DNA of 64,000 nt, taken from assembly GCA_021801265.1 (NCBI GenBank), contig JAJYYE010000002.1, forward strand, positions 62,001-126,000. The letters run 5' to 3'. Position 1 is the stretch's first letter; each line of letters opens with the position of its first letter. Source of the DNA: Pseudomonadota bacterium (GTDB taxonomy: Bacteria; Pseudomonadota; Gammaproteobacteria; Halothiobacillales; Halothiobacillaceae). Shown here one piece after another: positions 1-64,000 of the stretch. Both the position numbers and the translations under genes were made by a program. The notes below the pieces were generated by a model. The model did not search any database. It worked only from the letters and a program-made list of their open reading frames with translations, and had not been told where the DNA came from.

Positions 1-2
1 TC

Positions 3-752
3 ACCCTCGCGCGAGTTTGGATTCCTGCGCCGCCCCAGGATGTACTCGATCTCGGAGCGGCACTCAGCGAACACATTGCCGCTGTGCTCCAAAAAACGGG
101 ACATTTCAATGTAACACTGACTGACCCAACCCGCACAGGCGACCTGGCACCGGCGATTGATGCCTTCAGCCGGAATCAAACGCCCTATTTTGTCCGCATC
201 AGTGGGCACAATTTTGGCATCACGGGGCAAACAAGTCCTTGGGAATTTTTGGGACCGAGCACTAATCCACGCGGCGGCACACTGGACATTTCATTGGCGA
301 ACGGACAAACCCCGCGCACAGTCGCAAAAACCGTTCTCAGTGCCCAGCCAGTTGATGCGGGCACTTTCGCCCCGCCCATTGATGCACGTGGCCCAGCGTT
401 CGCCCATAGCCTTTATGGGCAATCGTTGCACGCACTCACCACCCAAGCGGCGCAATGGATTGATCAATCCTTGGGATGTGAGCCGCTCTCTGGACAGGTA
501 ATTGCCCTCAATGGCGCCGAAATAACCATCAATCGCGGTGTTGAGGATGGTCTGCGCGCCAGTGATCGGGTGCAGGTTTTGCAGCGCAGCGACCCGCTCA
601 TCCAGCTTGGCCAAACCCACCTACCCAATCGGTATTTATTACAAAATTTAGGTATGGCGGATATTGCCTATCTGGGCAACCACACCACGAGACTCCATTT
701 AACGCGTCGGCAGGCGGTACAAATCGGCGATGTTATTCAAGTGGGTCAATAA
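3..752 (+). CDS. Flagellar assembly protein T (FlgT)-like C-terminal part, 5' truncated by window edge
   Basis: Reading frame is open from base 3. C-terminal part (ALNGAEITINRGVEDGLRASDRVQVL...) resembles the FlgT C-terminal domain. Confidence 0.6.
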   Translation, partial: TLARVWIPAPPQDVLDLGAALSEHIAAVLQKTGHFNVTLTDPTRTGDLAPAIDAFSRNQTPYFVRISGHNFGITGQTSPWEFLGPSTNPRGGTLDISLANGQTPRTVAKTVLSAQPVDAGTFAPPIDARGPAFAHSLYGQSLHALTTQAAQWIDQSLGCEPLSGQVIALNGAEITINRGVEDGLRASDRVQVLQRSDPLIQLGQTHLPNRYLLQNLGMADIAYLGNHTTRLHLTRRQAVQIGDVIQVGQ

Positions 753-3543
753 CTTCCAAGGGCTGCTCACATAATGCCTGCATCAATACAGGCCGATGGA
801 TGAGATACCCCTGAATGTAATGGACCCCGATTGCCTGCATGCACTCAAGCACGGATTCAGTTTCAACCCACTCGCCAATAGTTTGCGCGTCCATCACCGT
901 TGCCACTTGCTGAATCGCCGTCACAATGACCTTGGCCACGGGATCATGTTCAATATCGCGAATCAATTTGCCATCGATTTTCACAAAATCCGGCTTGAGT
1001 CGACGTAAAAACTCAAATGAAAGCAAGCCACCGCCAAAATCATCCAGCGCCACCCAACAGCCCATATCCCGTAGCGCATTCATTAAGTCCAGTACCAATT
1101 CAAAATTGGTGATCGCCGATGTTTCAGTAATTTCAAAACAGATCAGCGCCGGGTTGATGTTGAATTCGCGAAATACCGCGCGAATAAACCCATTAATCAG
1201 GGGGTCTTGTACGGTCGCGCCAGATAAGTTAATTGCCAGCAGCGGCGGGCTACTTGAACACTGTGCCAAAAATTCACAGGTTTTTCGAATCACCCAGCGA
1301 TCGATTTCAGGCATGAAATGATACTTTTCAGCCGCCTCAATAAATTGTACCGGCGACTGCAAACTGCCGTCCGCCCCCTTGACGCGCAATAACACCTCAT
1401 AGTGTGCATGGGCGTTCCCCTTGACCGGCAGCGTTGCCACCCCCCGAGAGGTTGCTGCGATTAACTGCACCACCTGCACCAAACCTTCATCATCCAGGGC
1501 TTGTTTGATGTGATGCAAAGAGGCAATTTGCTGACGCCGTGAAGCAATTTCCTGATCATCCCGCGAATACCAAACCACGCGGTTGCCACCGTCGCGATGC
1601 GCGCGCCGACACGCCGCCTCGGCATCATCCAGCAATCCCGAGCCCAATCGATAATCCGCCAAACATACCCCGAGGCTGATGGTGATCCTAAACCGCTGCG
1701 CACCGATCGTAAACCGCATTTCCCGCAACGCAGCCAATAATTCATCGGGCCACTGCCGCCAGGCAAATGAGTGCAAATCGGGAATCCAAATGCCAAATTC
1801 ATCCACACCCAGGCGCGCAATCATCCCGGCAGCAGGAATCGTCAAGGAAAGCTGGCTGGCCAAACGGGAGACCAGTTGGTCGCCCATCGCACGTGAATTG
1901 GCCTCGTTAAACAGACGAAAATCATCCACATCCAGCCATAGAATCATGCCTTCGCATTTTTTCTCACCGAGCGAATGGCACTGACCTTCCACAAACTCCT
2001 GAAACGCACTGTGATTCAGCAAGCCCGTTAAACGATCATGGCTCGCGCGATAGGCAAGGAGCGCGGTGGCCTCACGGTACTCGGTGACATCTCTTAGGGT
2101 TAAAACGAATTTCGGCCCATGTTTATCGTCCAGCCACGCCAACCGCTGTAACTGCAAATCTATTTCACGAATCTGGTGCCCAATCACCAACTGCACGTTA
2201 TAGGCTTGCTCTGGTCGTTTTTCGAGCAAGGCAACCGCCTGGCGCAGATCAAAATTTGAGCTCGGCTCATGCCAGCGCAAATGAAACAGTACCGCGTAAT
2301 GCCGCCCACGTAATGCCGTCAGATCGTCCACGGGATGCGTTAAAAAAACCCGCGTCAACTGATTGGCAAACACCACACGCCCATCGGCTGAACACACGAT
2401 AACCGCATCGTGCAAAGCATTCAGGGTTATGCTTAAGCGTGCCTCCTGCCGACTGAGATATCGCTGAGTGCGGCGCCCCTGGAGATAAAAAAGAAAAATC
2501 ACCAGACCCAAGGACAGCAGTATCCATCCGCCATGCGCGCGCAGCCACTGGTACACCGAAGCGTTATGTGGGATCCATTGATCAAATATATGCTGCACGG
2601 CGGAGTAATCCAACGGTAGTGACCAATTGGCTCTCCCTGTAACAATCGCCGCCGGATCATCGGCGGGCATGCTCAATAACTGCCGCGCCACGTGCTGGGC
2701 AAATTCCGCTGGAATTTTCTGGGTGGCGGAAAACGGCCACTCCGGGACAAGCTCAGTGGAAATTTCGTAGGGGAAATCACGGTAGGTTTTCGGATCCAGC
2801 ACCCGAAACTCACCCGGCCTGATTTGCCCCTGCGCCACCATGTATTCCAAAAAACCTGCCCGAATAACGCCCGCATCCGCACGCCGATCGGCCACCGCAT
2901 GCACGATCATTGCCATCGGCAACCCGGTGAACAGCGGGTGAATCATGGTTGCGGGATCAATCCCCGCCCGAGTGAATGCGTCCAGCCCCAACAACCACGC
3001 ACCCAAGGCATCCGCTGAGCCGCCAGCGACCACCTTGTCTCGCAGATCAACCAGATGCTGCAAATCTTGCCGGTCGGCCCGCACGATGATGGCGGAACCA
3101 AACCGGTCGAGTTGGCCCAATCGGGTTTTAACATTGAGTGTGGCCAGCGGCCAAACGTCGTCACTTCGTGCCAGCTGCACAAACTGCAGCGGCTGAGTAA
3201 GCACAAAATCAAGCCGACCTTCACGGACCGCAGCCGCCAGCTCGGCCAGATAAAATGGCTCAATTTGAAATTGATAGCCTGGATTTTTAGCCGTGAGATA
3301 GTCGGCCGTCGGTTGCCAGCGTTGCATGGCTTGGGCTTTCCCGGCGTAAGCCAGAACGCCCATCGTAATGCGTTGCGCCGCGGCTGGAACGGCAGAGGAA
3401 TCGGCGAACGCGCCTATCGCACCAAACACTAAAAAAAGCCCGACAAACCCATGGGTTATCAGGGGATATTTAATGAAAGAACCAAAAAATTTGCGCCAAC
3501 ATGGGGCGCAAATGGATAGGCAAAACTGGTGGAACTCCTTCAC
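733..3543 (-). CDS. PhnD-like periplasmic binding domain + TM + PAS + GGDEF (GVDEF) + EAL protein
   Basis: N-terminal PhnD-type binding domain (TMGVLAYAGKAQAMQRWQPTADYL), TM helix, PAS, degenerate GGDEF (RLGVDEFGI), EAL (YEVLLR; DDFGGG). Confidence 0.85.
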   Translation of the reverse strand: MKEFHQFCLSICAPCWRKFFGSFIKYPLITHGFVGLFLVFGAIGAFADSSAVPAAAQRITMGVLAYAGKAQAMQRWQPTADYLTAKNPGYQFQIEPFYLAELAAAVREGRLDFVLTQPLQFVQLARSDDVWPLATLNVKTRLGQLDRFGSAIIVRADRQDLQHLVDLRDKVVAGGSADALGAWLLGLDAFTRAGIDPATMIHPLFTGLPMAMIVHAVADRRADAGVIRAGFLEYMVAQGQIRPGEFRVLDPKTYRDFPYEISTELVPEWPFSATQKIPAEFAQHVARQLLSMPADDPAAIVTGRANWSLPLDYSAVQHIFDQWIPHNASVYQWLRAHGGWILLSLGLVIFLFYLQGRRTQRYLSRQEARLSITLNALHDAVIVCSADGRVVFANQLTRVFLTHPVDDLTALRGRHYAVLFHLRWHEPSSNFDLRQAVALLEKRPEQAYNVQLVIGHQIREIDLQLQRLAWLDDKHGPKFVLTLRDVTEYREATALLAYRASHDRLTGLLNHSAFQEFVEGQCHSLGEKKCEGMILWLDVDDFRLFNEANSRAMGDQLVSRLASQLSLTIPAAGMIARLGVDEFGIWIPDLHSFAWRQWPDELLAALREMRFTIGAQRFRITISLGVCLADYRLGSGLLDDAEAACRRAHRDGGNRVVWYSRDDQEIASRRQQIASLHHIKQALDDEGLVQVVQLIAATSRGVATLPVKGNAHAHYEVLLRVKGADGSLQSPVQFIEAAEKYHFMPEIDRWVIRKTCEFLAQCSSSPPLLAINLSGATVQDPLINGFIRAVFREFNINPALICFEITETSAITNFELVLDLMNALRDMGCWVALDDFGGGLLSFEFLRRLKPDFVKIDGKLIRDIEHDPVAKVIVTAIQQVATVMDAQTIGEWVETESVLECMQAIGVHYIQGYLIHRPVLMQALCEQPLEVIDPLE

Positions 3544-3642
3544 GCCATAACGTCCTCTATTAGCGCCTGCCGCACCTGCTCAAGCTCAGCGCTTGATTAA
3601 AGCCTTAAACAGATTCTCAGAAAAAGCGGTTACGCTCATGAA

Positions 3643-4869
3643 TCAAAAATGGCGCCCGGCCTTGGCGGCAATCCGCAATCTCAGCGCATTCAGCTTGATG
3701 AAGCCTGCGGCATCACGTTGATCATAGGCACCGGCATCGTCCTCAAAGGTCGCGATACTGGCATCGAACAGGGTATCGTCGGAGCGACGCCCCAATACGT
3801 GCACGCTGCCTTTATACAACCGTAACCGCACGTCCCCATTCACATAGGCTTGCGAGGCATCAATCGCGGCTTGCAACATCACGCGCTCGGGCGACCACCA
3901 GTAGCCGTTGTAAATCATCTCGGCATAGCGCGGCATTAAATCATCTTTCAGATGCGCGACGCCGCGATCCAGGGTAATCGACTCCAGCGCACGATGCGCT
4001 TTGAGCACAATAGTGCCGCCCGGTGTTTCATAGCAGCCGCGCGACTTCATGCCCACATAACGGTTTTCGACTAAATCCAAACGCCCGACCCCATGTGCAC
4101 CGCCCATTTGATTCAGTTTTGCCCACAACGTGGCCGGTGATAGTTTTTCGCCATCAATCGCCACCGGATCACCGTTCGCAAAACTCAACACCAATTCCGT
4201 GCCCTCATTGGGCGCAGCTTCAGGTGCAACCGACCAGCGCCACATACTTTCTTCCGGTGTCCACCACGGATCTTCCAGATTGCCGCCTTCATAAGAAATA
4301 TGCAGTAAATTGGCATCCATGGAATAGGGCGATTTTTTGCCCGCCGCCGCAAAATCGACGGGAATATCATGTTGCTTGGCATAGGCCATCAGCTTTTCGC
4401 GGGAAGTTAAATCCCACTCGCGCCAAGGCGCAATCACCTTGATACCAGGCTTGAGTGCGTAGGCACCCAACTCAAAACGCACTTGATCATTGCCCTTGCC
4501 GGTCGCGCCGTGAGAGATCGCATCGGCACCAGTTTCGTTGGCAATTTCAATCAAACGTTTGGCAATCAGAGGCCGTGCAATCGACGTACCCAATAAATAC
4601 TCGCCCTCGTACACTGCGTTGGCACGGAACATGGGGAACACAAAATCGCGGATAAATTCTTCACGCAAATCTTCAATAAAAATCTGCTTGACACCCATTT
4701 TTTTAGCTTTGGCGCGGGCAGGCTCCAGTTCATCGCCCTGGCCTAAATCGGCAGTAAACGTCACCACCTCGCAGCCGTAAGTGTCTTCCAGCCATTTAAG
4801 GATAACGGAGGTATCCAGCCCACCCGAATAGGCCAACACCACTTTATTCAACGCGGATTTATTCTTCAT
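3643..4869 (-). CDS. argG: Argininosuccinate synthase
   Basis: [18 protein letters not shown] and [12 protein letters not shown] motifs. ORF extends to 4890; likely start is MKNKSALNK. Confidence 0.97.
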
Positions 4870-4913
4870 ACTGCCCCTAAGCTCAGTCAAACAGGTTGAT
4901 AAAAATTGGCCTC

Positions 4914-4919
4914 ATTATA
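4914..4919 (-). promoter_or_regulatory. Candidate -10 box (TATAAT) upstream of argG
   Basis: Minus-strand GGGGTATAATGAGG about 45 bp upstream of the argG start. No strong -35. Confidence 0.4.
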
Positions 4920-5005
4920 CCCCAAGCCAACTCAGGGGACCATGGAACCCCGCCGCAAATGCCGTGCATATGCGGCGGCGGCAATAGACACTTAACCCGC
5001 ACATA

Positions 5006-5026
5006 AAAAACCCCCGATAGCGGGGG
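5006..5026 (-). terminator. Rho-independent terminator downstream of bamC
   Basis: Minus strand: ACCCCCGCTATCGGGGGTTTTTTAT just after the bamC stop. Confidence 0.8.
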
Positions 5027-5053
5027 TGGTATTGCAAAAAAAAAACCGATAAC

Positions 5054-6181
5054 TCATTCCATTTGCGAATTAATAGCACTTAAAATTGCAAACTTGATTT
5101 CCGGCAATGTGCCGCCCACAACCTGAACTTGATCGACATCAATCCGCGTGGTGCCATCTTTTTGCGGCACCGCCTTGAGGGTGAGTTTGAGGGTGAGTTT
5201 TTGATTTGGATCAATTTTTGCACCCCGAATCGCCAGATCCGTATACAGCGCCTGAGGATGAGCATGAGTCACTTCAATCAGGCCATCTTTTTGATTGCGC
5301 TTGACTGGATCAAAACCCAGGCGATCTAACGCCAAACCGAGGCGATTCCATACCAGGGGATAGGCTTGGCTTATGACCAAATACCGCTCATCTTTACCTT
5401 GATTGAATATCAGTTGTGAGCGCGGCGCGAAACTTGCCGCCATCATCGCGCGGGATTCGGCCTCGGTTTTGCCCGATAAGTAAGCGGTTAAACGCGCCAG
5501 CATCGCTGCCGAGAGGGTGGCGTCGGGCTTGGCATCGGCGTACTTAAACGAGGATTCGGAGTCACCGGGAAAGTACGGTTTCTCGCCGGTTAACGCCATT
5601 TTTTGGCCTGTAACAAATACGAGTGTCTGATTATTATTTTCACCATTTTCAATCCGAATCCGCACTTTTTCGATGTGATCTGGCTTGAAGAAGGTGTTTT
5701 TGGCAATGCTAAGGAAGCTCATCAAGTTAAAGCCGTTTTGGTCCGCTGCTTGTGAACCGGTCCAGTCGGTCTCCATCAGGCCGACACCCGGTTCAATTTT
5801 CTTAACGGTATAGCCTTCATCCTGCAAAAAGTCCTGCAACTTCGGCCATACGGTATCGGGTGTGGCATTAACGGCTAAATACCGTGACTCGGCCCCCCCC
5901 ATCACTTTAACGCCGGTTCCACTCACCAGCACACCCGTGCCGCCTTGCCGCGCGGCTGCTTCGGCCGCACGCGCGGAGGCAATTGCCGGTACCGCTAACG
6001 CCGCTTGCGGACTGGGGGGCGTGAAGGCAGGGGGCACATCCAACGTAGCGGCCCGGCTCGCGGGTTTATCGGATGAAATAAAAGGAATATTGGAACAACC
6101 GCTCAACGCGCTGGCGCTAAGAACCAATCCAACGACAACGGTCAATTTCGGACGCGGAATCGAGAAAACAAGCTGGGACAT
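5054..6181 (-). CDS. bamC: Outer membrane protein assembly factor BamC (NlpB) lipoprotein
   Basis: Lipobox LSALSGCS, BamC-like repeat domains, adjacent to dapA as is typical. Confidence 0.88.
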   Translation of the reverse strand: MSQLVFSIPRPKLTVVVGLVLSASALSGCSNIPFISSDKPASRAATLDVPPAFTPPSPQAALAVPAIASARAAEAAARQGGTGVLVSGTGVKVMGGAESRYLAVNATPDTVWPKLQDFLQDEGYTVKKIEPGVGLMETDWTGSQAADQNGFNLMSFLSIAKNTFFKPDHIEKVRIRIENGENNNQTLVFVTGQKMALTGEKPYFPGDSESSFKYADAKPDATLSAAMLARLTAYLSGKTEAESRAMMAASFAPRSQLIFNQGKDERYLVISQAYPLVWNRLGLALDRLGFDPVKRNQKDGLIEVTHAHPQALYTDLAIRGAKIDPNQKLTLKLTLKAVPQKDGTTRIDVDQVQVVGGTLPEIKFAILSAINSQME

Positions 6182-6299
6182 TGCAGAAACTCGCAGGTGA
6201 GGTAGATAAATGGTACAAAAAAGACCATAAAAAACGGTCGCGCAGAATTTTGAGTCAAATAATTAGGTTGACAGGGTAGCCGAATCACCCCCGTCAGCA

Positions 6300-7202
6300 C
6301 TAGTGACAAATTGTTGCAGAAATATTCGCTGCCCGCAGCGCTTCAGACAGCTGCGGGAAAAATTCAGCGGTGAGCGGTAACAAAGGCAAACGAAGCGCAG
6401 GCTCAATCAAACCCATTTGGGCAACGGCCCATTTCACCGGTATGGGGTTGGGCTGACAAAACAATTCCCGGTGCAGGTGCTGCAACTGTACGTCCAAAGC
6501 GCGGGCCTCGGCTGCATTCCCTTGTAATGCAGCGGCGGTCATTTGGTGCATCAAGGCCGGCGCCACATTCGCTGTCACGGAAATGGTGCCCTGCCCGCCC
6601 GCTAAAATCGCTTCGCAGCTGAGGTTGTCATCACCACTGTACACCGCAAAACCCGCCGGAGCCGCAGCAATCAGAGCCTGCATCCGAACCAATGAGCCAC
6701 TGGCTTCTTTAGTGCCGACAATGCGCGGATGGATACTCAGTGTCAACGTGGTTTCAGGCAGCATATCGACGCCCGTTCGGCCCGGCACGTTATACAGAAT
6801 GAGAGGCAAATCCACCGCATCCGCAATGGCGGTAAAATGCGCAATTAACCCCGCTTGAGTGGGGCGATTGTAATAGGGCGTAACCGACAAATGTGCATCG
6901 GCACCGGCATCTTTAGCCGCCGCCGCTAATTCGATCGCTTCGCGCGTGTTGTTTGCCCCCGTACCCGCAATCACGGGGATGCGCCCGGCCACGGTGTGAA
7001 CGGTTGCCTTGATTACCGCCACATGCTCATCGAAATCGAGTGTCGCAGACTCGCCCGTAGTACCCACCGCGACGATCGCATCGGTACCCTGCTTGATGTG
7101 AAATTCAATCAACCGGTCTAAGGCTGCGAAATCCACAGCACCGGCAACCGTCATCGGGGTTACCAAAGCGACTAAAGACCCTTTCATTTGTTGCGTCGTC
7201 AT
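6300..7202 (-). CDS. dapA: 4-hydroxy-tetrahydrodipicolinate synthase
   Basis: GSLVALVTPM, GTTGESATL, YNVPGRTGVDM motifs. Confidence 0.97.
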   Translation of the reverse strand: MTTQQMKGSLVALVTPMTVAGAVDFAALDRLIEFHIKQGTDAIVAVGTTGESATLDFDEHVAVIKATVHTVAGRIPVIAGTGANNTREAIELAAAAKDAGADAHLSVTPYYNRPTQAGLIAHFTAIADAVDLPLILYNVPGRTGVDMLPETTLTLSIHPRIVGTKEASGSLVRMQALIAAAPAGFAVYSGDDNLSCEAILAGGQGTISVTANVAPALMHQMTAAALQGNAAEARALDVQLQHLHRELFCQPNPIPVKWAVAQMGLIEPALRLPLLPLTAEFFPQLSEALRAANISATICH

Positions 7203-7260
7203 AAACCGCCTTTACCTAATCCACACAAACAATTGCCAAAAAATATATGAGACTAAACAC

Positions 7261-7640
7261 TTAGGGAGCCTCTGATGAACTCCGTCGTGGCCGAACCGGG
7301 ACGTTGAGGGATGAGCTGCCCGGATCGCGAAGCTGACATAAGCCCGCAAAGCAAATAGTCATTCCATTCATTTTGCTTTGCAACACACCGCAGATCGCCC
7401 TCAAAGCCCCGATCCAAAGGGTTTAATCCGAAGCACGAAGTCCGCCCAAAAGGCTCAACACGCTGTTATCGGCCTTGGCATCGTCATACGATGACCGGCG
7501 ACCTCTGCCTCGTTTTGGGCCTTTTCGCTCAGCAACTCGGCAGGCTTCGCCTGCTTCGCGTTGCACGAGGGCGTTAATACAGGGGTTTTAGGCATTGGGG
7601 TATTTAAACCACGGACCCCACGATCAATACAGGCAAAAAT
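7261..7640. other. Non-coding spacer resembling mobile-element remnant, with hairpins
   Basis: No convincing CDS. Contains GCAAAGCAAA/TTTGCTTTGC and GCAGGCTTCGCCTGC hairpins and an IS-end-like GGGAGCCTCTGATGAACTCCGTCGTGGCCG. Confidence 0.35.
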
Positions 7641-7765
7641 CATTGTACATAGTACCGATTGGCCCTAGGTTATGACAAGGATGATCAAACAGATGACGCG
7701 CCTTGAGGCGGATTAAATCATCACCGATCATCACGCGGATAGACAGGGGAAACACAATTCAACCT

Positions 7766-8734
7766 TTACTCATCAGGACGCCCCTCGTCCAGCCGGGCCT
7801 GTACCGCAGCGTAAGCTTCATTGCGCTTCAATGAGGTGAGTTGTGTCAGCAAGCGGGCAATCATGCGGGCGGGGGCCTGCTCGGCAATCAGCACATCCAT
7901 TAAACGCGCCACCGCTATCCCCTCAGCGGCGGGCGACGCGGCGGCATCGGCGCCAGCAATCAGCACCACAAATTCACCCCGTTCGGGGATTGAACCATCA
8001 TCTAAGGCCGCACAAACCTGGGCTAGGTTACCTCGCACAAATGATTCGAATCGCTTGGTCATCTCGCGACCGACAACGGCTTGCCGCGTGCCACCCAGCT
8101 CGGCACATACTGCCTGCAACATGGCGCGAATCCGATGCGGCGCTTCATAAAAAATCAAGGTAGCGGGCAACGGGGCTAACTGTTGCAACCGTGCCGCGCG
8201 CCCTTGTGCTTTGGCGGGCAAAAATCCCTCAAACCAGAAATGGGTGCTATCCAAACCTGAAGCCGATAAAGCCGCAATAGCGGCACAGGTACCGGGAATA
8301 GGACTCACGGGGTGCCCCAGCTCAGCCAAACGTCGCACCAACAAACTCCCCGGATCACTGATTGCCGGGGTGCCCGCGTCGCTAATCAAGGCCACCGCTT
8401 GCCCCGCCGACAACCAACCTGCCACTTCAGTTGTGCGGGCGGCTTCGTTGTGTTCGTGCAACGCCACCACTCGGTTACGAATGGCGAAATGATCCAGCAG
8501 TTTTCGGGCGTGGCGGGTGTCCTCGCAGGCAATCACATCAACGCCCTGCAACACGGCGATCGCACGCGCAGTCATGTCCGCCAAGTTACCAATGGGTGTA
8601 GCCACGACGTACAACACACCCGGCTCGACCCATCTCGTGGGTATCGGCTCAGCCCATTGCACCTCAGGCAAAAAATCGGTATTCCCCACCTCGGTTAGGT
8701 CGCCCGGTTCCGCCGGGGTATGCTCAGTGATCAT
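7766..8734 (-). CDS. rsmI: 16S rRNA (cytidine(1402)-2'-O)-methyltransferase
   Basis: LYVVATPIGNLADMTARA, CEDTRHARKLL, SDAGTPAISDPG. ORF can extend to 8827 but would then overlap the divergent ORF. Confidence 0.95.
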   Translation of the reverse strand: MITEHTPAEPGDLTEVGNTDFLPEVQWAEPIPTRWVEPGVLYVVATPIGNLADMTARAIAVLQGVDVIACEDTRHARKLLDHFAIRNRVVALHEHNEAARTTEVAGWLSAGQAVALISDAGTPAISDPGSLLVRRLAELGHPVSPIPGTCAAIAALSASGLDSTHFWFEGFLPAKAQGRAARLQQLAPLPATLIFYEAPHRIRAMLQAVCAELGGTRQAVVGREMTKRFESFVRGNLAQVCAALDDGSIPERGEFVVLIAGADAAASPAAEGIAVARLMDVLIAEQAPARMIARLLTQLTSLKRNEAYAAVQARLDEGRPDE

Positions 8735-8891
8735 TTCTTGCGCCTCGAAAAAATTTTTATCATGATACCCACCTAATGCGACCAGCGCGCTTTCCTTACG
8801 AGATACCTCCTTTATGGCTTTATTCAAGTCGAATTTATTTTTGTCAAATTCACTTGCCCCTTCGGTAGGATTTTTTCAGCGCAATCAATTC

Positions 8892-10913
8892 ATGAAATTC
8901 GGTTTTACCGCATTGCTCATCAGTAGCGTGTTGGCTGGTTGTGCTCAAAATCCGTACGCCCCCAACACGGTCACGGCCAGGTCTTCTGCGGCACAATTAG
9001 CCCTGAATCAAGCATTGGCAAACCAGGACCCCAAGCAAATTGCTACTGCGCAAATGAATTTGGCGACACAAGCCCAAGGACAAACCAAAGCCGAGTTGCA
9101 AATGCGCGCGGTAGAAACGGCAATTGATGCCGACGATTTCACCCTCGCCAACAATCTGTACGCTCAGGCAAATACGCAAAATTCCTGGCCCCGCATTTCA
9201 CCTCGGCGTGCACAATTACTGGCGGGGTTTAGCCAATGGCAGCAAGGTCAACCCCAACATGCGCTCACAGCCATCACCAACCTGCCCATTCCGCTGACCC
9301 CTGAAGAGGCCCAGCGGCGGTTGGTGTTGCTGGCAGCCATTGATGAAGCCCTTGGGCAAACCATTGACGCCGCACGCCAGCGTTCGGCCCTCAATGAATT
9401 GCTGAGGGATGGCGCGGCCGATACCAACCGCGCCAAGCTGTGGAATGATTTAACCACGCCTGGCCTCAATCAATTAGGTGATGCAGCCAAACAGGCCAGC
9501 GATCAAACCTTTGCCAACTGGCTCGGGCTTGCTTTACTGTATCGCACGCGTCCGAGCGAATTAAATACCTGGATCAAAAACCACCCCAACCACCCAGCCG
9601 TCACTTCGGGATTTACCGCGCTTTTGCTGAGTAAATCCGATACTGCAGCCAACATCCCCACCGTGGCGGGTAATGGCCCAATTATCGTTCTGCTGCCCTT
9701 AACCGGCGAATACCAGCCCATCAGCAAAGCCATTAGCGATGGCATTAATTTCGCACATGATCGCCTCGGATTCGCCAGTGAGCGCTCGGTACAGATTCAG
9801 GATAGCGGCAGTACGTTGTCCTCATTTACTCAAGCACTGGCTGGCGCCCTGGCCTCGAATCCCTCCCTCATCATCGGCCCCCTGCTCAAAGAGCAAATTT
9901 CAGCCTTAAACAATATGCCGGGCAACGCCCCACCGGTGATTGCGCTCAACACACCGCCCGATGGTGCCGCCCTGCCCACAGGCGTCATCAGCTATTCGTT
10001 ATCGCCTGATGCCGACGCCCGAGCGGCGGCCGATCAGATGATTCACGATCAAAAAATGACAGCGCTGGTTTATTGCCCCGATAACGGCATGGGCCACCGC
10101 ATTTGCGATGCCTTCAGCCGGGAATACAGTTTACTGGGCGGCACCGTGGTCGATAGCGCCTACTTCGATCCGACCGCGACGGATTTCTCTCATCAGATGC
10201 GCCGCCTGCTGCAAGTGCACTCTGCCAGTAGCGGCTCATTTCAGCCCAAAATCCGGGATGATGTTCAAGGGATTTTTGTGGGCGCCACCAGCCAACAGGC
10301 GCGCATGATTGTGCCGCAGCTCGATTATTTTGGCGCCGATCAACTGCCGCGCTACAGCATCGGCATGGTGTACAGCGGTACGCCGAACACCCTGGCCGAT
10401 CAAGATAAAAACGGGCTCGTCATCCCCGTCGAACCGGTGTTGCTAGCGGCCAACGATGGCCCGAACGATCCCATGCTCGCCAACTATGAACGCGCCAGCC
10501 TATCGCAATTGCCCCGGCTGTTTGCCTTCGGTGCGGATGCGCTCACCGTCGCAGCTCATTTAAATGGTTTGCTGGCGCACCACACCTTAAATGGCCTGAC
10601 CGGTCAGCTCAGCCTGTCGCTGACCGGTGAAATTGAGCGCAAACCGGCTTGGGCACAATTCAGGCAAGGTTTGCTGCAGCCCATGAGCGGTACCGATTCG
10701 GGCCTGTTACCGAGCACTGTGCTGGATTCTGCACCCCCATCGCCACCGACCGCATCCCCAACTCCTGGTCTGATGAATCACGCCGAGGCAACCGATTCTT
10801 TTGCACAGGGAAATCCGGCAAATGACACACGATCCCCTGCACCCGTGGTGCCTGTCCCAACACCCACCTTCACTGATGGTGGCGGCCTTGCCCCTACGCC
10901 CGTGGCTCAATAA
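8892..10913 (+). CDS. lpoA: Penicillin-binding protein activator LpoA
   Basis: Lipoprotein signal (SSVLAGCAQ), TPR-like N-terminus and periplasmic-binding-like C-terminus (IIVLLPLTGEYQPISKAISDGI). Divergent from rsmI, followed by yraN. Confidence 0.9.
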   Translation: MKFGFTALLISSVLAGCAQNPYAPNTVTARSSAAQLALNQALANQDPKQIATAQMNLATQAQGQTKAELQMRAVETAIDADDFTLANNLYAQANTQNSWPRISPRRAQLLAGFSQWQQGQPQHALTAITNLPIPLTPEEAQRRLVLLAAIDEALGQTIDAARQRSALNELLRDGAADTNRAKLWNDLTTPGLNQLGDAAKQASDQTFANWLGLALLYRTRPSELNTWIKNHPNHPAVTSGFTALLLSKSDTAANIPTVAGNGPIIVLLPLTGEYQPISKAISDGINFAHDRLGFASERSVQIQDSGSTLSSFTQALAGALASNPSLIIGPLLKEQISALNNMPGNAPPVIALNTPPDGAALPTGVISYSLSPDADARAAADQMIHDQKMTALVYCPDNGMGHRICDAFSREYSLLGGTVVDSAYFDPTATDFSHQMRRLLQVHSASSGSFQPKIRDDVQGIFVGATSQQARMIVPQLDYFGADQLPRYSIGMVYSGTPNTLADQDKNGLVIPVEPVLLAANDGPNDPMLANYERASLSQLPRLFAFGADALTVAAHLNGLLAHHTLNGLTGQLSLSLTGEIERKPAWAQFRQGLLQPMSGTDSGLLPSTVLDSAPPSPPTASPTPGLMNHAEATDSFAQGNPANDTRSPAPVVPVPTPTFTDGGGLAPTPVAQ

Positions 10914-11373
10914 ATTGCTGTCAGTGCTTGGGTTGGACGCACCTTCAGCAAATAAAGACGCCGGGGTGTTGCCAAAAGCGGCTCATTCCAACAAAACAAA
11001 TTCAAATACAACCCTAGCGCGGGGTCATCAAGCGGAAACCGATGCAGCCGACTACCTCATGGGCCAAGGTTTGCAATTGCTTGATCGCAATATGCGCGCG
11101 GGTCGCGGTGAAATTGATCTCATCATGCTGCAGGGCAAGACGCTCGTCTTCGTTGAAGTTCGGGCGCGCAAAGTCCATGCCCATGTGTCGGCGATTGAGA
11201 GTATTTCCCGCAGCAAACGGCGCAAAATCATTGAAACCGCCGAGCGTTTACTCAATGAAAAACCCGAGTGGCGGACGCGCGCCTGCCGTTTCGATGTCAT
11301 CGGTATCCAATTTGCCGATGGCAATCAGCCCGCCGAGCTTGAGTGGATTCAGGATGCTTTTCAAGCAGAGTGA
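10822..11373 (+). CDS. yraN: YraN family protein (UPF0102, nuclease-like fold)
   Basis: GHQAETDAADYLMGQGLQLLDRNMRAGRGEIDLI and VFVEVRAR. Start uncertain (10801, 10822 or 10915). Confidence 0.88.
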   Translation: MTHDPLHPWCLSQHPPSLMVAALPLRPWLNKLLSVLGLDAPSANKDAGVLPKAAHSNKTNSNTTLARGHQAETDAADYLMGQGLQLLDRNMRAGRGEIDLIMLQGKTLVFVEVRARKVHAHVSAIESISRSKRRKIIETAERLLNEKPEWRTRACRFDVIGIQFADGNQPAELEWIQDAFQAE

Positions 11374-11422
11374 TTCAGGACTGTTAAACTCCCGTTCTCT
11401 CTCGAATTGAGTCCGGAATTTT

Positions 11423-11977
11423 ATGCTAACCCTCGTACAAAACCGCCTGCAACAAACCTTAACCCAACTCGAAACGGTGCTGTCGCCACAAGCCGAACCC
11501 CTGCTCCAGGCCGCCGGTGCCATGCTGCACGCGGTGCTAAATGGTCAAAAAATATTGGTGTGCGGTGCACGGGAACGCTCCCAGCTCGCCGCTCATTTTG
11601 CCCGCCTGATGGTGGGGCAGTTTGAGCATGATCGCCCCGGTTTACCGGTGATTTCACTCCAGGACTTCCCTGGGGGGCGAGGGCCTTATGCCAAGGCTAT
11701 TCGAGCGCTGGGCACACATAACGATATTTTATTTGCGATTGCCCGGCACGATACCGATGGCTTGGAGCCCGCACTCAATGCGGCACGCGAACGCGGTATG
11801 ACGATTGTGCTCCTCACGAGTGGGTCAAGTGAGCAACTGATGGCAAATATCCAGACTCAAGATTGCCTGTTGTGTTTAGATGCGAATGTCGAACGTATCG
11901 TCCATGAAGCCCAACTCATTATTTTGCATACCCTGTGCGACTTGATCGACCGCCAGCTGCTCGGGATTACCGAATGA
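11423..11977 (+). CDS. SIS-domain protein, DiaA/GmhA-like
   Basis: SIS sugar-isomerase fold, conserved position after yraN. Confidence 0.85.
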   Translation: MLTLVQNRLQQTLTQLETVLSPQAEPLLQAAGAMLHAVLNGQKILVCGARERSQLAAHFARLMVGQFEHDRPGLPVISLQDFPGGRGPYAKAIRALGTHNDILFAIARHDTDGLEPALNAARERGMTIVLLTSGSSEQLMANIQTQDCLLCLDANVERIVHEAQLIILHTLCDLIDRQLLGITE

Positions 11978-13437
11978 AGCGAATCCCAACGGATTCTGCC
12001 TCAATTGAGTCCGCGACAGAATCGGGAATCAATGCATTAGCGCGCGCGCTGGCAGCCGAGCTTCCGGCTGATCGCTTCAGTATCGAGACCGCAACCTGCT
12101 GGGCTTATGGCATGGATAACAGCCGGTTACATCATCCCGCTCAGATCGTAGTATTCCCCGAAAGCCATCATGAAGTGTGCACCCTGGTACGGCTAGCCCG
12201 CCAATATCGCATACCCGTTACCCCACGCGGCCGGGGCACCGGCACCGCTGGAGGCAGTGTGCCGCTGCACGGCGGTATGGTGCTGGTATTAGACCGCATG
12301 GATCAGGTGCTGGAATTTCGCCCTGAAGATCGGCTGATCCGCGTACAGGCAGGTATCATTAACAGTGAGGTGCAGCGCATCGTGAACGCGGCCGGATTTT
12401 TCTGGCCGCCCGATCCCACAAGCCAAGCCCTGTGCACCATCGGCGGTAACCTGGGCTGCAATGCCGCCGGTCCCCATGCGGTGAAATATGGCACCACACG
12501 CGATAATGTGTTGGGCCTAGTCGCCGTTGCCGGATCAGGCGATACCATTATTGCGGGCACCCAAACCACCAAGGGGGTGGTGGGTTATGACCTCACCCGG
12601 CTTTTGATCGGCGCTGAAGGCACGCTCGGCATCATCACCGAAGTCACCCTCAAGCTCACCCCCTTACCCGATGCGGTGCGCCTGATACGTGCGTTTTACC
12701 GCGATATGCACACGGCATCTCTCGCCGTATCGCGCCTGATGAATCAACCTGCAACCCCATCAGCGATTGAATTCATCGACGGCAACGCGTTGAATTTAAT
12801 GCGCCAATATAGTAAGGACAGCGCCGCCTTGGCAATCCCGCCGACAGCGGGCGCACTGCTGCTGATTGAAATTGATGGCCTGGCGGAATCACTGGCAGGG
12901 CAAATCACTAAAATTCAAGTCGCTGCCGAAGGCGATTTAACCGCAGACACGGCACCACTATCCCTCAGCATCGCCAAATCTACCGAAGAAATGGCCGCGC
13001 TGTGGGCTGCGCGCAAAGCACTCTCGCCGACCCTACGCCATGTGGCACCCAAAAAAATCAATGAAGACGTGGTCGTACCGGTGTCTCGCATCCCCGCTTT
13101 AATCGCCGCCATCGATCAAAGTGCCGCCAAACATGCCATCAAAATCGTTAATTTTGGCCATGCGGGTAACGGCAATATCCATGTCAATTTGTTGATTGAT
13201 CCGGAAAACCCGACGCAGCTCGCCGCAGCAGAAGCAGCATTAGCGGAGATTTTCTCAACCGTACTCGCTTTAAATGGCACGCTATCAGGTGAGCATGGGG
13301 TAGGCGCGGTAAAGCGCGAATACGTCCGGGCAGAGATTGCCCCCGCAAGCCTTGCGCTCATGCAGGGCATTAAAGCCGTATTCGACCCTGATGGCATCAT
13401 GAATCCCGGGAAAAAACTGCCCGATCTCATCGAATAG
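11974..13437 (+). CDS. FAD-binding oxidoreductase, GlcD/D-lactate dehydrogenase family
   Basis: FAD_binding_4 (PRGRGTGTAGGSVPLHGGMVL) and GHAGNGNIHVN. ATGA overlap with upstream SIS gene. Confidence 0.9.
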   Translation: MKRIPTDSASIESATESGINALARALAAELPADRFSIETATCWAYGMDNSRLHHPAQIVVFPESHHEVCTLVRLARQYRIPVTPRGRGTGTAGGSVPLHGGMVLVLDRMDQVLEFRPEDRLIRVQAGIINSEVQRIVNAAGFFWPPDPTSQALCTIGGNLGCNAAGPHAVKYGTTRDNVLGLVAVAGSGDTIIAGTQTTKGVVGYDLTRLLIGAEGTLGIITEVTLKLTPLPDAVRLIRAFYRDMHTASLAVSRLMNQPATPSAIEFIDGNALNLMRQYSKDSAALAIPPTAGALLLIEIDGLAESLAGQITKIQVAAEGDLTADTAPLSLSIAKSTEEMAALWAARKALSPTLRHVAPKKINEDVVVPVSRIPALIAAIDQSAAKHAIKIVNFGHAGNGNIHVNLLIDPENPTQLAAAEAALAEIFSTVLALNGTLSGEHGVGAVKREYVRAEIAPASLALMQGIKAVFDPDGIMNPGKKLPDLIE

Positions 13438-13503
13438 AATCGTTAATTTATGGCTGAAATAGCGTATTCTGAAGACCATTCAATTGGCTTTGCACCCTAA
13501 ATT

Positions 13504-14313
13504 ATGATCAGTGTTACCCTCATCACCATCATGGCGTACCTCGCCGCCACGTTCATGCTGTCTTTCGGGATACGGCAAGCGGATGCCCCCCTGAAATTTC
13601 GTTTGCCCGCGCTCGGTATCGCCTCTTTAGCCATGTTGGGCAATGCATTCTTGATTTACCAGAATGCTTACCTTGAACACATCATGAGCTTAAATATGAG
13701 TGTATTCAATGCGTTATCTGCTATATTCTGGGTTTCATCGCTTATAACCATCATCACGAGCCTGCGCAGCCCGGTTGAGAATATTTTGCTGGTTTTATTG
13801 CCCGTTACCGCCTTATCGGTCCTGTTGGCGCAGTTTTTCCCCGATCACAGTATCGTCATGCATACACGCGACCCTGCGTTGGATGCCCATATTTTTATTT
13901 CGTTGGTTGCTTACGCTCTGATCACGTTAGGCGCACTCCAAGCGCTGATGTTGGCCTGGCAGCATCGCGCGCTGCACAATCGGCAGCCATCAGGCTTGGT
14001 TCAGCGTTTGCCGCCCATGGAGTCGGTAGAACAGCTGATGTTCCGGTTTATCAGCGTCGGGTTTTTCTTACTGACCTTGGCACTCGCCACCGGGTTTTTG
14101 TTTCTTGATAATATTTTTGCGCAGCATTTGGTCCACAAAACCCTCTTATCGGTCATTGGCTGGTTTATTTTTGCCGGGCTGCTGCTGGGGCGGCATGTCG
14201 CAGGATGGCGAGGGAAAACCGCCGTGTATTGGACATTGACCGGCTATACCGCGCTCGTATTGGCCTATTTCGGCAGTAAAATTGCGATCGAATGGATATT
14301 CCATCTGAAATGA
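13504..14313 (+). CDS. Cytochrome c assembly/CcsA (YpjD-like) inner-membrane protein
   Basis: Multi-TM CcmC/CcsA family pattern (DAHIFISLVAYALITLGALQAL). Confidence 0.82.
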   Translation: MISVTLITIMAYLAATFMLSFGIRQADAPLKFRLPALGIASLAMLGNAFLIYQNAYLEHIMSLNMSVFNALSAIFWVSSLITIITSLRSPVENILLVLLPVTALSVLLAQFFPDHSIVMHTRDPALDAHIFISLVAYALITLGALQALMLAWQHRALHNRQPSGLVQRLPPMESVEQLMFRFISVGFFLLTLALATGFLFLDNIFAQHLVHKTLLSVIGWFIFAGLLLGRHVAGWRGKTAVYWTLTGYTALVLAYFGSKIAIEWIFHLK

Positions 14314-14316
14314 GCC

Positions 14317-14460
14317 GTGAACAGGCGGCTGAAAAACGTCATGAGCGAAGGCAAGACAAGATGGGCTAAAAACCGGAGTTTAGATAGCATCAATGAGGAT
14401 TTTGAGCGCATTTTTAACGCAATATTACTGAGCGCAAAGTTTTTCACCCACCTGTTAAGC
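14317..14460. repeat. MITE-like element, about 140 bp, with imperfect terminal inverted repeats
   Basis: Left AACAGGCGGCTGAAAAAC vs reverse complement of right end AACAGGTGGGTGAAAAAC (16/18). Fills the gap between convergent genes. Confidence 0.65.
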
Positions 14461-14958
14461 ACCCCGCAAATGCGCTAACAACTCAAAGCCATCAATCTTA
14501 AAGGCGCGACCAAAGCCATTCACCAGACGCCCCGCACCCGGCACGATACGGTGCAGATGGAAGTCTGGCAGTTGCACTAACACATCTAAAATCTTGCCAT
14601 GACGCGCACGCAGTGCATCAAAAAGCTCATGCGCTCGATGATCACCGCGCTCAACCCGAGATACATCCGCGCGCCAAGTGACCCGCGCCCGATTGTAAAT
14701 ATTCGCCGTTTGTCCCTCGTCTTCCAGCAACATTAATTCTACGGTTGGATTTTGTTTCACCTGTCGCGTGTGTGGTGCCAGATCGCTCATCAATACCCAA
14801 AACGCACCATCACGCCACACAAAAGGCAAAGTACTGAGGTTTGGGAAGCCATCTTCATCAATTGTCGCCAAAATCAAGGCTCGAACCTGATGACGCAAAG
14901 CCAGTAGCCGATCATGATCGGGCTGCGATGAAGGGAGCGGTTCTTGGGGTTCGGTCAT
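14455..14958 (-). CDS. Pyridoxamine 5'-phosphate oxidase-fold protein, HugZ/HutZ-like heme utilisation
   Basis: ALILATIDEDGFPNLSTLPFVW ... LPDFHLHRIVPGAGRLVNGFGRAFKI. Confidence 0.8.
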   Translation of the reverse strand: MTEPQEPLPSSQPDHDRLLALRHQVRALILATIDEDGFPNLSTLPFVWRDGAFWVLMSDLAPHTRQVKQNPTVELMLLEDEGQTANIYNRARVTWRADVSRVERGDHRAHELFDALRARHGKILDVLVQLPDFHLHRIVPGAGRLVNGFGRAFKIDGFELLAHLRGA

Positions 14959-15007
14959 GGGGGAAATCCTGATAACACATCATTGATGACTAATTATAGA
15001 CTGAACG

Positions 15008-16201
15008 TCAAATCTTGAAGCCACTCACCATTGACGTCAGATTGCGTGAATCCTGCTGCACCGAAGATACTGCCACTTGAGCCGCCAGCATATGATCGGC
15101 ATTCGCCGCAATCACCTCAATAAGCGCATTCAAATCGGCGTGTAATTGCTCAATGGTTTGCTGGTGCGCTTGACTGTTGCTCTCAACATGCATCGTCGAT
15201 GCCACGGAGTCGGCGATGGCCGCCAAAACCTGGCCCAAATCCGCCTGCGCGGCACTCATCGCCATTTCAGCCTGCTGAGAATATTCGACCACCTCGCTCA
15301 TGGTGTGATCGGCCACGCCGACCTCGCGCGTTAACCGCTCCATCACCGCTGCTATTTGAACCGTGGCATCCCGACTGCGTAACGCCAGCGCACGAACCTC
15401 CTCGGCCACCACGGCAAATCCACGACCATGTTCTCCCGCGCGCGCGGCTTCAATCGCGGCATTCAAGGCCAACAAATTGGTCTGGTCTGCCACTGAACCA
15501 ATCATCCGGGTCATGATTTCAATTTCATCCTTCGCCGCAACCAGCGCACGAATATGACTCATCGCCATATCCACCCGCGCAATGGCTGAATGGATAGAGG
15601 TCACGCTGTGACTGATTTGTCCTTGGCTCTGCTCCGACCGAGATTGCATGGCCCGTGCCTGCGCGCCCACATGCTGTAACGCATCGGTAAGGGCAGCCCC
15701 ACTATCGGCCAGATGGTCGACTGCAGATAACACGCGATCCCGCTGAAGTTGAACCCGATTTTGCTCACTCGTCACCAAACCAATCCGCTGCTGCAATGTG
15801 GTCGCCGCCTGCTGCATTGAGGCACTACCCTGGTTAATATCACCGATTTGTTGATGCAGTGTATCGATCATGCCATTGAAGCTATCCGCAATGTCCCCAA
15901 CGGCATCACAACTTTGCACATCACATTTACGGGTTAAATCGCCCTGCCGCACGGCGCCCGCCAACTGGGCAATTTTCGACAACTGCCGCAGCATCACGAT
16001 ATGCGCGAGCCAATAGTTGACGAAGCCGACCGTAATCCCCGCAGCCACACAACCCAGGACAAACCAGCCCAACATCCCGGTACGAAAATGAACAAAAAAA
16101 CTGGCAAACACGGGGAAAACAGCGCCCATGCCAAAGCCCATGGCAATGAACGACCACTTCAAACGCCGCAAAATACTGGTTTTTTTCATAATTTTTTCCA
16201 A
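15008..16201 (-). CDS. Methyl-accepting chemotaxis protein
   Basis: Two N-terminal TMs, HAMP, MCP signalling hairpin ([32 protein letters not shown]). Confidence 0.95.
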
Positions 16202-16409
16202 AACCGATCATTCCCTGGGGCCCGACAATCAATGCCAAGCATGACATATCGTCATATAAGCTAAATACTTTAACCCTTCTTAAAAACAAACCGAATTCCC
16301 TGCCCAAATCAGTGGCGATGAATGACACATCCAACGATCCAACCAACCCATCCCTCGCGCGCACTGCGCACACGCATCTTGCGCCCGCTTTTCAATCGGC
16401 ATTGCTATC

Positions 16410-17297
16410 ATGGGCACCATGAATACCTTAATGATGGAAATCAATCGAAATCATGCCGAGTGCGCGCGGTTAGCCCGGCCGATTGGTAGCGGTTTTCGCT
16501 ATGCATGCTTGCCCCTGACCGAGCGCCATTTACACGCAATAACGGCGCTGAGGGCATTGGATGTCACACTCACCGATATCACCCACACCATTAGCGAGCC
16601 GCAAGTGGCGCGCGCCAAGCTCGATTGGTGGCGTGGCGCCTTGCATCAAGCCATCACGCAACACACGGCTGAACATCCTATTTTGGCGGCGTTAGTCGCT
16701 TCAGTGGAGGCAACCACGTTAGAGAAGTTCGTGCCAAATTTAGAAGCAAGACTAGGCAGCGCCCTGCTTGAATTGGATTACCAAGGCTTCGCGACCGAGT
16801 CAGATTTATTGGCTTATCTCGATGCCAGTGGTGGCGCGATGTACGCCTTGTATTCTGAACTTTTAAGCCCAGGGCCCGAACTTGCCGCGCACTTGCGCGC
16901 CCTCGGCGCCTTGCAACGACGCCTGCATTGCCTGCAATTTCTGGGGCGAGATAGTGCACGCGGCTTTATCTATCTTCCGAACGAGCGCCTGGCGGCACAT
17001 CAACTCAGTGAAGCCGATGTACATCGTCCCAACGCGGCTGAAGTGTGCGCCCCGATGCTGCAACAAGAATTGGCGGAGCTTCGTGAAAATTTTCGCCAAA
17101 CCCTATCTGCCCTGCGCCAGCATAGCCGTCGGCCACCCAAATTTTTCCGGGCACTCATTGCGCTCGATCGTGACCGCATCACACTCCTGGAACAGCACTC
17201 GGCTGAGGTGTTGAGTCAACGGCCGGAATGCACCCCATTTTCACAACTCATCACCGCATGGTGGGCCGCTAAACGCCCGCTTCCACCGATGCGCTAA
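16410..17297 (+). CDS. Squalene/phytoene synthase family protein
   Basis: Phytoene synthase-like helices (RALDVTLTDITHTISEPQVARAKLDWWRGAL; FLGRDSARGFIYLPNERL). Confidence 0.82.
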   Translation: MGTMNTLMMEINRNHAECARLARPIGSGFRYACLPLTERHLHAITALRALDVTLTDITHTISEPQVARAKLDWWRGALHQAITQHTAEHPILAALVASVEATTLEKFVPNLEARLGSALLELDYQGFATESDLLAYLDASGGAMYALYSELLSPGPELAAHLRALGALQRRLHCLQFLGRDSARGFIYLPNERLAAHQLSEADVHRPNAAEVCAPMLQQELAELRENFRQTLSALRQHSRRPPKFFRALIALDRDRITLLEQHSAEVLSQRPECTPFSQLITAWWAAKRPLPPMR

Positions 17298-17343
17298 GCT
17301 CATTTACCCACATCATTTCACTCGTTATGGCAAAATCTTATCC

Positions 17344-18135
17344 ATGAATTCAGCATCCGTCCCTCATCCGCAAACCCAATTATTTGCGGGTCAAATTATC
17401 GTCATCAATGGGGCAACCGGCAGCATCGGTCAAGCGCTGGCATTCGCCTTGCAACGCCAAGGGGCGCAGTTGATTTTATTTGGACGAAAAAGTGATCGTT
17501 TGAATCAACTCGCCGATAGTCTCACCCAAGCGTTGGGTGTGGATGCCACCAATCGGGCGCCGGTCATTCAAACGGTCGATTTTTCGGGTGCGGCTATTGA
17601 GGACTACCAAACTCTAACCGATGCCATTGCCACCACATTTGGCCGAGTCGATGTATTAATTCACGCCATGGGGCAAGGCGGGCAACTCACCCCGCTTGCC
17701 CACAGCGATTTGTTCAAATTCCAGGAAAGCCTGCACCTCAACTTCATTGCACCCTTTGCACTCTCACGCAGCCTCTGGTCATTGCTTGAGCCAGCCACAG
17801 ACCCCACTTTTGAATCGACAGAAATTCAACGCACACGCAAGCCACAAATCTTGTTTTTCACAGATCGCGGTACGCCCGCCTTTGGCAATGCGTATACCTT
17901 GGCACATGCTGCCCTTACCCGGATGATCGAGCAATGGGCCAATGAAACCACTACCGTACGCATCAACGGTCTCGACCCAGGCCCAACCCATAGCGACCTG
18001 CGCCAATATCGTTTTCCCGGCGAAGCGAAAGGCGAACGAGCCGAAGCCGAAGCACTCGTGCCCGCCGCACTCGATTTACTGGGGGATGAAACGGCCCATG
18101 GCTGCTTAATTCGCCTGCAACCTGACCGAACCTAA
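17344..18135 (+). CDS. SDR-family NAD(P)-dependent oxidoreductase (YciK-like)
   Basis: Rossmann IIVINGATGSIGQALA; SDR layout. Confidence 0.85.
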   Translation: MNSASVPHPQTQLFAGQIIVINGATGSIGQALAFALQRQGAQLILFGRKSDRLNQLADSLTQALGVDATNRAPVIQTVDFSGAAIEDYQTLTDAIATTFGRVDVLIHAMGQGGQLTPLAHSDLFKFQESLHLNFIAPFALSRSLWSLLEPATDPTFESTEIQRTRKPQILFFTDRGTPAFGNAYTLAHAALTRMIEQWANETTTVRINGLDPGPTHSDLRQYRFPGEAKGERAEAEALVPAALDLLGDETAHGCLIRLQPDRT

Positions 18136-18205
18136 TACGTTCTGGTATATTCGGCAGGGCTAAATTCTTTCTTTTCAAGAATTCATCAACTTTTAGGTGA
18201 TAGAC

Positions 18206-18388
18206 ATGATGTCCATGCAAGTTAGCGGTTTGTTCGGATTTATCATTTTGGCACTCGATATTTGGGCAATTATCCGCGTCGTTCAAAGCAATGCAGGCGC
18301 CGGGGCCAAGACCTTGTGGGTCTTACTTATCCTCTTCTTACCCATCGCGGGTTTGATTTTATGGGCACTACTCGGGCCTAAGGGTTAA
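18206..18388 (+). CDS. Small membrane protein, PLD nuclease N-terminal domain (PLDc_N)
   Basis: LALDIWAIIRVVQSNAGAGAKTLWVLLILFLPIAGLILWALLGPKG. Confidence 0.85.
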   Translation: MMSMQVSGLFGFIILALDIWAIIRVVQSNAGAGAKTLWVLLILFLPIAGLILWALLGPKG

Positions 18389-18418
18389 CCGTTAAACGGT
18401 TCAGACAATGAGCCCCCC

Positions 18419-18706
18419 ACGATTCTCTTGGGTGGGGGCAGCCGTTCCGCCGTCATTCAAAATCGCATGATGAATCGCCACGGCTTAATCGCCGGGGCGG
18501 CCGGCACAGGCAAAACGGTCACCCTGCAAATGCGGGCCGAACAATTTGCGCGGCTGGGCATGCCTATGTTTGTCGCCGATATTACAGGGGATCTAGCCGG
18601 TATCGCCGTGTCAGGCAAGCCGTACCCCAAGGTGAACGAACGCGCCATTGGCAACCCAGTGGGTCGGCAACTGATTCTCTCTTTACTGGGCAGTTTAAAA
18701 CGGTAA
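18419..18706 (+). pseudogene. Internally deleted HerA-like/DUF853 ATPase remnant
   Basis: Walker-A N-terminus (TILLGGGSR..NRHGLIAGAAGTGKTVTLQ..FVADITGDLAGIA) joined in frame to the C-terminal GRQLILSLLGSLKR. About 90 aa vs a roughly 500-aa family. Confidence 0.75.
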
Positions 18707-18782
18707 AGCAGCTTTGATTTATTCATCAAGACCGATATGCTCACGCCAACTCACACAAAATCAACCCACCAAGGAAACTTTT

Positions 18783-19412
18783 ATGAAAAATACCATCCGC
18801 CGTACCCATTGGTTAAAACAGCTCATGCTGGGCAGCGTAGTCGCTCTGCTCGCCGGTAGCTTCACGGGCTGTGCCAGCAACCCGCCCGCCGCAAGTTCGG
18901 CTGCCCCGGCCAGCACGGCGAACAGCGCCGATGGTTATGATGAATACGAAACCACCCATGAAGCGGTCAACTTTCTCGGTGGATCGGCCGAAGGCATCGC
19001 AAAACTCATGGATAAAGCCTTCGCCGATTATGGCCGCCCCAATGCGTATATTAAAGGCGAAGAAGCCGGTGGTGCCATTGTGCTGGGGGTACGCTACGGC
19101 AAGGGCGAGCTCGTCACGAAATCGGGCCAGCGCACCACCGTCTACTGGCAAGGCCCTTCCGTCGGCTGGGACTTTGGTGCCGATGCAGGCAAAGTGTTTA
19201 TCCTTGTGTATAACTTACCCAGTACCGATTTGATTTTTCAGCGGTTTGCGGGGGTTAATGGCTCACTGTTTTTTGTTGGCGGCTTGGGGATGAATTATCT
19301 GCGCTCGCAGGATATTGTCGTCGCGCCGATTCATGTGGGGGTGGGTTTGCGACTCGGCGCGTCCGTAGGGTATATGCAATTTACCCGCGACAAATCCTAC
19401 CTGCCCTTCTAA
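18783..19412 (+). CDS. DUF1134 (EipA-like) envelope lipoprotein
   Basis: Lipobox FTGCAS. AIVLGVRYGKGELVTKSGQRTTVYWQGPSVGWDFGADAGK is characteristic. Confidence 0.88.
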   Translation: MKNTIRRTHWLKQLMLGSVVALLAGSFTGCASNPPAASSAAPASTANSADGYDEYETTHEAVNFLGGSAEGIAKLMDKAFADYGRPNAYIKGEEAGGAIVLGVRYGKGELVTKSGQRTTVYWQGPSVGWDFGADAGKVFILVYNLPSTDLIFQRFAGVNGSLFFVGGLGMNYLRSQDIVVAPIHVGVGLRLGASVGYMQFTRDKSYLPF

Positions 19413-19476
19413 CAGGATGGTGACAAAACTATTGCGCTCGGCAATACGGCGTTAAAAATAGGCTCTATCCTCATAG

Positions 19477-19504
19477 AATCCGCCCCCACAGGGGTGGATT
19501 TTTT
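19477..19504 (+). terminator. Rho-independent terminator 1 after DUF1134 gene
   Basis: AATCCGCCCCCACAGGGGTGGATTTTTT. Confidence 0.8.
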
Positions 19505-19509
19505 CGGCC

Positions 19510-19534
19510 AAACGCGGTTAAGCCCGCGTTTTTT
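19510..19534 (+). terminator. Rho-independent terminator 2, in tandem
   Basis: AAACGCGGTTAAGCCCGCGTTTTTT. Confidence 0.7.
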
Positions 19535-19905
19535 CATGAGTGGCTGTGAAATAAATACGCCGTCAATGCCAATCCCAGCAGCGCGACCAGCACATTGGTA
19601 ACTGCCCCCATGTGCACCCAATACCCCGCAGGAATTTCAATGGGGCGTAGTGTTTTCAGTGTGGTGCGATATTGCAGCACGGCGGCGGCACACGAGACCG
19701 CCCCCAATACAATAAATGCCAGTCCGATCCAGAAAGAAAACCCGCGATCAAGCGACGTAGTCGGCATTTTCGCCAGCATGTTGACAAATAAATCGAATCG
19801 CTCGATCACAAAGCCAAACGCCATCAAGGTCAGCCCTGTGCGGTTCCAGGCCATTAACGTGCGCTCGGCTGCAAAAAAAACACGTGGATCATTTAAATCC
19901 GACAT
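19534..19905 (-). CDS. DUF202 (YidH family) membrane protein
   Basis: DPRVFFAAERTLMAWNRTGLTLMAFGFVIERF signature. Confidence 0.9.
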   Translation of the reverse strand: MSDLNDPRVFFAAERTLMAWNRTGLTLMAFGFVIERFDLFVNMLAKMPTTSLDRGFSFWIGLAFIVLGAVSCAAAVLQYRTTLKTLRPIEIPAGYWVHMGAVTNVLVALLGLALTAYLFHSHS

Positions 19906-20110
19906 AAACGCCCCTTAAGCTGGAGAAATAAAGATTAAAAATCATTGAGCCATTCATCAAACTGAGGCCATAACACACCCCCGCCCGCAACACCGGACGC
20001 CGTACTCAAGTTACGCTTGAGCACACTGAGGTACAAACCCACGACCCCGGCTTCACGCCGCTACAATAGCAAACGATCCTTTCATGGCAATTTTCAGAGG
20101 TGTCTTCCGC

Positions 20111-20902
20111 ATGATTGCCCAAATAAAAGCTCGAGCCCTACTCATTGGCGACCGCCTCGATCTGCGTGCGCTGGAAACTGCTGAACGCTTGGCCATTGCC
20201 CCACTGACCATTGCGGTCGGCGCACGTGGCAAAGTAGTCCTATTCCGTTATGGTGCCGTGGTCTTATTTGATGTCGATGCGGCCGAAGAACTCGCCTTTT
20301 TGAACCAAATTCACCCATTGGTGAATGAACCTGTCACAAAACCCGAGGTAGAAACCTTAACCCTCTGGCTCACCAAAGAAGTCCCCGAGGGCATGAATAA
20401 AAACCTGTTGGCCTTGCATGACCTCTCGCTGGGTCGGTTGCAGGTCGTAGCGGATGTACTCGCCAAAAGCAGTATTCTCGGCCTCTATGAAAAGCGGGTT
20501 GCTGCCAGTTTTGAGTTGATCGAACCCTTGGCGAAGGAACTCCAGCAACGCGGGCGCGGTTCACGACGCGGCCGGGATTTAGTGAGTCACATTGGCACCG
20601 CCCTGCTCACCCAGCATCGCATGGTAGGCCGGGCGGAGATTATTGAAAAACCGGAACTTCTGTGGGAACGCCCTGAATTAGAACCCCTTTTTTTAAAACT
20701 CGAAGATGAATTTGAGCTCAAAGAACGGGCGCATACCCTGGAACGCAAATTGGAGCTCATCACCCGCACGGCAGAAACGCTTTTGGATTTGTTGCAAGCC
20801 AACCGGGCGCTCAATGTCGAGTGGTACATCACCATTTTGATTGTGGTTGAAATTGGCCTGACCCTGTATGAGCTATTCATTCGTGGTCATACGGGCACCT
20901 AA
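20111..20902 (+). CDS. RMD1/DUF155 family membrane protein
   Basis: GKVVLFRYGAVVLFDV ... C-terminal VEWYITILIVVEIGLTLYELF. Confidence 0.82.
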   Translation: MIAQIKARALLIGDRLDLRALETAERLAIAPLTIAVGARGKVVLFRYGAVVLFDVDAAEELAFLNQIHPLVNEPVTKPEVETLTLWLTKEVPEGMNKNLLALHDLSLGRLQVVADVLAKSSILGLYEKRVAASFELIEPLAKELQQRGRGSRRGRDLVSHIGTALLTQHRMVGRAEIIEKPELLWERPELEPLFLKLEDEFELKERAHTLERKLELITRTAETLLDLLQANRALNVEWYITILIVVEIGLTLYELFIRGHTGT

Positions 20903-20947
20903 GTTCCAAGGGCACTCATTATTTCCTGTGCGACCTAACCACGTAAT

Positions 20948-20977
20948 TGTTTTGTCACAAACATTAACCGGTATAAT
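20948..20977 (+). promoter_or_regulatory. Candidate sigma-70 promoter for DUF485-actP operon
   Basis: TTGTTT-N18-TATAAT about 35 bp upstream of the ORF start. Confidence 0.5.
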
Positions 20978-21013
20978 CCCCCGGCCTTGATAAAAATAGA
21001 TAGGGGGAGCCCC

Positions 21014-21319
21014 ATGAAATCAGACTTAGCAGAACGGATTGCCAGCAATCCAGATTTTCAAAATCTCGTTCGCCAGCGAACAGGCTACGGCTGGATGATG
21101 GCAATGATTATGATCATCATCTATTTTGCCTTTATATTATCAATTGCTTATTTTCCATCGATACTCGCGATTAAAATTGCGGCGGATTCGCCCATTTCCT
21201 GGGGGATTTTGATTGGGTTCCTTATGTTGGTTTTCGCTTTCGTATTAACCGGACTTTATGTCCATAAGGCCAATACGCAATTTGATGCGTTAACTACCAA
21301 AATCAAGGAATCTGCGTAA
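21014..21319 (+). CDS. DUF485 (YjcH-like) membrane protein
   Basis: [20 protein letters not shown]. Overlaps start of actP-like gene. Confidence 0.9.
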
Positions 21320-22980
21320 TGAAAAACCCGTTACTTATTCTCGCCGGATTGGCCGCGTTAATCACGGGCGTTCTATTTTCCACGGGTGCATTTGCCGCAG
21401 ATGCCGCACCAAAATCAATTAATATGCCTGCCGTGACCTTGTTTGTGGTGTTTGTTGCACTCACGCTGTTCATTACCTACTGGGCAGCGCAACGCACCCG
21501 CACCGCCAAGGACTTTTACGCGGCGGGCGGCAACATCACCGGCTTTCAGAATGGCTTGGCGCTGGCGGGTGACTACATGTCAGCCGCATCCTTTCTCGGG
21601 ATTGCAGGGTTGGTTTATGCCAACGGCTTTGATGGCCTGATCTATTCCATCGGCTTCTTGGTCGGCTGGCCGATCATGCTGTTCCTGCTGGCAGAAAAGC
21701 TGCGTAACCTCGGCAAATACACCTTCGCCGATGTCGCCTCGTACCGGCTCTCGCAAATCCCGATTCGAACCGTGGCGGCTGTCTCCTCCCTGATCGTCGT
21801 CTTGATGTACTTGATCGCCCAGATGGTCGGCGCGGGTAAGCTCATCGAAGTGCTCTTCGGCCTGCCCTACAGCTATGCCGTAGTCATTGTCGGCGTGCTC
21901 ATGGTCGTCTATGTCACCTTGGGGGGCATGCTCGCCACCACGTGGGTGCAAATCATCAAGGCCGTGTTACTGCTCTCGGGCGCGACCTTCATGGCGCTGG
22001 CTGTCATGTACAGCTTTGGTTTTGACTTCAACGCGATGTTCAACAAAGCCATTGAAATCAGCCCGAAACACGAAGCCATCATGGCACCAGGGAGCTTGAT
22101 TCACGATCCGATTTCTGCGATTTCACTCGGCATGGCATTGATGTTCGGCGTGGCGGGCTTGCCCCATATCCTGATGCGGTTTTTCACCGTCACCAACGCC
22201 AAAGAAGCGCGCCGTTCCGTATTTGTGGCCACCGGCTTCATCGGGTATTTCTATATCCTGACCTTCATCATCGGTTTTGGCGCCATCATCATGGTATCCA
22301 CCAACCCGGCCTATCTCAGCGCCGCGCATAAACTGATCGGGGGCGACAACATGGCCGCCATCCACCTTTCACACGCGATTGGCGGCAACATCTTCCTCGG
22401 CTTTATTTCAGCCGTCGCATTTGCCACGATTCTGGCAGTCGTTTCCGGTCTGACTCTGGCCGGAGCCTCGGCGGTATCGCACGATCTGTACGCCAGCGCC
22501 TTCCGCCATGGCCGAGTTGATGAGAAAACCGAAATGCGTGCCTCGCGTTACGCCACCATTGCCCTCGGCATTCTGGCCATTATCCTTGGCATCGCCTTTG
22601 AGAAGCAGAATATCGCCTTCATGGTCGGCTTGGCCTTTGCTGTGGCTGCCAGCGCCAACTTCCCGATCCTGTTCCTCGCTATTTACTGGAAAAATCTGAC
22701 CACCCGCGGTGCGGTGGCCGGTGGCTTGGGCGGCTTGTTGACGGCGGTCACTTTGGTTGTGCTGTCGAAAACGGTGTGGGTGGATGTGTTCCATTTCGCC
22801 ACCCCAATCGTGCCATACAAAGATCCGGCGATCTTCTCCATGCCGGTCGCGTTCATCCTCGCCTGGTTCTTCTCAATGACCGACAAGAGTCCGCGCGCCG
22901 CTGAAGAACGCGCCCGTTTCCACGCGCAATATGTGCGCTCGGAAACGGGTATTGGTGCCGAGGGCGCTGCCAAGCACTAA
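21319..22980 (+). CDS. actP: Cation/acetate symporter ActP-like (SSS family)
   Basis: [38 protein letters not shown]; 13-TM SSS family. Confidence 0.93.
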
Positions 22981-23022
22981 ACCTCAACACATCGCCCGAA
23001 TTTTTGGGCAATCCACCTGAGC

Positions 23023-23049
23023 AAAAACCCACCCAGCGTGGGTTTTTTA
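23023..23049 (+). terminator. Rho-independent terminator after actP
   Basis: AAAAACCCACCCAGCGTGGGTTTTTTAT. Confidence 0.85.
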
Positions 23050-23137
23050 TTTCCAGCTATGCTCCCGCACGTTCCAAAACAGATCAGCTCACAGCGGGAT
23101 AATCCAGACACCAGAGTGTGGTATTTACCCCATCTTT

Positions 23138-23167
23138 CAAGGCAATTCACACAATCAAATTGCCTTG
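23138..23167. promoter_or_regulatory. 10-bp perfect inverted repeat, candidate enhancer-binding site
   Basis: CAAGGCAATT-N10-AATTGCCTTG, centred about 78 bp upstream of predicted sigma-54 start. Confidence 0.6.
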
Positions 23168-23205
23168 CCCATTTTTTTAATCAACAAAAATAAGTAGATA
23201 AAACA

Positions 23206-23221
23206 TGGCACGGCTTCTGCA
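23206..23221 (+). promoter_or_regulatory. Sigma-54 (RpoN) promoter
   Basis: TGGCACGGCTTCTGCA, exact GG-N10-GC spacing and near-consensus -24 element. Confidence 0.75.
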
Positions 23222-23255
23222 TTATTGAGCGACCCACTTTTTATCTGGAGACATC

Positions 23256-24275
23256 ATGCGCCATATATATTCCCGCCGCCTGACCGCAATGGCACTCTTC
23301 ACCCTTGCCAGCCTCGCACCACAATTAAGCCAAGCCTGCGCCACCTGCGGCTGTACGCTCAATTCTGATGCCGCCGCCGGATTTTTACCCCGCACCGGCT
23401 GGTCGTTCAACCTCGAATACACATACATCAACCAAAACGCGTTGCGCCACGGCTCGGGCACTGCTTCCGCCGCCGATGTGGTCAACAATCCCACCACGGG
23501 GGAATTGGAACAATTCACTAAAAATCACTATCTCAATCTCGGCATCACCTATGGGTTTAATCCCGATTGGAACCTAAGCCTGATCGTGCCCTATGTGCGG
23601 CGCGATCATGGTAGCTTTACCGACCAAACCAGTGCACCGTTTGACCCCAGCCAAACCGATCCGGCCAATTTGAGCGAATCCCATAGCAGCAGCATTGGCG
23701 ATATGAAAGTCTTGCTGCGCTATCAAGGGTTTTTACCAAATCATAATGCGGGCGTGGTGGCGGGCATCAAGCTCCCAACCGGTAGTGATAGCGCGACCAA
23801 CTTCAGTTCCGGCCCTAGTGCCGGCCAACCACTGGACACCAGCTTACAAGCCGGCACCGGCAGCACCGACCTCATCTTGGGCGCGTATTACTATCAGGCG
23901 CTCAGCCAGAACTGGGATGGTTTTGCCAATTTCACCACCCAATTTGCTGTCGCCGAGCGACTCGAACAACCAGGCAATAACTTCCGCCCCGGCAACCAGA
24001 ACAACTTGAGCCTGGGCTTGCGTTATATCACCCACAGCATCTGGACACCGCAACTTCAGCTCAACCTCACCCATAAAAGTGCAGATCAAGGCGCGCTGGC
24101 CGACGATCAAGACACCGCCGGCACCGTGGCCTATTTAAGCCCCGGTGTGAATATCCAATTTAACCCGCAGTTATCAGCTTATGCCTTTGTACAAAAACCG
24201 ATTGCCAGCCAGTTGCAGGGCTACCAGATCTTTCCCCGCTGGACAGCCACGCTTGGCATGCATTACGCGCTGTAA
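23256..24275 (+). CDS. Outer-membrane beta-barrel protein with mature N-terminal CxxCxC motif
   Basis: Signal peptide then QACATCGCTLNSDAA; alternating amphipathic strands; C-terminal aromatic-rich strand. Confidence 0.75.
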   Translation: MRHIYSRRLTAMALFTLASLAPQLSQACATCGCTLNSDAAAGFLPRTGWSFNLEYTYINQNALRHGSGTASAADVVNNPTTGELEQFTKNHYLNLGITYGFNPDWNLSLIVPYVRRDHGSFTDQTSAPFDPSQTDPANLSESHSSSIGDMKVLLRYQGFLPNHNAGVVAGIKLPTGSDSATNFSSGPSAGQPLDTSLQAGTGSTDLILGAYYYQALSQNWDGFANFTTQFAVAERLEQPGNNFRPGNQNNLSLGLRYITHSIWTPQLQLNLTHKSADQGALADDQDTAGTVAYLSPGVNIQFNPQLSAYAFVQKPIASQLQGYQIFPRWTATLGMHYAL

Positions 24276-24278
24276 CGA

Positions 24279-26228
24279 TTAACTTGGTCGTGCTTGATAG
24301 AACGTAATCGGGCTTGTGTGCACTTCGCGGGCGCGCTGTTGTGCCACGCTGCGTTTCATTTTGCCGACCACGTGCATTTCACAGGGTTTACAGTCGAACA
24401 CGAGTTTGAGCTTTTCGCTGCCATTGATGAGCATCAATGGTTCCGCCTTGATCGTGCCGTGCACACCGGTGACGCCTTTGGTTTGTTTCGGGCACAGGCT
24501 TAAGGAATAACGCACGCAATGTTTGGTGATCATGAGGCTGACCTCACCCTCTTCCTCGTGGCTTTCAAACGCCGCCTCAATGAGTTCTACACCATGTTTA
24601 GCATAAAAATCATGGGCTTTTTGATTAAATACATTCGCCAAATAACTTAAGGAATCTTGCGGGTAAGCCACCGGTGGTTCGATGGCGGCGGCACGCGGTA
24701 ACGGCGACAGTGCCGCTTGGCGAACGACTTCAAGCGCCTCGACGGCTTCGCGGCGCAAGGCGTTGAGGCGGGATGCGGGCACGAACCATGGCTGACTCAA
24801 ATTCAGCGTCAGTTCATCTAAATGAAAAATCGTGGTACCCAGTTTGCTTAAATTCTCTCGCAGACTGGCATCGCTTCGCGCACCATCGTTAGGAACCAAT
24901 TTGTCAACCGGCATGTGTATGGTTGCGGCGAGGTTGTCTTCATCAATCAGGGTGAGCGTAAGGCCATCGTGTGTTTCATCCAGCAGCATCGAGAGCATAA
25001 TGCGCCGTTCGGCGGATTTTTTGTCCATCAGCCGCTGCCAGTTCATATCACGATTGCGATTCAGTGCCGTGCCGACGCGCAAGTGACGCAATTCACCGAT
25101 CGGGTCCTTGGGGACCACACGCCAGCGATGCTCACTCAGCTTTTCTGCGGTATTGATCGCCATGCCGACGAGCTCGTTATGCAGATCGAAATAACACAGG
25201 CCGTCGCCATTATTAAGCGTCGCCGTCGATTCGAGCTCAACCGAATCGTTAAGAATTTTGGCCACATGCCCAATGGCAATACCGGGATTTTTGGGCGAAT
25301 CGAACGCACCGATATCTTCTTTACGGCCTTGCACGAAATAATCGCTGGCGGCACGGTTAAAGTTTTGCTCAGGATTGGGCGTAAACAAAAACGTACTTTT
25401 ACCACTCGATGCGGTGGATAAATCACTGCGCTGTTCAAGCACCTCATCCAGCAATTGACGGTAATGGGCGGTGATGTTTTTCACATAACCCATGTCTTTG
25501 TAGCGGCCTTCAATTTTGAAGCTGCGAATACCCGCATCCACTAAAGCCGCAATATTCGCACTTTGATTGTTGTCTTTCAGCGAAAGCACATGCTTATCGT
25601 GCGCAATCACACCGCCCGCCGCATCGGCGACTTGATAGGGCAGGCGACAGGCTTGGTTACATTCACCGCGATTGGCACTGCGGCCCGTGTGAGCTTCACT
25701 GATGAAACACTGGCCGGAATACGCCACGCACAATGCGCCGTGCACGAAAAATTCGAGGGGTACATCAGTCATTGCGCGCACGGCACGGATTTGATTGAGG
25801 TCAAGCTCGCGCGCCAACACGAGTTGCGAGAAACCGACATCCTGTAAAAAGCGGGCTTTTTCGGGCGTGCGGATGTCGCATTGCGTGCTGGCGTGCAACT
25901 CAATGTCGGGTAAATCGAGTTCGAGCAAGCCCATGTCTTGAATGATAAGTGCATCAACGCCCGCATCAGCCATCTGCCGAATCAGTTTACGCGCGGGTTC
26001 GAGCTCGTCATCACGCAAAATCGTGTTCAGCGTCACGAAAATACGTGTATGAAAGCGATGCGCGTACGCCACCAAACGTGCAATGTCGGCGACTGAATTA
26101 TCTGCGCTTTTGCGTGCGCCAAAACCCGGCCCACCGATATACACCGCATCGGCACCATGGTTAATGGCCTCAATGCCAATATCGGCATCGCGGGCGGGGG
26201 AAAGTAATTCAAGTTGATGGTTGTGCAT
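24279..26228 (-). CDS. rlhA: U32 peptidase family, RlhA (YdcP)-like 23S rRNA hydroxylation protein
   Basis: LELLSPARDADIGIEAINHGADAVYIGGPGFGAR; HGALCVAYSGQCFIS; about 650 aa. Confidence 0.88.
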   Translation of the reverse strand: MHNHQLELLSPARDADIGIEAINHGADAVYIGGPGFGARKSADNSVADIARLVAYAHRFHTRIFVTLNTILRDDELEPARKLIRQMADAGVDALIIQDMGLLELDLPDIELHASTQCDIRTPEKARFLQDVGFSQLVLARELDLNQIRAVRAMTDVPLEFFVHGALCVAYSGQCFISEAHTGRSANRGECNQACRLPYQVADAAGGVIAHDKHVLSLKDNNQSANIAALVDAGIRSFKIEGRYKDMGYVKNITAHYRQLLDEVLEQRSDLSTASSGKSTFLFTPNPEQNFNRAASDYFVQGRKEDIGAFDSPKNPGIAIGHVAKILNDSVELESTATLNNGDGLCYFDLHNELVGMAINTAEKLSEHRWRVVPKDPIGELRHLRVGTALNRNRDMNWQRLMDKKSAERRIMLSMLLDETHDGLTLTLIDEDNLAATIHMPVDKLVPNDGARSDASLRENLSKLGTTIFHLDELTLNLSQPWFVPASRLNALRREAVEALEVVRQAALSPLPRAAAIEPPVAYPQDSLSYLANVFNQKAHDFYAKHGVELIEAAFESHEEEGEVSLMITKHCVRYSLSLCPKQTKGVTGVHGTIKAEPLMLINGSEKLKLVFDCKPCEMHVVGKMKRSVAQQRAREVHTSPITFYQARPS

Positions 26229-26231
26229 AGG

Positions 26232-27062
26232 TTATCCCCGCATCCCAATGCCACGATTAAATAAACGCAAAGTAAATGCATAAAGAATCACAATAGACAC
26301 ACCCAGAATAAGATAACTGCTATAAACCGGAACATCACTAATACCCAACATGGCATACCGAAAACCGTTAATGACATATAAAATAGGATTAAATAAGGAA
26401 ACCTGTTGCCAAAATGGCGGCAACATATGAATTGAATAAAATACACCGCCTAAATAAGTGAGTGGGGTTAAAATAAAAGTCGGCACGATGGTGATATGAT
26501 CAAAACTATTGGCGTAAATGGCATTAATCATACCACCCAAGGAAAACAAAGCCGACGTGAGTATCGCGACCAATAATAAAGCCCATAGATCGTGTACTTC
26601 AATGTGCGCGAAAAAGACAGCAACCAAGGTCACTGCCGCACCCACTGAAAGGCCACGCGCCACGCCGCCCGCCACATACCCCAGAATAATCAACCAGTAC
26701 GGCATCGGCGATACGAGCAGCTCTTCAATGTGCCGTGCAAATTTGGCCCCATAAAACGAAGACACCACATTCGCGTAACTTTGGGTGATCACCGACATTA
26801 ATATCAAGCCCGGTACGAGATAACTGATATACGAAACCCCATCAATTTCACCCACCCGGGGACCAATCAAATGACCGAATACAATAAAATACAACGAGGT
26901 CATAATCATCGGCGGCAGGATGGTTTGCAGCCAAATTCGGCCAAACCGCAACACTTCGCGCGTGAGCAGCATGTTAAAAGCATTAAACATTTGCCGGATA
27001 GTCATCCCCGCCGCGGGTTGCGGGCATTGACCGGAAATAGGGAGTTGGGGTTGCGGATTCAT
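26232..27062 (-). CDS. ABC-2 type transporter permease (YadH-like)
   Basis: ABC2 membrane family; overlaps ATPase gene stop. Confidence 0.92.
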   Translation of the reverse strand: MNPQPQLPISGQCPQPAAGMTIRQMFNAFNMLLTREVLRFGRIWLQTILPPMIMTSLYFIVFGHLIGPRVGEIDGVSYISYLVPGLILMSVITQSYANVVSSFYGAKFARHIEELLVSPMPYWLIILGYVAGGVARGLSVGAAVTLVAVFFAHIEVHDLWALLLVAILTSALFSLGGMINAIYANSFDHITIVPTFILTPLTYLGGVFYSIHMLPPFWQQVSLFNPILYVINGFRYAMLGISDVPVYSSYLILGVSIVILYAFTLRLFNRGIGMRG

Positions 27063-27988
27063 TCAGGCGCCTCTGTACTGTTTTGAACCAGCTTGAGAAA
27101 GAGCTCCTCCAGCCGATTGGTTTTGTTTTTCATGCGAAGTACTTCAATCCCATGGCCGCGCAGTACATCAAAAACCTCAGATAAGGATTGCTCTTTGGCT
27201 AAATCGATCTCAATGACTTCGGGTTCAATCAAACGCGCATCCATCACCGGTAAATGCGGCAGGGAATTCATGGGTTTATCGCAGTACAGAACAAAGGTTT
27301 CTTGCGCCACAGTACTTAATAAGTGCCGCATATTGGTATTTTCGATAATCCGTCCTTCATTAATAATGGCGATATTCCGACACAGCTGTTCGGCTTCTTC
27401 CAAATAATGGGTGGTGAGAATAATCGTAGTACCTGCTTCATTGATGTCGGTTAAAAATTGCCACATACCGCGGCGCAGTTCGATATCCACCCCGGCGGTC
27501 GGTTCATCGAGAATGAGCAGACGCGGTTCGTGTACCAGCGCGCGGGCAATCATTAAACGCCGCTTCATGCCGCCCGAAAGCTGGCGTGACATGGTTTTAC
27601 GCTTTTCCCATAAACCCAATTGCTTGAGCAGAATCTCGCTGCGCGCACGGGCTTTTTTCAGGGTTAAGCCATAAAAACCACCCTGATTAATCACCACCTC
27701 TTCCACCGGCTCGAACTGATTAAAGTTGAACTCTTGCGGCACGATGCCAATTTGCATCTTGACCCAGTTACGATCGACGTCTAAATCGTGACCAAATACC
27801 TTCACGAGGCCACTGGTTTTATTCACCAGTGAACACAACACGCCAATCGTGGTGGATTTACCTGCGCCGTTGGGGCCAAGCAGGGCGAAAAAATCACCGG
27901 GCTCAATGGTTAAATCAATGCCTTTAAGTGCCTCGGCACCACTGGCATAGGTTTTGGTGAGATGATGAATTTCAACGGCAGGAATCAT
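27059..27988 (-). CDS. ABC transporter ATP-binding protein (YadG-like)
   Basis: Walker A LLGPNGAGKST, signature LSGGMKRRL, Walker B LLILDEPTAGVD. Confidence 0.95.
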   Translation of the reverse strand: MIPAVEIHHLTKTYASGAEALKGIDLTIEPGDFFALLGPNGAGKSTTIGVLCSLVNKTSGLVKVFGHDLDVDRNWVKMQIGIVPQEFNFNQFEPVEEVVINQGGFYGLTLKKARARSEILLKQLGLWEKRKTMSRQLSGGMKRRLMIARALVHEPRLLILDEPTAGVDIELRRGMWQFLTDINEAGTTIILTTHYLEEAEQLCRNIAIINEGRIIENTNMRHLLSTVAQETFVLYCDKPMNSLPHLPVMDARLIEPEVIEIDLAKEQSLSEVFDVLRGHGIEVLRMKNKTNRLEELFLKLVQNSTEAPE

Positions 27989-28006
27989 AGTCGTTAGGTT
28001 TCGATA

Positions 28007-28681
28007 TTAAGAGGTTCGGGCAGCGGGCAGGTGCCAATGATAGACGATACCCAAGCCGCGCACGACCAAAGCCACCATAAAACCCGACATCAACGCAAGA
28101 ACCGGTTGATGCAACACAGTGGCAAACACCACATACACCACACCGCCCAGCAAGGCCGCGCTGGCGTAGATTTCCCGATGCAAGAGGAGCGGCGGCTCGC
28201 CCGCCAGCACATCGCGGATCAAGCCGCCAAACGCGGCAGTCATCATCCCCATAATGATGGCGATAAACGGATTGGTACCGCTGGCGAGTGCAATTTGCAC
28301 CCCCAGCACGCTAAATGCCGCCAACCCGACCGCATCGGCCCACAGCAACCAGGAAAGCCGCCGATGCACATACTGCAAAAAATAAAACGTGGCCAGCGCG
28401 CTGGCCACACAAATGGCAATGTACTCCCAGTGCAACACCCAAAATACGGGGCGCGCCAGAATCAAATCCCGCAGGGTGCCACCGCCGATGCCGGTGACGG
28501 TCGCTAAAATGGCAAACCCCATCCAATCCATCCCTTTACGCGCCGCAACCAATGCGCCGCTGATCGCAAAAACGATCGTGCCGAAATAATCCAAACCCCG
28601 CAATAAATCGGCAAGCACCACAGTCGATATCCCTTCAAAAACAGAATCCCGAGAAAAACACTCAGACGAAGAACCCAACAC
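28007..28681 (-). CDS. TRIC cation channel/UPF0126 (YicG-like) membrane protein
   Basis: TVTGIGGGTLRDLIL and FGGLIRDVLAGEPPLLL. Confidence 0.92.
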   Translation of the reverse strand: MLGSSSECFSRDSVFEGISTVVLADLLRGLDYFGTIVFAISGALVAARKGMDWMGFAILATVTGIGGGTLRDLILARPVFWVLHWEYIAICVASALATFYFLQYVHRRLSWLLWADAVGLAAFSVLGVQIALASGTNPFIAIIMGMMTAAFGGLIRDVLAGEPPLLLHREIYASAALLGGVVYVVFATVLHQPVLALMSGFMVALVVRGLGIVYHWHLPAARTS

Positions 28682-28745
28682 AATTTGCTATTGTATGCGA
28701 ATGATTCACTGCCCCGCGCACCTGTTTTGTTTGTGAGAATACTTA

Positions 28746-30143
28746 ATGACTCATTCGCTACTCGCCAATGCCCGCTTGTTCGATCCCGATCTCATTCGTC
28801 GTTATGACAAATCCGGCCCACGCTATACCTCTTACCCTACGGCGGTGCAGTTTCACGATCAATTTGGCGAAGCCGAGTATCGATCCGCTGCCGAACGTTC
28901 CAATACGGCCGGTGGCCCGCTGTCGATCTACACCCACATCCCGTTCTGTGACACGGTGTGCTACTACTGCGCCTGCAATAAAGTGGTGACTAAAGACCGC
29001 AACCGCGCCCAACCGTATGTTGATGATGTGGTGAAAGAACTCGAATTACAGGGGCGATTATTCAGCGAAGGGCGCGTGGTTGATCAGCTGCACTGGGGGG
29101 GCGGCACACCGACGTTTTTATCCGATGCGCAAATGCACGACATTATGACCGCCACTGGACAGAATTTTCAGCTAAAAACCAACGACACCGGTGAATATTC
29201 AATCGAAATCGACCCGCGAGAAGCCGATGCCCACACCATCGCCGTGTTGCGTGAACTGGGGTTTAACCGCATTAGCTTGGGCGTACAAGATTTCGACGAG
29301 CGCGTGCAAGAGGCCGTTAATCGCATTCAAAGCATTGCGGAAACGCAGGTTGTGGTAGATGCCGCCCGCGCAGAAGGCTTTCATGGCGTGAGTCTGGATT
29401 TAATTTACGGCCTGCCCTTCCAAACCACTGATTCTTTTATGCGCACGCTCGATACCGTGATTGAGATGGCACCCGATCGGCTCTCGATCTTCAACTACGC
29501 TCACCTGCCCACCCGCTTCAAGCCCCAACGGCGCATCAATGCCACCGACCTTCCGAGTGCCGCCGAAAAACTCGCCATCTTGGGCGGCAGCATTGAACGC
29601 TTGCAGGACGCGGGCTATGTATTGATTGGCATGGATCACTTCGCCAAACCCAATGATCCGCTGGGGATTGCCCAGCGCAATGGCACGCTGCACCGCAACT
29701 TTCAGGGTTATTCGACCCATGCCGAATGTGACATGGTGGCGGTGGGCGTATCGTCGATCAGCCAGGTGGGTGGCGCATTTAGCCAAAATACCAAAGATTT
29801 GATGGCCTACCACGAAGCCGTTTCAACGGGGCGATTACCCATTGAGCGGGGTTATGTACTCACCCCGGAAGATCATCTGCGCCGATTTGTCATCAGCGAA
29901 ATGATCAGCCATTTTCATTTGGATTTTTCTGCCATAGAACAGCGTTTCGGCATTCACTTTGCCGAGCATTTCGCCGCCGCACTGACCGAACTTAACCCCA
30001 TGGTGGCCGATGAGTTGCTGCGACTCAACCCACAGTCGCTTGATGTGCTTCCGCGAGGCCGCCTCTTGATTCGCAATATCTGCATGGCCTTCGACGAATA
30101 CTTAAGCCCCGAGGGGGCGCAACGATTTTCAAAGGTAATTTAA
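28746..30143 (+). CDS. hemN: Oxygen-independent coproporphyrinogen III oxidase
   Basis: Radical SAM IPFCDTVCYYCACNK; GPRYTSYPTA; full length. Confidence 0.97.
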   Translation: MTHSLLANARLFDPDLIRRYDKSGPRYTSYPTAVQFHDQFGEAEYRSAAERSNTAGGPLSIYTHIPFCDTVCYYCACNKVVTKDRNRAQPYVDDVVKELELQGRLFSEGRVVDQLHWGGGTPTFLSDAQMHDIMTATGQNFQLKTNDTGEYSIEIDPREADAHTIAVLRELGFNRISLGVQDFDERVQEAVNRIQSIAETQVVVDAARAEGFHGVSLDLIYGLPFQTTDSFMRTLDTVIEMAPDRLSIFNYAHLPTRFKPQRRINATDLPSAAEKLAILGGSIERLQDAGYVLIGMDHFAKPNDPLGIAQRNGTLHRNFQGYSTHAECDMVAVGVSSISQVGGAFSQNTKDLMAYHEAVSTGRLPIERGYVLTPEDHLRRFVISEMISHFHLDFSAIEQRFGIHFAEHFAAALTELNPMVADELLRLNPQSLDVLPRGRLLIRNICMAFDEYLSPEGAQRFSKVI

Positions 30144-30175
30144 CAGACGGCGACATCCATGGCGGTCAATGACCG

Positions 30176-31126
30176 CTAATTGCCACTCACGCCGAACCGG
30201 CGGAAATACCCCATCACCCGATCCGACAGCCCCGTGAGGAGTGGCTTGACGGACTGGGCGACCGAATGCCGCTTTTGAAGCTCGGGTTGGGTTTGCAACA
30301 CGTGGTGGTAATCCAGCGCCGACTGCACGTTTTTCACAAAGGTACCAACATGCCCCGGCTTGGGGTGGAAGCGGAACACTTGGCCCTGGTTAATCAGCTC
30401 AACCAACAATTCATAATCACGCAACTGAGTCAGCACAATCGTGACCAATTGCGGGTGCGATTGTTTGAGTGCCTTAATTGCGCCCACATGGCTTGCTTGG
30501 CCATCCTGCACATCGGTAACAAGCACACCAATGTTCTGCGTACTCAGTAGCTCCAGTGCTTCATCCAAATTTCGCGCCCAATGCAGCGGGTTATTCGGTG
30601 GCGTAGCACGTTTGACCAACTCATACGCCGCAGGGTCACGGTCAAGCAGCAAAATGCCGGGGCATGCTTCCGGCACCTCGGCGACCTCGGCCATCACGGG
30701 ATTCTGGCCGGACTGCGCCCGCCGCGCAGCAGCGGTAAAGTTTAATTCAGCGACATGCGCCGCGGCCCGTACATCGGCGCGAATCTGTTCGGTATCCCAC
30801 GGTTTCTGCAAAAAACGGAAAATCTCACCTTCATTCACCGAACCGATCACAGCGGCGAGATCTGCATAACCCGTCAACAGTAAACGCATCGTATGAGGGG
30901 ACGCCTCACGAATACCACGTAGCACTTCGACGCCCGGCATCATCGGCATGCGTTGGTCAGAAATCACCACCGCCACAGGCTGCGCCTGGACAAGGCGAAT
31001 GGCTTCATGGCCATCGTCGGTGGTTAGCACATTAAATTCATTGCGGAACAACATCTTAAGTGACCGCGTAATCCGCGTCTCGTCATCGACCAATAATAAA
31101 GTGGGTTTGAGATTGTGATCAATCAT
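30176..31126 (-). CDS. Tandem receiver-domain (REC-REC) response regulator
   Basis: REC1 LLVDDETRITRSL..VVISDQRMPMM..LLLTGYAD; second, divergent REC (ILLLDRDPAAYELV..VLVTDVQDG). Confidence 0.88.
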   Translation of the reverse strand: MIDHNLKPTLLLVDDETRITRSLKMLFRNEFNVLTTDDGHEAIRLVQAQPVAVVISDQRMPMMPGVEVLRGIREASPHTMRLLLTGYADLAAVIGSVNEGEIFRFLQKPWDTEQIRADVRAAAHVAELNFTAAARRAQSGQNPVMAEVAEVPEACPGILLLDRDPAAYELVKRATPPNNPLHWARNLDEALELLSTQNIGVLVTDVQDGQASHVGAIKALKQSHPQLVTIVLTQLRDYELLVELINQGQVFRFHPKPGHVGTFVKNVQSALDYHHVLQTQPELQKRHSVAQSVKPLLTGLSDRVMGYFRRFGVSGN

Positions 31127-31150
31127 GTCGGGTTCCTCGGTAATCGCCTC

Positions 31151-32533
31151 TTAAGCTGAACGGGCCAATACGGGCTCATCAGTCAATAATTCTTCAGGGG
31201 GTGAGGGCATCCGTGCGGTGGGGGTATCTGGAGTACTTTGGGTGGTAGGGCTTGTTATCGGCAGACTAATTTCAAAACGGGTGCCCACGCCTTCTTTGGT
31301 GGCCAGGCGAATATCTCCGCCGTGATCTTTAATAATGCGATAACTGATCGATAAACCCAGCCCCGTGCCTTCACCGACTTTTTTTGTGGTGTAGAACGGT
31401 TCAAAAATGTGCGCCACATGCGCAGCGGGAATACCACTACCGTTATCTTCAATACTGATGCATGCAAATTCACCGCGCGTATAGGTACGAATCAAGAGCT
31501 TGCCTTGATCGTGGTCAATGGCTTGGGCGGCGTTGGTCATCACGTTGAGTAGCACTTGATTAATCTGGGATGGCGAACAGGGCACGCGAGGAATGGGCTC
31601 GAAACGTTTTTCTATGGTGACTTTATTTTTGAGGTGGTGGTACCCCACCGTGAGTGCAGTTTCGATGTTTTCGATTAAATCCACCTGATCGGTGGCCGCA
31701 CGATCGACCCGGGAAAAATTCTTCAAGCTCAACACAATGTCGCTGATTTGTTTTAAGCCGAATCGCGCGTCGTTAAACAGCTCGGTTAAATCGGCCAAAT
31801 CGCTCACCGCATCAAAATCTTGCCGAATCGCGGCAATCGTCTGGATACGTCCTTCTATATCGTGTGGTTCTGCCGTCTCGCTTAACAGCCCTTCAAACAA
31901 CCCATCGTATGCCTCGACCAGCGTGTGAATCTGGCCAAGCATTTCTTCAGCCATTTGCACGTTATTCCCCACATAACCCAGTGGCGTATTAATTTCATGC
32001 GCCACGCCAGCCACCATCTGCCCCAAGGCGGCCATTTTTTCGGACTGCACCAAGTGCGCCTGCGAGGCTTTAATTTCTTGATTCGCATGGGCCAATGCCT
32101 GATTTCGTTGACCTAAACGCTGCTCCACCAATTTGAGCACATCGGCCACATAGCCCAAACCCGCATAGCGACCATCGACTTCAACAAACACAAAGTCCTC
32201 GATAATGGGTGTGCGAATTTGGCTCGTCACCGCAGAAATAACCTTGGTCGTGGATTCAGCCAACGAAACAATAATTGGCAGCGGATTCATAAAATTATGG
32301 ATCGGCCGTTTGCCGTATAAATCGCGGGAGTATTTGTTCAGTAACAACTCCATTAAGGCGTGGCGACTCATCAGGCCAATCGGTCGATGATCTTCATCCA
32401 CGATGGCCAACGACAACATACGTTCAAAGCCGCCTGCCTGAAAACGCTCGGTAACTGCAGTGAGCGACATATCTGCAGTGAGGGGGGGAACGGGATCAAG
32501 CAGCGCACGCAAAGGGGATGACATCAGGAGCAC
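31151..32533 (-). CDS. Histidine kinase with N-terminal CBS-like input module
   Basis: H-box MVAGVAHEINTPLGY, N/G boxes (VLLNVMTNAAQAI, GEGTGLGLSIS), N-terminal IGLMSRHALMELLLNKYSRDLYGKRPI..VDGRYAGLGYVADVLK. Confidence 0.93.
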   Translation of the reverse strand: MLLMSSPLRALLDPVPPLTADMSLTAVTERFQAGGFERMLSLAIVDEDHRPIGLMSRHALMELLLNKYSRDLYGKRPIHNFMNPLPIIVSLAESTTKVISAVTSQIRTPIIEDFVFVEVDGRYAGLGYVADVLKLVEQRLGQRNQALAHANQEIKASQAHLVQSEKMAALGQMVAGVAHEINTPLGYVGNNVQMAEEMLGQIHTLVEAYDGLFEGLLSETAEPHDIEGRIQTIAAIRQDFDAVSDLADLTELFNDARFGLKQISDIVLSLKNFSRVDRAATDQVDLIENIETALTVGYHHLKNKVTIEKRFEPIPRVPCSPSQINQVLLNVMTNAAQAIDHDQGKLLIRTYTRGEFACISIEDNGSGIPAAHVAHIFEPFYTTKKVGEGTGLGLSISYRIIKDHGGDIRLATKEGVGTRFEISLPITSPTTQSTPDTPTARMPSPPEELLTDEPVLARSA

Positions 32534-32565
32534 TCACTGAGTTTTAGGAAGCGTGTACCCTAGAT

Positions 32566-35058
32566 TTATTTCATGACAATTTCATGATGAGCGGTCGACT
32601 TAACCCGCCACGCAAACGGCCATTGCTGTGGGCGGTATCCACGAACCTGCCCGTTGAGCAGTTCAAGCGCGCCCATATTTTCGGTATTCAATACCGCAAT
32701 CCCCGCGTCGTGATACCGCCGTACCACCGACGGATGCGGATGGCCAAATTGATTGAGTGCACCCGCGCTAATCAGGGCAATACGGGGCTGAACTGCGGCT
32801 AAAAATTCAGGAGAAGATGAGGTTTTCGAACCGTGATGCGGCACATATAACCAATCGGATTTCAGCACATGACGGCTAATCAAATCCCGCTCGGCACGCG
32901 CTTCAATGTCGCCGGTTAACAGCAAGCTGCCGCTGTGATCTTGCACCTGTAACACGCAAGAGCGGTTGTTATCACCCGTGTCTTCATCCCAACCCGCTCG
33001 AGCCTGATACAGTGTGAAACGCACGCCATCCCACACCCACTCCCTGCCATCTTCACAGGGTTCTGACGGCATTTCTCCCAACGGCTGACCGCTGATTACA
33101 GGCGTAGCGGGATATGCCTTTAGCACGCGGGCCAAACCACCCGCATGATCACGGGCATGATGGCTAATCACAATCTGATCCAGCCTACCAGCGTGCAACG
33201 CGCGCAGGGCGGGCAGCACCGTGCGCTCCCCCGCATCGCTCGCACCAAAAGCGGGCCCTGCGTCATACAGTAGCGTATGCCGCGCGGTCTGAATCACGAC
33301 CGCCAACCCCTGCCCCACATCAAGCAACCAACTATGCGCATGTCCCTGTGCTATCGTCGCAGGCCGATACAACACGGTAGGCAAACACAAGAGCAGCCCC
33401 CAATAGCGCGCCGGCCACGTGCGCGGCATCAACAGCCAAGCAATGCCCACGACCGCCAACCCAATAGACCAGCCTACCGGCGCCGCCACTTGGCTCGGGG
33501 GAAAGCCGTGCTCCAGCCAGGCCAATACCGAAAACAAACCCTGCGATAACAGGTTAATCAGCCCCATGATCGCGCTCGCCACGGCGGGCAGCCAGGTGAC
33601 GAATACCATCACCAGCAGTGCCAGGGGGGTAATCACGAACGTAATCAGCGGTACCGCCAATAAATTTGCCGGTAGTGACGACCATGCCACTCGATCAAAC
33701 ATCCACCAAACCCACGGCAACAAAGCCAAGGTCAAAATAATTTGCAGGCGCAGGCCATCACGCCAAAAATGCAGCACAGGGCGATGCTGTAGCCACAACA
33801 GCATAATCAGCACCGCACCAAACGATAACCAAAACCCTGCTGTGAGCACACCAAACGGTTCAAGCAACACCACGCCCATCAGTGCGACCAACCACAAATC
33901 GAGTAACCGCCAAGGCCGCCCCAACAGCAAACCCATCAACAGAATGCTCATCATAAACGCGGTGCGCTCAGTGGGCACCGACATGCCCGCCAGCAAGGCA
34001 TAACCCCACGCCGCGATGACCGCCACACCGGCTGCCACTTGTCGTGCAGGCAGGGCTTCACAAAAGCGGGTTCGCGCCCAAAGCCCACCCGCCAGCCAGG
34101 CAAACAACCCGGCCACCATGCCCACATGCAGGCCAGAAATGGCCAGTAAGTGATTGGTCCCTGTCGACAGCAAAGTTTCCCAATCGGCTTCACCGAGAAA
34201 ATCGCTATCCCCCATGGTGAGCCCCAACAACAAACCCCGACCCCGATCAGGCACACCGTTCGTTTCGGAGATGCGCAAGAGATCAGCACGCCACTGCGAC
34301 CGAATCGCGGCTAGATGGGCGACAAATCCCGCACCCACCTGCGCCACCGGTTCGGGCGCCCCCCGAACGCTGCCCGTGGCGACAATGCGCTGCGAAAATA
34401 ACCAGCGTTCATAGTCAAAACCGCCGGGATTCACGCTGCCATGGGGTGGCTTTAACCGCACATTGAACAGCCAAATCTGCCCACCGCGATAATCCAGGGG
34501 AGTACGGGCATAATCGCCCACGCGCAGGCGCTGCCCCGGCTGGAAACTTTGGCAGGCCGCCGCACTGGCTTCGTGTTCGACACGGTTAATGCTCAAGAGG
34601 AGTTGTTGCGCGTTGGCGCCGGGGCGGGGCAAGCCCTCAATCGTTGCGATAATGCGGCAACTGAGCGGCGCGGCCGATGGCGGTGGCACGCTGCGCACAA
34701 ATTCGCTGATATGCGCTAACGACCACCCCAAACCACTCAGTAATGCCAGAAAAGGGATGAGCCAATGCCAAAAATGCGCAATAGCGGGTTGTTGCTGAAT
34801 GCGAATAATCAGCAGAATCAGCAACCCCAAATTTAATACCGCCACAGGAACGGTCAGTAAATAGGTTTCGTGGACAAGCCACTGGAGCGCGGTGGCAAGC
34901 CCAGCGGTGAACCTCAAGCCAAGTTCAGGCCAACCCACAGGCACACCCATCGGCGCCCACGGCCAGAGCCACGCCAGTAACGCGCCTGAACACCAAGTCA
35001 CCAACCAAAACGAATTGAGATGTTGGGTATCAGTTGCCTGTGCGGGGATCACGTTCAT
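32566..35058 (-). CDS. comEC: DNA internalisation-related competence protein ComEC/Rec2
   Basis: Competence domain (LLAISGLHVGMVAGLFAWL), beta-lactamase-like C-terminus (LYDAGPAFGASDAGERTVLPALRALH..DQIVISHHARDHAGG). Confidence 0.95.
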   Translation of the reverse strand: MNVIPAQATDTQHLNSFWLVTWCSGALLAWLWPWAPMGVPVGWPELGLRFTAGLATALQWLVHETYLLTVPVAVLNLGLLILLIIRIQQQPAIAHFWHWLIPFLALLSGLGWSLAHISEFVRSVPPPSAAPLSCRIIATIEGLPRPGANAQQLLLSINRVEHEASAAACQSFQPGQRLRVGDYARTPLDYRGGQIWLFNVRLKPPHGSVNPGGFDYERWLFSQRIVATGSVRGAPEPVAQVGAGFVAHLAAIRSQWRADLLRISETNGVPDRGRGLLLGLTMGDSDFLGEADWETLLSTGTNHLLAISGLHVGMVAGLFAWLAGGLWARTRFCEALPARQVAAGVAVIAAWGYALLAGMSVPTERTAFMMSILLMGLLLGRPWRLLDLWLVALMGVVLLEPFGVLTAGFWLSFGAVLIMLLWLQHRPVLHFWRDGLRLQIILTLALLPWVWWMFDRVAWSSLPANLLAVPLITFVITPLALLVMVFVTWLPAVASAIMGLINLLSQGLFSVLAWLEHGFPPSQVAAPVGWSIGLAVVGIAWLLMPRTWPARYWGLLLCLPTVLYRPATIAQGHAHSWLLDVGQGLAVVIQTARHTLLYDAGPAFGASDAGERTVLPALRALHAGRLDQIVISHHARDHAGGLARVLKAYPATPVISGQPLGEMPSEPCEDGREWVWDGVRFTLYQARAGWDEDTGDNNRSCVLQVQDHSGSLLLTGDIEARAERDLISRHVLKSDWLYVPHHGSKTSSSPEFLAAVQPRIALISAGALNQFGHPHPSVVRRYHDAGIAVLNTENMGALELLNGQVRGYRPQQWPFAWRVKSTAHHEIVMK

Positions 35059-35076
35059 ACCCCTACGTTCCGGCCT

Positions 35077-35880
35077 TTAGTTTTTTAGCCGAAAAGCCAT
35101 CCCGCCGCCCGGCAAGCGCTCAATGGTAAAACGTTCACTCAATTGCTGCACCGATTCGGATGCGCCCAAAATCAGAACACCATTGGGCTGAAGCGCATTG
35201 GCCAATTGTTCAATGATTTTCATCTTGGTTTCCCGCGAAAAATAAATCAGCACGTTGCGGCAAAAAATGAGATCGAACCGACCCAGCGCCGACACAGGAT
35301 CCAAAAGATTCGCAACTTGGAACCGAACGCGCCGCGTGATTTCACTTTTCAGTTGCCAACCGTGTTCTACCCGGTCAAAAAATTGGTGTTTGCGGGCTGC
35401 CGATAACCCCCGCCCCAGCGATAAATCATCGTACATACCCAATTTTGCCTGTTCCAAAATACGGGATGACAAGTCGGTAGCCACGATTTCAACCGGGAAA
35501 GGCAGGTTCCTTTCACTGGCTAACATACTGATGGAATAAGGTTCCTGCCCCGAGGAACAAGCCGCCGACCAAATGCGCACTGAACGCTTCCGCGCGGCCT
35601 CGGCTTCGGGTAAAAACACATCACGCAGTGCGGCAAAGGGGTACTCATCCCGAAACCAGAGAGTTTCATTGGTGGTCATCGCCTCAATCACCGCTTTTTC
35701 CAGCGCGGGTTCATGGCGATGGAGCAGCCGTTCCACCAACTCATCCATCGAGGGAATCTGCAGCTCGCGTAACACGCGGCTCAAGCGGGTTTCAACCAGA
35801 TACCGCTTATCGACACTGAGCAGAATGCCACTGTGTTGCTCCAACAGCGCGCAGAATTTCTGATAGTGCTCTGGGCTCAT
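35077..35880 (-). CDS. cheR: Chemotaxis protein methyltransferase CheR
   Basis: IWSAACSSGQEPYSISML; FDLIFCRNVLIYFSRETK. Confidence 0.95.
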   Translation of the reverse strand: MSPEHYQKFCALLEQHSGILLSVDKRYLVETRLSRVLRELQIPSMDELVERLLHRHEPALEKAVIEAMTTNETLWFRDEYPFAALRDVFLPEAEAARKRSVRIWSAACSSGQEPYSISMLASERNLPFPVEIVATDLSSRILEQAKLGMYDDLSLGRGLSAARKHQFFDRVEHGWQLKSEITRRVRFQVANLLDPVSALGRFDLIFCRNVLIYFSRETKMKIIEQLANALQPNGVLILGASESVQQLSERFTIERLPGGGMAFRLKN

Positions 35881-35882
35881 CC

Positions 35883-36839
35883 CTACACCGATTCTGCCAA
35901 ATGTTTTGGTCGATTCTTGAGCGCTTCGGCCACAACCCGAGCCAGATCATCGGGATGAAATTTCGCAATGAACCGATCCGCCCCCACGGATTTCACCATG
36001 GTCTCGTTAAACACACCACTTAATGAGGAATGCAGAATAACGTACAGCGATTTGAGCCGCGCATCGCGCCGGATCTGCGTGGTAAGCGCATAGCCATCCA
36101 TAATCGGCATCTCAATGTCCGAGATCACTAAGGCGACGCGATCCAACTGCTCCGGTGACTCGTCGGCCCAGCGGCGCAAGAGATCAAAAGCCTCCTTACC
36201 ATTCGTGGCCAGCACTGTTTCCAGCCCCATTTGCTTCAACGTATTGCGTACCTGATTGCGGGCAACCAATGAGTCGTCCGCAACCAGGGCAATGCTGTCC
36301 GTCGCTGCCAATCCGCGCACATCGTGCAACACATCGGCAGAAATCTCTTCTTTGGCGCCAACCACTTTCGAAAAAATCTGTTCCACATCAATGATTTCAA
36401 CCAAAACCTGATCAACGCGCGCCACAGCCGTTAAAAAGTTGGAGGTATTGGTCCCCGTCGGCGGCGGCATCACCTCTTTCCATGAAAGATTCACGATGCG
36501 ATCGACTGAATGCACCAAAAATCCCTGTACCGCCCGGTTGTATTCGGTAATGATCACAAAGGATTCAGCGACCTGCTCCGGCGTCATGCGGGGATTGCCA
36601 ATGGCATCCGATAAATCAATAATCGTCATCGTATGACCACGCACATCTGCAATACCGCGCACCGACGAAGCCGCTTTGGGTACCTCAGTGAGCTTGGGGC
36701 AACGAATCACCTCACGCACTTTGAAGACATTGATGCCAAAACGTTGGTCATCACCTAAACCGAAGACCAGCAACTCAAGGCGATTATGCCCAGCAAGCTG
36801 GGTGCGGGAATCGACTGAAGACATCACATCTTTTTTCAC
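35883..36839 (-). CDS. cheV: Chemotaxis coupling protein CheV (CheW-REC)
   Basis: CheW N-terminus (FGINVFKVREVIRCPKLTEVP) and REC domain (LVISDIEMPIMDGYALT). Confidence 0.92.
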   Translation of the reverse strand: MKKDVMSSVDSRTQLAGHNRLELLVFGLGDDQRFGINVFKVREVIRCPKLTEVPKAASSVRGIADVRGHTMTIIDLSDAIGNPRMTPEQVAESFVIITEYNRAVQGFLVHSVDRIVNLSWKEVMPPPTGTNTSNFLTAVARVDQVLVEIIDVEQIFSKVVGAKEEISADVLHDVRGLAATDSIALVADDSLVARNQVRNTLKQMGLETVLATNGKEAFDLLRRWADESPEQLDRVALVISDIEMPIMDGYALTTQIRRDARLKSLYVILHSSLSGVFNETMVKSVGADRFIAKFHPDDLARVVAEALKNRPKHLAESV

Positions 36840-37226
36840 GGCACTGCTCTATAGTTAAGAATTTTGTGGACGAAGTTTACCGTTCTTTTCAGCCGTAATC
36901 TCTGCTCAACGATAAACATCAAGTTTTAGCCTTATCGGCACATGGGCGGTGATCTTTAACCGGCGGGCAAATACGATTGAGCTTAAACGCAGCGGTTCCA
37001 TTCGCCGGTTAACGCGCCCGGATAGCTATCGCTTGTACCAGGTCTTTCATCCTGATCGAAATATACTAAAAAATATATCGCAAGCCGCACGGCTGCGTTT
37101 GCCCGCCCAATCAAAAAAACCGAACAGTACGCGCGCCTTGTCAAAAATTTGAAACAAACAACGCGCATGATACTGAATGTTTTTCACTCGGATGCCGCCT
37201 TCTTCACCCCCTTTTCGAGCCCCATC

Positions 37227-38480
37227 ATGCTTAAAGAAATTCGCTTCGCGGGTGACTTGCTGATTGAAGCCAGCGCCATCACACCCGAATTCAAAAATGA
37301 AGATGTTCTGGCACTATTCTCGCAAAAATCCAGCCTGCAAAATTTACCAGTATTGCTTGACGATGGCCGCCCGCTGGGGCTTATTAACCGCAACTTATTT
37401 CACAGCAATATGACCAAGCCCTATTATCCCGAGCTATACAGCCAAAAAAGCTGTATTGCATTTATGGATAAAAACCCGTTAATTGTTGAGGCCAGCCTGC
37501 AAATTGAGCAACTGACTGCCTTGGCCGTCGAAACGGGAAACAAGATATTTACCGACGGCTTTATTATCGTCATCGATGGCAAATATCAGGGCATCGGCCA
37601 AGTACTCGACCTGATGCACGCCATGACCGAGCTCCAAGCGCGGCAGCATCGCCAATTGATTGAAAGTATTGAGTATGCCAGCGTCATTCAACAATCAATT
37701 CTCAACCCGTCCCGGATGGCACTGGATGCGTACTTTCCCGACAACCATTGGTTAATTTGGGCGCCCCGGGATGTGGTCGGTGGGGATATTTTTCATTTCA
37801 TCCCCACAAATGCAGCGGCGAAGGATGGAACGACTGAGAATGATGGCTTTTTAGCGGTTCTGTTCGATTGTACCGGGCACGGCGTGCCGGGCGCTTTTAT
37901 GACCCTGATTGCCGAATCAGCGCTGGCCCAAGCGATTGCGACGCACGGCGATCATGATCCGGCGGCGTTACTTGCCGCCATCAATCAGTACATCAAGCGC
38001 ACGCTCAACCAACATGATAAAGAAACCGGCACCCGCGAAAACTCCGATGACGGGTTGGATGGCATGATTGTTCGTTATGATAAAAATCAACAGCATCTGA
38101 TTTTTGCCAGCGCGCGCAATCCATTATTTATCATGAAACTAGATCACGATGCGCCGATCGAAATCTTAGCAGGTGACCGCAAAGGCGTGGGTTACGCCAG
38201 CACACCGATGAATGCCACCTGGCAAAATCATCTGGTTCCCATTCATCAACCCAGCCGAATTTTCTTGGTCACGGATGGCGTCATTGACCAAGTGGGCGGA
38301 GTTAAAAAAATTGCGTTCGGCAAACGTCGCTTATGCCATGTACTGGCCGACGTTCGCCATGCAGATGTGCCAACACAGCAAGCCGCCTTCGTTAAATCGT
38401 TTGCGGATTATCAAGGACAGCAAAGTCGGCGGGATGATGTCACCTTGCTGGCGCTTGATCTCATCCCGAATCCCACCTAA
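37227..38480 (+). CDS. SiaA-like PP2C/SpoIIE phosphatase with CBS-like N-terminus
   Basis: APRDVVGGDIFHF, LFDCTGHGVPGAFMTLI, FLVTDGVIDQVGG. First gene of a siaABCD-type set. Confidence 0.88.
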   Translation: MLKEIRFAGDLLIEASAITPEFKNEDVLALFSQKSSLQNLPVLLDDGRPLGLINRNLFHSNMTKPYYPELYSQKSCIAFMDKNPLIVEASLQIEQLTALAVETGNKIFTDGFIIVIDGKYQGIGQVLDLMHAMTELQARQHRQLIESIEYASVIQQSILNPSRMALDAYFPDNHWLIWAPRDVVGGDIFHFIPTNAAAKDGTTENDGFLAVLFDCTGHGVPGAFMTLIAESALAQAIATHGDHDPAALLAAINQYIKRTLNQHDKETGTRENSDDGLDGMIVRYDKNQQHLIFASARNPLFIMKLDHDAPIEILAGDRKGVGYASTPMNATWQNHLVPIHQPSRIFLVTDGVIDQVGGVKKIAFGKRRLCHVLADVRHADVPTQQAAFVKSFADYQGQQSRRDDVTLLALDLIPNPT

Positions 38481-38507
38481 TTTCACATTATTCAAGGAAA
38501 GCCATAC

Positions 38508-39068
38508 ATGGACAATTTCCCCGCGCATGAACCGATTAATCCCTGTTTTCCGGGTTTGGATAGTCATCTGATTTTTTTCTACGCCGGTTATTTTTCACAA
38601 AATATCATCAATGCCATTGGCGATGCCGTGCGCTTACGGTTGGAACAATCTGAAACCTCGGGCAGTGTGCGACGCAAGATCTTTTCGACATTTATCGAAA
38701 TGGCACAAAACATTGTGCATTACTCCAGCGACAGCCTCACACCACTCGACCAAGCGACGCTAGAAATGCGCGCCGGCTCGGTGATGGTGACCCATCTCGA
38801 TAACACCTTTCACATTATTTGCGCTAACCCTGTAGAAGCTAACTTTGCCGAACAGCTGAAGCCCCTGCTCGAACCCTTGCGCGTCATGTCGACCGAGCAA
38901 ATTAAAGACGCATATCGCAAGATGCTGCGTACCGAGACCGGCGAGAACAGCAAGGGTGCCGGGCTTGGGTTCCTCACCATTGCCAAAGATAGTTCCACAC
39001 CAATTGAATATGGGTTCGAACCTGTCGCCAACGGCATGATCATGTTCACCCTTAAGGCCACGATTTAA
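38508..39068 (+). CDS. SiaB family protein kinase (DUF6272)
   Basis: FSTFIEMAQNIVHYS N-box-like motif; G-box region GENSKGAGLGFLTIAKDSS; operon position. Confidence 0.85.
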   Translation: MDNFPAHEPINPCFPGLDSHLIFFYAGYFSQNIINAIGDAVRLRLEQSETSGSVRRKIFSTFIEMAQNIVHYSSDSLTPLDQATLEMRAGSVMVTHLDNTFHIICANPVEANFAEQLKPLLEPLRVMSTEQIKDAYRKMLRTETGENSKGAGLGFLTIAKDSSTPIEYGFEPVANGMIMFTLKATI

Positions 39069-39096
39069 CACGTTTTTACGCATCAGGATTCCGCAC

Positions 39097-39483
39097 ATGG
39101 AAAAATTTTACTTAGCCGCGACCAGTAATACCCCCGAGGTTGATTTTGACTTCCCCGTACGCCGTCTGCTTTTAAAGGGCGAATCATATCCAGAAAGCGC
39201 CGCTGCTTTTTATGGCGATATTCTTGCCAAAACCGACCAGTTTATCGGTGAGTTAGCGCGCGAAACGGTACAAGTCAGCGTGCAACTCAATTACTTCAAT
39301 AGCTCCAGCACTAAAATGCTGTTCAGCCTTTTTGACCGACTGAATCAAGCGGCAGAAGAAGGCAATACCATTGTGCTGGATTGGCATCACGATATTGATG
39401 ATGAAACCATCCTCGAGTTTGGTCTTGAGCTCGCCGAAGATTTTCCTTCCATCGATTTTAACGCCCAAGCAATTGAATCCTGA
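39097..39483 (+). CDS. SiaC family regulatory phosphoprotein (DUF1987)
   Basis: GESYPESAAAFYGDIL; VQLNYFNSSSTKMLFSLFDRL; operon position. Confidence 0.9.
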   Translation: MEKFYLAATSNTPEVDFDFPVRRLLLKGESYPESAAAFYGDILAKTDQFIGELARETVQVSVQLNYFNSSSTKMLFSLFDRLNQAAEEGNTIVLDWHHDIDDETILEFGLELAEDFPSIDFNAQAIES

Positions 39484-40220
39484 TGGATAGTCAACCCCAA
39501 TCACCGCCCGATTTATTTGAGCGGGAAAAAACCGTGTTGGAACGCGCCATGCGGGTGCATGGCGATCCCTCACCGGCCGTGGTGCATTTCGCTTTGGCGG
39601 AGTTGATTGCAGAATATGAACGCGTGATTCGCGATATGCGCCGGGTGATTAGTCACTCCGACCGCACCGAACTGGAACTCAATATCGCCAATCAACGGTT
39701 AAGAGAGCTCACCGAAGCACTCACATTCCAAAATCGGCATGATGGATTAACCCGTTTGCTGAACCGCAACACGCTGATCTTTGAGGCCGAGCGCCTGCTC
39801 AAGCAGGCCCCCGTTGCGTTGATTCTGCTCGACATCGATCACTTCAAACAAGTGAATGACCGCTACGGCCACCCAACAGGCGATAAAGTTTTAACGGGGC
39901 TCGCTACCGCACTCAACCACCTTGTCAAAACGCCGAGCTTTTGCGGCCGCCTGGGGGGTGAAGAGTTTGCCGCAGTCATTCCAACCGAGCATATTCGTGA
40001 AGCCATTGTGATCGCCGAACACTTGAGCAGCCACATCCGTGACTTACGCTGCGCGCCTGAAGCCGGGTTGCGGATTACCGCATCATTAAGCGTGACGGTC
40101 GCACAGGCCGGTGTCTCCTTTGAAAAACTCTACGTTTGCGGCGACGATGCCTTATATCGCGCCAAACACAATGGTCGAGATCGTATTGAAATTGTATGGC
40201 GTCTGTTAGAAACCACTTGA
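39483..40220 (+). CDS. SiaD-like diguanylate cyclase
   Basis: Coiled-coil N-terminus, then ILLDIDHFKQVNDRYGHPTGD and RLGGEEFAAVIP. Start overlaps siaC stop. Confidence 0.9.
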   Translation: MDSQPQSPPDLFEREKTVLERAMRVHGDPSPAVVHFALAELIAEYERVIRDMRRVISHSDRTELELNIANQRLRELTEALTFQNRHDGLTRLLNRNTLIFEAERLLKQAPVALILLDIDHFKQVNDRYGHPTGDKVLTGLATALNHLVKTPSFCGRLGGEEFAAVIPTEHIREAIVIAEHLSSHIRDLRCAPEAGLRITASLSVTVAQAGVSFEKLYVCGDDALYRAKHNGRDRIEIVWRLLETT

Positions 40221-40317
40221 TCCAAATGGAATAATTTCTCGCTTCCAGTATTCATGGAGCGACCTGCTATCATGGTTCACATGCACTGGGCATGATTCAA
40301 ATTTACTTAGGCGATCC

Positions 40318-41358
40318 ATGACTCGTTACTCTAAAACCCAATTTAATTGGCTGTTTTCGGCACTTTTATTCTCCTCATCAACTACATATGCCATTGATTT
40401 TAAAGAATGTGGCAACATAAAGGCCGATTCATCCCGTTTAGCCTGTTACGATGCACTGGTCCATCAAAAGCAGATTCTGCGCACCGAACACGAAACTATC
40501 GTTTCCAAAGAGAACATCACAACCAGTAGTCACGACAAACCCAGTAGCCAGCGCGGCAGTGAACCTGGCGTATTAACCCAACGAATTCACGATGAACGCG
40601 CAGCACAAAACAACCCGTTTCTCATCAAAGCCTACAAACCAAACTACATTTTGGTTGCAACGTATACACCCAGTAATTTAGATAATTCTGTGTACGGCTT
40701 TAACCCACAGCATGCTGAAGCCAAGTATCAACTGTCCTTTCAATTTAATTGGTGGGATCAGCCCTTCGGTAAAAATACTGCATTTTATTTTGGTTACACC
40801 CAGCTTTCTTTTTGGCAAATGTACAATTCGAACCTATTTGGTTCGTCGGCATCAGCGCCCTTCCGGGAAACGGATTATGAACCGGAAATCGGTCTCGATT
40901 TAACCACCAACACCCACTTTGCGGGCTTGGATTTCCGCAAAGTTAGAGCCAGCTTTATCCATCAGTCCAATGGCCAGGGGGGGTTACGCTCACGCAGCTG
41001 GAACCGATTGGCCCTGCAAACGGGATTTGAGCGCGGCAATTTCGCGGGTGCAATTCGAGGGTGGTACCGCATCCCGGAAAGCCGCGCCACCGACGATAAC
41101 CCTGACATTACCGATTATCTCGGCTACGGGGATTTAACCCTCGCTTATAAATTTGGCACAGGAACACTCTCCACCACAATTCGCAATAATCTTAAATCAA
41201 ATAATCGGGGTTCCATCGAGCTGGATTACAGCTTTCCCTTTAATAAACACATTCAAGGTTATGTGCAATATTACACAGGCTATGGAGAAAGCTTGATTGA
41301 TTACAACCGTTCAATCAATCGCATCGGCATCGGGTTTGCGCTGACCAATTGGTTGTAA
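40318..41358 (+). CDS. pldA: Outer membrane phospholipase A (PldA)
   Basis: Catalytic SFIHQSNGQGG region; YTQLSFWQMYN; C-terminal beta-barrel. Confidence 0.93.
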   Translation: MTRYSKTQFNWLFSALLFSSSTTYAIDFKECGNIKADSSRLACYDALVHQKQILRTEHETIVSKENITTSSHDKPSSQRGSEPGVLTQRIHDERAAQNNPFLIKAYKPNYILVATYTPSNLDNSVYGFNPQHAEAKYQLSFQFNWWDQPFGKNTAFYFGYTQLSFWQMYNSNLFGSSASAPFRETDYEPEIGLDLTTNTHFAGLDFRKVRASFIHQSNGQGGLRSRSWNRLALQTGFERGNFAGAIRGWYRIPESRATDDNPDITDYLGYGDLTLAYKFGTGTLSTTIRNNLKSNNRGSIELDYSFPFNKHIQGYVQYYTGYGESLIDYNRSINRIGIGFALTNWL

Positions 41359-41393
41359 ATGTCGCCCTTTGGCACGCCGAGGCAGGTATTTGA

Positions 41394-41407
41394 GCGTTGG
41401 CCAACGC
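41394..41407. promoter_or_regulatory. 14-bp perfect palindrome GCGTTGGCCAACGC
   Basis: Intergenic between pldA and efflux operon; no T-tract follows. Confidence 0.4.
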
Positions 41408-41467
41408 GGCGGCAGAAATTAAAATAGAAACACAACTATTAGCATGCTATCTTTGTATCTGTTCGAC

Positions 41468-41489
41468 ATTTGATACGTTGAGATCAAAT
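41468..41489. promoter_or_regulatory. Candidate repressor operator ATTTGAT-N8-ATCAAAT
   Basis: 7-bp perfect inverted repeat upstream of efflux operon. Confidence 0.4.
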
Positions 41490-41612
41490 CAAGACCGGGT
41501 TGGAAATTTTTCGCCGCCCATTGATTTCATTGGTGATTAATTCTTCAGATGACCACAAAGCGCGCAATTCAACCCGTGTTTTGCCGGTTTTTCCAGGAAT
41601 CAGGAGCACTTT

Positions 41613-43196
41613 TTGGCCATGCGTGACTTTCTCCCTCAGCGCGATTTTGCTATTCAGCCCAAGCTGATCGTTGCCGTGCCTTTGTGTGCGGCCTTGCTCG
41701 GTCTCACGGGCTGCGCGGCCGTCGGCCCGAATTTTGTGTCGCCTGCAGCACCGAAATCACCGCAATACACCATCCAGCCCTTGCCCGAAAATACCCAGGC
41801 CACACCGAATGTCGCCCAAGGCTCCGCCCAAAAATTTGTCACTCAATCGCAACCGGATTCCGCATGGTGGACGCGTCTGGGCTCAGCCGAACTCACCGCC
41901 TTAATTAATCACGGTTTAGCCACCAGCCCAACATTGACTGCCGCAGAAGCCAAATTACGTCAGGCAGAAAAGACCTTTGTCGCGCAGGCCGGTTCATCGC
42001 AACTGCCACAGGTAAACGCTAAACTGGGCGCGCAGCGTCAAGGAATCAATAGCTCAAACTTCGGCCAGACGGGGGGCGAGAAGAATTTTAATTTATACAA
42101 CGCCGGGCTCACTGTCAGTTATAACCTTGACTTGTTTGGTGAAAACCGCCGCGCACTGGAAGCCCTAGCCGCCCAAACCGATTATCAACAGTATCAGTTG
42201 CAGGCGGCTCGCCTCACGCTGGCAGGAAATATTGCGATTCAGGCGATCACACAGGCTTTGTTGAATGAGCAAATTAACGCCACGCAATACATCATTAAAA
42301 ATCAGAATCAACAGCTTGAGCTCATAAAAGCCCGTTTGAATCTTGGCGCCGCAACGCGTAGCGACGTATTAATCCTGCAAAGCCAAATGGATCAAACGCG
42401 CGCGACCTTGCCGCCGCTGAAGCTGAAGCGCGCGCAAACCAATCATTTACTGGCTACGCTGACGGGGCAGATGCCCGGCTCTGCGCAGATCCCAACATTT
42501 AATCTAGATACCCTCACACTACCGGCACAATTACTCGTCGTTGTGCCCTCTGAATGGGTGCGCGCACGCCCCGACATTCAGGCTGCATCGGCATTGTTGC
42601 ATGTCGCCACAGCCCAATATGGTGTCGCGGTGGCGAATTTGTATCCGCAAATCAATTTATCGGCCACGCTGGGCTCTCAAGCCATCACCCCCGCAAATTT
42701 ATTTAATGCCGGTTCGGTTATTTGGAGCTTAATCGGCGGCCTGACCCAACCCGTATTCAATGGTGGACTAAAAGCCGCGAGCGAAGCAGCCCATGCGGCA
42801 GTTTCGGCGGCGGCGGCCAATTATCAGCAAGTGGTATTGGATGGCTTGCGCAATGTGGCCGATACCCTGCAAGCCAGCGCCTTGGATGCGGACACCTTGC
42901 ACGCCCAAGTCGCCGCACAAGAATCGGCACAGCAATCGCTGCGCATGGTTGATCAACAACTCAAGCTGGGTGCGGCCAACTCACTGCAATTGCTGACCGC
43001 CCAGCAACAGGTGACCCAAAGCCGTCTGCTCACCTTGACCGCGCGCGCTCAACGACTGGTTGATTCGGTTGCGCTATATCAGGCCATGGGCAGTGAAGAC
43101 CTGCATTCCGAAAAAATTGATCGCCCGCAGAAACCTGAAGTTGTTGCCCAATCTGCCTCATCAACACATCCTCTCATCAATACCCAGCCGGAGTAA
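41613..43196 (+). CDS. RND efflux outer membrane factor (NodT/OprM family) lipoprotein
   Basis: Lipobox GLTGCAAVGPNF; OEP repeats (WVRARPDIQAASALLHVATAQYGVAVANLYPQINL). Confidence 0.93.
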   Translation: MAMRDFLPQRDFAIQPKLIVAVPLCAALLGLTGCAAVGPNFVSPAAPKSPQYTIQPLPENTQATPNVAQGSAQKFVTQSQPDSAWWTRLGSAELTALINHGLATSPTLTAAEAKLRQAEKTFVAQAGSSQLPQVNAKLGAQRQGINSSNFGQTGGEKNFNLYNAGLTVSYNLDLFGENRRALEALAAQTDYQQYQLQAARLTLAGNIAIQAITQALLNEQINATQYIIKNQNQQLELIKARLNLGAATRSDVLILQSQMDQTRATLPPLKLKRAQTNHLLATLTGQMPGSAQIPTFNLDTLTLPAQLLVVVPSEWVRARPDIQAASALLHVATAQYGVAVANLYPQINLSATLGSQAITPANLFNAGSVIWSLIGGLTQPVFNGGLKAASEAAHAAVSAAAANYQQVVLDGLRNVADTLQASALDADTLHAQVAAQESAQQSLRMVDQQLKLGAANSLQLLTAQQQVTQSRLLTLTARAQRLVDSVALYQAMGSEDLHSEKIDRPQKPEVVAQSASSTHPLINTQPE

Positions 43197-43204
43197 AAAC
43201 CAGA

Positions 43205-44347
43205 ATGTCTAAAGGCACCCCCTTGCGCATGTTTATCATGCTGTTATTGGTCGCGCTGGTTTTCGGCGGCATCTACGGCTTCCAGCAGTTCCGTAGTCAA
43301 ATGATCTCCAAAGCCATTCGCGGAGGCGGTATTCCGCCGCAGGCCATTTCAACACTTAAGGTTGAGCCATCCTCCTGGCAAGCTACGGTACAAGCGATCG
43401 GCACACTGCGCGCCACGCAATCCACCCAATTGGCGACCGAGGTGAATGGTTTGGTCAAAGCGATTCATTTTGAATCGGGTCAAACCGTGAAGGCCGGACA
43501 AATTTTACTCGAACTCAATGCCGATCCGCTCAAGGCGCAACTCGATCAGTTAAAAGCCAATGTGGAACTCGCTCGGCAAAATCTAAAACGGGATCAAGCC
43601 CAGCTGAAAATTCAGGCGATAAGCCAGGCAGTGGTGGATAGCGATGCCGCCACGCTAAAAGCGACGTTAGCCCAAATTGAGGCACAAGATGCTTTAATTG
43701 CGCAAAAAACACTTCGCGCGCCTTTTGCGGGCAAGCTCGGCATTCGCCAAGTGGATTTGGGACAATATCTCGCGCCCGGTGCCAGTATTGTCAGTTTGCA
43801 GCAGCTCGACCCCATGTATCTGGATTTCACCGTGCCGCAAACCGAACTGGATTTAATCCAACTCGGTTCAACCATCACGGTTGATACCAATGCTCTGCCA
43901 GGACAAACTTTTACCGGCAAGATCATGGCAATTGAGCCACAAATCAATACCAATACCCGTAACTTAACCGTGCGTGCCGAACTTGCCAATCCCAAGGGCG
44001 AGCTGCTCCCGGGTTTATTCGCCACCGCCAAGATCAGTCAAGGCGCGCCGCAAGAATACCTCACGCTGCCGAGCACGGCCATTGCCTACAACCCCTATGG
44101 CAGCACCGTGTTTGTCGTCGTGGATAATGGCAAGGATGCGGAGGGCAAACCCAAATTAACCGTCGAGCAACGTGTGGTCACCACCGGCGCCACGCGGGGC
44201 GATCAAGTCGCCGTATTAAGTGGCATCAAAGCGGGTGAAACCATCGTCACTGCGGGGCAGATCAAGTTACGCAACGGCGCACCGGTATTCATCAATAACA
44301 GCATACAGCCTTCCAATAACCCCAACCCAACCGTAGGTGACGAATGA
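43205..44347 (+). CDS. RND efflux periplasmic adaptor subunit
   Basis: Membrane-fusion-protein layout (VNGLVKAIHFESGQTVKAGQILLELN; LRAPFAGKLGIRQVDLGQYL). Confidence 0.95.
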   Translation: MSKGTPLRMFIMLLLVALVFGGIYGFQQFRSQMISKAIRGGGIPPQAISTLKVEPSSWQATVQAIGTLRATQSTQLATEVNGLVKAIHFESGQTVKAGQILLELNADPLKAQLDQLKANVELARQNLKRDQAQLKIQAISQAVVDSDAATLKATLAQIEAQDALIAQKTLRAPFAGKLGIRQVDLGQYLAPGASIVSLQQLDPMYLDFTVPQTELDLIQLGSTITVDTNALPGQTFTGKIMAIEPQINTNTRNLTVRAELANPKGELLPGLFATAKISQGAPQEYLTLPSTAIAYNPYGSTVFVVVDNGKDAEGKPKLTVEQRVVTTGATRGDQVAVLSGIKAGETIVTAGQIKLRNGAPVFINNSIQPSNNPNPTVGDE

Positions 44348-47300
44348 GTAAAGTCACCGCGGGTATGCGCAAATTTACCGATATTTTTGTCACCAGACCT
44401 GTTCTGGCTACCGTCATTAGCTTGGTGCTGCTGGTTCTCGGCATTCGCTCGTTCGGTTTATTACCCATTTTGCAGTTCCCGTATACGCAAAATGCGGTAA
44501 TTACCGTCACTACCGCTTATCCGGGTGCCGATGCCAATTTGGTGGCGAGTTTTATTACCACTCCGCTCGAAAATTCGATAGCCCAATCCAACGGCATCGA
44601 TTACATGACCTCAAACAGCACACAGGGTTTGAGTAATATCACGGTTAATTTGCGGCTCAATTATGACCCTGACAAAGCACTCACCGAGATTAATACCAAG
44701 GTCAATTCGGTCTTAAATCAATTACCGCCACAGGCACAAAAGCCCACGTTAAACGTGAGTATCGGCCAAACGATTGATGCGATGTATATCGGTTTTTACA
44801 GCGATGTATTGCAACCCAATCAAGTCACGGATTATGTCGTGCGCTCCGTACAACCCAAGCTACAAGCGGTTGAAGGCGTACAAACGGCAGAAATCCTCGG
44901 GGCGAAAAACTTCGCTTTACGCGCTTGGCTTAACCCGCAAAAACTCGCAGCTGTTGGGCTGACTGCGGCTGACGTCTACACCACATTGGCGGCAAATAAC
45001 TTTCTTTCATCCAGTGGCCAGACAAAAGGCCAAATGGTCCAAATCAATCTCAATGCCTCAACGGCCTTGCACTCGGTTGACGCGTTTAAAGAGCTGATTT
45101 TGAAGCAACAAGGTGGATCCGTCGTTCGTCTGAAAGATGTCGCCACGGTCACACTGGGCGCCGATGATTACGACTCCAGTGTGTCGTTCGATGGTCGTAA
45201 GGCGGTATACATCGGAATTCAAGTTGCGCCCGGTGCCAATTTGCTGGATGTCATCAAGCGTGTGCGCGCAGCAATGCCGAATATCGAAGGTCAACTGCCC
45301 AACGGCTTGAAAGCCAATGTCGTCTACGATTCAACCAAATTTGTTAATTCATCCATTAATGAAGTGATTAAAACGCTGTTTGAAGCCGTTTTAATTGTTT
45401 CGCTCGTGGTTTTTATCTTTTTAGGTTCCTTCCGCGCCGTAATGATTCCGGTGATTGCCATCCCCCTGTCACTCATCGGCACCTTCACCGTCATGCTGAT
45501 GTTGGGTTACTCCATCAACCTGTTGACGCTACTCGCATTTGTACTGGCGATTGGCTTGGTGGTGGATGATGCGATTATTGTGGTCGAAAACGTCAGTCGT
45601 CACCTAGAAGAAGGTGCCAGCCAACGGGATGCGGCCACTCTGGCCGCCCGCGAACTGGCCAGCCCCATTCTGGCCATGACCACGGTGCTGATTGCGGTCT
45701 ATATTCCGATCGGCTTTATGCAGGGGTTAACCGGCGCATTATTCACGGAATTTGCATTTACCCTTGTCGGTGCAGTAACCATGTCAGCCATTATCGCGCT
45801 CACGTTATCGCCGATGATGTGCTCCAAATTACTGCGCGCGCCCAAAAAAGAAGGGGGAAACTGGCAAGATCGCCTGGTTATTTGGCTGGACCACCAATTC
45901 AGCCGATTGCACCGCAGCTACGAGCGCAAGCTCGGTGGCGCCTTGAATCATTTGTCCATTATTGCCGTGTTTGTGGTGCTCATGCTGGGCGGCATTTATT
46001 TCCTCTATTCAACTTCGATGACCGAACTCGCGCCGCAAGAAGATCAGGGCGTGCTCATTTCCATTGCGTTCAATGCACCCACCGCGACCTTGGCGCAACG
46101 CGAGCTCTACAGCCGAGAAGTATTTAAGGATTTCGAGAAATTTCCCGAAACGGCCCATGTGTTCCAGCTCAATACCCCCACCCAAGTGATTAGTGGCATG
46201 GTGCTAAAACCGTGGGATGAACGCACGAAAACCGCAACCCAACTTCAACCCGTGGTACAAAAAGACCTGGCACAAATTGCCGGCACGCAAAACGCCGTGT
46301 TCCAACCGCCCCCGCTACCCGGCTCACGTGGCCTGCCGATTCAATTTGTGATTACCACCACCGAGCCGTTTGAGCAGCTCTTTACGGTCGCGAATGATTT
46401 CCTGCAAAAGGCGCTCAAAACCGGCGATTTCATCTTTTTGCAATCGGATTTACGGATCGATTTACCGCAGACCACCGTGGTGATTGATCGCAATATGGCG
46501 GCACAACTTGGTGTAAACATGCAAGATATTGGTTCGGCCTTGTCTGCCATGCTGGGTGGTGGTTATGTGAATTATTTCGAACTATCCGGACGAGCATACA
46601 AAGTGATTCCGCAAGTCGAACAACAATTCCGACTGAATGCAGATCAACTGAAAAATTATTATTTGCGCACCACCACAGGGCAAATGGTACCGCTCTCGAC
46701 CGTGGCCAAACTGGAGACAAAAGTCCAGCCGGAGTCTATTAATCACTTCCAACAGCTCAACACCGCCACAATTCAAGGGGTGAATTTCCCCACAACGCCG
46801 CCAGGGTTAGCGCTGGAAAAACTGACCCAATTGGCGAAAGACACCTTGCCGGTGGGCTATGGTTATGATTATTCTGGCCCCTCACGGCAATTTGTCCAGG
46901 AATCAGGCGGCATGGTGCTCACCTTTTTCTTCGCTATCGTGATTATTTATCTGGTGCTTGCCGCACAGTTTGAAAGTTTTCGTGATCCGGTCATTATTCT
47001 TGTTTCAGTGCCGCTATCCATTGCGGGCGCCCTCATCTTTATTAATCTGGGCATTGGTCGAGCCACGCTGAATATCTACACCGAGGTTGGTTTAGTCACG
47101 TTAATTGGATTGATTTCAAAACACGGAATTTTAATCGTGGAATTTGCCAATAACCTGCAACGGACAGGGTTAGCCAAACGCAATGCCATTATCAAGGCCG
47201 CCGGTTTACGCTTACGCCCGATTTTAATGACCACCTTTGCGATGGTGCTCGGTGTGGTGCCGCTGATTATGGCGACAGGCGCAGGGGCAGTCAGCCGGTT

Positions 47301-47439
47301 TGATCTGGGTTTGGTTATTGCCAGCGGTCTGGGCATTGGCACACTATTTACCCTGTTTATCGTGCCGGGTGTCTATATGCTGCTGGGTCACGATCTGCAT
47401 CGGCATCAACATCACGACAAAACGGCAGAAGTGCCTTAA
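44344..47439 (+). CDS. RND efflux inner-membrane permease (AcrB/MexF-like)
   Basis: 1031 aa HAE-RND; AIGLVVDDAIIVVENV; GLISKHGILIVEFAN. Confidence 0.96.
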   Translation: MSKVTAGMRKFTDIFVTRPVLATVISLVLLVLGIRSFGLLPILQFPYTQNAVITVTTAYPGADANLVASFITTPLENSIAQSNGIDYMTSNSTQGLSNITVNLRLNYDPDKALTEINTKVNSVLNQLPPQAQKPTLNVSIGQTIDAMYIGFYSDVLQPNQVTDYVVRSVQPKLQAVEGVQTAEILGAKNFALRAWLNPQKLAAVGLTAADVYTTLAANNFLSSSGQTKGQMVQINLNASTALHSVDAFKELILKQQGGSVVRLKDVATVTLGADDYDSSVSFDGRKAVYIGIQVAPGANLLDVIKRVRAAMPNIEGQLPNGLKANVVYDSTKFVNSSINEVIKTLFEAVLIVSLVVFIFLGSFRAVMIPVIAIPLSLIGTFTVMLMLGYSINLLTLLAFVLAIGLVVDDAIIVVENVSRHLEEGASQRDAATLAARELASPILAMTTVLIAVYIPIGFMQGLTGALFTEFAFTLVGAVTMSAIIALTLSPMMCSKLLRAPKKEGGNWQDRLVIWLDHQFSRLHRSYERKLGGALNHLSIIAVFVVLMLGGIYFLYSTSMTELAPQEDQGVLISIAFNAPTATLAQRELYSREVFKDFEKFPETAHVFQLNTPTQVISGMVLKPWDERTKTATQLQPVVQKDLAQIAGTQNAVFQPPPLPGSRGLPIQFVITTTEPFEQLFTVANDFLQKALKTGDFIFLQSDLRIDLPQTTVVIDRNMAAQLGVNMQDIGSALSAMLGGGYVNYFELSGRAYKVIPQVEQQFRLNADQLKNYYLRTTTGQMVPLSTVAKLETKVQPESINHFQQLNTATIQGVNFPTTPPGLALEKLTQLAKDTLPVGYGYDYSGPSRQFVQESGGMVLTFFFAIVIIYLVLAAQFESFRDPVIILVSVPLSIAGALIFINLGIGRATLNIYTEVGLVTLIGLISKHGILIVEFANNLQRTGLAKRNAIIKAAGLRLRPILMTTFAMVLGVVPLIMATGAGAVSRFDLGLVIASGLGIGTLFTLFIVPGVYMLLGHDLHRHQHHDKTAEVP

Positions 47440-47566
47440 TCCAAGACAGAGTAACCCGCATCGACCACGGGCAGGTCGGATGTGGGGTTTAACAGGGTGA
47501 TGGCACGTTGCATTGGTTTGCACCCGCATTTTAATGAGGCCGAACAATTGGCTCACTTGGGTTTTC

Positions 47567-47591
47567 CAGCCATTTTTATGGCTGAGTTTTT
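47567..47591 (+). terminator. Rho-independent terminator after RND operon
   Basis: CAGCCAT-TTTT-ATGGCTG-AG-TTTTT. Confidence 0.7.
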
Positions 47592-47598
47592 CAAACCA

Positions 47599-48969
47599 CT
47601 ATTTTCCCGTTAGCCGTACCGGATCAAGTAACCGCTTGAGCTCCGCTTCGGGAATATTCGTCATTTCAAGCGCGACGTCTAAAACAGCACGCCGCTCTAC
47701 ATAAGCGCGTTTGGCAATTTTCGCACCCAACTCATACCCAATCACTGGATTTAACGCCGTCACCAAAATGGGATTCATGCCTAATGTCGCATCAATCCGC
47801 GCTTGATTCACCGTAAAGCCGGCAATCGCTTTGTCGCTGAGTAACCGCATGGAGTTGCCGAGCAATTGAATCGATTGCAACAAATTATTGGCAATCAGGG
47901 GGAGCATCACATTCAGTTCAAATAAACCAGATTGCCCGGCCAAGGCAATGGCCAGATCAAAACCCTGCACTTGAACCGCTGCCATCGCAACGGCTTCAGG
48001 TACCACGGGATTCACTTTACCGGGCATAATCGAGCTGCCGGGTTGCAAATCTGGTAAATTTATTTCACTCAGACCCGCCAAAGGGCCCGAATTCATTAAG
48101 CGTAAATCATTGGCAATTTTGGTTAGCACAATAGCCAGACCCCGAAGTGCCGCCGAAAAAGCTACCGGCTCATCTTGCGCGGCCAAGCCCGCAAACGCCC
48201 GAGGCATCAAACGATACGTACCGCCCGTTGCAGCATTCAGCGCCGTAATAAACGCATCAGCAAAACCCTCAGGCGCGTTCACCCCGGTACCCACGGCAGT
48301 GCCTCCTTGAGGTAAGGCACGCATCCGTTCAAGCGCCTGTTCAAGGCTAAGCTTTGCCCCACGCAAATGATCGACATAAGCCATTAAACTTTGATCAAAC
48401 CGAATCGGCATCGCATCCATCAAATGCGTTCGGCCCATTTTCGTCATCCCCGCCAAAGACTGCGCCTTCATTTCGAGGATGTGTAGAAGATGGTCTAGTG
48501 ACGGCAGCAGGTTTTTACAGGCAGACTCAACCGCCGATACCCGAATCGTGGTTGGAATCACATCATTCGAGCTCTGGCTCATATTGACATGATCATTGGG
48601 GTGAACAATGAACCCCGCCTGCGCCGCCAGGTTTGTAATGACCTCATTGGCATTCATATTCGTACTGGTGCCCGAGCCGGTCTGATAGACATCAACGGGG
48701 AACGCGTCCCGGTGCGCGCCCAAAATAATCTGCGAACTGGCGGCGATAATCGCCTGCCCTATTTCATCAGATAATACGCCCAAGACCATATTGGCTTGCG
48801 CACACGAGGATTTTACCCGCGCAAGCGCCTGAATAAACTCAGCGGGCAAAGGCAGGCCACTGATTGGAAAATTATCGACAGCACGCTGAGTTTGTGCACC
48901 CCAGAGCGCATCGACAGGTATAAGAACAGGCCCAATACTGTCCCATTCGGTACGAAAAGAATGTGTCAT
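47599..48969 (-). CDS. fumC: Class II fumarate hydratase
   Basis: GSSIMPGKVNPVVPEA, TGSGTSTNMNANEVI. Start taken as MTHSFRTEWDS. Confidence 0.96.
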   Translation of the reverse strand: MTHSFRTEWDSIGPVLIPVDALWGAQTQRAVDNFPISGLPLPAEFIQALARVKSSCAQANMVLGVLSDEIGQAIIAASSQIILGAHRDAFPVDVYQTGSGTSTNMNANEVITNLAAQAGFIVHPNDHVNMSQSSNDVIPTTIRVSAVESACKNLLPSLDHLLHILEMKAQSLAGMTKMGRTHLMDAMPIRFDQSLMAYVDHLRGAKLSLEQALERMRALPQGGTAVGTGVNAPEGFADAFITALNAATGGTYRLMPRAFAGLAAQDEPVAFSAALRGLAIVLTKIANDLRLMNSGPLAGLSEINLPDLQPGSSIMPGKVNPVVPEAVAMAAVQVQGFDLAIALAGQSGLFELNVMLPLIANNLLQSIQLLGNSMRLLSDKAIAGFTVNQARIDATLGMNPILVTALNPVIGYELGAKIAKRAYVERRAVLDVALEMTNIPEAELKRLLDPVRLTGK

Positions 48970-48991
48970 AGCAACTTTAAAAGGAAGTGAG

Positions 48992-49783
48992 TTAGCGAGT
49001 AATTCCACGTTCGCTTGAACGAATAAAATCGAGCATCTGCTGCAAAGCAGGCTCAGTTTCTGCTGCCTGCTCGAACTCAGCCCACATCATATCGTCACCC
49101 TGCTTTTTAACCAGCTGCCGGAAGCAACGATTAAGCAAGGCAATCGTTTCAACGGAAAAATTGCGACGCTTAAGCCCTTCTTTATTCAAACCAATTGAAC
49201 GTGCGCGCGCACCATCCGCCATCACAAAAGGGGGGACGTCTTTCGATAGCTTGCTGAATCCCCCAATAAAGGCGTGCGCACCAATTCGGCAAAATTGATG
49301 GGCCACAGCAAATCCACCCAAAATTGCGTAATCCCCAACCGTGACATGCCCCGCAAGGGATGCCGCGTTTGCAAGAATGACATAATCACCAATGTGACAA
49401 TCGTGCGCAATATGTGCATAGGCCATAACGAGGGTATCTGAACCGATATGGGTGGTACCCCCCCCCCCCTCCGTACCCCGATGAATAGAGGAAAATTCAC
49501 GAATCTGATTACGATCACCGATCTCAAGGATCGAATACTCTCCATGAAACTTGAGATCCTGCGGAATTTCACCCAGCACCACATGCGAAAAAATATGATT
49601 TTCTTGCCCGATCCGGCAAGGGCCTTTGATCACAGAATGACTGTCAATCCGGGTATTTGCCGCAATCTCTACGGCACCCTCAATCACCACGAATGGCCCT
49701 ACCCGCACGGAAGGATCAAGTGTCGCTTCTGGGGAAATAATGGCCGTTGGGTGGATCACGCCGACACTTCCTTGGCCACGCAT
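48992..49783 (-). CDS. lpxA: UDP-N-acetylglucosamine acyltransferase
   Basis: Left-handed beta-helix hexapeptides; IHRGTEGGGGTTHIGSDTLVMAYAHIAHDCHIGDYV. True start may be near 49765. Confidence 0.96.
   Translation of the reverse strand: MRGQGSVGVIHPTAIISPEATLDPSVRVGPFVVIEGAVEIAANTRIDSHSVIKGPCRIGQENHIFSHVVLGEIPQDLKFHGEYSILEIGDRNQIREFSSIHRGTEGGGGTTHIGSDTLVMAYAHIAHDCHIGDYVILANAASLAGHVTVGDYAILGGFAVAHQFCRIGAHAFIGGFSKLSKDVPPFVMADGARARSIGLNKEGLKRRNFSVETIALLNRCFRQLVKKQGDDMMWAEFEQAAETEPALQQMLDFIRSSERGITR
49458..49469. repeat. Homopolymer C12/G12 tract inside lpxA
   Basis: GGTGGTA-CCCCCCCCCCCC-TCCGTACC; encodes the Gly run of EGGGGTTH. Confidence 0.9.
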
Positions 49784-50214
49784 TTGATCAATGCCTTGGC
49801 CGCCAATTCGTCACCCACATGCGCTTCACACTGGAATATACCCATGCCCCGCACGAGCCGCTTAAGCTCTACACGAATCATGAGTTGATCACCCGGTTCA
49901 ACAACCCGCCGGAAAGAGACATCGTCCAGCCCCACCAGCATGTATAAAGAATCCGGATTGGGCACCCCCCCTTGGCTACTAAAAGCCAGAATACCCGTGG
50001 CCTGCGCCATCGCTTCAGTAATCAAAACACCCGGCATAATGGGACGCACGGGAAAATGCCCTTGGAAAAAGGGCTCATTAAACGTCACATTCTTGAGGGC
50101 AACCAAATATTCATTTGGGGACCAGTCAATGACCCGGTCAATCAGTAAAAAAGGGTATCGATGGGGCAAGAGATTCATAATATCTTGAATCATAATTGTA
50201 TTTTTTGCAGTCAC
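49756..50214 (-). CDS. fabZ: 3-hydroxyacyl-ACP dehydratase
   Basis: IMNLLPHRYPFLLIDRV; FQGHFPVRPIMPGVLITEAMAQ. Confidence 0.97.
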   Translation of the reverse strand: MTAKNTIMIQDIMNLLPHRYPFLLIDRVIDWSPNEYLVALKNVTFNEPFFQGHFPVRPIMPGVLITEAMAQATGILAFSSQGGVPNPDSLYMLVGLDDVSFRRVVEPGDQLMIRVELKRLVRGMGIFQCEAHVGDELAAKALIKCVAKEVSA

Positions 50215-51278
50215 AAAACTTCCTCATTCGGATTTTGGAAGGCATTAAGACGAAGCTCTAAAGCCTGAACTCGATGCGCTATTCGATCAAGTTGTTTAAA
50301 TCGAGCGGCATTTTTATGCCAGCGTTCATTGGTATCGAGCGGTGTTCCCGCAGAATAAACACCCGCTTGAGAAATCGAACGCGTCACCATCGACATGCCC
50401 GTCACGTGCACACCATCTGCAAGCGTTAAATGCCCCGCAAGGCCCACACCACCACCCAAAGTACAGTGCTTTCCAACGACACTGGAACCTGCCAAACCGG
50501 CGCAGCCGGCAACCGCCGAGTGTTCGCCTATTTCTACGTTGTGCGCGATTTGAATGAGATTGTCTAACTTAACCCCATTCGCAATCCGTGTATCATCCAA
50601 GGCACCCCGATCAATCGTGGTATTGGCGCCAATATCGACATCATCGCCGATAATGACTCGCCCCAATTGCGGCACCCTGCGCCATCTACCCTGATCATTG
50701 GCCAAACCAAATCCATCGGAACCAATAACGACACCGGGTTGAATCAAGCAGCGTGCGCCGATTTCACAGTCATCCAGAACAGTCACTCGTGCAACCAATT
50801 CGGTATCCTCACCGATATGGACATTTTGTCCCAAAATTGTTCCTGTACCGACGACAGCACCCGCAGAAATCAGACAATTCGCACCAATGACCGCCAATGG
50901 GCCGATAACCACATTGGGGGCTAGTTTAACGGTGGGGTGAATAACTGCTGAGGCATCAACCCCAGAATATGCGTTCTGGCGGGGGTACATCCATTCCACA
51001 ATATCAATGAAAGCAAGCTGAGGGCTGGGAACGCAGATTAAAGTTGCCTGCTCAGGCATTAAACTGATGTCTGCAGTCCGACACAAAATCGTACCCGCTT
51101 GACTCTGCTGGGGATTCACCCCCCGTCGAGGGCCGCTGAAATAGGCTAAGTCACGTGAAGTAGCAGAACCCAGTGAGGCCACACTGAGCACGCGACGCTC
51201 TGCGGAACCGAGCAGCGATGCGGACACATGGTCAGCAATTTCTGCGGCGGACAACCCATTGCGGGGGTTAATCTGCAT
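50211..51278 (-). CDS. lpxD: UDP-3-O-(3-hydroxyacyl)glucosamine N-acyltransferase
   Basis: Hexapeptide repeats; RRVPQLGRVIIGDDVDIGANTTIDRGALDDT. Confidence 0.96.
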   Translation of the reverse strand: MQINPRNGLSAAEIADHVSASLLGSAERRVLSVASLGSATSRDLAYFSGPRRGVNPQQSQAGTILCRTADISLMPEQATLICVPSPQLAFIDIVEWMYPRQNAYSGVDASAVIHPTVKLAPNVVIGPLAVIGANCLISAGAVVGTGTILGQNVHIGEDTELVARVTVLDDCEIGARCLIQPGVVIGSDGFGLANDQGRWRRVPQLGRVIIGDDVDIGANTTIDRGALDDTRIANGVKLDNLIQIAHNVEIGEHSAVAGCAGLAGSSVVGKHCTLGGGVGLAGHLTLADGVHVTGMSMVTRSISQAGVYSAGTPLDTNERWHKNAARFKQLDRIAHRVQALELRLNAFQNPNEEVL

Positions 51279-51315
51279 TCAGTCATCCAATAAGTGATTA
51301 TGGAAAAATAAGCTG

Positions 51316-51864
51316 CTACTTACCGCTTTTCGCATCCTGTTGAAGTTTTGCCAGAACTTCATTGGTAATATCAACTTGTGGCGCGGCATAAACAACACCT
51401 TCTGCCAAAACCAAATCATAACCACTTGATTTCGCCACATCTTTAATCGCACTCAGAACGACACGTTGTAACTTACCCAACTCTTCATTTTTGCGCAGAT
51501 TCAGATCATCACGGAAGTTACTCTGCATGCGCTGCAAATCACGCAGTTGACGATTAAGTTCCTGCTCTTGTTTGGAACGATCGCCATCGCTCATGGTGAC
51601 GCCATCACGATTCAATTTGGTTTCCAAACTTTGAGCGGCCTGCTGCGCATCCCGAATTTCTTTCTCACGCGGAGCAAATTCTTTTTCCAGTTTCTTCTTG
51701 GCAATATCTGCCTGAGGCGCTTGCTCCAATAAGGTGGATGAATTAACAAATGCAATCTTGATTTCGGCGGCCTGAACAGATGCTGCGGAAAAAAGGGCAA
51801 ACAAGGAAACAAACAGTAATGCAATGCGATTCACGCAAATTCTCCCAAAACAATTAAAAGCCAA
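51316..51864 (-). CDS. skp: OmpH/Skp family periplasmic chaperone
   Basis: Signal peptide, coiled coil, located between bamA and lpxD. Confidence 0.92.
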   Translation of the reverse strand: MAFNCFGRICVNRIALLFVSLFALFSAASVQAAEIKIAFVNSSTLLEQAPQADIAKKKLEKEFAPREKEIRDAQQAAQSLETKLNRDGVTMSDGDRSKQEQELNRQLRDLQRMQSNFRDDLNLRKNEELGKLQRVVLSAIKDVAKSSGYDLVLAEGVVYAAPQVDITNEVLAKLQQDAKSGK

Positions 51865-51956
51865 ATGATCTGCTCGTGCTACGAATTATACCGATCCGCA
51901 TTATGTCACAGTGTTCTTGAAAGGTGCTGCAACGATGCTGAAATCCTCATGGCTAC

Positions 51957-54344
51957 CTAGAAACTGGTCCCCACAGTAAACTGGAACACTTGGGTCAGGT
52001 CACCGGGTTTATTATTCAGCGGCTTGGCGACACTAAATACTAACGGGCCCACCGGTGATATCCAGTTAAATCCAACACCGACAGATTGGCGCAACCCTTG
52101 CGCACTGAAATTACTGTAACTGTTGTACACGTTACCCACATCCCAGAATAACGAGAGCCGGACAGAGTTGGCTTGACTGGTCAAGAACGGCAAGGGCGTG
52201 ATCAATTCCAACCCGCCTGCCGTCAGGAAAGTCCCACCCATCGGATCACCATTGGAATCTCTTGGCCCCAGTGAATAATCCTGGAAACCGCGCACGGATT
52301 GAATGCCACCGCTGTAATAGTTCAGGAAGGGCGGCACACCGTTGTAATACTGACTTACTCCGCCATAAGTCGATTGAGTATTACCGTAGGCTTTAACCAT
52401 GCCCACTTGACCATGCGCCGAGAGCGTAGAATCCGACCAAAGGGGCAAATAAATGCGGCCTTTGTAATCACCCTTGTAATAAAGGAGCTGGCTACCCGGA
52501 ACGACCATTGTCGCGGAGACACTTTGCAAAATACCCGATGTCGGGAAAACCGCTTTATTGCGCGTATCATACCGCAAGGTGGGAATCACACTCAGCGTCA
52601 AGAAACTCTTGCCATCGAAACCAGGACCTGCCAGATCATAACCGTTGGCGCCTAGTGGCGTTATGGGATATGTCCCCGTAGGCACGACAGGAACGCCCGT
52701 AATCCAGCTCGGCGAGTAGTTGGTTGATTTGATTTTTTGTTCCTGGGCCTGGAACGCGATTGAACCATAGGTATTTTCAGATAACGGCACACCAAAGCTG
52801 ATATTCCCGCCATAAGAGTCAACCAGATATTTAGAAAGCGACAACGCCGCCGCGTTTTGGCGGGAGTAGAACAAGCCAAAACCCTGGCTGACCCCATCCA
52901 CCGTAAAATAGGGGTTGTTGTAATTGAACTGAATACCCGTTTGGTATGAGCTGCGCTGCATATTAATGCCCACAGATTTACCTGATCCGAGGAAATTAGA
53001 CTGATTTAAGCCCAAGTTGAATAATACCCCTTCGGACTGTGAGTAACCCACACCTGCGGTGAATGAACCCGAGAGTTGTTCGGTAATGTCATAATCGACA
53101 TCCACTTGATCGGCCACACCGGGAATGGGTTTAACATTTTGGTCAACCTTTTGAACCGAAGGCAAGCGTTGCAAACGCTCCTTGGATCGATCCAGCTTGT
53201 CTGCAGCATACCAACTGCCTTCCATCTGCCGCATTTCGCGCCGATACACGTCTTCATTGGTATTAAAATTACCGGTGAATTCGACATGACGCACCGTCAC
53301 CCGATCACCCGGCTGAATATTAAAATCCACCGCAACCGTTTTATTTGTTTCATCAATTTTGGGCAGCGGCTGAACTTTTGCCAGCGCGTAGCCATCGTTG
53401 CCTAACCGTTTGGAAATTGCATCTGAGGTGTCGATAATTTCTTTACGATTGAAATACTGGTCTTTCTTAACGTGATCAAGCTGAGTCAGTGTGGCTTGAT
53501 CCAACAGCAGATTACCGGAAAAAGTCACATCACTGACTTTATAGCGTGGACCTTCACTCACATTGATCACCACATCAATTTGCTTACGATCTGGGGTAAT
53601 GGTGACCTGTGAGGATTCAACTGCAAATTTCAAATAGCCGCGATTTAAATAAAATGAGCGCAAACCTTCCAGATCCGCAGCCATCTTTTCCTTGGAATAC
53701 TGGTCAGCACTTGACCAAAACTCCCACCAGGAAGTGGGGTGCATGCTCAACTGCCCCAACAACTCGGACTCTGAAAAATCATGGTTTCCAACAATCCGAA
53801 CTTGTCGAATGCTGGCCGGTTTGCCTTCATAGATATCAATGGATACAAATACCCGATTGTCATCCAACGGTTTGACGCTGGTTTCAATCTGCACACCGTA
53901 TTGTCCGAGGCTGTAATACACTCGCTGCAATTCGGTTTTCATTTTATCCAGTGCCTGTGGATCAAGGACATGCCCTTGACTTAAGCCAATATCTTTCAGT
54001 GCCTTTTGCAGCTTTTCGGTTTCTACTTTTTTGTTGCCTTTGACTTCGATTGCGGAGATTGTTGGGCGCTCCTTAACCTGGATCATCAGGACATTGCCGA
54101 CCTGGCCCACATTCACATTGCTAAAAAAACCCGTTTTATAGAGTGCGTCAATGACCTGCGTACTATCTTCGGCCGTGAAGTTTTCACCCACTTTATAGGG
54201 CACATAGGTAAAAATAGTGCTCGGCGTGACGGTTCTTAGCCCTTCGACCTTAATATCCGAAATCACGAAGGCATTGGCCAGTGCAGGGATCAAAAGAAGC
54301 ACACCCGCGATGGGCGCCACAAGAAAGCGAGTGAATGAAGTCAT
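51957..54344 (-). CDS. bamA: Outer membrane protein assembly factor BamA
   Basis: Five POTRA-like domains plus Omp85 barrel, QSVRGFQDYSLGPRD; C-terminal F. Confidence 0.97.
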   Translation of the reverse strand: MTSFTRFLVAPIAGVLLLIPALANAFVISDIKVEGLRTVTPSTIFTYVPYKVGENFTAEDSTQVIDALYKTGFFSNVNVGQVGNVLMIQVKERPTISAIEVKGNKKVETEKLQKALKDIGLSQGHVLDPQALDKMKTELQRVYYSLGQYGVQIETSVKPLDDNRVFVSIDIYEGKPASIRQVRIVGNHDFSESELLGQLSMHPTSWWEFWSSADQYSKEKMAADLEGLRSFYLNRGYLKFAVESSQVTITPDRKQIDVVINVSEGPRYKVSDVTFSGNLLLDQATLTQLDHVKKDQYFNRKEIIDTSDAISKRLGNDGYALAKVQPLPKIDETNKTVAVDFNIQPGDRVTVRHVEFTGNFNTNEDVYRREMRQMEGSWYAADKLDRSKERLQRLPSVQKVDQNVKPIPGVADQVDVDYDITEQLSGSFTAGVGYSQSEGVLFNLGLNQSNFLGSGKSVGINMQRSSYQTGIQFNYNNPYFTVDGVSQGFGLFYSRQNAAALSLSKYLVDSYGGNISFGVPLSENTYGSIAFQAQEQKIKSTNYSPSWITGVPVVPTGTYPITPLGANGYDLAGPGFDGKSFLTLSVIPTLRYDTRNKAVFPTSGILQSVSATMVVPGSQLLYYKGDYKGRIYLPLWSDSTLSAHGQVGMVKAYGNTQSTYGGVSQYYNGVPPFLNYYSGGIQSVRGFQDYSLGPRDSNGDPMGGTFLTAGGLELITPLPFLTSQANSVRLSLFWDVGNVYNSYSNFSAQGLRQSVGVGFNWISPVGPLVFSVAKPLNNKPGDLTQVFQFTVGTSF

Positions 54345-54483
54345 GCTTAAAGTCGTATCCCAAAGATCGGCTAAAGATTAATAAAACTGCCTAAGGCTTG
54401 CAGCCATCGGGGCTTGAAATAACATCACGTTCAACCATCGGTTGGACTAATCCGTAAATTGGCTCTATTGTCGCTGAGTATGC

Positions 54484-55896
54484 CTAGTGCAGCAACCGTG
54501 ACATGTCATTATAAAAAGCAATCGCCATTAAGCTCACGAGAAAAAAGAGCCCCAGCTTGGTCGCAAACGCCTCCATCGCGGCTTCTGCCGGCTTACCGCG
54601 GATCGCTTCGATGACATACATCACCAGATGACCGCCATCCAATAACGGCACGGGCAAGAGGTTCATAATCGCCAACGACAGGCTGACCAGAGCCAAAAAC
54701 CCAAGAAAGGTCGAAAAACCAATAATGAGGCTTTGCCCTGCAAATTCAGCAATCGCAACCGGGCCGGAGAGATTGGATAAACTGGCTTGCCCCGTGAGTA
54801 GTCCGCCAAAAACGCTCAAGGTCAACGTGGTCATTGACCAACTGCGCGAAGCCGCCATGGAAAGTGCCGTTAAGGGGGCATAGCGATCGAGTACCAACAA
54901 ATGCACCCCATCTTGCTTGGCCTGCACAATGGCGGCAGGGACTAAACCCAATTGCGCACCCATTCGGCCAATGGTGCGTATTTGACCATCAGCTAATTTT
55001 TGAGTTTCGGTTTTCGGGGTGACTTCAATAACATCCGTGGATTGCCCCCTTTGCACGGTTAAACGCACCGGTACGCCTGCCGAATGTTCGATCTGCTCAA
55101 TCAAATTCCACGGATCACGATAAGACGCCCCGTTGATTTTCAGAATCACGTCGCCCTTTTTGAGACCGGCCATTTCTGCTGGACTATGCGGCAATACGGT
55201 GTGAATCAGCGCATCCCCAGGCGGCGACCAGAGCGTGAAGCCAATCGCTTTCAAAACATCTCGTGACGAATTTGACGGATTTCCTGCAAGAGGTTTGAGT
55301 CGAGTCAAATCCAGTGTGCCCTCGCTCACCGCACCCCGATGTTCGTATTCAATGGGCACTTTAGCTGAATCCACGCCGCCTTCCAGCACGGCAAGACGCA
55401 AGTCAGCCAGACTGTGAATCACTTGATTGCCGACTCGGGTAATCACATCGCCGTCGCGCACGCCGCTCTGGGCTAACAACGAACCCGGGGCAAGTACGCC
55501 GGCCTTGGGCAACACGCCCTGCACCCCAACCATGAACATCAGCATCCATAAAGCCAAGGCCAATAAAAAGTTCGCAACGGGCCCGGCGAGTACAATCAGA
55601 AAACGCTTCCAAACGGGTTGGTTATTAAAAGCACGGTGTTGTTCGGCAGGATCAACCGGCCCCTCGCGCTCATCAAGCATTTTGACGTACCCGCCCAAGG
55701 GGAGCATAGCAATGCGATACTCAATGGCATCTGGCCCTCGGCGGGTTGACCAGATGGCCTTGCCAAACCCAAGCGAATAGGTCAATACTTTGACGCCCAG
55801 TTTACGCGCCACCCAAAAGTGGCCGAATTCATGGAACGCGACCAGTACGGCAATCGTGATCAGAAATCCCAATAAACTCATTAAGACAGTCATCAT
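54484..55896 (-). CDS. rseP: RIP metalloprotease RseP
   Basis: HEFGHFWVARKLGV; two PDZ domains; LLPVPLLDGGHLVMY. Confidence 0.96.
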   Translation of the reverse strand: MMTVLMSLLGFLITIAVLVAFHEFGHFWVARKLGVKVLTYSLGFGKAIWSTRRGPDAIEYRIAMLPLGGYVKMLDEREGPVDPAEQHRAFNNQPVWKRFLIVLAGPVANFLLALALWMLMFMVGVQGVLPKAGVLAPGSLLAQSGVRDGDVITRVGNQVIHSLADLRLAVLEGGVDSAKVPIEYEHRGAVSEGTLDLTRLKPLAGNPSNSSRDVLKAIGFTLWSPPGDALIHTVLPHSPAEMAGLKKGDVILKINGASYRDPWNLIEQIEHSAGVPVRLTVQRGQSTDVIEVTPKTETQKLADGQIRTIGRMGAQLGLVPAAIVQAKQDGVHLLVLDRYAPLTALSMAASRSWSMTTLTLSVFGGLLTGQASLSNLSGPVAIAEFAGQSLIIGFSTFLGFLALVSLSLAIMNLLPVPLLDGGHLVMYVIEAIRGKPAEAAMEAFATKLGLFFLVSLMAIAFYNDMSRLLH

Positions 55897-57128
55897 GCTC
55901 GGTGTTCCATTGTGGGTACTTTAGTCAGCGTTTGCGCGGCGATTCCAACCAAAATTGATTGCGCCCGCTGCCGAGCCCAAGCATCTTTGACCAAAACCTC
56001 TTCAATAGACTCGGGCGCGACCGTCCCAGTTCCCGCTAAAGCCGCATCTAAAGTGGCTTCAATGACATGGGGTATTTGTTTAAATCTCAAGCGATGGTCT
56101 AAAAAGGCTGCCACCGCAATTTCATTGGCCGCATTGATTACCAAGGGCGCAATACCACCCTGCTCAATCGCATCAAATGCCAGTCGCAAACACGGGAAGC
56201 GCTGCAGATCGGGCGCTTCAAAATGCAGCCCGGTTACCGCACACAAGTCCAACGGTGCCACTCCGGAATCAATCCGTTCAGGCCATGCCAGCGCATGCGC
56301 TATGGGCGTGCGCATATCGGGTCTACCCAATTGGGCAAGCACCGACCCATCGACAAACTGCACCATCGAATGAATCACGGACTCAGGATGTACCACCACA
56401 TCAATGCGGGTGGGCGGCATTGCGAACAGCCAAGCCGCTTCAATCACTTCCAGGCCTTTGTTCATCATGGTGGCGGAATCGACCGATATTTTTCGCCCCA
56501 TCACCCAGTTGGGGTGGCGACACGCATCCTGCGGCGTAATGCCGTCAAATTGATCCAGCGGCAACGTCCGAAACGGACCGCCCGATGCCGTGAGGATTAA
56601 TTTTTGTACCGCTTGCGGCGCAGGGATGCCCGTTGGCAGACATTGAAAAATAGCATTGTGTTCACTGTCGATGGGAAGAATCATCGCGCCGGATGCGATT
56701 GCCGCTGACATCATTAATTGCCCCGCAGCAACGAGGGATTCCTTATTCGCCAGCAAAACTTGCTTACCCGCGCGCACAGCCGCCCAGGTTGACGCCAAAC
56801 CCGCCACACCGACAATGGCCGCCACCACACAATCCACAGCATGATCAGCGGCCAGGGCGGCGAGCGCTACGGGGTCATCAACTACCTCAGGGTGACGGGT
56901 TTTATCCGATATTTCTGATTTAATCCGGGCTCGGAGCACGGCGGCGGACTGTGGATCGGCCACACCCACCTTGCGGGGAGAAAATTCCGCAATTTGCGCC
57001 CAAAGAACATCAATCTGCGAGTGTGCGACCAGCGTTTCAACCCGATAACGCGAAGGATGTAGTTTAATCACCGCCAAGGTATTGATGCCAATACTGCCGG
57101 TAGAACCAAAAATTGCGATAGATTTCAC
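55893..57128 (-). CDS. dxr: 1-deoxy-D-xylulose-5-phosphate reductoisomerase
   Basis: SIAIFGSTGSIGINTLAV; LANKESLVAAG; ORF to 57158. Confidence 0.97.
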   Translation of the reverse strand: MKSIAIFGSTGSIGINTLAVIKLHPSRYRVETLVAHSQIDVLWAQIAEFSPRKVGVADPQSAAVLRARIKSEISDKTRHPEVVDDPVALAALAADHAVDCVVAAIVGVAGLASTWAAVRAGKQVLLANKESLVAAGQLMMSAAIASGAMILPIDSEHNAIFQCLPTGIPAPQAVQKLILTASGGPFRTLPLDQFDGITPQDACRHPNWVMGRKISVDSATMMNKGLEVIEAAWLFAMPPTRIDVVVHPESVIHSMVQFVDGSVLAQLGRPDMRTPIAHALAWPERIDSGVAPLDLCAVTGLHFEAPDLQRFPCLRLAFDAIEQGGIAPLVINAANEIAVAAFLDHRLRFKQIPHVIEATLDAALAGTGTVAPESIEEVLVKDAWARQRAQSILVGIAAQTLTKVPTMEHRA

Positions 57129-57147
57129 GGGAATGCGCCCTTGAGCA

Positions 57148-58005
57148 TCAGCCGGCAATCAACAAATGCATCTGAGCCAATGCCAACAACCAGATAGGCA
57201 TCGCGGCCAGTTGACCATCAAGACGATCCAGCAATCCGCCATGCCCGGGCAGCAACTGGCCGCTATCCTTCACACCGGCTTCCCGCTTCAACCGAGATTC
57301 TTCCAAATCACCCGCAACGGAAAATAAGGCGACGAGCATGCTCCAGAGCGCCAGTTCCCAAGAAGGCACACCGGAAAACAAGGGCAGCACAACACCTATT
57401 GCTGCCAAAATACCCACGCCCACCAGTCCACCCACCAAACCTTCCAAGGTTTTACCGGGGCTCAATGCGGGAGCCAGTTTGTGACGCCCCAAAGCGCGGC
57501 CGACAAAATACGCGAGAGAATCGGCCACGGCCACAATCAGGATACCGAACAGTAACAGCCAGGCGCCTTGCTCAAGTGCGCGGATTTGAACCAAAGCGAA
57601 CCAAAACGCGGGCAGAATGAATAGGCCCAATACCGTTCGCAAACCCGCTGAGCGTGTCACACCCGCCACCTGTCGGCGCTGCCACAAGCCGAACATTAAC
57701 ACCACCCAACCCAGGGTTGCCAGCAAGGCCAGCCCAGCGATTTGGCTACGGGGAAGCAGCAAATACAGTCCGGCACCGAAGAGCGCAACCATGCCCAAAG
57801 CAAGCCATCGGGTGATGTTGCAGGGGCAACTGAGTCGAAACCATTCATATCCAACGCCCAACGTCAGTAAGGCAGTAAAGCCCACAAAAGCCCAAGTTGG
57901 GAAAAGGAAAATGACACACAAGCCAAGAACGGACAACGCCAAACCCGTTATGACCCGGACTTGCGTTGGCGTCATCATCGTGGCCATTGATTCAATGAAA
58001 CTCAT
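57148..58005 (-). CDS. cdsA: Phosphatidate cytidylyltransferase
   Basis: SPGKTLEGLVGG; GDLEESRLKREAGVKDSGQLLPGHGGLLDRLD. Confidence 0.96.
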   Translation of the reverse strand: MSFIESMATMMTPTQVRVITGLALSVLGLCVIFLFPTWAFVGFTALLTLGVGYEWFRLSCPCNITRWLALGMVALFGAGLYLLLPRSQIAGLALLATLGWVVLMFGLWQRRQVAGVTRSAGLRTVLGLFILPAFWFALVQIRALEQGAWLLLFGILIVAVADSLAYFVGRALGRHKLAPALSPGKTLEGLVGGLVGVGILAAIGVVLPLFSGVPSWELALWSMLVALFSVAGDLEESRLKREAGVKDSGQLLPGHGGLLDRLDGQLAAMPIWLLALAQMHLLIAG

Positions 58006-58787
58006 TCTTCAACACCACCAAAGCGACGATTCCGTTCTGAAAACCAGTTCAAGGCTGTCACAAAGTGTTGCTCCGAAAAAGCGGGCCATAAACACGGCGT
58101 AAAATACAATTCGGCGTAAGCGGATTGCCATAATAGAAAATTGCTGATGCGCTGCTCCCCGCCCGTGCGAATAAATAAATCAACAGGGGGGCAGTCCTGG
58201 GTTGCCAGGTTCGCCTCGAAACACTGGCGAACCTGGGCAGAATCATCCAAATTAATCCACCCCTGTTGCGCAGTTCGGGCCATGCGGGTGGCTGCCTGCA
58301 AAATATCCCACTGCCCGCCGTAACTGACGGCAATCAATAGATGCAATCCCTGATTTTGCACCGTTTGTAATTCGGCACGCGCCATTAATTCACAAATTTG
58401 TGATGTTAAGCGTTCGCGCTCACCAATAAACTGCACGCGAATGCCGTTGGCATGCAAATCTTCTATGTCTCGCTCCAGTGCATGCGCAAACAAGTGCATC
58501 AAGGAATCCACCTCGGCTTGTGGTCGAATCCAATTTTCAGAAGAGAATGCAAATAAAGTCAGGACGGGAATATGGGCGCGACGAGCGGATTCGATTAAAC
58601 GCCGCACGGCACGCCGCCCGCGCTGATGGCCGAGACTTCTGGGCAGATGCCGCTCTTTTGCCCAGCGGCCATTGCCATCCATAATCACAGCGACATGCCG
58701 GGGCAGCCGCAACGGGTCGATACGCTCCAATTGAGTCAACCTGGCCGCTTTATCCGGAGATAACCTTGCTACATCATGTTCGTTCAC
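58002..58787 (-). CDS. uppS: Undecaprenyl diphosphate synthase
   Basis: HVAVIMDGNGRWAKER; DLFIRTGGEQRISNFLLWQSAYAELYF. Start placed at GTG to avoid frr overlap. Confidence 0.95.
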   Translation of the reverse strand: MNEHDVARLSPDKAARLTQLERIDPLRLPRHVAVIMDGNGRWAKERHLPRSLGHQRGRRAVRRLIESARRAHIPVLTLFAFSSENWIRPQAEVDSLMHLFAHALERDIEDLHANGIRVQFIGERERLTSQICELMARAELQTVQNQGLHLLIAVSYGGQWDILQAATRMARTAQQGWINLDDSAQVRQCFEANLATQDCPPVDLFIRTGGEQRISNFLLWQSAYAELYFTPCLWPAFSEQHFVTALNWFSERNRRFGGVEE

Positions 58788-58806
58788 GCGCGTTTCAACA
58801 CCGACA

Positions 58807-59364
58807 TTAAACGTCGAGCAGTTCTTTTTCTTTATCCGCCACAATTTTATCAATTTCGCTGACACAACCATCCGTCAACTTTTGAATCAAATCCTGACCC
58901 TTACGCTCTTCATCTTCAGAGATGGTTTTATCTTTGAGCAGGTTTTTGAGGTCGGCATTAGCATCGCGGCGAATATTGCGCACAGCAACTTTGGCATTTT
59001 CACCTTCTGTCCGCACAATTTTACCGAAATCCCGTCGCCGCTCTTCAGTAAGCGCGGGCATTGGCACCCGAATGACCATACCAGAGGTAGAGGGATTCAA
59101 CCCCAAATCGGAGGTCATGATCGCTTTTTCAATTTTGCCCACCATCTCCTTTTCCCACGGCGCGACCGATAGCGTTCGGGCATCTTCCGCCGAGAGTTTC
59201 GCTACTTGCGATAACGGCACCATGCTGCCGAAATAATCGACAGACACATGATCCAAAATACTGACATGCGCACGACCCGTGCGAATTTTGGTGAGCTCGG
59301 ATTTCAGCGCATCGATGCTTTTGTGCATCCGAATGTCACAATCTTTTCTAATATCTTCAATCAT
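58807..59364 (-). CDS. frr: Ribosome recycling factor
   Basis: [30 protein letters not shown]. Confidence 0.97.
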
Positions 59365-60113
59365 TTCGTTATTTCCTCGGCTGTAACCAACGTACCTACG
59401 GCCTCGCCCATCACGGCACGTACTAAATTATTCGGCGCGTGGATGTCGATCACCATCATGGGCATGCTTTGATCCCGACACAGCACAATCGCTGTCGCAT
59501 CCATCACGCCCAAGCGTTGATCAAGTGCCATATTATAAGTCAAGTGCTCATAGCGTCGCGCTGCTGAGTTTATTTTTGGGTCAGAATCATAAACGCCATC
59601 CACTTTTGTGGCTTTTATCATGATATCGGCGTGGATCTCAATCGCCCGTAAACTCGCGCCCGAATCGGTGGTGAAAAACGGATTTCCCGTGCCACCGACG
59701 AGAATCACAATCCGTCCTTTTTCCAAATGTCGAATGGCGCGGCGCCGAATAAAGGATTCGCAGACTTCTGGAATCGACAAGGCGGACATCACACGAACTT
59801 GCAGCCCACGCTGCTCAATCACATCCTGCATGGCCAAGCCATTCATCACGGTAGCAAGCATCCCCATTTGATCGCCGGTGACACGATCCATGCCTGCTTG
59901 AGCCAAACCCTCACCTCGGAAAATATTCCCGCCGCCAACCACGATCCCCACTTCTACACCGAGCGCGCGCAATTTCAGAATATCGTCTGCCAATCGATGA
60001 ATGATGGAAGGATCGATGCCAAATGAATGCCCCCCCATCAACGCTTCACCACTCAACTTCAGCAAAACCCGCCGGTATTTTGGGGTGATCGGGTCAGTCA
60101 TAATTAGCCTCAC
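59361..60113 (-). CDS. pyrH: UMP kinase
   Basis: [36 protein letters not shown]. Start is near MTDPITPKY. Confidence 0.97.
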
Positions 60114-60156
60114 GAAAAGCAGTGTAAAGAATTGGGGTTAATCGAATACGCAACTC

Positions 60157-60185
60157 AAAAAAAAGCCGGAGATCCCTCCGGCCTT
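60157..60185 (-). terminator. Rho-independent terminator after tsf
   Basis: Minus strand: GGCCGGAGGGATCTCCGGCTTTTTTTT. Confidence 0.85.
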
Positions 60186-60197
60186 CTTCCGATTGGA

Positions 60198-61076
60198 TCA
60201 GGCGCCTTTGACTTGCGCCATCACCTCTGCGGCAAAGTCGGTGGTTTCTTTTTCGATCCCTTCACCCACTTCAATGCGCACAAACTTAATGCAGTTGGCA
60301 TTTTTGTTTTTGAGCATTTTACCCACAGTCACATCGGTATCTTTCACAAAGGGCTGACCAGTCAACGCAACCTCAGCCAAGAACTTGCGAATCCGACCAT
60401 CAACCATTTTCTCGATGATGTCCGCAGGTTTTCCGCTATCGGCGGCTTGAGCAATGAAAATTTCCCGCTCTTTAGCCACTAAACCGGCATCCACATCACT
60501 CTCATTGACACAAACTGGCCGACTCGCCGCGACGTGCATGGCGACATCACGGGCAAGCTCCACTTCCCCGCCATGCAACTCGACCAGTACGCCAATACGC
60601 TCGCCATGACGGTACGCACCAACCGCACCGGTACTCTCGTACCGCTCAAACCGACGCACCTGCAAATTTTCACCCAATTTAGCAACCAGTGTTTTACGCG
60701 TTTCTTCCACCGTCGAGCCATTCAGCGGCAATGTCAACAATGCATCCAAATCAGCAGGATTTTCTGCCAGAACGAGATTTGCCAGCGCTTGAACAAAACC
60801 TGAAAAATCGGGATTTTTGGCGACAAAGTCAGTTTCAGAATTCACTTCAACCAACGCAGCGGCACGGCCATCAGCCGATGTCGCCACACCAATTTGACCT
60901 TCAGCAGCCACACGTCCGGCCTTTTTGTCTGCTTTTGCCATGCCGTTTTTACGCATGTATTCAATCGCAGCTTCAATATCACCTTGGGTTTCAACCAAGG
61001 CTTTTTTGCATTCCATCATGCCCGAGCCCGTACGCTCGCGCAGATCCTTAACTAAGCTGGCACTAATCGTAGTCAT
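60198..61076 (-). CDS. tsf: Elongation factor Ts
   Basis: [32 protein letters not shown]. Confidence 0.97.
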
Positions 61077-61203
61077 CAGCGGTTCCTCTTAATCGTTAAC
61101 AAATCTGGGATATATAACAATAACGGGCCACTGTGGACCCGTCTTGCTGGTTGTCATCTCGTCGATTAATCAGCTTACTAAAAAGCCATCGACAGCCCGC
61201 TGA

Positions 61204-61938
61204 TCAAACCTGCTCGGGTGAAGCTGCCTCAACAAAATCCGATGGGGTAATCGCTGAGGCGCCTTTGGCTTCAAGCACGGCATCCGCAACGGCGTTGGCG
61301 TACAACTGAATGGCACGAATCGCATCATCGTTACCCGGAATCACATAATCAATGCCTTTGGCACTGCTATTGGTATCGACGATTCCAATCACGGGGATAC
61401 CTAATTTATTGGCTTCAATCACGGCGATGTCTTCATGGCCGACATCAATCACGAACAACGCGCTGGGTAGGCGCTCCATATCCTGAATACCGCCCAGTGA
61501 ACGCTCAAGCTTTTCACGTTCACGCGTCATCATCAGCGCTTCTTTTTTATTCAATTTGGCGAACGTGCCATCCAGCTCCATGGTCTGAAGTGTTTTCAGC
61601 CGACGAACAGACTGACGCACGGTCGCGTAGTTGGTCATCATGCCGCCCAACCAGCGATGGTTCACAAACGGCATACCGCAACGTGCGGCCTGCTCAGCCA
61701 CCGTATCGCGGGCCGAACGCTTCGTGCCGACAAACATAATCGAACCGCCACCACCAATCACTTTGCTGACGAAGTTCAACGCATCGTTAAACAACGGTAC
61801 TGTTTTCTCTAAGTTGATGATATGGATGCGATTACGCTGTCCAAAAATGTAGGGCGCCATGCCCGGATTCCAATAACGAGTTTGGTGACCAAAGTGGACG
61901 CCCGCCTCGATCATTTGACGCATACTAACTGCAGCCAT
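61204..61938 (-). CDS. rpsB: 30S ribosomal protein S2
   Basis: [34 protein letters not shown]. Confidence 0.98.
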
Positions 61939-62123
61939 AATATTTAAACCTTTTCAATGTGGGTTGAGCCTCCGTCCAACCAAATCAATGCAACTTTGGG
62001 AACACATGGCTTCCCGCAGCACCCCGCATCATTTTACCGTTGGACGTGTGAATTTGCCTTTAGCACGACAACCATCGTGCAAGGCGCGCATATCTTAACG
62101 GGATTGAGCCGCGAAATAAAGTA

Positions 62124-62148
62124 AAAAAGCGCCGCGCTGCTGAGCGCG
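62124..62148 (-). terminator. Candidate terminator after scpA
   Basis: Minus strand: CGCGCTCAGCAGCGCGGCGCTTTTTTAC. Confidence 0.6.
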
Positions 62149-62151
62149 TGA

Positions 62152-62952
62152 TCACGATGGCTTATGTAAAAGCACCGACGAAAACGGGCTTTCTTGCGCA
62201 AACTCAATGGCGCTGGCCTTCGCGAGCTCAAGCACAGCAACCACAGTCACCGCGATGCCGCCTCGCCCCTCCTCGACCCGGTAGACGTGCTCCAGCACAA
62301 GGGGGAGCCCCGCCTGCAGTAAATCGAGGATATCGGTCATGCGTGCCCGGACAGTAAGCGTTTCACGCCGAATTTCATGTGCGGCAACCAATTCACCTTG
62401 GCGCGCCATGTTCCGCAGCGCTCCAACCAATTCTTTCAAGAAAATTTGCGGAGGCCACATGACATGCCGTGGAGCCTCGGCAATGATTGTCAGGGGAAAA
62501 TAATCGCGCCCCGCGCGGGGTAGCTGATCCAGCCAGCGTGAAGCATGGTTCAGTCGCTCATACGCCAGAAGTCGCTCAACCAATACTGCCCGTGGATCTT
62601 CCGCTTCCTCGTCTTCGGTCTTGGGTGGGCTGGGCAGGAGCAAACGAGATTTAATTTCTGCGAGCCAGGCGGCCATCAGCAAATACTCGGCGGCCAGCTC
62701 CTGATGCAGCGACTGCATCAAGGCCAGATACGCCAAATATTGACGCGTTACCTCGGCCACGGGAATGACAAGAATATCCAGGTTTTGTTTGCGAATCAGA
62801 TAGAGCAGCAAATCAAGCGGCCCCTCAAATTGTGCAAGCAAAACCGAAAGCGCATCGGGTGGAATATATAAATCCAGCGGTAACTGCGTGAGCGGCTGCC
62901 CGGCCACGATCACATTCACGGCGGCAGGCTCAGAGCAGGTGGACAAGGCCAT
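62152..62952 (-). CDS. scpA: Segregation and condensation protein A
   Basis: FEGPLDLLLYLIRKQNLDILVIPVAEVTRQYL; EYLLMAAWLAEIKSRLLLP. Confidence 0.94.
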   Translation of the reverse strand: MALSTCSEPAAVNVIVAGQPLTQLPLDLYIPPDALSVLLAQFEGPLDLLLYLIRKQNLDILVIPVAEVTRQYLAYLALMQSLHQELAAEYLLMAAWLAEIKSRLLLPSPPKTEDEEAEDPRAVLVERLLAYERLNHASRWLDQLPRAGRDYFPLTIIAEAPRHVMWPPQIFLKELVGALRNMARQGELVAAHEIRRETLTVRARMTDILDLLQAGLPLVLEHVYRVEEGRGGIAVTVVAVLELAKASAIEFAQESPFSSVLLHKPS

Positions 62953-63586
62953 TAAACCAAGCCAGCGCTGCGAACAAAATCGGGGAAAGCACGAATGATA
63001 AAGCGCCCGAAAACAACAGCAGCAATAAAATCGGGAACCCCCAAGGCTCCAGCATCGCGACCTTATTGGCCGCTGTCGGCGGCAACACGGCCACCAGCAC
63101 CCGCCCACCATCCAGCGGGGGCAATGGCAGTAAATTAAAGACTGCCAGCAAAATATTCACAAAAATCCCGATTTGCCCCATGAGCGACAAGGGTTCGGCA
63201 TACCAGGCACCGCTGGATAATCCGGCCACGCCGATCGCCGTCATCCCCGCCCAGGCGAAGGCCATCAAAATATTGGAAGCAGGTCCCGCTAGGGCCACCA
63301 ACGCCATATCTCGTCGGGGATTTTTAAAATTCCGTGCATTCACGGGCACGGGTTTCGCCCATCCAAACACAAATGAGGTGAGGATAAACATGGCCAGCGG
63401 AATGATAATCGTGCCCAGCGGATCGATGTGCTTAATGGGGTTGAGAGTCATCCGCCCAAGAGATTTAGCGGTGCCATCGCCAAAAAAATTGGCCGCGTAG
63501 GCATGAGCGGCTTCATGGACTGTCACTGCCAGCATAATCGGCAGTAGTCCAATGGCGATTTTTTGTATCAAGGTTAGTTCGAGCAC
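62930..63586 (-). CDS. Site-2 protease family (M50) membrane metalloprotease
   Basis: VTVHEAAHAYAANFFGD; NLLPLPPLDGGRVLV. Confidence 0.94.
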   Translation of the reverse strand: MLELTLIQKIAIGLLPIMLAVTVHEAAHAYAANFFGDGTAKSLGRMTLNPIKHIDPLGTIIIPLAMFILTSFVFGWAKPVPVNARNFKNPRRDMALVALAGPASNILMAFAWAGMTAIGVAGLSSGAWYAEPLSLMGQIGIFVNILLAVFNLLPLPPLDGGRVLVAVLPPTAANKVAMLEPWGFPILLLLLFSGALSFVLSPILFAALAWFNGLVHLL

Positions 63587-63611
63587 AATTCACCCTCTAT
63601 ATTATTCCGGT

Positions 63612-64000
63612 TTAACTCTGCTCCAGCTCTGGCGGTATGCCGCCCAAGCCTTCACGCACCAACACGAACCCATCCCCCGTCATATCAATCACGGTCGAGG
63701 GTGCCTGCGCCAAAAAACCCGCACTGACGATCATATCCACTTGACGCTCGACGGCTTTAGGGAAAAATTCCGGCTCCTCCATGGGTTCATCAAAATCTGG
63801 CAAAACCAGTGACGCGCTGAGAATCGGCGCGGATAACGCATGTACGATCGCCTTAAGTACCGGATGCTCAGGGACACGCAACCCAATCGAGCGTTTTTTC
63901 GCGTGAAGCAATCGCCTTGGAACCTCGCTGGTGGCCTCCAAGATAAACGTGAACGGCCCCGGTGTATGCGCTCTTAGAAAACGGTAATGGGGATTACCGA
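63612..64000 (-). CDS. Sua5/YciO/YrdC-family protein, truncated at window edge
   Basis: HTPGPFTFILEATSEVPRRLLHAKKRSIGLRVPEHP; frame open to end of window. Confidence 0.9.
   Translation of the reverse strand, partial: GNPHYRFLRAHTPGPFTFILEATSEVPRRLLHAKKRSIGLRVPEHPVLKAIVHALSAPILSASLVLPDFDEPMEEPEFFPKAVERQVDMIVSAGFLAQAPSTVIDMTGDGFVLVREGLGGIPPELEQS

Follow-up and report, generated by a model that had tools for sequence, protein, structure and literature searches.

Homologous N-terminal modules, best read as divergent CBS pairs, on a histidine kinase and a soluble SiaA-like phosphatase of a Halothiobacillaceae bacterium

Introduction

Can neighboring signaling proteins with different catalytic outputs share a sensor, and if so, do they also share its signal? 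This question is raised by a 64,000-nucleotide stretch of DNA (hereafter the window) from a bacterium of the Halothiobacillaceae (GenBank assembly GCA_021801265.1, contig JAJYYE010000002.1, positions 62,001 to 126,000), in which the genes for a histidine kinase and for a phosphatase resembling SiaA of Pseudomonas aeruginosa have their starts 4.7 kb apart. The initial annotation proposed that both proteins begin with the same sensor module, and that the two outputs may therefore respond to the same ligand or partner. Phosphorylation of SiaC at Thr68 is under the control of SiaA and SiaB in P. aeruginosa, where the N-terminus of SiaA consists of two membrane segments and a HAMP domain (PMC7647112).

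Results

Both module strings quoted in the initial annotation were recovered, in place, from intact open reading frames. Smith-Waterman alignment of the kinase with the phosphatase string gave a score of 109, as compared with a mean of 23.7 (standard deviation 4.5, maximum 52) for 2000 shuffles, which places the similarity 19 standard deviations above the latter. The profile-profile comparison suggested as a check gave significant matches with hhalign: family alignments from the taxonomic order of the window matched at 98.7% probability (E 3.6e-15) over 119 columns with 25% identity, and wider families of 22 kinase and 33 phosphatase modules at 99.9% (E 2.7e-35) over 132 columns. Thus, the presence of the same module on both proteins is borne out, and, judged by these alignments, the two N-terminal modules are homologous. 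Only the description of a gap-free end-to-end alignment is wrong by one residue, as the strings comprise 85 and 84 letters, respectively. Without gaps they reach a score of 33 (15 identities), which climbs to 119 (24 identities) once a single gap is placed after IVE.

Based on Pfam, PDB profile matches, AlphaFold and Foldseek, both modules are best read as divergent tandem CBS (Bateman) sensors and not as an unfamiliar sensor. The Pfam CBS model detected the kinase and phosphatase modules at 4e-4 and 5e-4, both under the curated cut-off. A profile of nine module sequences matched almost exclusively CBS proteins in the PDB; the phosphatase module alone gave no match there as a single sequence, but the family profile did. 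In the AlphaFold model of the kinase module (pLDDT 87.6) two CBS repeats adopt a CBS-pair fold, the best Foldseek matches being the CBS pairs of CBSX1, MgtE and nucleotide-bound AcuB. The full-length phosphatase was modeled with a pLDDT of 89.9, and over residues 1-125 its helices and strands follow each other as in the kinase module. Since PP2C proteins appeared in the top 50 Foldseek matches of this model, its CBS part is assigned from Pfam, homology and the shared order of elements. Taken together, element order and profiles predict the same fold for both modules. They share with the Bateman module (PF00571) the fold, the tandem layout and the place N-terminal to or between signaling outputs, and differ from it by a divergent motif and by falling under the Pfam cut-off.

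The phosphatase gene lies in one run on one strand with genes for SiaB, SiaC and a GGDEF protein, an arrangement of the SiaABCD type (Table 1). Its open reading frame as called spans 37149-38480 on the plus strand and begins with TTG; because relatives point to a conserved ATG (MLKEIRFAGD) at 37227, translation probably starts there and not at the TTG. The PP2C part matches that of P. aeruginosa SiaA (6k4e) with an E value of 3.4e-44 by sequence and a TM-score of 0.93 to the target. By contrast, the SiaA equivalog model NF038263, which demands more than 700 bits, gave 191.5 bits and covered residues 154-436 only. At the level of sequence, this partial score reflects a homologous PP2C domain with a different sensor; the window phosphatase is devoid of a hydrophobic segment and carries the CBS pair in place of a membrane/HAMP sensor. 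When the Thr of the NTSS motif in P. aeruginosa SiaC is taken as the phosphorylation site Thr68 (PMC7647112), the window SiaC has a potential phospho-acceptor at this position, Ser69. Serine is found there in 77 of 77 SiaC proteins counted from loci of the CBS type, as opposed to threonine in P. aeruginosa.

Table 1. Features of the window discussed in the text (positions refer to the window).
Feature	Position	Strand	Remarks
REC-REC response regulator	30176..31126	-	Pfam Response_reg in two stretches; 24 bases downstream of kinase
CBS-CBS-histidine kinase, 460 aa	31151..32533	-	Without membrane segment; AHEIN phospho-His motif and HATPase_c
Kinase module (best read as Bateman), residues about 5-134	32132..32521	-	Pfam CBS 4e-4, PDB profile, AlphaFold, Foldseek
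ComEC/Rec2-like DNA-uptake protein	32566..35058	-	Between both module genes; named by eye from translation
CheR methyltransferase	35077..35880	-	Domain annotation
CheV-like CheW-REC protein	35883..36839	-	Domain annotation
CBS-CBS-PP2C (SiaA-like) phosphatase, 417 aa, soluble	37227..38480	+	Pfam, NCBIfam, PDB profile, AlphaFold; probable start
Phosphatase module (best read as Bateman), residues about 8-132	37248..37622	+	Pfam, profile, AlphaFold
Predicted single 44-residue helix from CBS pair to PP2C, residues 126-169	37602..37733	+	AlphaFold; coordinates from residue numbers
SiaB family protein kinase (DUF6272)	38508..39068	+	NF038262 over its cut-off
SiaC-like phosphoprotein	39097..39483	+	Ser69 (39301-39303) aligns with Thr of NTSS in P. 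aeruginosa SiaC
SiaD-like diguanylate cyclase (GGEEF)	39483..40220	+	Homology to SiaD

The second module gene encodes a two-component histidine kinase, as seen from its HATPase_c domain (2e-25), its AHEIN motif and the adjacent REC-REC gene; HisKA scored under the Pfam cut-off. Pairs of CBS-kinase and REC-REC genes recur in other families, this type of kinase usually being followed by the REC-REC gene, and the REC-REC protein is likely the partner of the kinase. Genes for CheR and a CheV-like protein are located between the kinase and phosphatase genes in at least three Halothiobacillus genomes (window, positions 35077-36839; loci L101 and L102). The genus of the window host is itself deduced from the named neighbors among the matches of a genome scan.

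Three copies of the module are encoded in the window genome, the third one being part of an EAL-CBS-GGDEF protein. Confinement of the module to the window locus or to the genus was rejected, as it is present in 57 of 370 genomes drawn from the class and in 124 of 398 drawn from the phylum Pseudomonadota. Other outputs, for which the initial annotation had recommended a search, include GGDEF and EAL domains in several orders: the loci fetched encode EAL-CBS-GGDEF, CBS-kinase, CBS-GGDEF-EAL, CBS-GGDEF, CBS-GGDEF-kinase and CBS-PP2C proteins, with architecture counts that do not represent frequencies because these loci were chosen partly for unusual lengths. An HD-GYP fusion, also suggested there, was not seen among these loci, which were searched for other domains. 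Frame lengths near 600-650 amino acids in the class and phylum surveys suggest that EAL-CBS-GGDEF is the commonest architecture. Locus L096 (2087-4231) encodes a 715-amino-acid PP2C protein of another, RsbU-like kind, with a CBS-like module and extra C-terminal sequence; the very long tree branch of this module renders its membership uncertain.

Genomes were scanned for the operon with a phosphatase-only alignment, and the best 80 of 395 confirmed genome matches were examined. All 80 encode CBS-PP2C, and in 76 of them genes for SiaB, SiaC and a stand-alone GGDEF protein are found nearby. The operon occurs in Halothiobacillus, Ectothiorhodospira, many Burkholderiales and several Enterobacterales. 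The four exceptions among the best 80 are L111, where an EAL-CBS-GGDEF gene stands for the cyclase gene, L152 with an EAL-CBS-GGDEF gene upstream, L121 in which no GGDEF gene was seen, and L122 on a short contig. L111 (Candidatus Nitricoxidireducens) has one more EAL-CBS-GGDEF gene, on the opposite side. In the even draw from the class, SiaC was detected in only 12 of 370 genomes, and the PP2C protein of most of these operons has a long N-terminus with membrane-like segments, not CBS.

The module tree comprises 91 modules over only 135 columns and has many open forks. All 22 kinase modules fall into a single clade (98/88) that is nested with modules of EAL-CBS-GGDEF proteins; the 33 modules of operon phosphatases form another (98/95), and a branch with 100/100 support separates them from the kinase modules. 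The closeness of the two genes is the only observation in favor of a duplication of the module within the window locus. This origin was rejected under the model used and is highly improbable, because a clade of only the Halothiobacillus kinase and phosphatase modules is worse by 52 log units (AU p 3.3e-5), and because each module nests among modules with a like output from other families. Grouping all kinase modules with all phosphatase modules in one clade is disfavored as well (p 0.017). According to this tree, the kinase and phosphatase modules come from separate old clades.

Genomic linkage of the kinase with the phosphatase was found in all seven genomes of the genus Halothiobacillus that have both on one contig, at a distance of 4.6-5.1 kb in five and 12.8 kb in two, and was seen in this genus only. 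Elsewhere the operon is located beside an EAL-CBS-GGDEF gene, as in Ectothiorhodospira and two other lineages, or without a nearby second module gene. Of the best 80 loci, 11 (from four lineages) have another module gene no more than about 6 kb away from the operon. Among 31 genomes of the class and phylum surveys with at least two module matches, a pair within 10 kb was counted by hand in only two. Kinase-phosphatase linkage in the genus and the proximity of EAL-CBS-GGDEF genes to the operon elsewhere suggest a functional grouping of genes for c-di-GMP signaling, which is no proof of a common signal.

Discussion

The soluble, CBS-headed SiaA protein described here represents a variation on the SiaABCD switch known with a membrane/HAMP sensor. 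As in P. aeruginosa (PMC7647112; structures 6k4e, 6k4f and 7e6g), a homologous PP2C phosphatase, SiaB kinase, SiaC phosphoprotein and GGDEF cyclase are encoded in one operon. Differences concern the soluble CBS sensor in place of two membrane segments plus HAMP, the Ser69 for Thr68 exchange, and scores under the NCBIfam equivalog cut-offs, although SiaB matches NF038262 over its cut-off. No description of a soluble CBS-headed SiaA was found in our literature search; publications naming SiaA, SiaC and CBS together are unrelated to such a protein, and a paper on the distribution of bacterial PP2C domains mentions neither CBS nor SiaA. CBS pairs on c-di-GMP enzymes, apparently the commonest setting of the module in our surveys, are represented by the EAL-CBS-GGDEF protein PA3258 of P. 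aeruginosa (PMC12900916), which was called a putative orthologue of RapA of Pseudomonas fluorescens (PMC9394441), and by the CBS/GGDEF/EAL protein DdpB of Bordetella (PMC12805831). They are likened here by their descriptions, and their output domains differ from those of the window kinase and phosphatase.

We consider it likely that a cytosolic Bateman module, of a family found mainly on c-di-GMP enzymes of Pseudomonadota, drives both the kinase and the phosphatase output via a helix. Building on the homology, predicted fold, gene order and phylogeny presented above, we infer that the module would dimerize and bind a small cytosolic ligand, most probably adenylate or another nucleotide. Ligand binding would then change how the helix that follows CBS2 is pitched or ordered, and this helix may couple to the PP2C dimer (phosphatase) or the dimerization helices (kinase). 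On the phosphatase side, the module would set the rate of SiaC dephosphorylation against the activity of SiaB, and unphosphorylated SiaC would activate the SiaD-like cyclase and raise c-di-GMP. For this last step we rely on the analogy with P. aeruginosa and on the GGDEF gene being homologous to siaD. In the kinase arm, the flow of phosphoryl groups to the adjacent REC-REC protein would be set. Control of PP2C phosphatases, kinases and cyclases via similar helical (coiled-coil) linkers with exchangeable sensors was proposed in a previous report (PMC12143880), and CBS is among the sensors joined by signaling helices to such outputs (PMC1592074). The predicted 44-residue helix and the near-constant length of the linker within each output class fit this view. 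RsbU/RssB-type PPM phosphatases likewise have a dimeric sensor joined by a helix to PP2C and exchangeable with the sensors of kinases or cyclases; the sensors given for them in the passages of that report on which we draw (PMC12143880) are receiver, HAMP, PAS and GAF domains, with CBS not among them.

Does one ligand set both outputs, as was put forward in the initial annotation? The Bateman fold binds many ligands, and the canonical adenosine-binding motif of CBS pairs is G-h-(S/T)-x-x-D, of which the CBS fold itself is independent. In the modules studied here this motif is not present in its canonical form. Its S/T position in CBS1 is occupied by Ser in most kinase modules and by Asn in most phosphatase modules, and no Asp stands out as conserved at the motif position of CBS1; CBS2 lacks the S/T but retains the Asp in most cases. 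For these reasons, it is uncertain whether the modules bind adenosine in the classical way. A single ligand for both modules would be compatible with their shared fold and with alignment columns that are invariant (G49, R53, G125) or nearly so (F26, F112, Y123) across classes, as well as with the kinase-phosphatase distance of 5-13 kb throughout the seven Halothiobacillus genomes and the second module gene near the operon in the 11 loci. Yet the two clades are deep and separate, columns in or next to the CBS ligand motif are fixed differently in kinase and phosphatase modules (S52 versus N52, P74-I75 versus S74-C75, D111 versus G111; columns 80-81 also differ), the neighbor of the operon is a kinase gene in Halothiobacillus only and an EAL-CBS-GGDEF gene elsewhere, and close module pairs were rare (2 of 31 genomes). 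Therefore, the claim of the same ligand or partner has not found support, and we regard one signal for both outputs as a tentative possibility at best; the two copies probably respond to related, not necessarily identical, ligands.

It has also to be considered that the modules bind no small ligand and act mainly as platforms for dimerization or docking of partners. The erosion of the nucleotide motif in CBS1 of all classes would fit such a role, as would the quite different N-terminus of P. aeruginosa SiaA, whose two membrane segments and HAMP domain serve the same operon (PMC7647112). By contrast, the invariant R53 and a GxYxGxG segment, kept across families as well as classes, point to a conserved site, and the closest solved folds include CBS pairs that bind nucleotides, so that we consider platforms of this kind unlikely and favor ligand-binding modules. 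Going further, one Bateman family for the c-di-GMP networks of Pseudomonadota might read a common cytosolic ligand and set three chemically different outputs per cell, namely SiaC dephosphorylation, the kinase/REC-REC relay and EAL/GGDEF turnover. The window genome, with one module gene for each of these outputs, prompts this speculation, which we deem improbable.

With these results, an apparent new sensor is replaced by a known fold together with a census of its outputs, and the SiaABCD biofilm switch is seen to have a widespread soluble form in which a CBS pair takes the place of the P. aeruginosa membrane/HAMP sensor. Natural fusions of one sensor to kinases, phosphatases and cyclases/phosphodiesterases constitute a test set for the exchange of sensors via helical linkers, as proposed in the report cited above (PMC12143880). 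Moreover, the module is a small soluble domain whose putative ligand could be found directly. Fusions of CBS-GGDEF to a histidine kinase are encoded at L067 (2019-5819) and L068 (2-2974) in frames of 1267 and 991 amino acids, respectively, the former, with its receiver-like sequence, resembling a hybrid kinase.

Follow-up and report, generated by a model that had tools for sequence, protein, structure and literature searches.

The closest described counterpart of the locus studied here is SiaABCD, the SDS-induced aggregation operon of Pseudomonas aeruginosa, in which SiaB phosphorylates SiaC, SiaA dephosphorylates SiaC, and unphosphorylated SiaC assembles active SiaD (PMC8457831; PMC7647112). 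P. aeruginosa SiaA, a protein with two transmembrane domains, is a sensor of membrane perturbation; its sensing has been probed with a chimera exchanging the first 336 residues (PMC12834913). In related PP2C enzymes, regulatory domains act by moving switch helices via the dimer interface (PMC5468089).

In the window analysed here, a stretch of DNA of 64,000 nucleotides, we examined a four-gene operon whose products all have P. aeruginosa Sia proteins as their nearest solved structures. The phosphatase of this operon carries a cytoplasmic CBS pair. The operon is a predicted switch over the production of c-di-GMP, a biofilm signal.

Gene order and family membership

The first-pass annotation had described four tightly packed genes on the plus strand, encoding a PP2C phosphatase, SiaB, SiaC and a GGEEF cyclase, and both the coordinates and the families are borne out (Table 1), with Pfam E-values from 5.9e-22 to 5.4e-39. 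Specifically, the phosphatase matches SpoIIE/PP2C (E=5.9e-22), the kinase matches DUF6272, the SiaB family (E=5.4e-39), and the cyclase matches GGDEF (E=1.6e-31). Within 38508-39483, the span on which that annotation had staked its SiaB and SiaC assignments, both family matches are strong. The intergenic gaps are 27, 28 and −1 bases, siaC and siaD overlapping by one base. Each of the four family matches is significant, and related genomes keep the gene set, placing the operon far beyond chance. A scan for promoters and terminators was uninformative, the sites being no commoner than in shuffled sequence.

Table 1. Features of the operon and its proteins, in window positions
Feature	Position	Strand	Basis
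Four-gene operon	37227-40220	+	CBS-pair/PP2C phosphatase, SiaB-family kinase, SiaC phosphoprotein, GGEEF cyclase
siaA-like, cytosolic CBS-pair + PP2C protein phosphatase, 417 aa	37227..38480	+	SpoIIE/PP2C and CBS matches, no transmembrane segment
CBS pair (Bateman module), residues ~1-130	37227..37616	+	AlphaFold, Foldseek, Pfam CBS
Continuous helix, residues 126-169 (44 residues), CBS2 to PP2C	37602..37733	+	AlphaFold full-protein model
PP2C domain	37677..38462	+	Alignment to SiaA
siaB-like protein kinase (DUF6272/GHKL), 186 aa	38508..39068	+	Pfam, NCBIfam, PDB 6kko_A
siaC-like phosphoprotein, 128 aa	39097..39483	+	Pfam SiaC 1.7e-36; PDB 6kko/7e6g SiaC
Ser69 (N-S-S), predicted phospho-acceptor	39301..39303	+	Alignment with P. 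aeruginosa SiaC T68 (N-T-S)
siaD-like GGEEF diguanylate cyclase, N-terminal helical stalk, 245 aa	39483..40220	+	Pfam GGDEF; PDB 7e6g
Single SiaC-docking motif S59-D60-R61-T62-E63, SiaD stalk	39657..39671	+	Alignment with P. aeruginosa S82-D83-R84-Y85-Q86
K-T-P-S replacing the RxxD inhibitory (I) site	39927..39938	+	Alignment; GGEEF next at 39954-39968

The kinase passes the NCBIfam subfamily model SiaB_fam_kinase (196.8 bits, cutoff 85). The NCBIfam equivalog cutoffs for SiaA (700 bits), SiaB (225), SiaC (150) and SiaD (290) are not reached, the scores being 191.7, 78.8, 76.2 and 141.5 bits, respectively, and the SiaA model NF038263 aligns to the phosphatase solely at model positions 396-655 of 658, the phosphatase half. 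Because of this restricted alignment and the lack of a transmembrane segment, we class the operon as a SiaABCD-like variant and not as SiaABCD proper.

Directly upstream of the operon, and divergent from it, lie genes for a CheV-like protein (CheW plus receiver) and a CheR-like methyltransferase (35077-36839, minus strand); the operon may have a link to chemotaxis.

A cytosolic CBS pair ahead of the PP2C domain

The N-terminal module of the phosphatase had been called CBS-like, and we can now identify it as a CBS pair. Scored over the whole protein, the Pfam CBS match is sub-threshold (21 bits against 24), and for this reason we turned to the orthologs and to the fold. The N-terminal domain scanned alone passes the CBS model (25.5 bits against 24), as do 14 of 15 orthologous N-termini, and AlphaFold models the domain as a CBS pair (pLDDT 90.5, pTM 0.83) for which Foldseek returns structures of AcuB, CBSX2 and DarB (E about 1e-8). 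The ortholog scan, the model and the fold search together rule out a chance match.

The phosphatase has no predicted transmembrane segment or periplasmic sensor, even when the longest possible N-terminus is included (maximum 19-residue Kyte-Doolittle mean 1.36). The first-pass annotation had drawn the same contrast with membrane-bound SiaA, and the two transmembrane domains reported for the P. aeruginosa protein (PMC12834913) agree with it.

The catalytic half resembles that of SiaA. The top PDB match of the phosphatase is the PP2C domain of P. aeruginosa SiaA (6k4e, E=3.4e-44), and the modelled domain superimposes on it with a target TM-score of 0.90. The metal-site residues listed for SiaA (PMC7647112) are all present and are invariant in the aligned relatives, with D187, D214, G217, D350, G351 and D403 aligning with SiaA D457, D474, G477, D600, G601 and D653. 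In the full-length model (pLDDT 88.3, pTM 0.68), a single unbroken helix connects CBS2 with the PP2C domain. We propose from this model that it may serve as a signalling and dimer helix, an arrangement that would fit the switch-helix control known from the related enzymes.

The same CBS cassette occurs elsewhere in the source genome, which encodes 31 GGDEF domains, four PilZ domains, one SiaC and two SpoIIE-type PP2C domains. One copy lies in an EAL-CBS-GGDEF protein (L061:1986-3908) whose GGDEF motif reads GGDDF. Another forms the N-terminus of a histidine kinase of 460 aa (31151-32533, minus strand), which adjoins a response regulator containing two stretches that resemble receivers, the pair occupying 30176-32533 on the minus strand; in several genomes of the same genus, a homologous CBS ORF is found 5-14 kb away from the sia operon. 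The presence of one cassette on the phosphatase, the EAL-CBS-GGDEF protein and the histidine kinase hints that several outputs might depend on the same kind of internal cue.

The SiaC and SiaD proteins and the spread of the CBS-type operon

The predicted phospho-acceptor of SiaC is a serine in place of the phospho-switch threonine T68 of P. aeruginosa (PMC8457831; PMC7647112). We asked whether this change marks the CBS variant and discarded the idea: serine is common at this place in either operon type. SiaD has P. aeruginosa SiaD as its top PDB match (7e6g, E=1.1e-24), and its stalk retains the motif equivalent to S82-Q86, which contacts SiaC T68 in P. aeruginosa (PMC8457831). A second docking motif is not seen in the stalk, whereas SiaD of the Pseudomonas type carries two.

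Furthermore, the SiaD of this operon has lost the I-site, which we scored as RxxD five residues ahead of GGEEF. Among the collected operons, RxxD is absent from 30 of 30 CBS-type SiaD, some of these rows being second retrievals of genes from the genus of the source genome, and present in 17 of 19 of the other type (Fisher p=2.6e-11, with ancestry ignored); the site is missing also in two membrane-type SiaD. As the CBS-type operons amount essentially to a single clade, we read the loss of RxxD together with the CBS type as a single correlated evolutionary change.

The first-pass annotation had treated the operon as a local peculiarity. Instead, the CBS-type operon is a widespread lineage in Beta- and Gammaproteobacteria, and its loci in many other genomes rule out a single-genome oddity. 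In a class-wide sample, SiaC was found in 10 of 369 genomes, with the CBS-form phosphatase only in the source genome and one other (G346), the other loci having mostly membrane-type phosphatases. A collection scan yielded 17 further full-length CBS-PP2C genes, each adjoining siaB and siaC, in hosts including Vogesella, Paraburkholderia, Acidovorax, Cupriavidus, Janthinobacterium, Herbaspirillum, Duganella, Pseudomonas batumici and gingeri, Methylomonas and Phytobacter, and a phylum sample added 11 more loci from ten other genomes, again all adjoining siaB and siaC. Altogether, every collected CBS-PP2C phosphatase adjoins siaB and siaC (44/44, three of these loci being repeats of genes already collected).

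In the phosphatase tree, 29 of 31 CBS-type rows form one clade (100/99), and the same 29 form one clade in the SiaB tree (99/100). The SiaC tree likewise keeps the CBS group together except for row L071, which we disregard, as only 19% of its columns are filled and it derives from an ORF fusing SiaB and SiaC. That ORF, of 330 aa, is from Cupriavidus sp. D384 (L071:6216-7208), where the two genes are apparently fused. Two CBS-PP2C genes from Betaproteobacteria MAGs labelled Lanier (L084:4938-6149 and L086:4047-5255), in the order siaB-siaC-phosphatase, fall elsewhere in the phosphatase tree. Their position outside the main CBS clade suggests that they probably represent a second, independent CBS fusion. 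One genome already holding a CBS-PP2C/siaB/siaC set carries a second, divergent one (L176, G570:C30).

Proposed signal route, alternatives and comparison with described systems

We consider it likely that the operon is a SiaABCD-type partner-switch module with an exchanged sensor, through which an intracellular cue would set SiaC phosphorylation and hence c-di-GMP synthesis; the topology and domain type of the phosphatase suggest that the cue comes from inside the cell. The scheme, with the signal direction, ligand binding and biochemical activities that we infer, would run as follows. The cytoplasmic CBS pair would read the cue and, via the continuous helix, alter the dimer geometry and with it PP2C activity. 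The SiaB-like kinase would phosphorylate SiaC at Ser69 and the PP2C domain would take the phosphate off, and unphosphorylated SiaC would then bind the stalk of SiaD at its SDR motif, turning c-di-GMP synthesis on. Because SiaD is without RxxD, output should be dominated by the cue-set level of SiaC phosphorylation and not by product inhibition. The scores under the equivalog cutoffs and the CBS-type operons that have no SiaD beside them count against this explanation.

What the CBS pair recognizes admits more than one answer. A specific form of the exchanged-sensor explanation, which we put forward tentatively, is that the pair is an adenylate energy sensor (AMP, ADP or ATP) coupling energy state to c-di-GMP synthesis. 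The top folds include AcuB with AMP/ADP/ATP and CBSX2 with AMP, and CBS2 has Asp128 at the usual ribose-binding position, a residue kept in the genus and family of the source genome and in all three CBS cassettes of that genome. However, an Asp occupies only one of the two sites, CBS1 having L57 where the canonical ribose-binding Asp would be; the D128 position is Asp in 8 of 18 aligned family members and Gln, Ser or Glu in other members; and a ligand cannot be named from similarity of fold. Nucleotide binding is uncertain given the state of these two positions, which also speaks for the idea that the pair binds no small molecule and acts as a dimerisation or docking platform whose input is a protein partner, as DarB binds Rel. 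The closest folds include DarB both by itself and in complex with Rel, and the conserved CBS residues (R55, F58, K74, C76, F79 and M80) are family-specific. The many nucleotide-bound CBS pairs that also rank among the nearest folds and the retention of D128 weigh on the other side. We regard a protein-partner input as less likely than not.

Two further alternatives concern the ends of the route. The phosphatase, kinase and SiaC might control another target, with the adjacent GGDEF gene merely a neighbour: seven CBS-PP2C operons with siaB and siaC have no adjacent GGDEF gene (L062, L063, L065, L067, L075, L076 and L077), SiaC in such operons may have other targets, and the source genome encodes many GGDEF domains. 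For the operon studied here we regard this as improbable, since its siaC and siaD overlap and its SiaD matches P. aeruginosa SiaD best and keeps the SDR docking motif. It is far less probable still that the phosphatase is truly membrane-bound, its N-terminus having been missed or lost to a frameshift. One relative (L044) does have an upstream extension that includes a weakly hydrophobic segment, but apart from it no relative has a transmembrane segment upstream of the CBS pair. In the source genome, the open frame extends at most 26 codons upstream without encoding such a segment, and these codons are not conserved. The start MLKEIRFAGDLL, with its ATG at 37227, is where genus-wide conservation sets in, eight members of the genus being conserved from MLKEIR onward. 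This onset of conservation, together with the hydropathy of the longest N-terminus, leads us to reject a missed transmembrane start.

A more speculative extension of the exchanged-sensor explanation, to which we assign a low probability, is that feedback has moved: as the lineage has lost the I-site of the cyclase, the CBS pair of the phosphatase may respond to a nucleotide, such as c-di-GMP, GTP/(p)ppGpp or an adenylate, so that the loop is closed via SiaC phosphorylation. The EAL-CBS-GGDEF protein and the CBS histidine kinase may answer to the same cue. If so, c-di-GMP synthesis, its breakdown and a two-component system would be tied to one internal signal.

Searches of the literature for a CBS-type SiaA, or for CBS domains combined with partner switching and a diguanylate cyclase, found nothing relevant, in a search with most subscription journals outside its range; the CBS-type SiaABCD variant is thus apparently undescribed so far. 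That a natural lineage swapped the sensor while retaining kinase, phosphoprotein and cyclase suggests a plug-and-play module. As a soluble, full-length phosphatase, CBS-PP2C is suited to reconstitution, and the idea that CBS ligands set c-di-GMP levels via a serine-phosphorylation partner switch becomes testable. We predict that the CBS branch in Beta- and Gammaproteobacteria will continue to escape curated SiaA models, since these were built on the membrane form.

Compared with P. aeruginosa SiaABCD, the operon has the same gene order, all PP2C metal-site residues, a SiaB-family kinase, the N-(T/S)-S phospho-motif of SiaC, and a GGEEF cyclase with the SDR stalk motif. It differs in having a CBS pair in place of the membrane sensor, Ser for Thr68 in SiaC, one SiaC docking motif in SiaD instead of two, and a lost RxxD I-site, and in that all four proteins lie under the NCBIfam equivalog cutoffs. 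With EAL-CBS-GGDEF proteins, such as that of the same genome, it shares the CBS cassette (E=9.3e-12 to the phosphatase) and a c-di-GMP enzyme; theirs, however, has the cassette between EAL and GGDEF, whereas that of the operon would drive a phosphatase. The SpoIIE/RsbU-type PP2C phosphatases of partner switches are similar in their PP2C fold, their helix-joined regulatory domain and their STAS-like phosphoprotein substrate, and differ from this operon in its output, which is a diguanylate cyclase as opposed to a sigma factor, and in its regulatory domain, which is a CBS pair.
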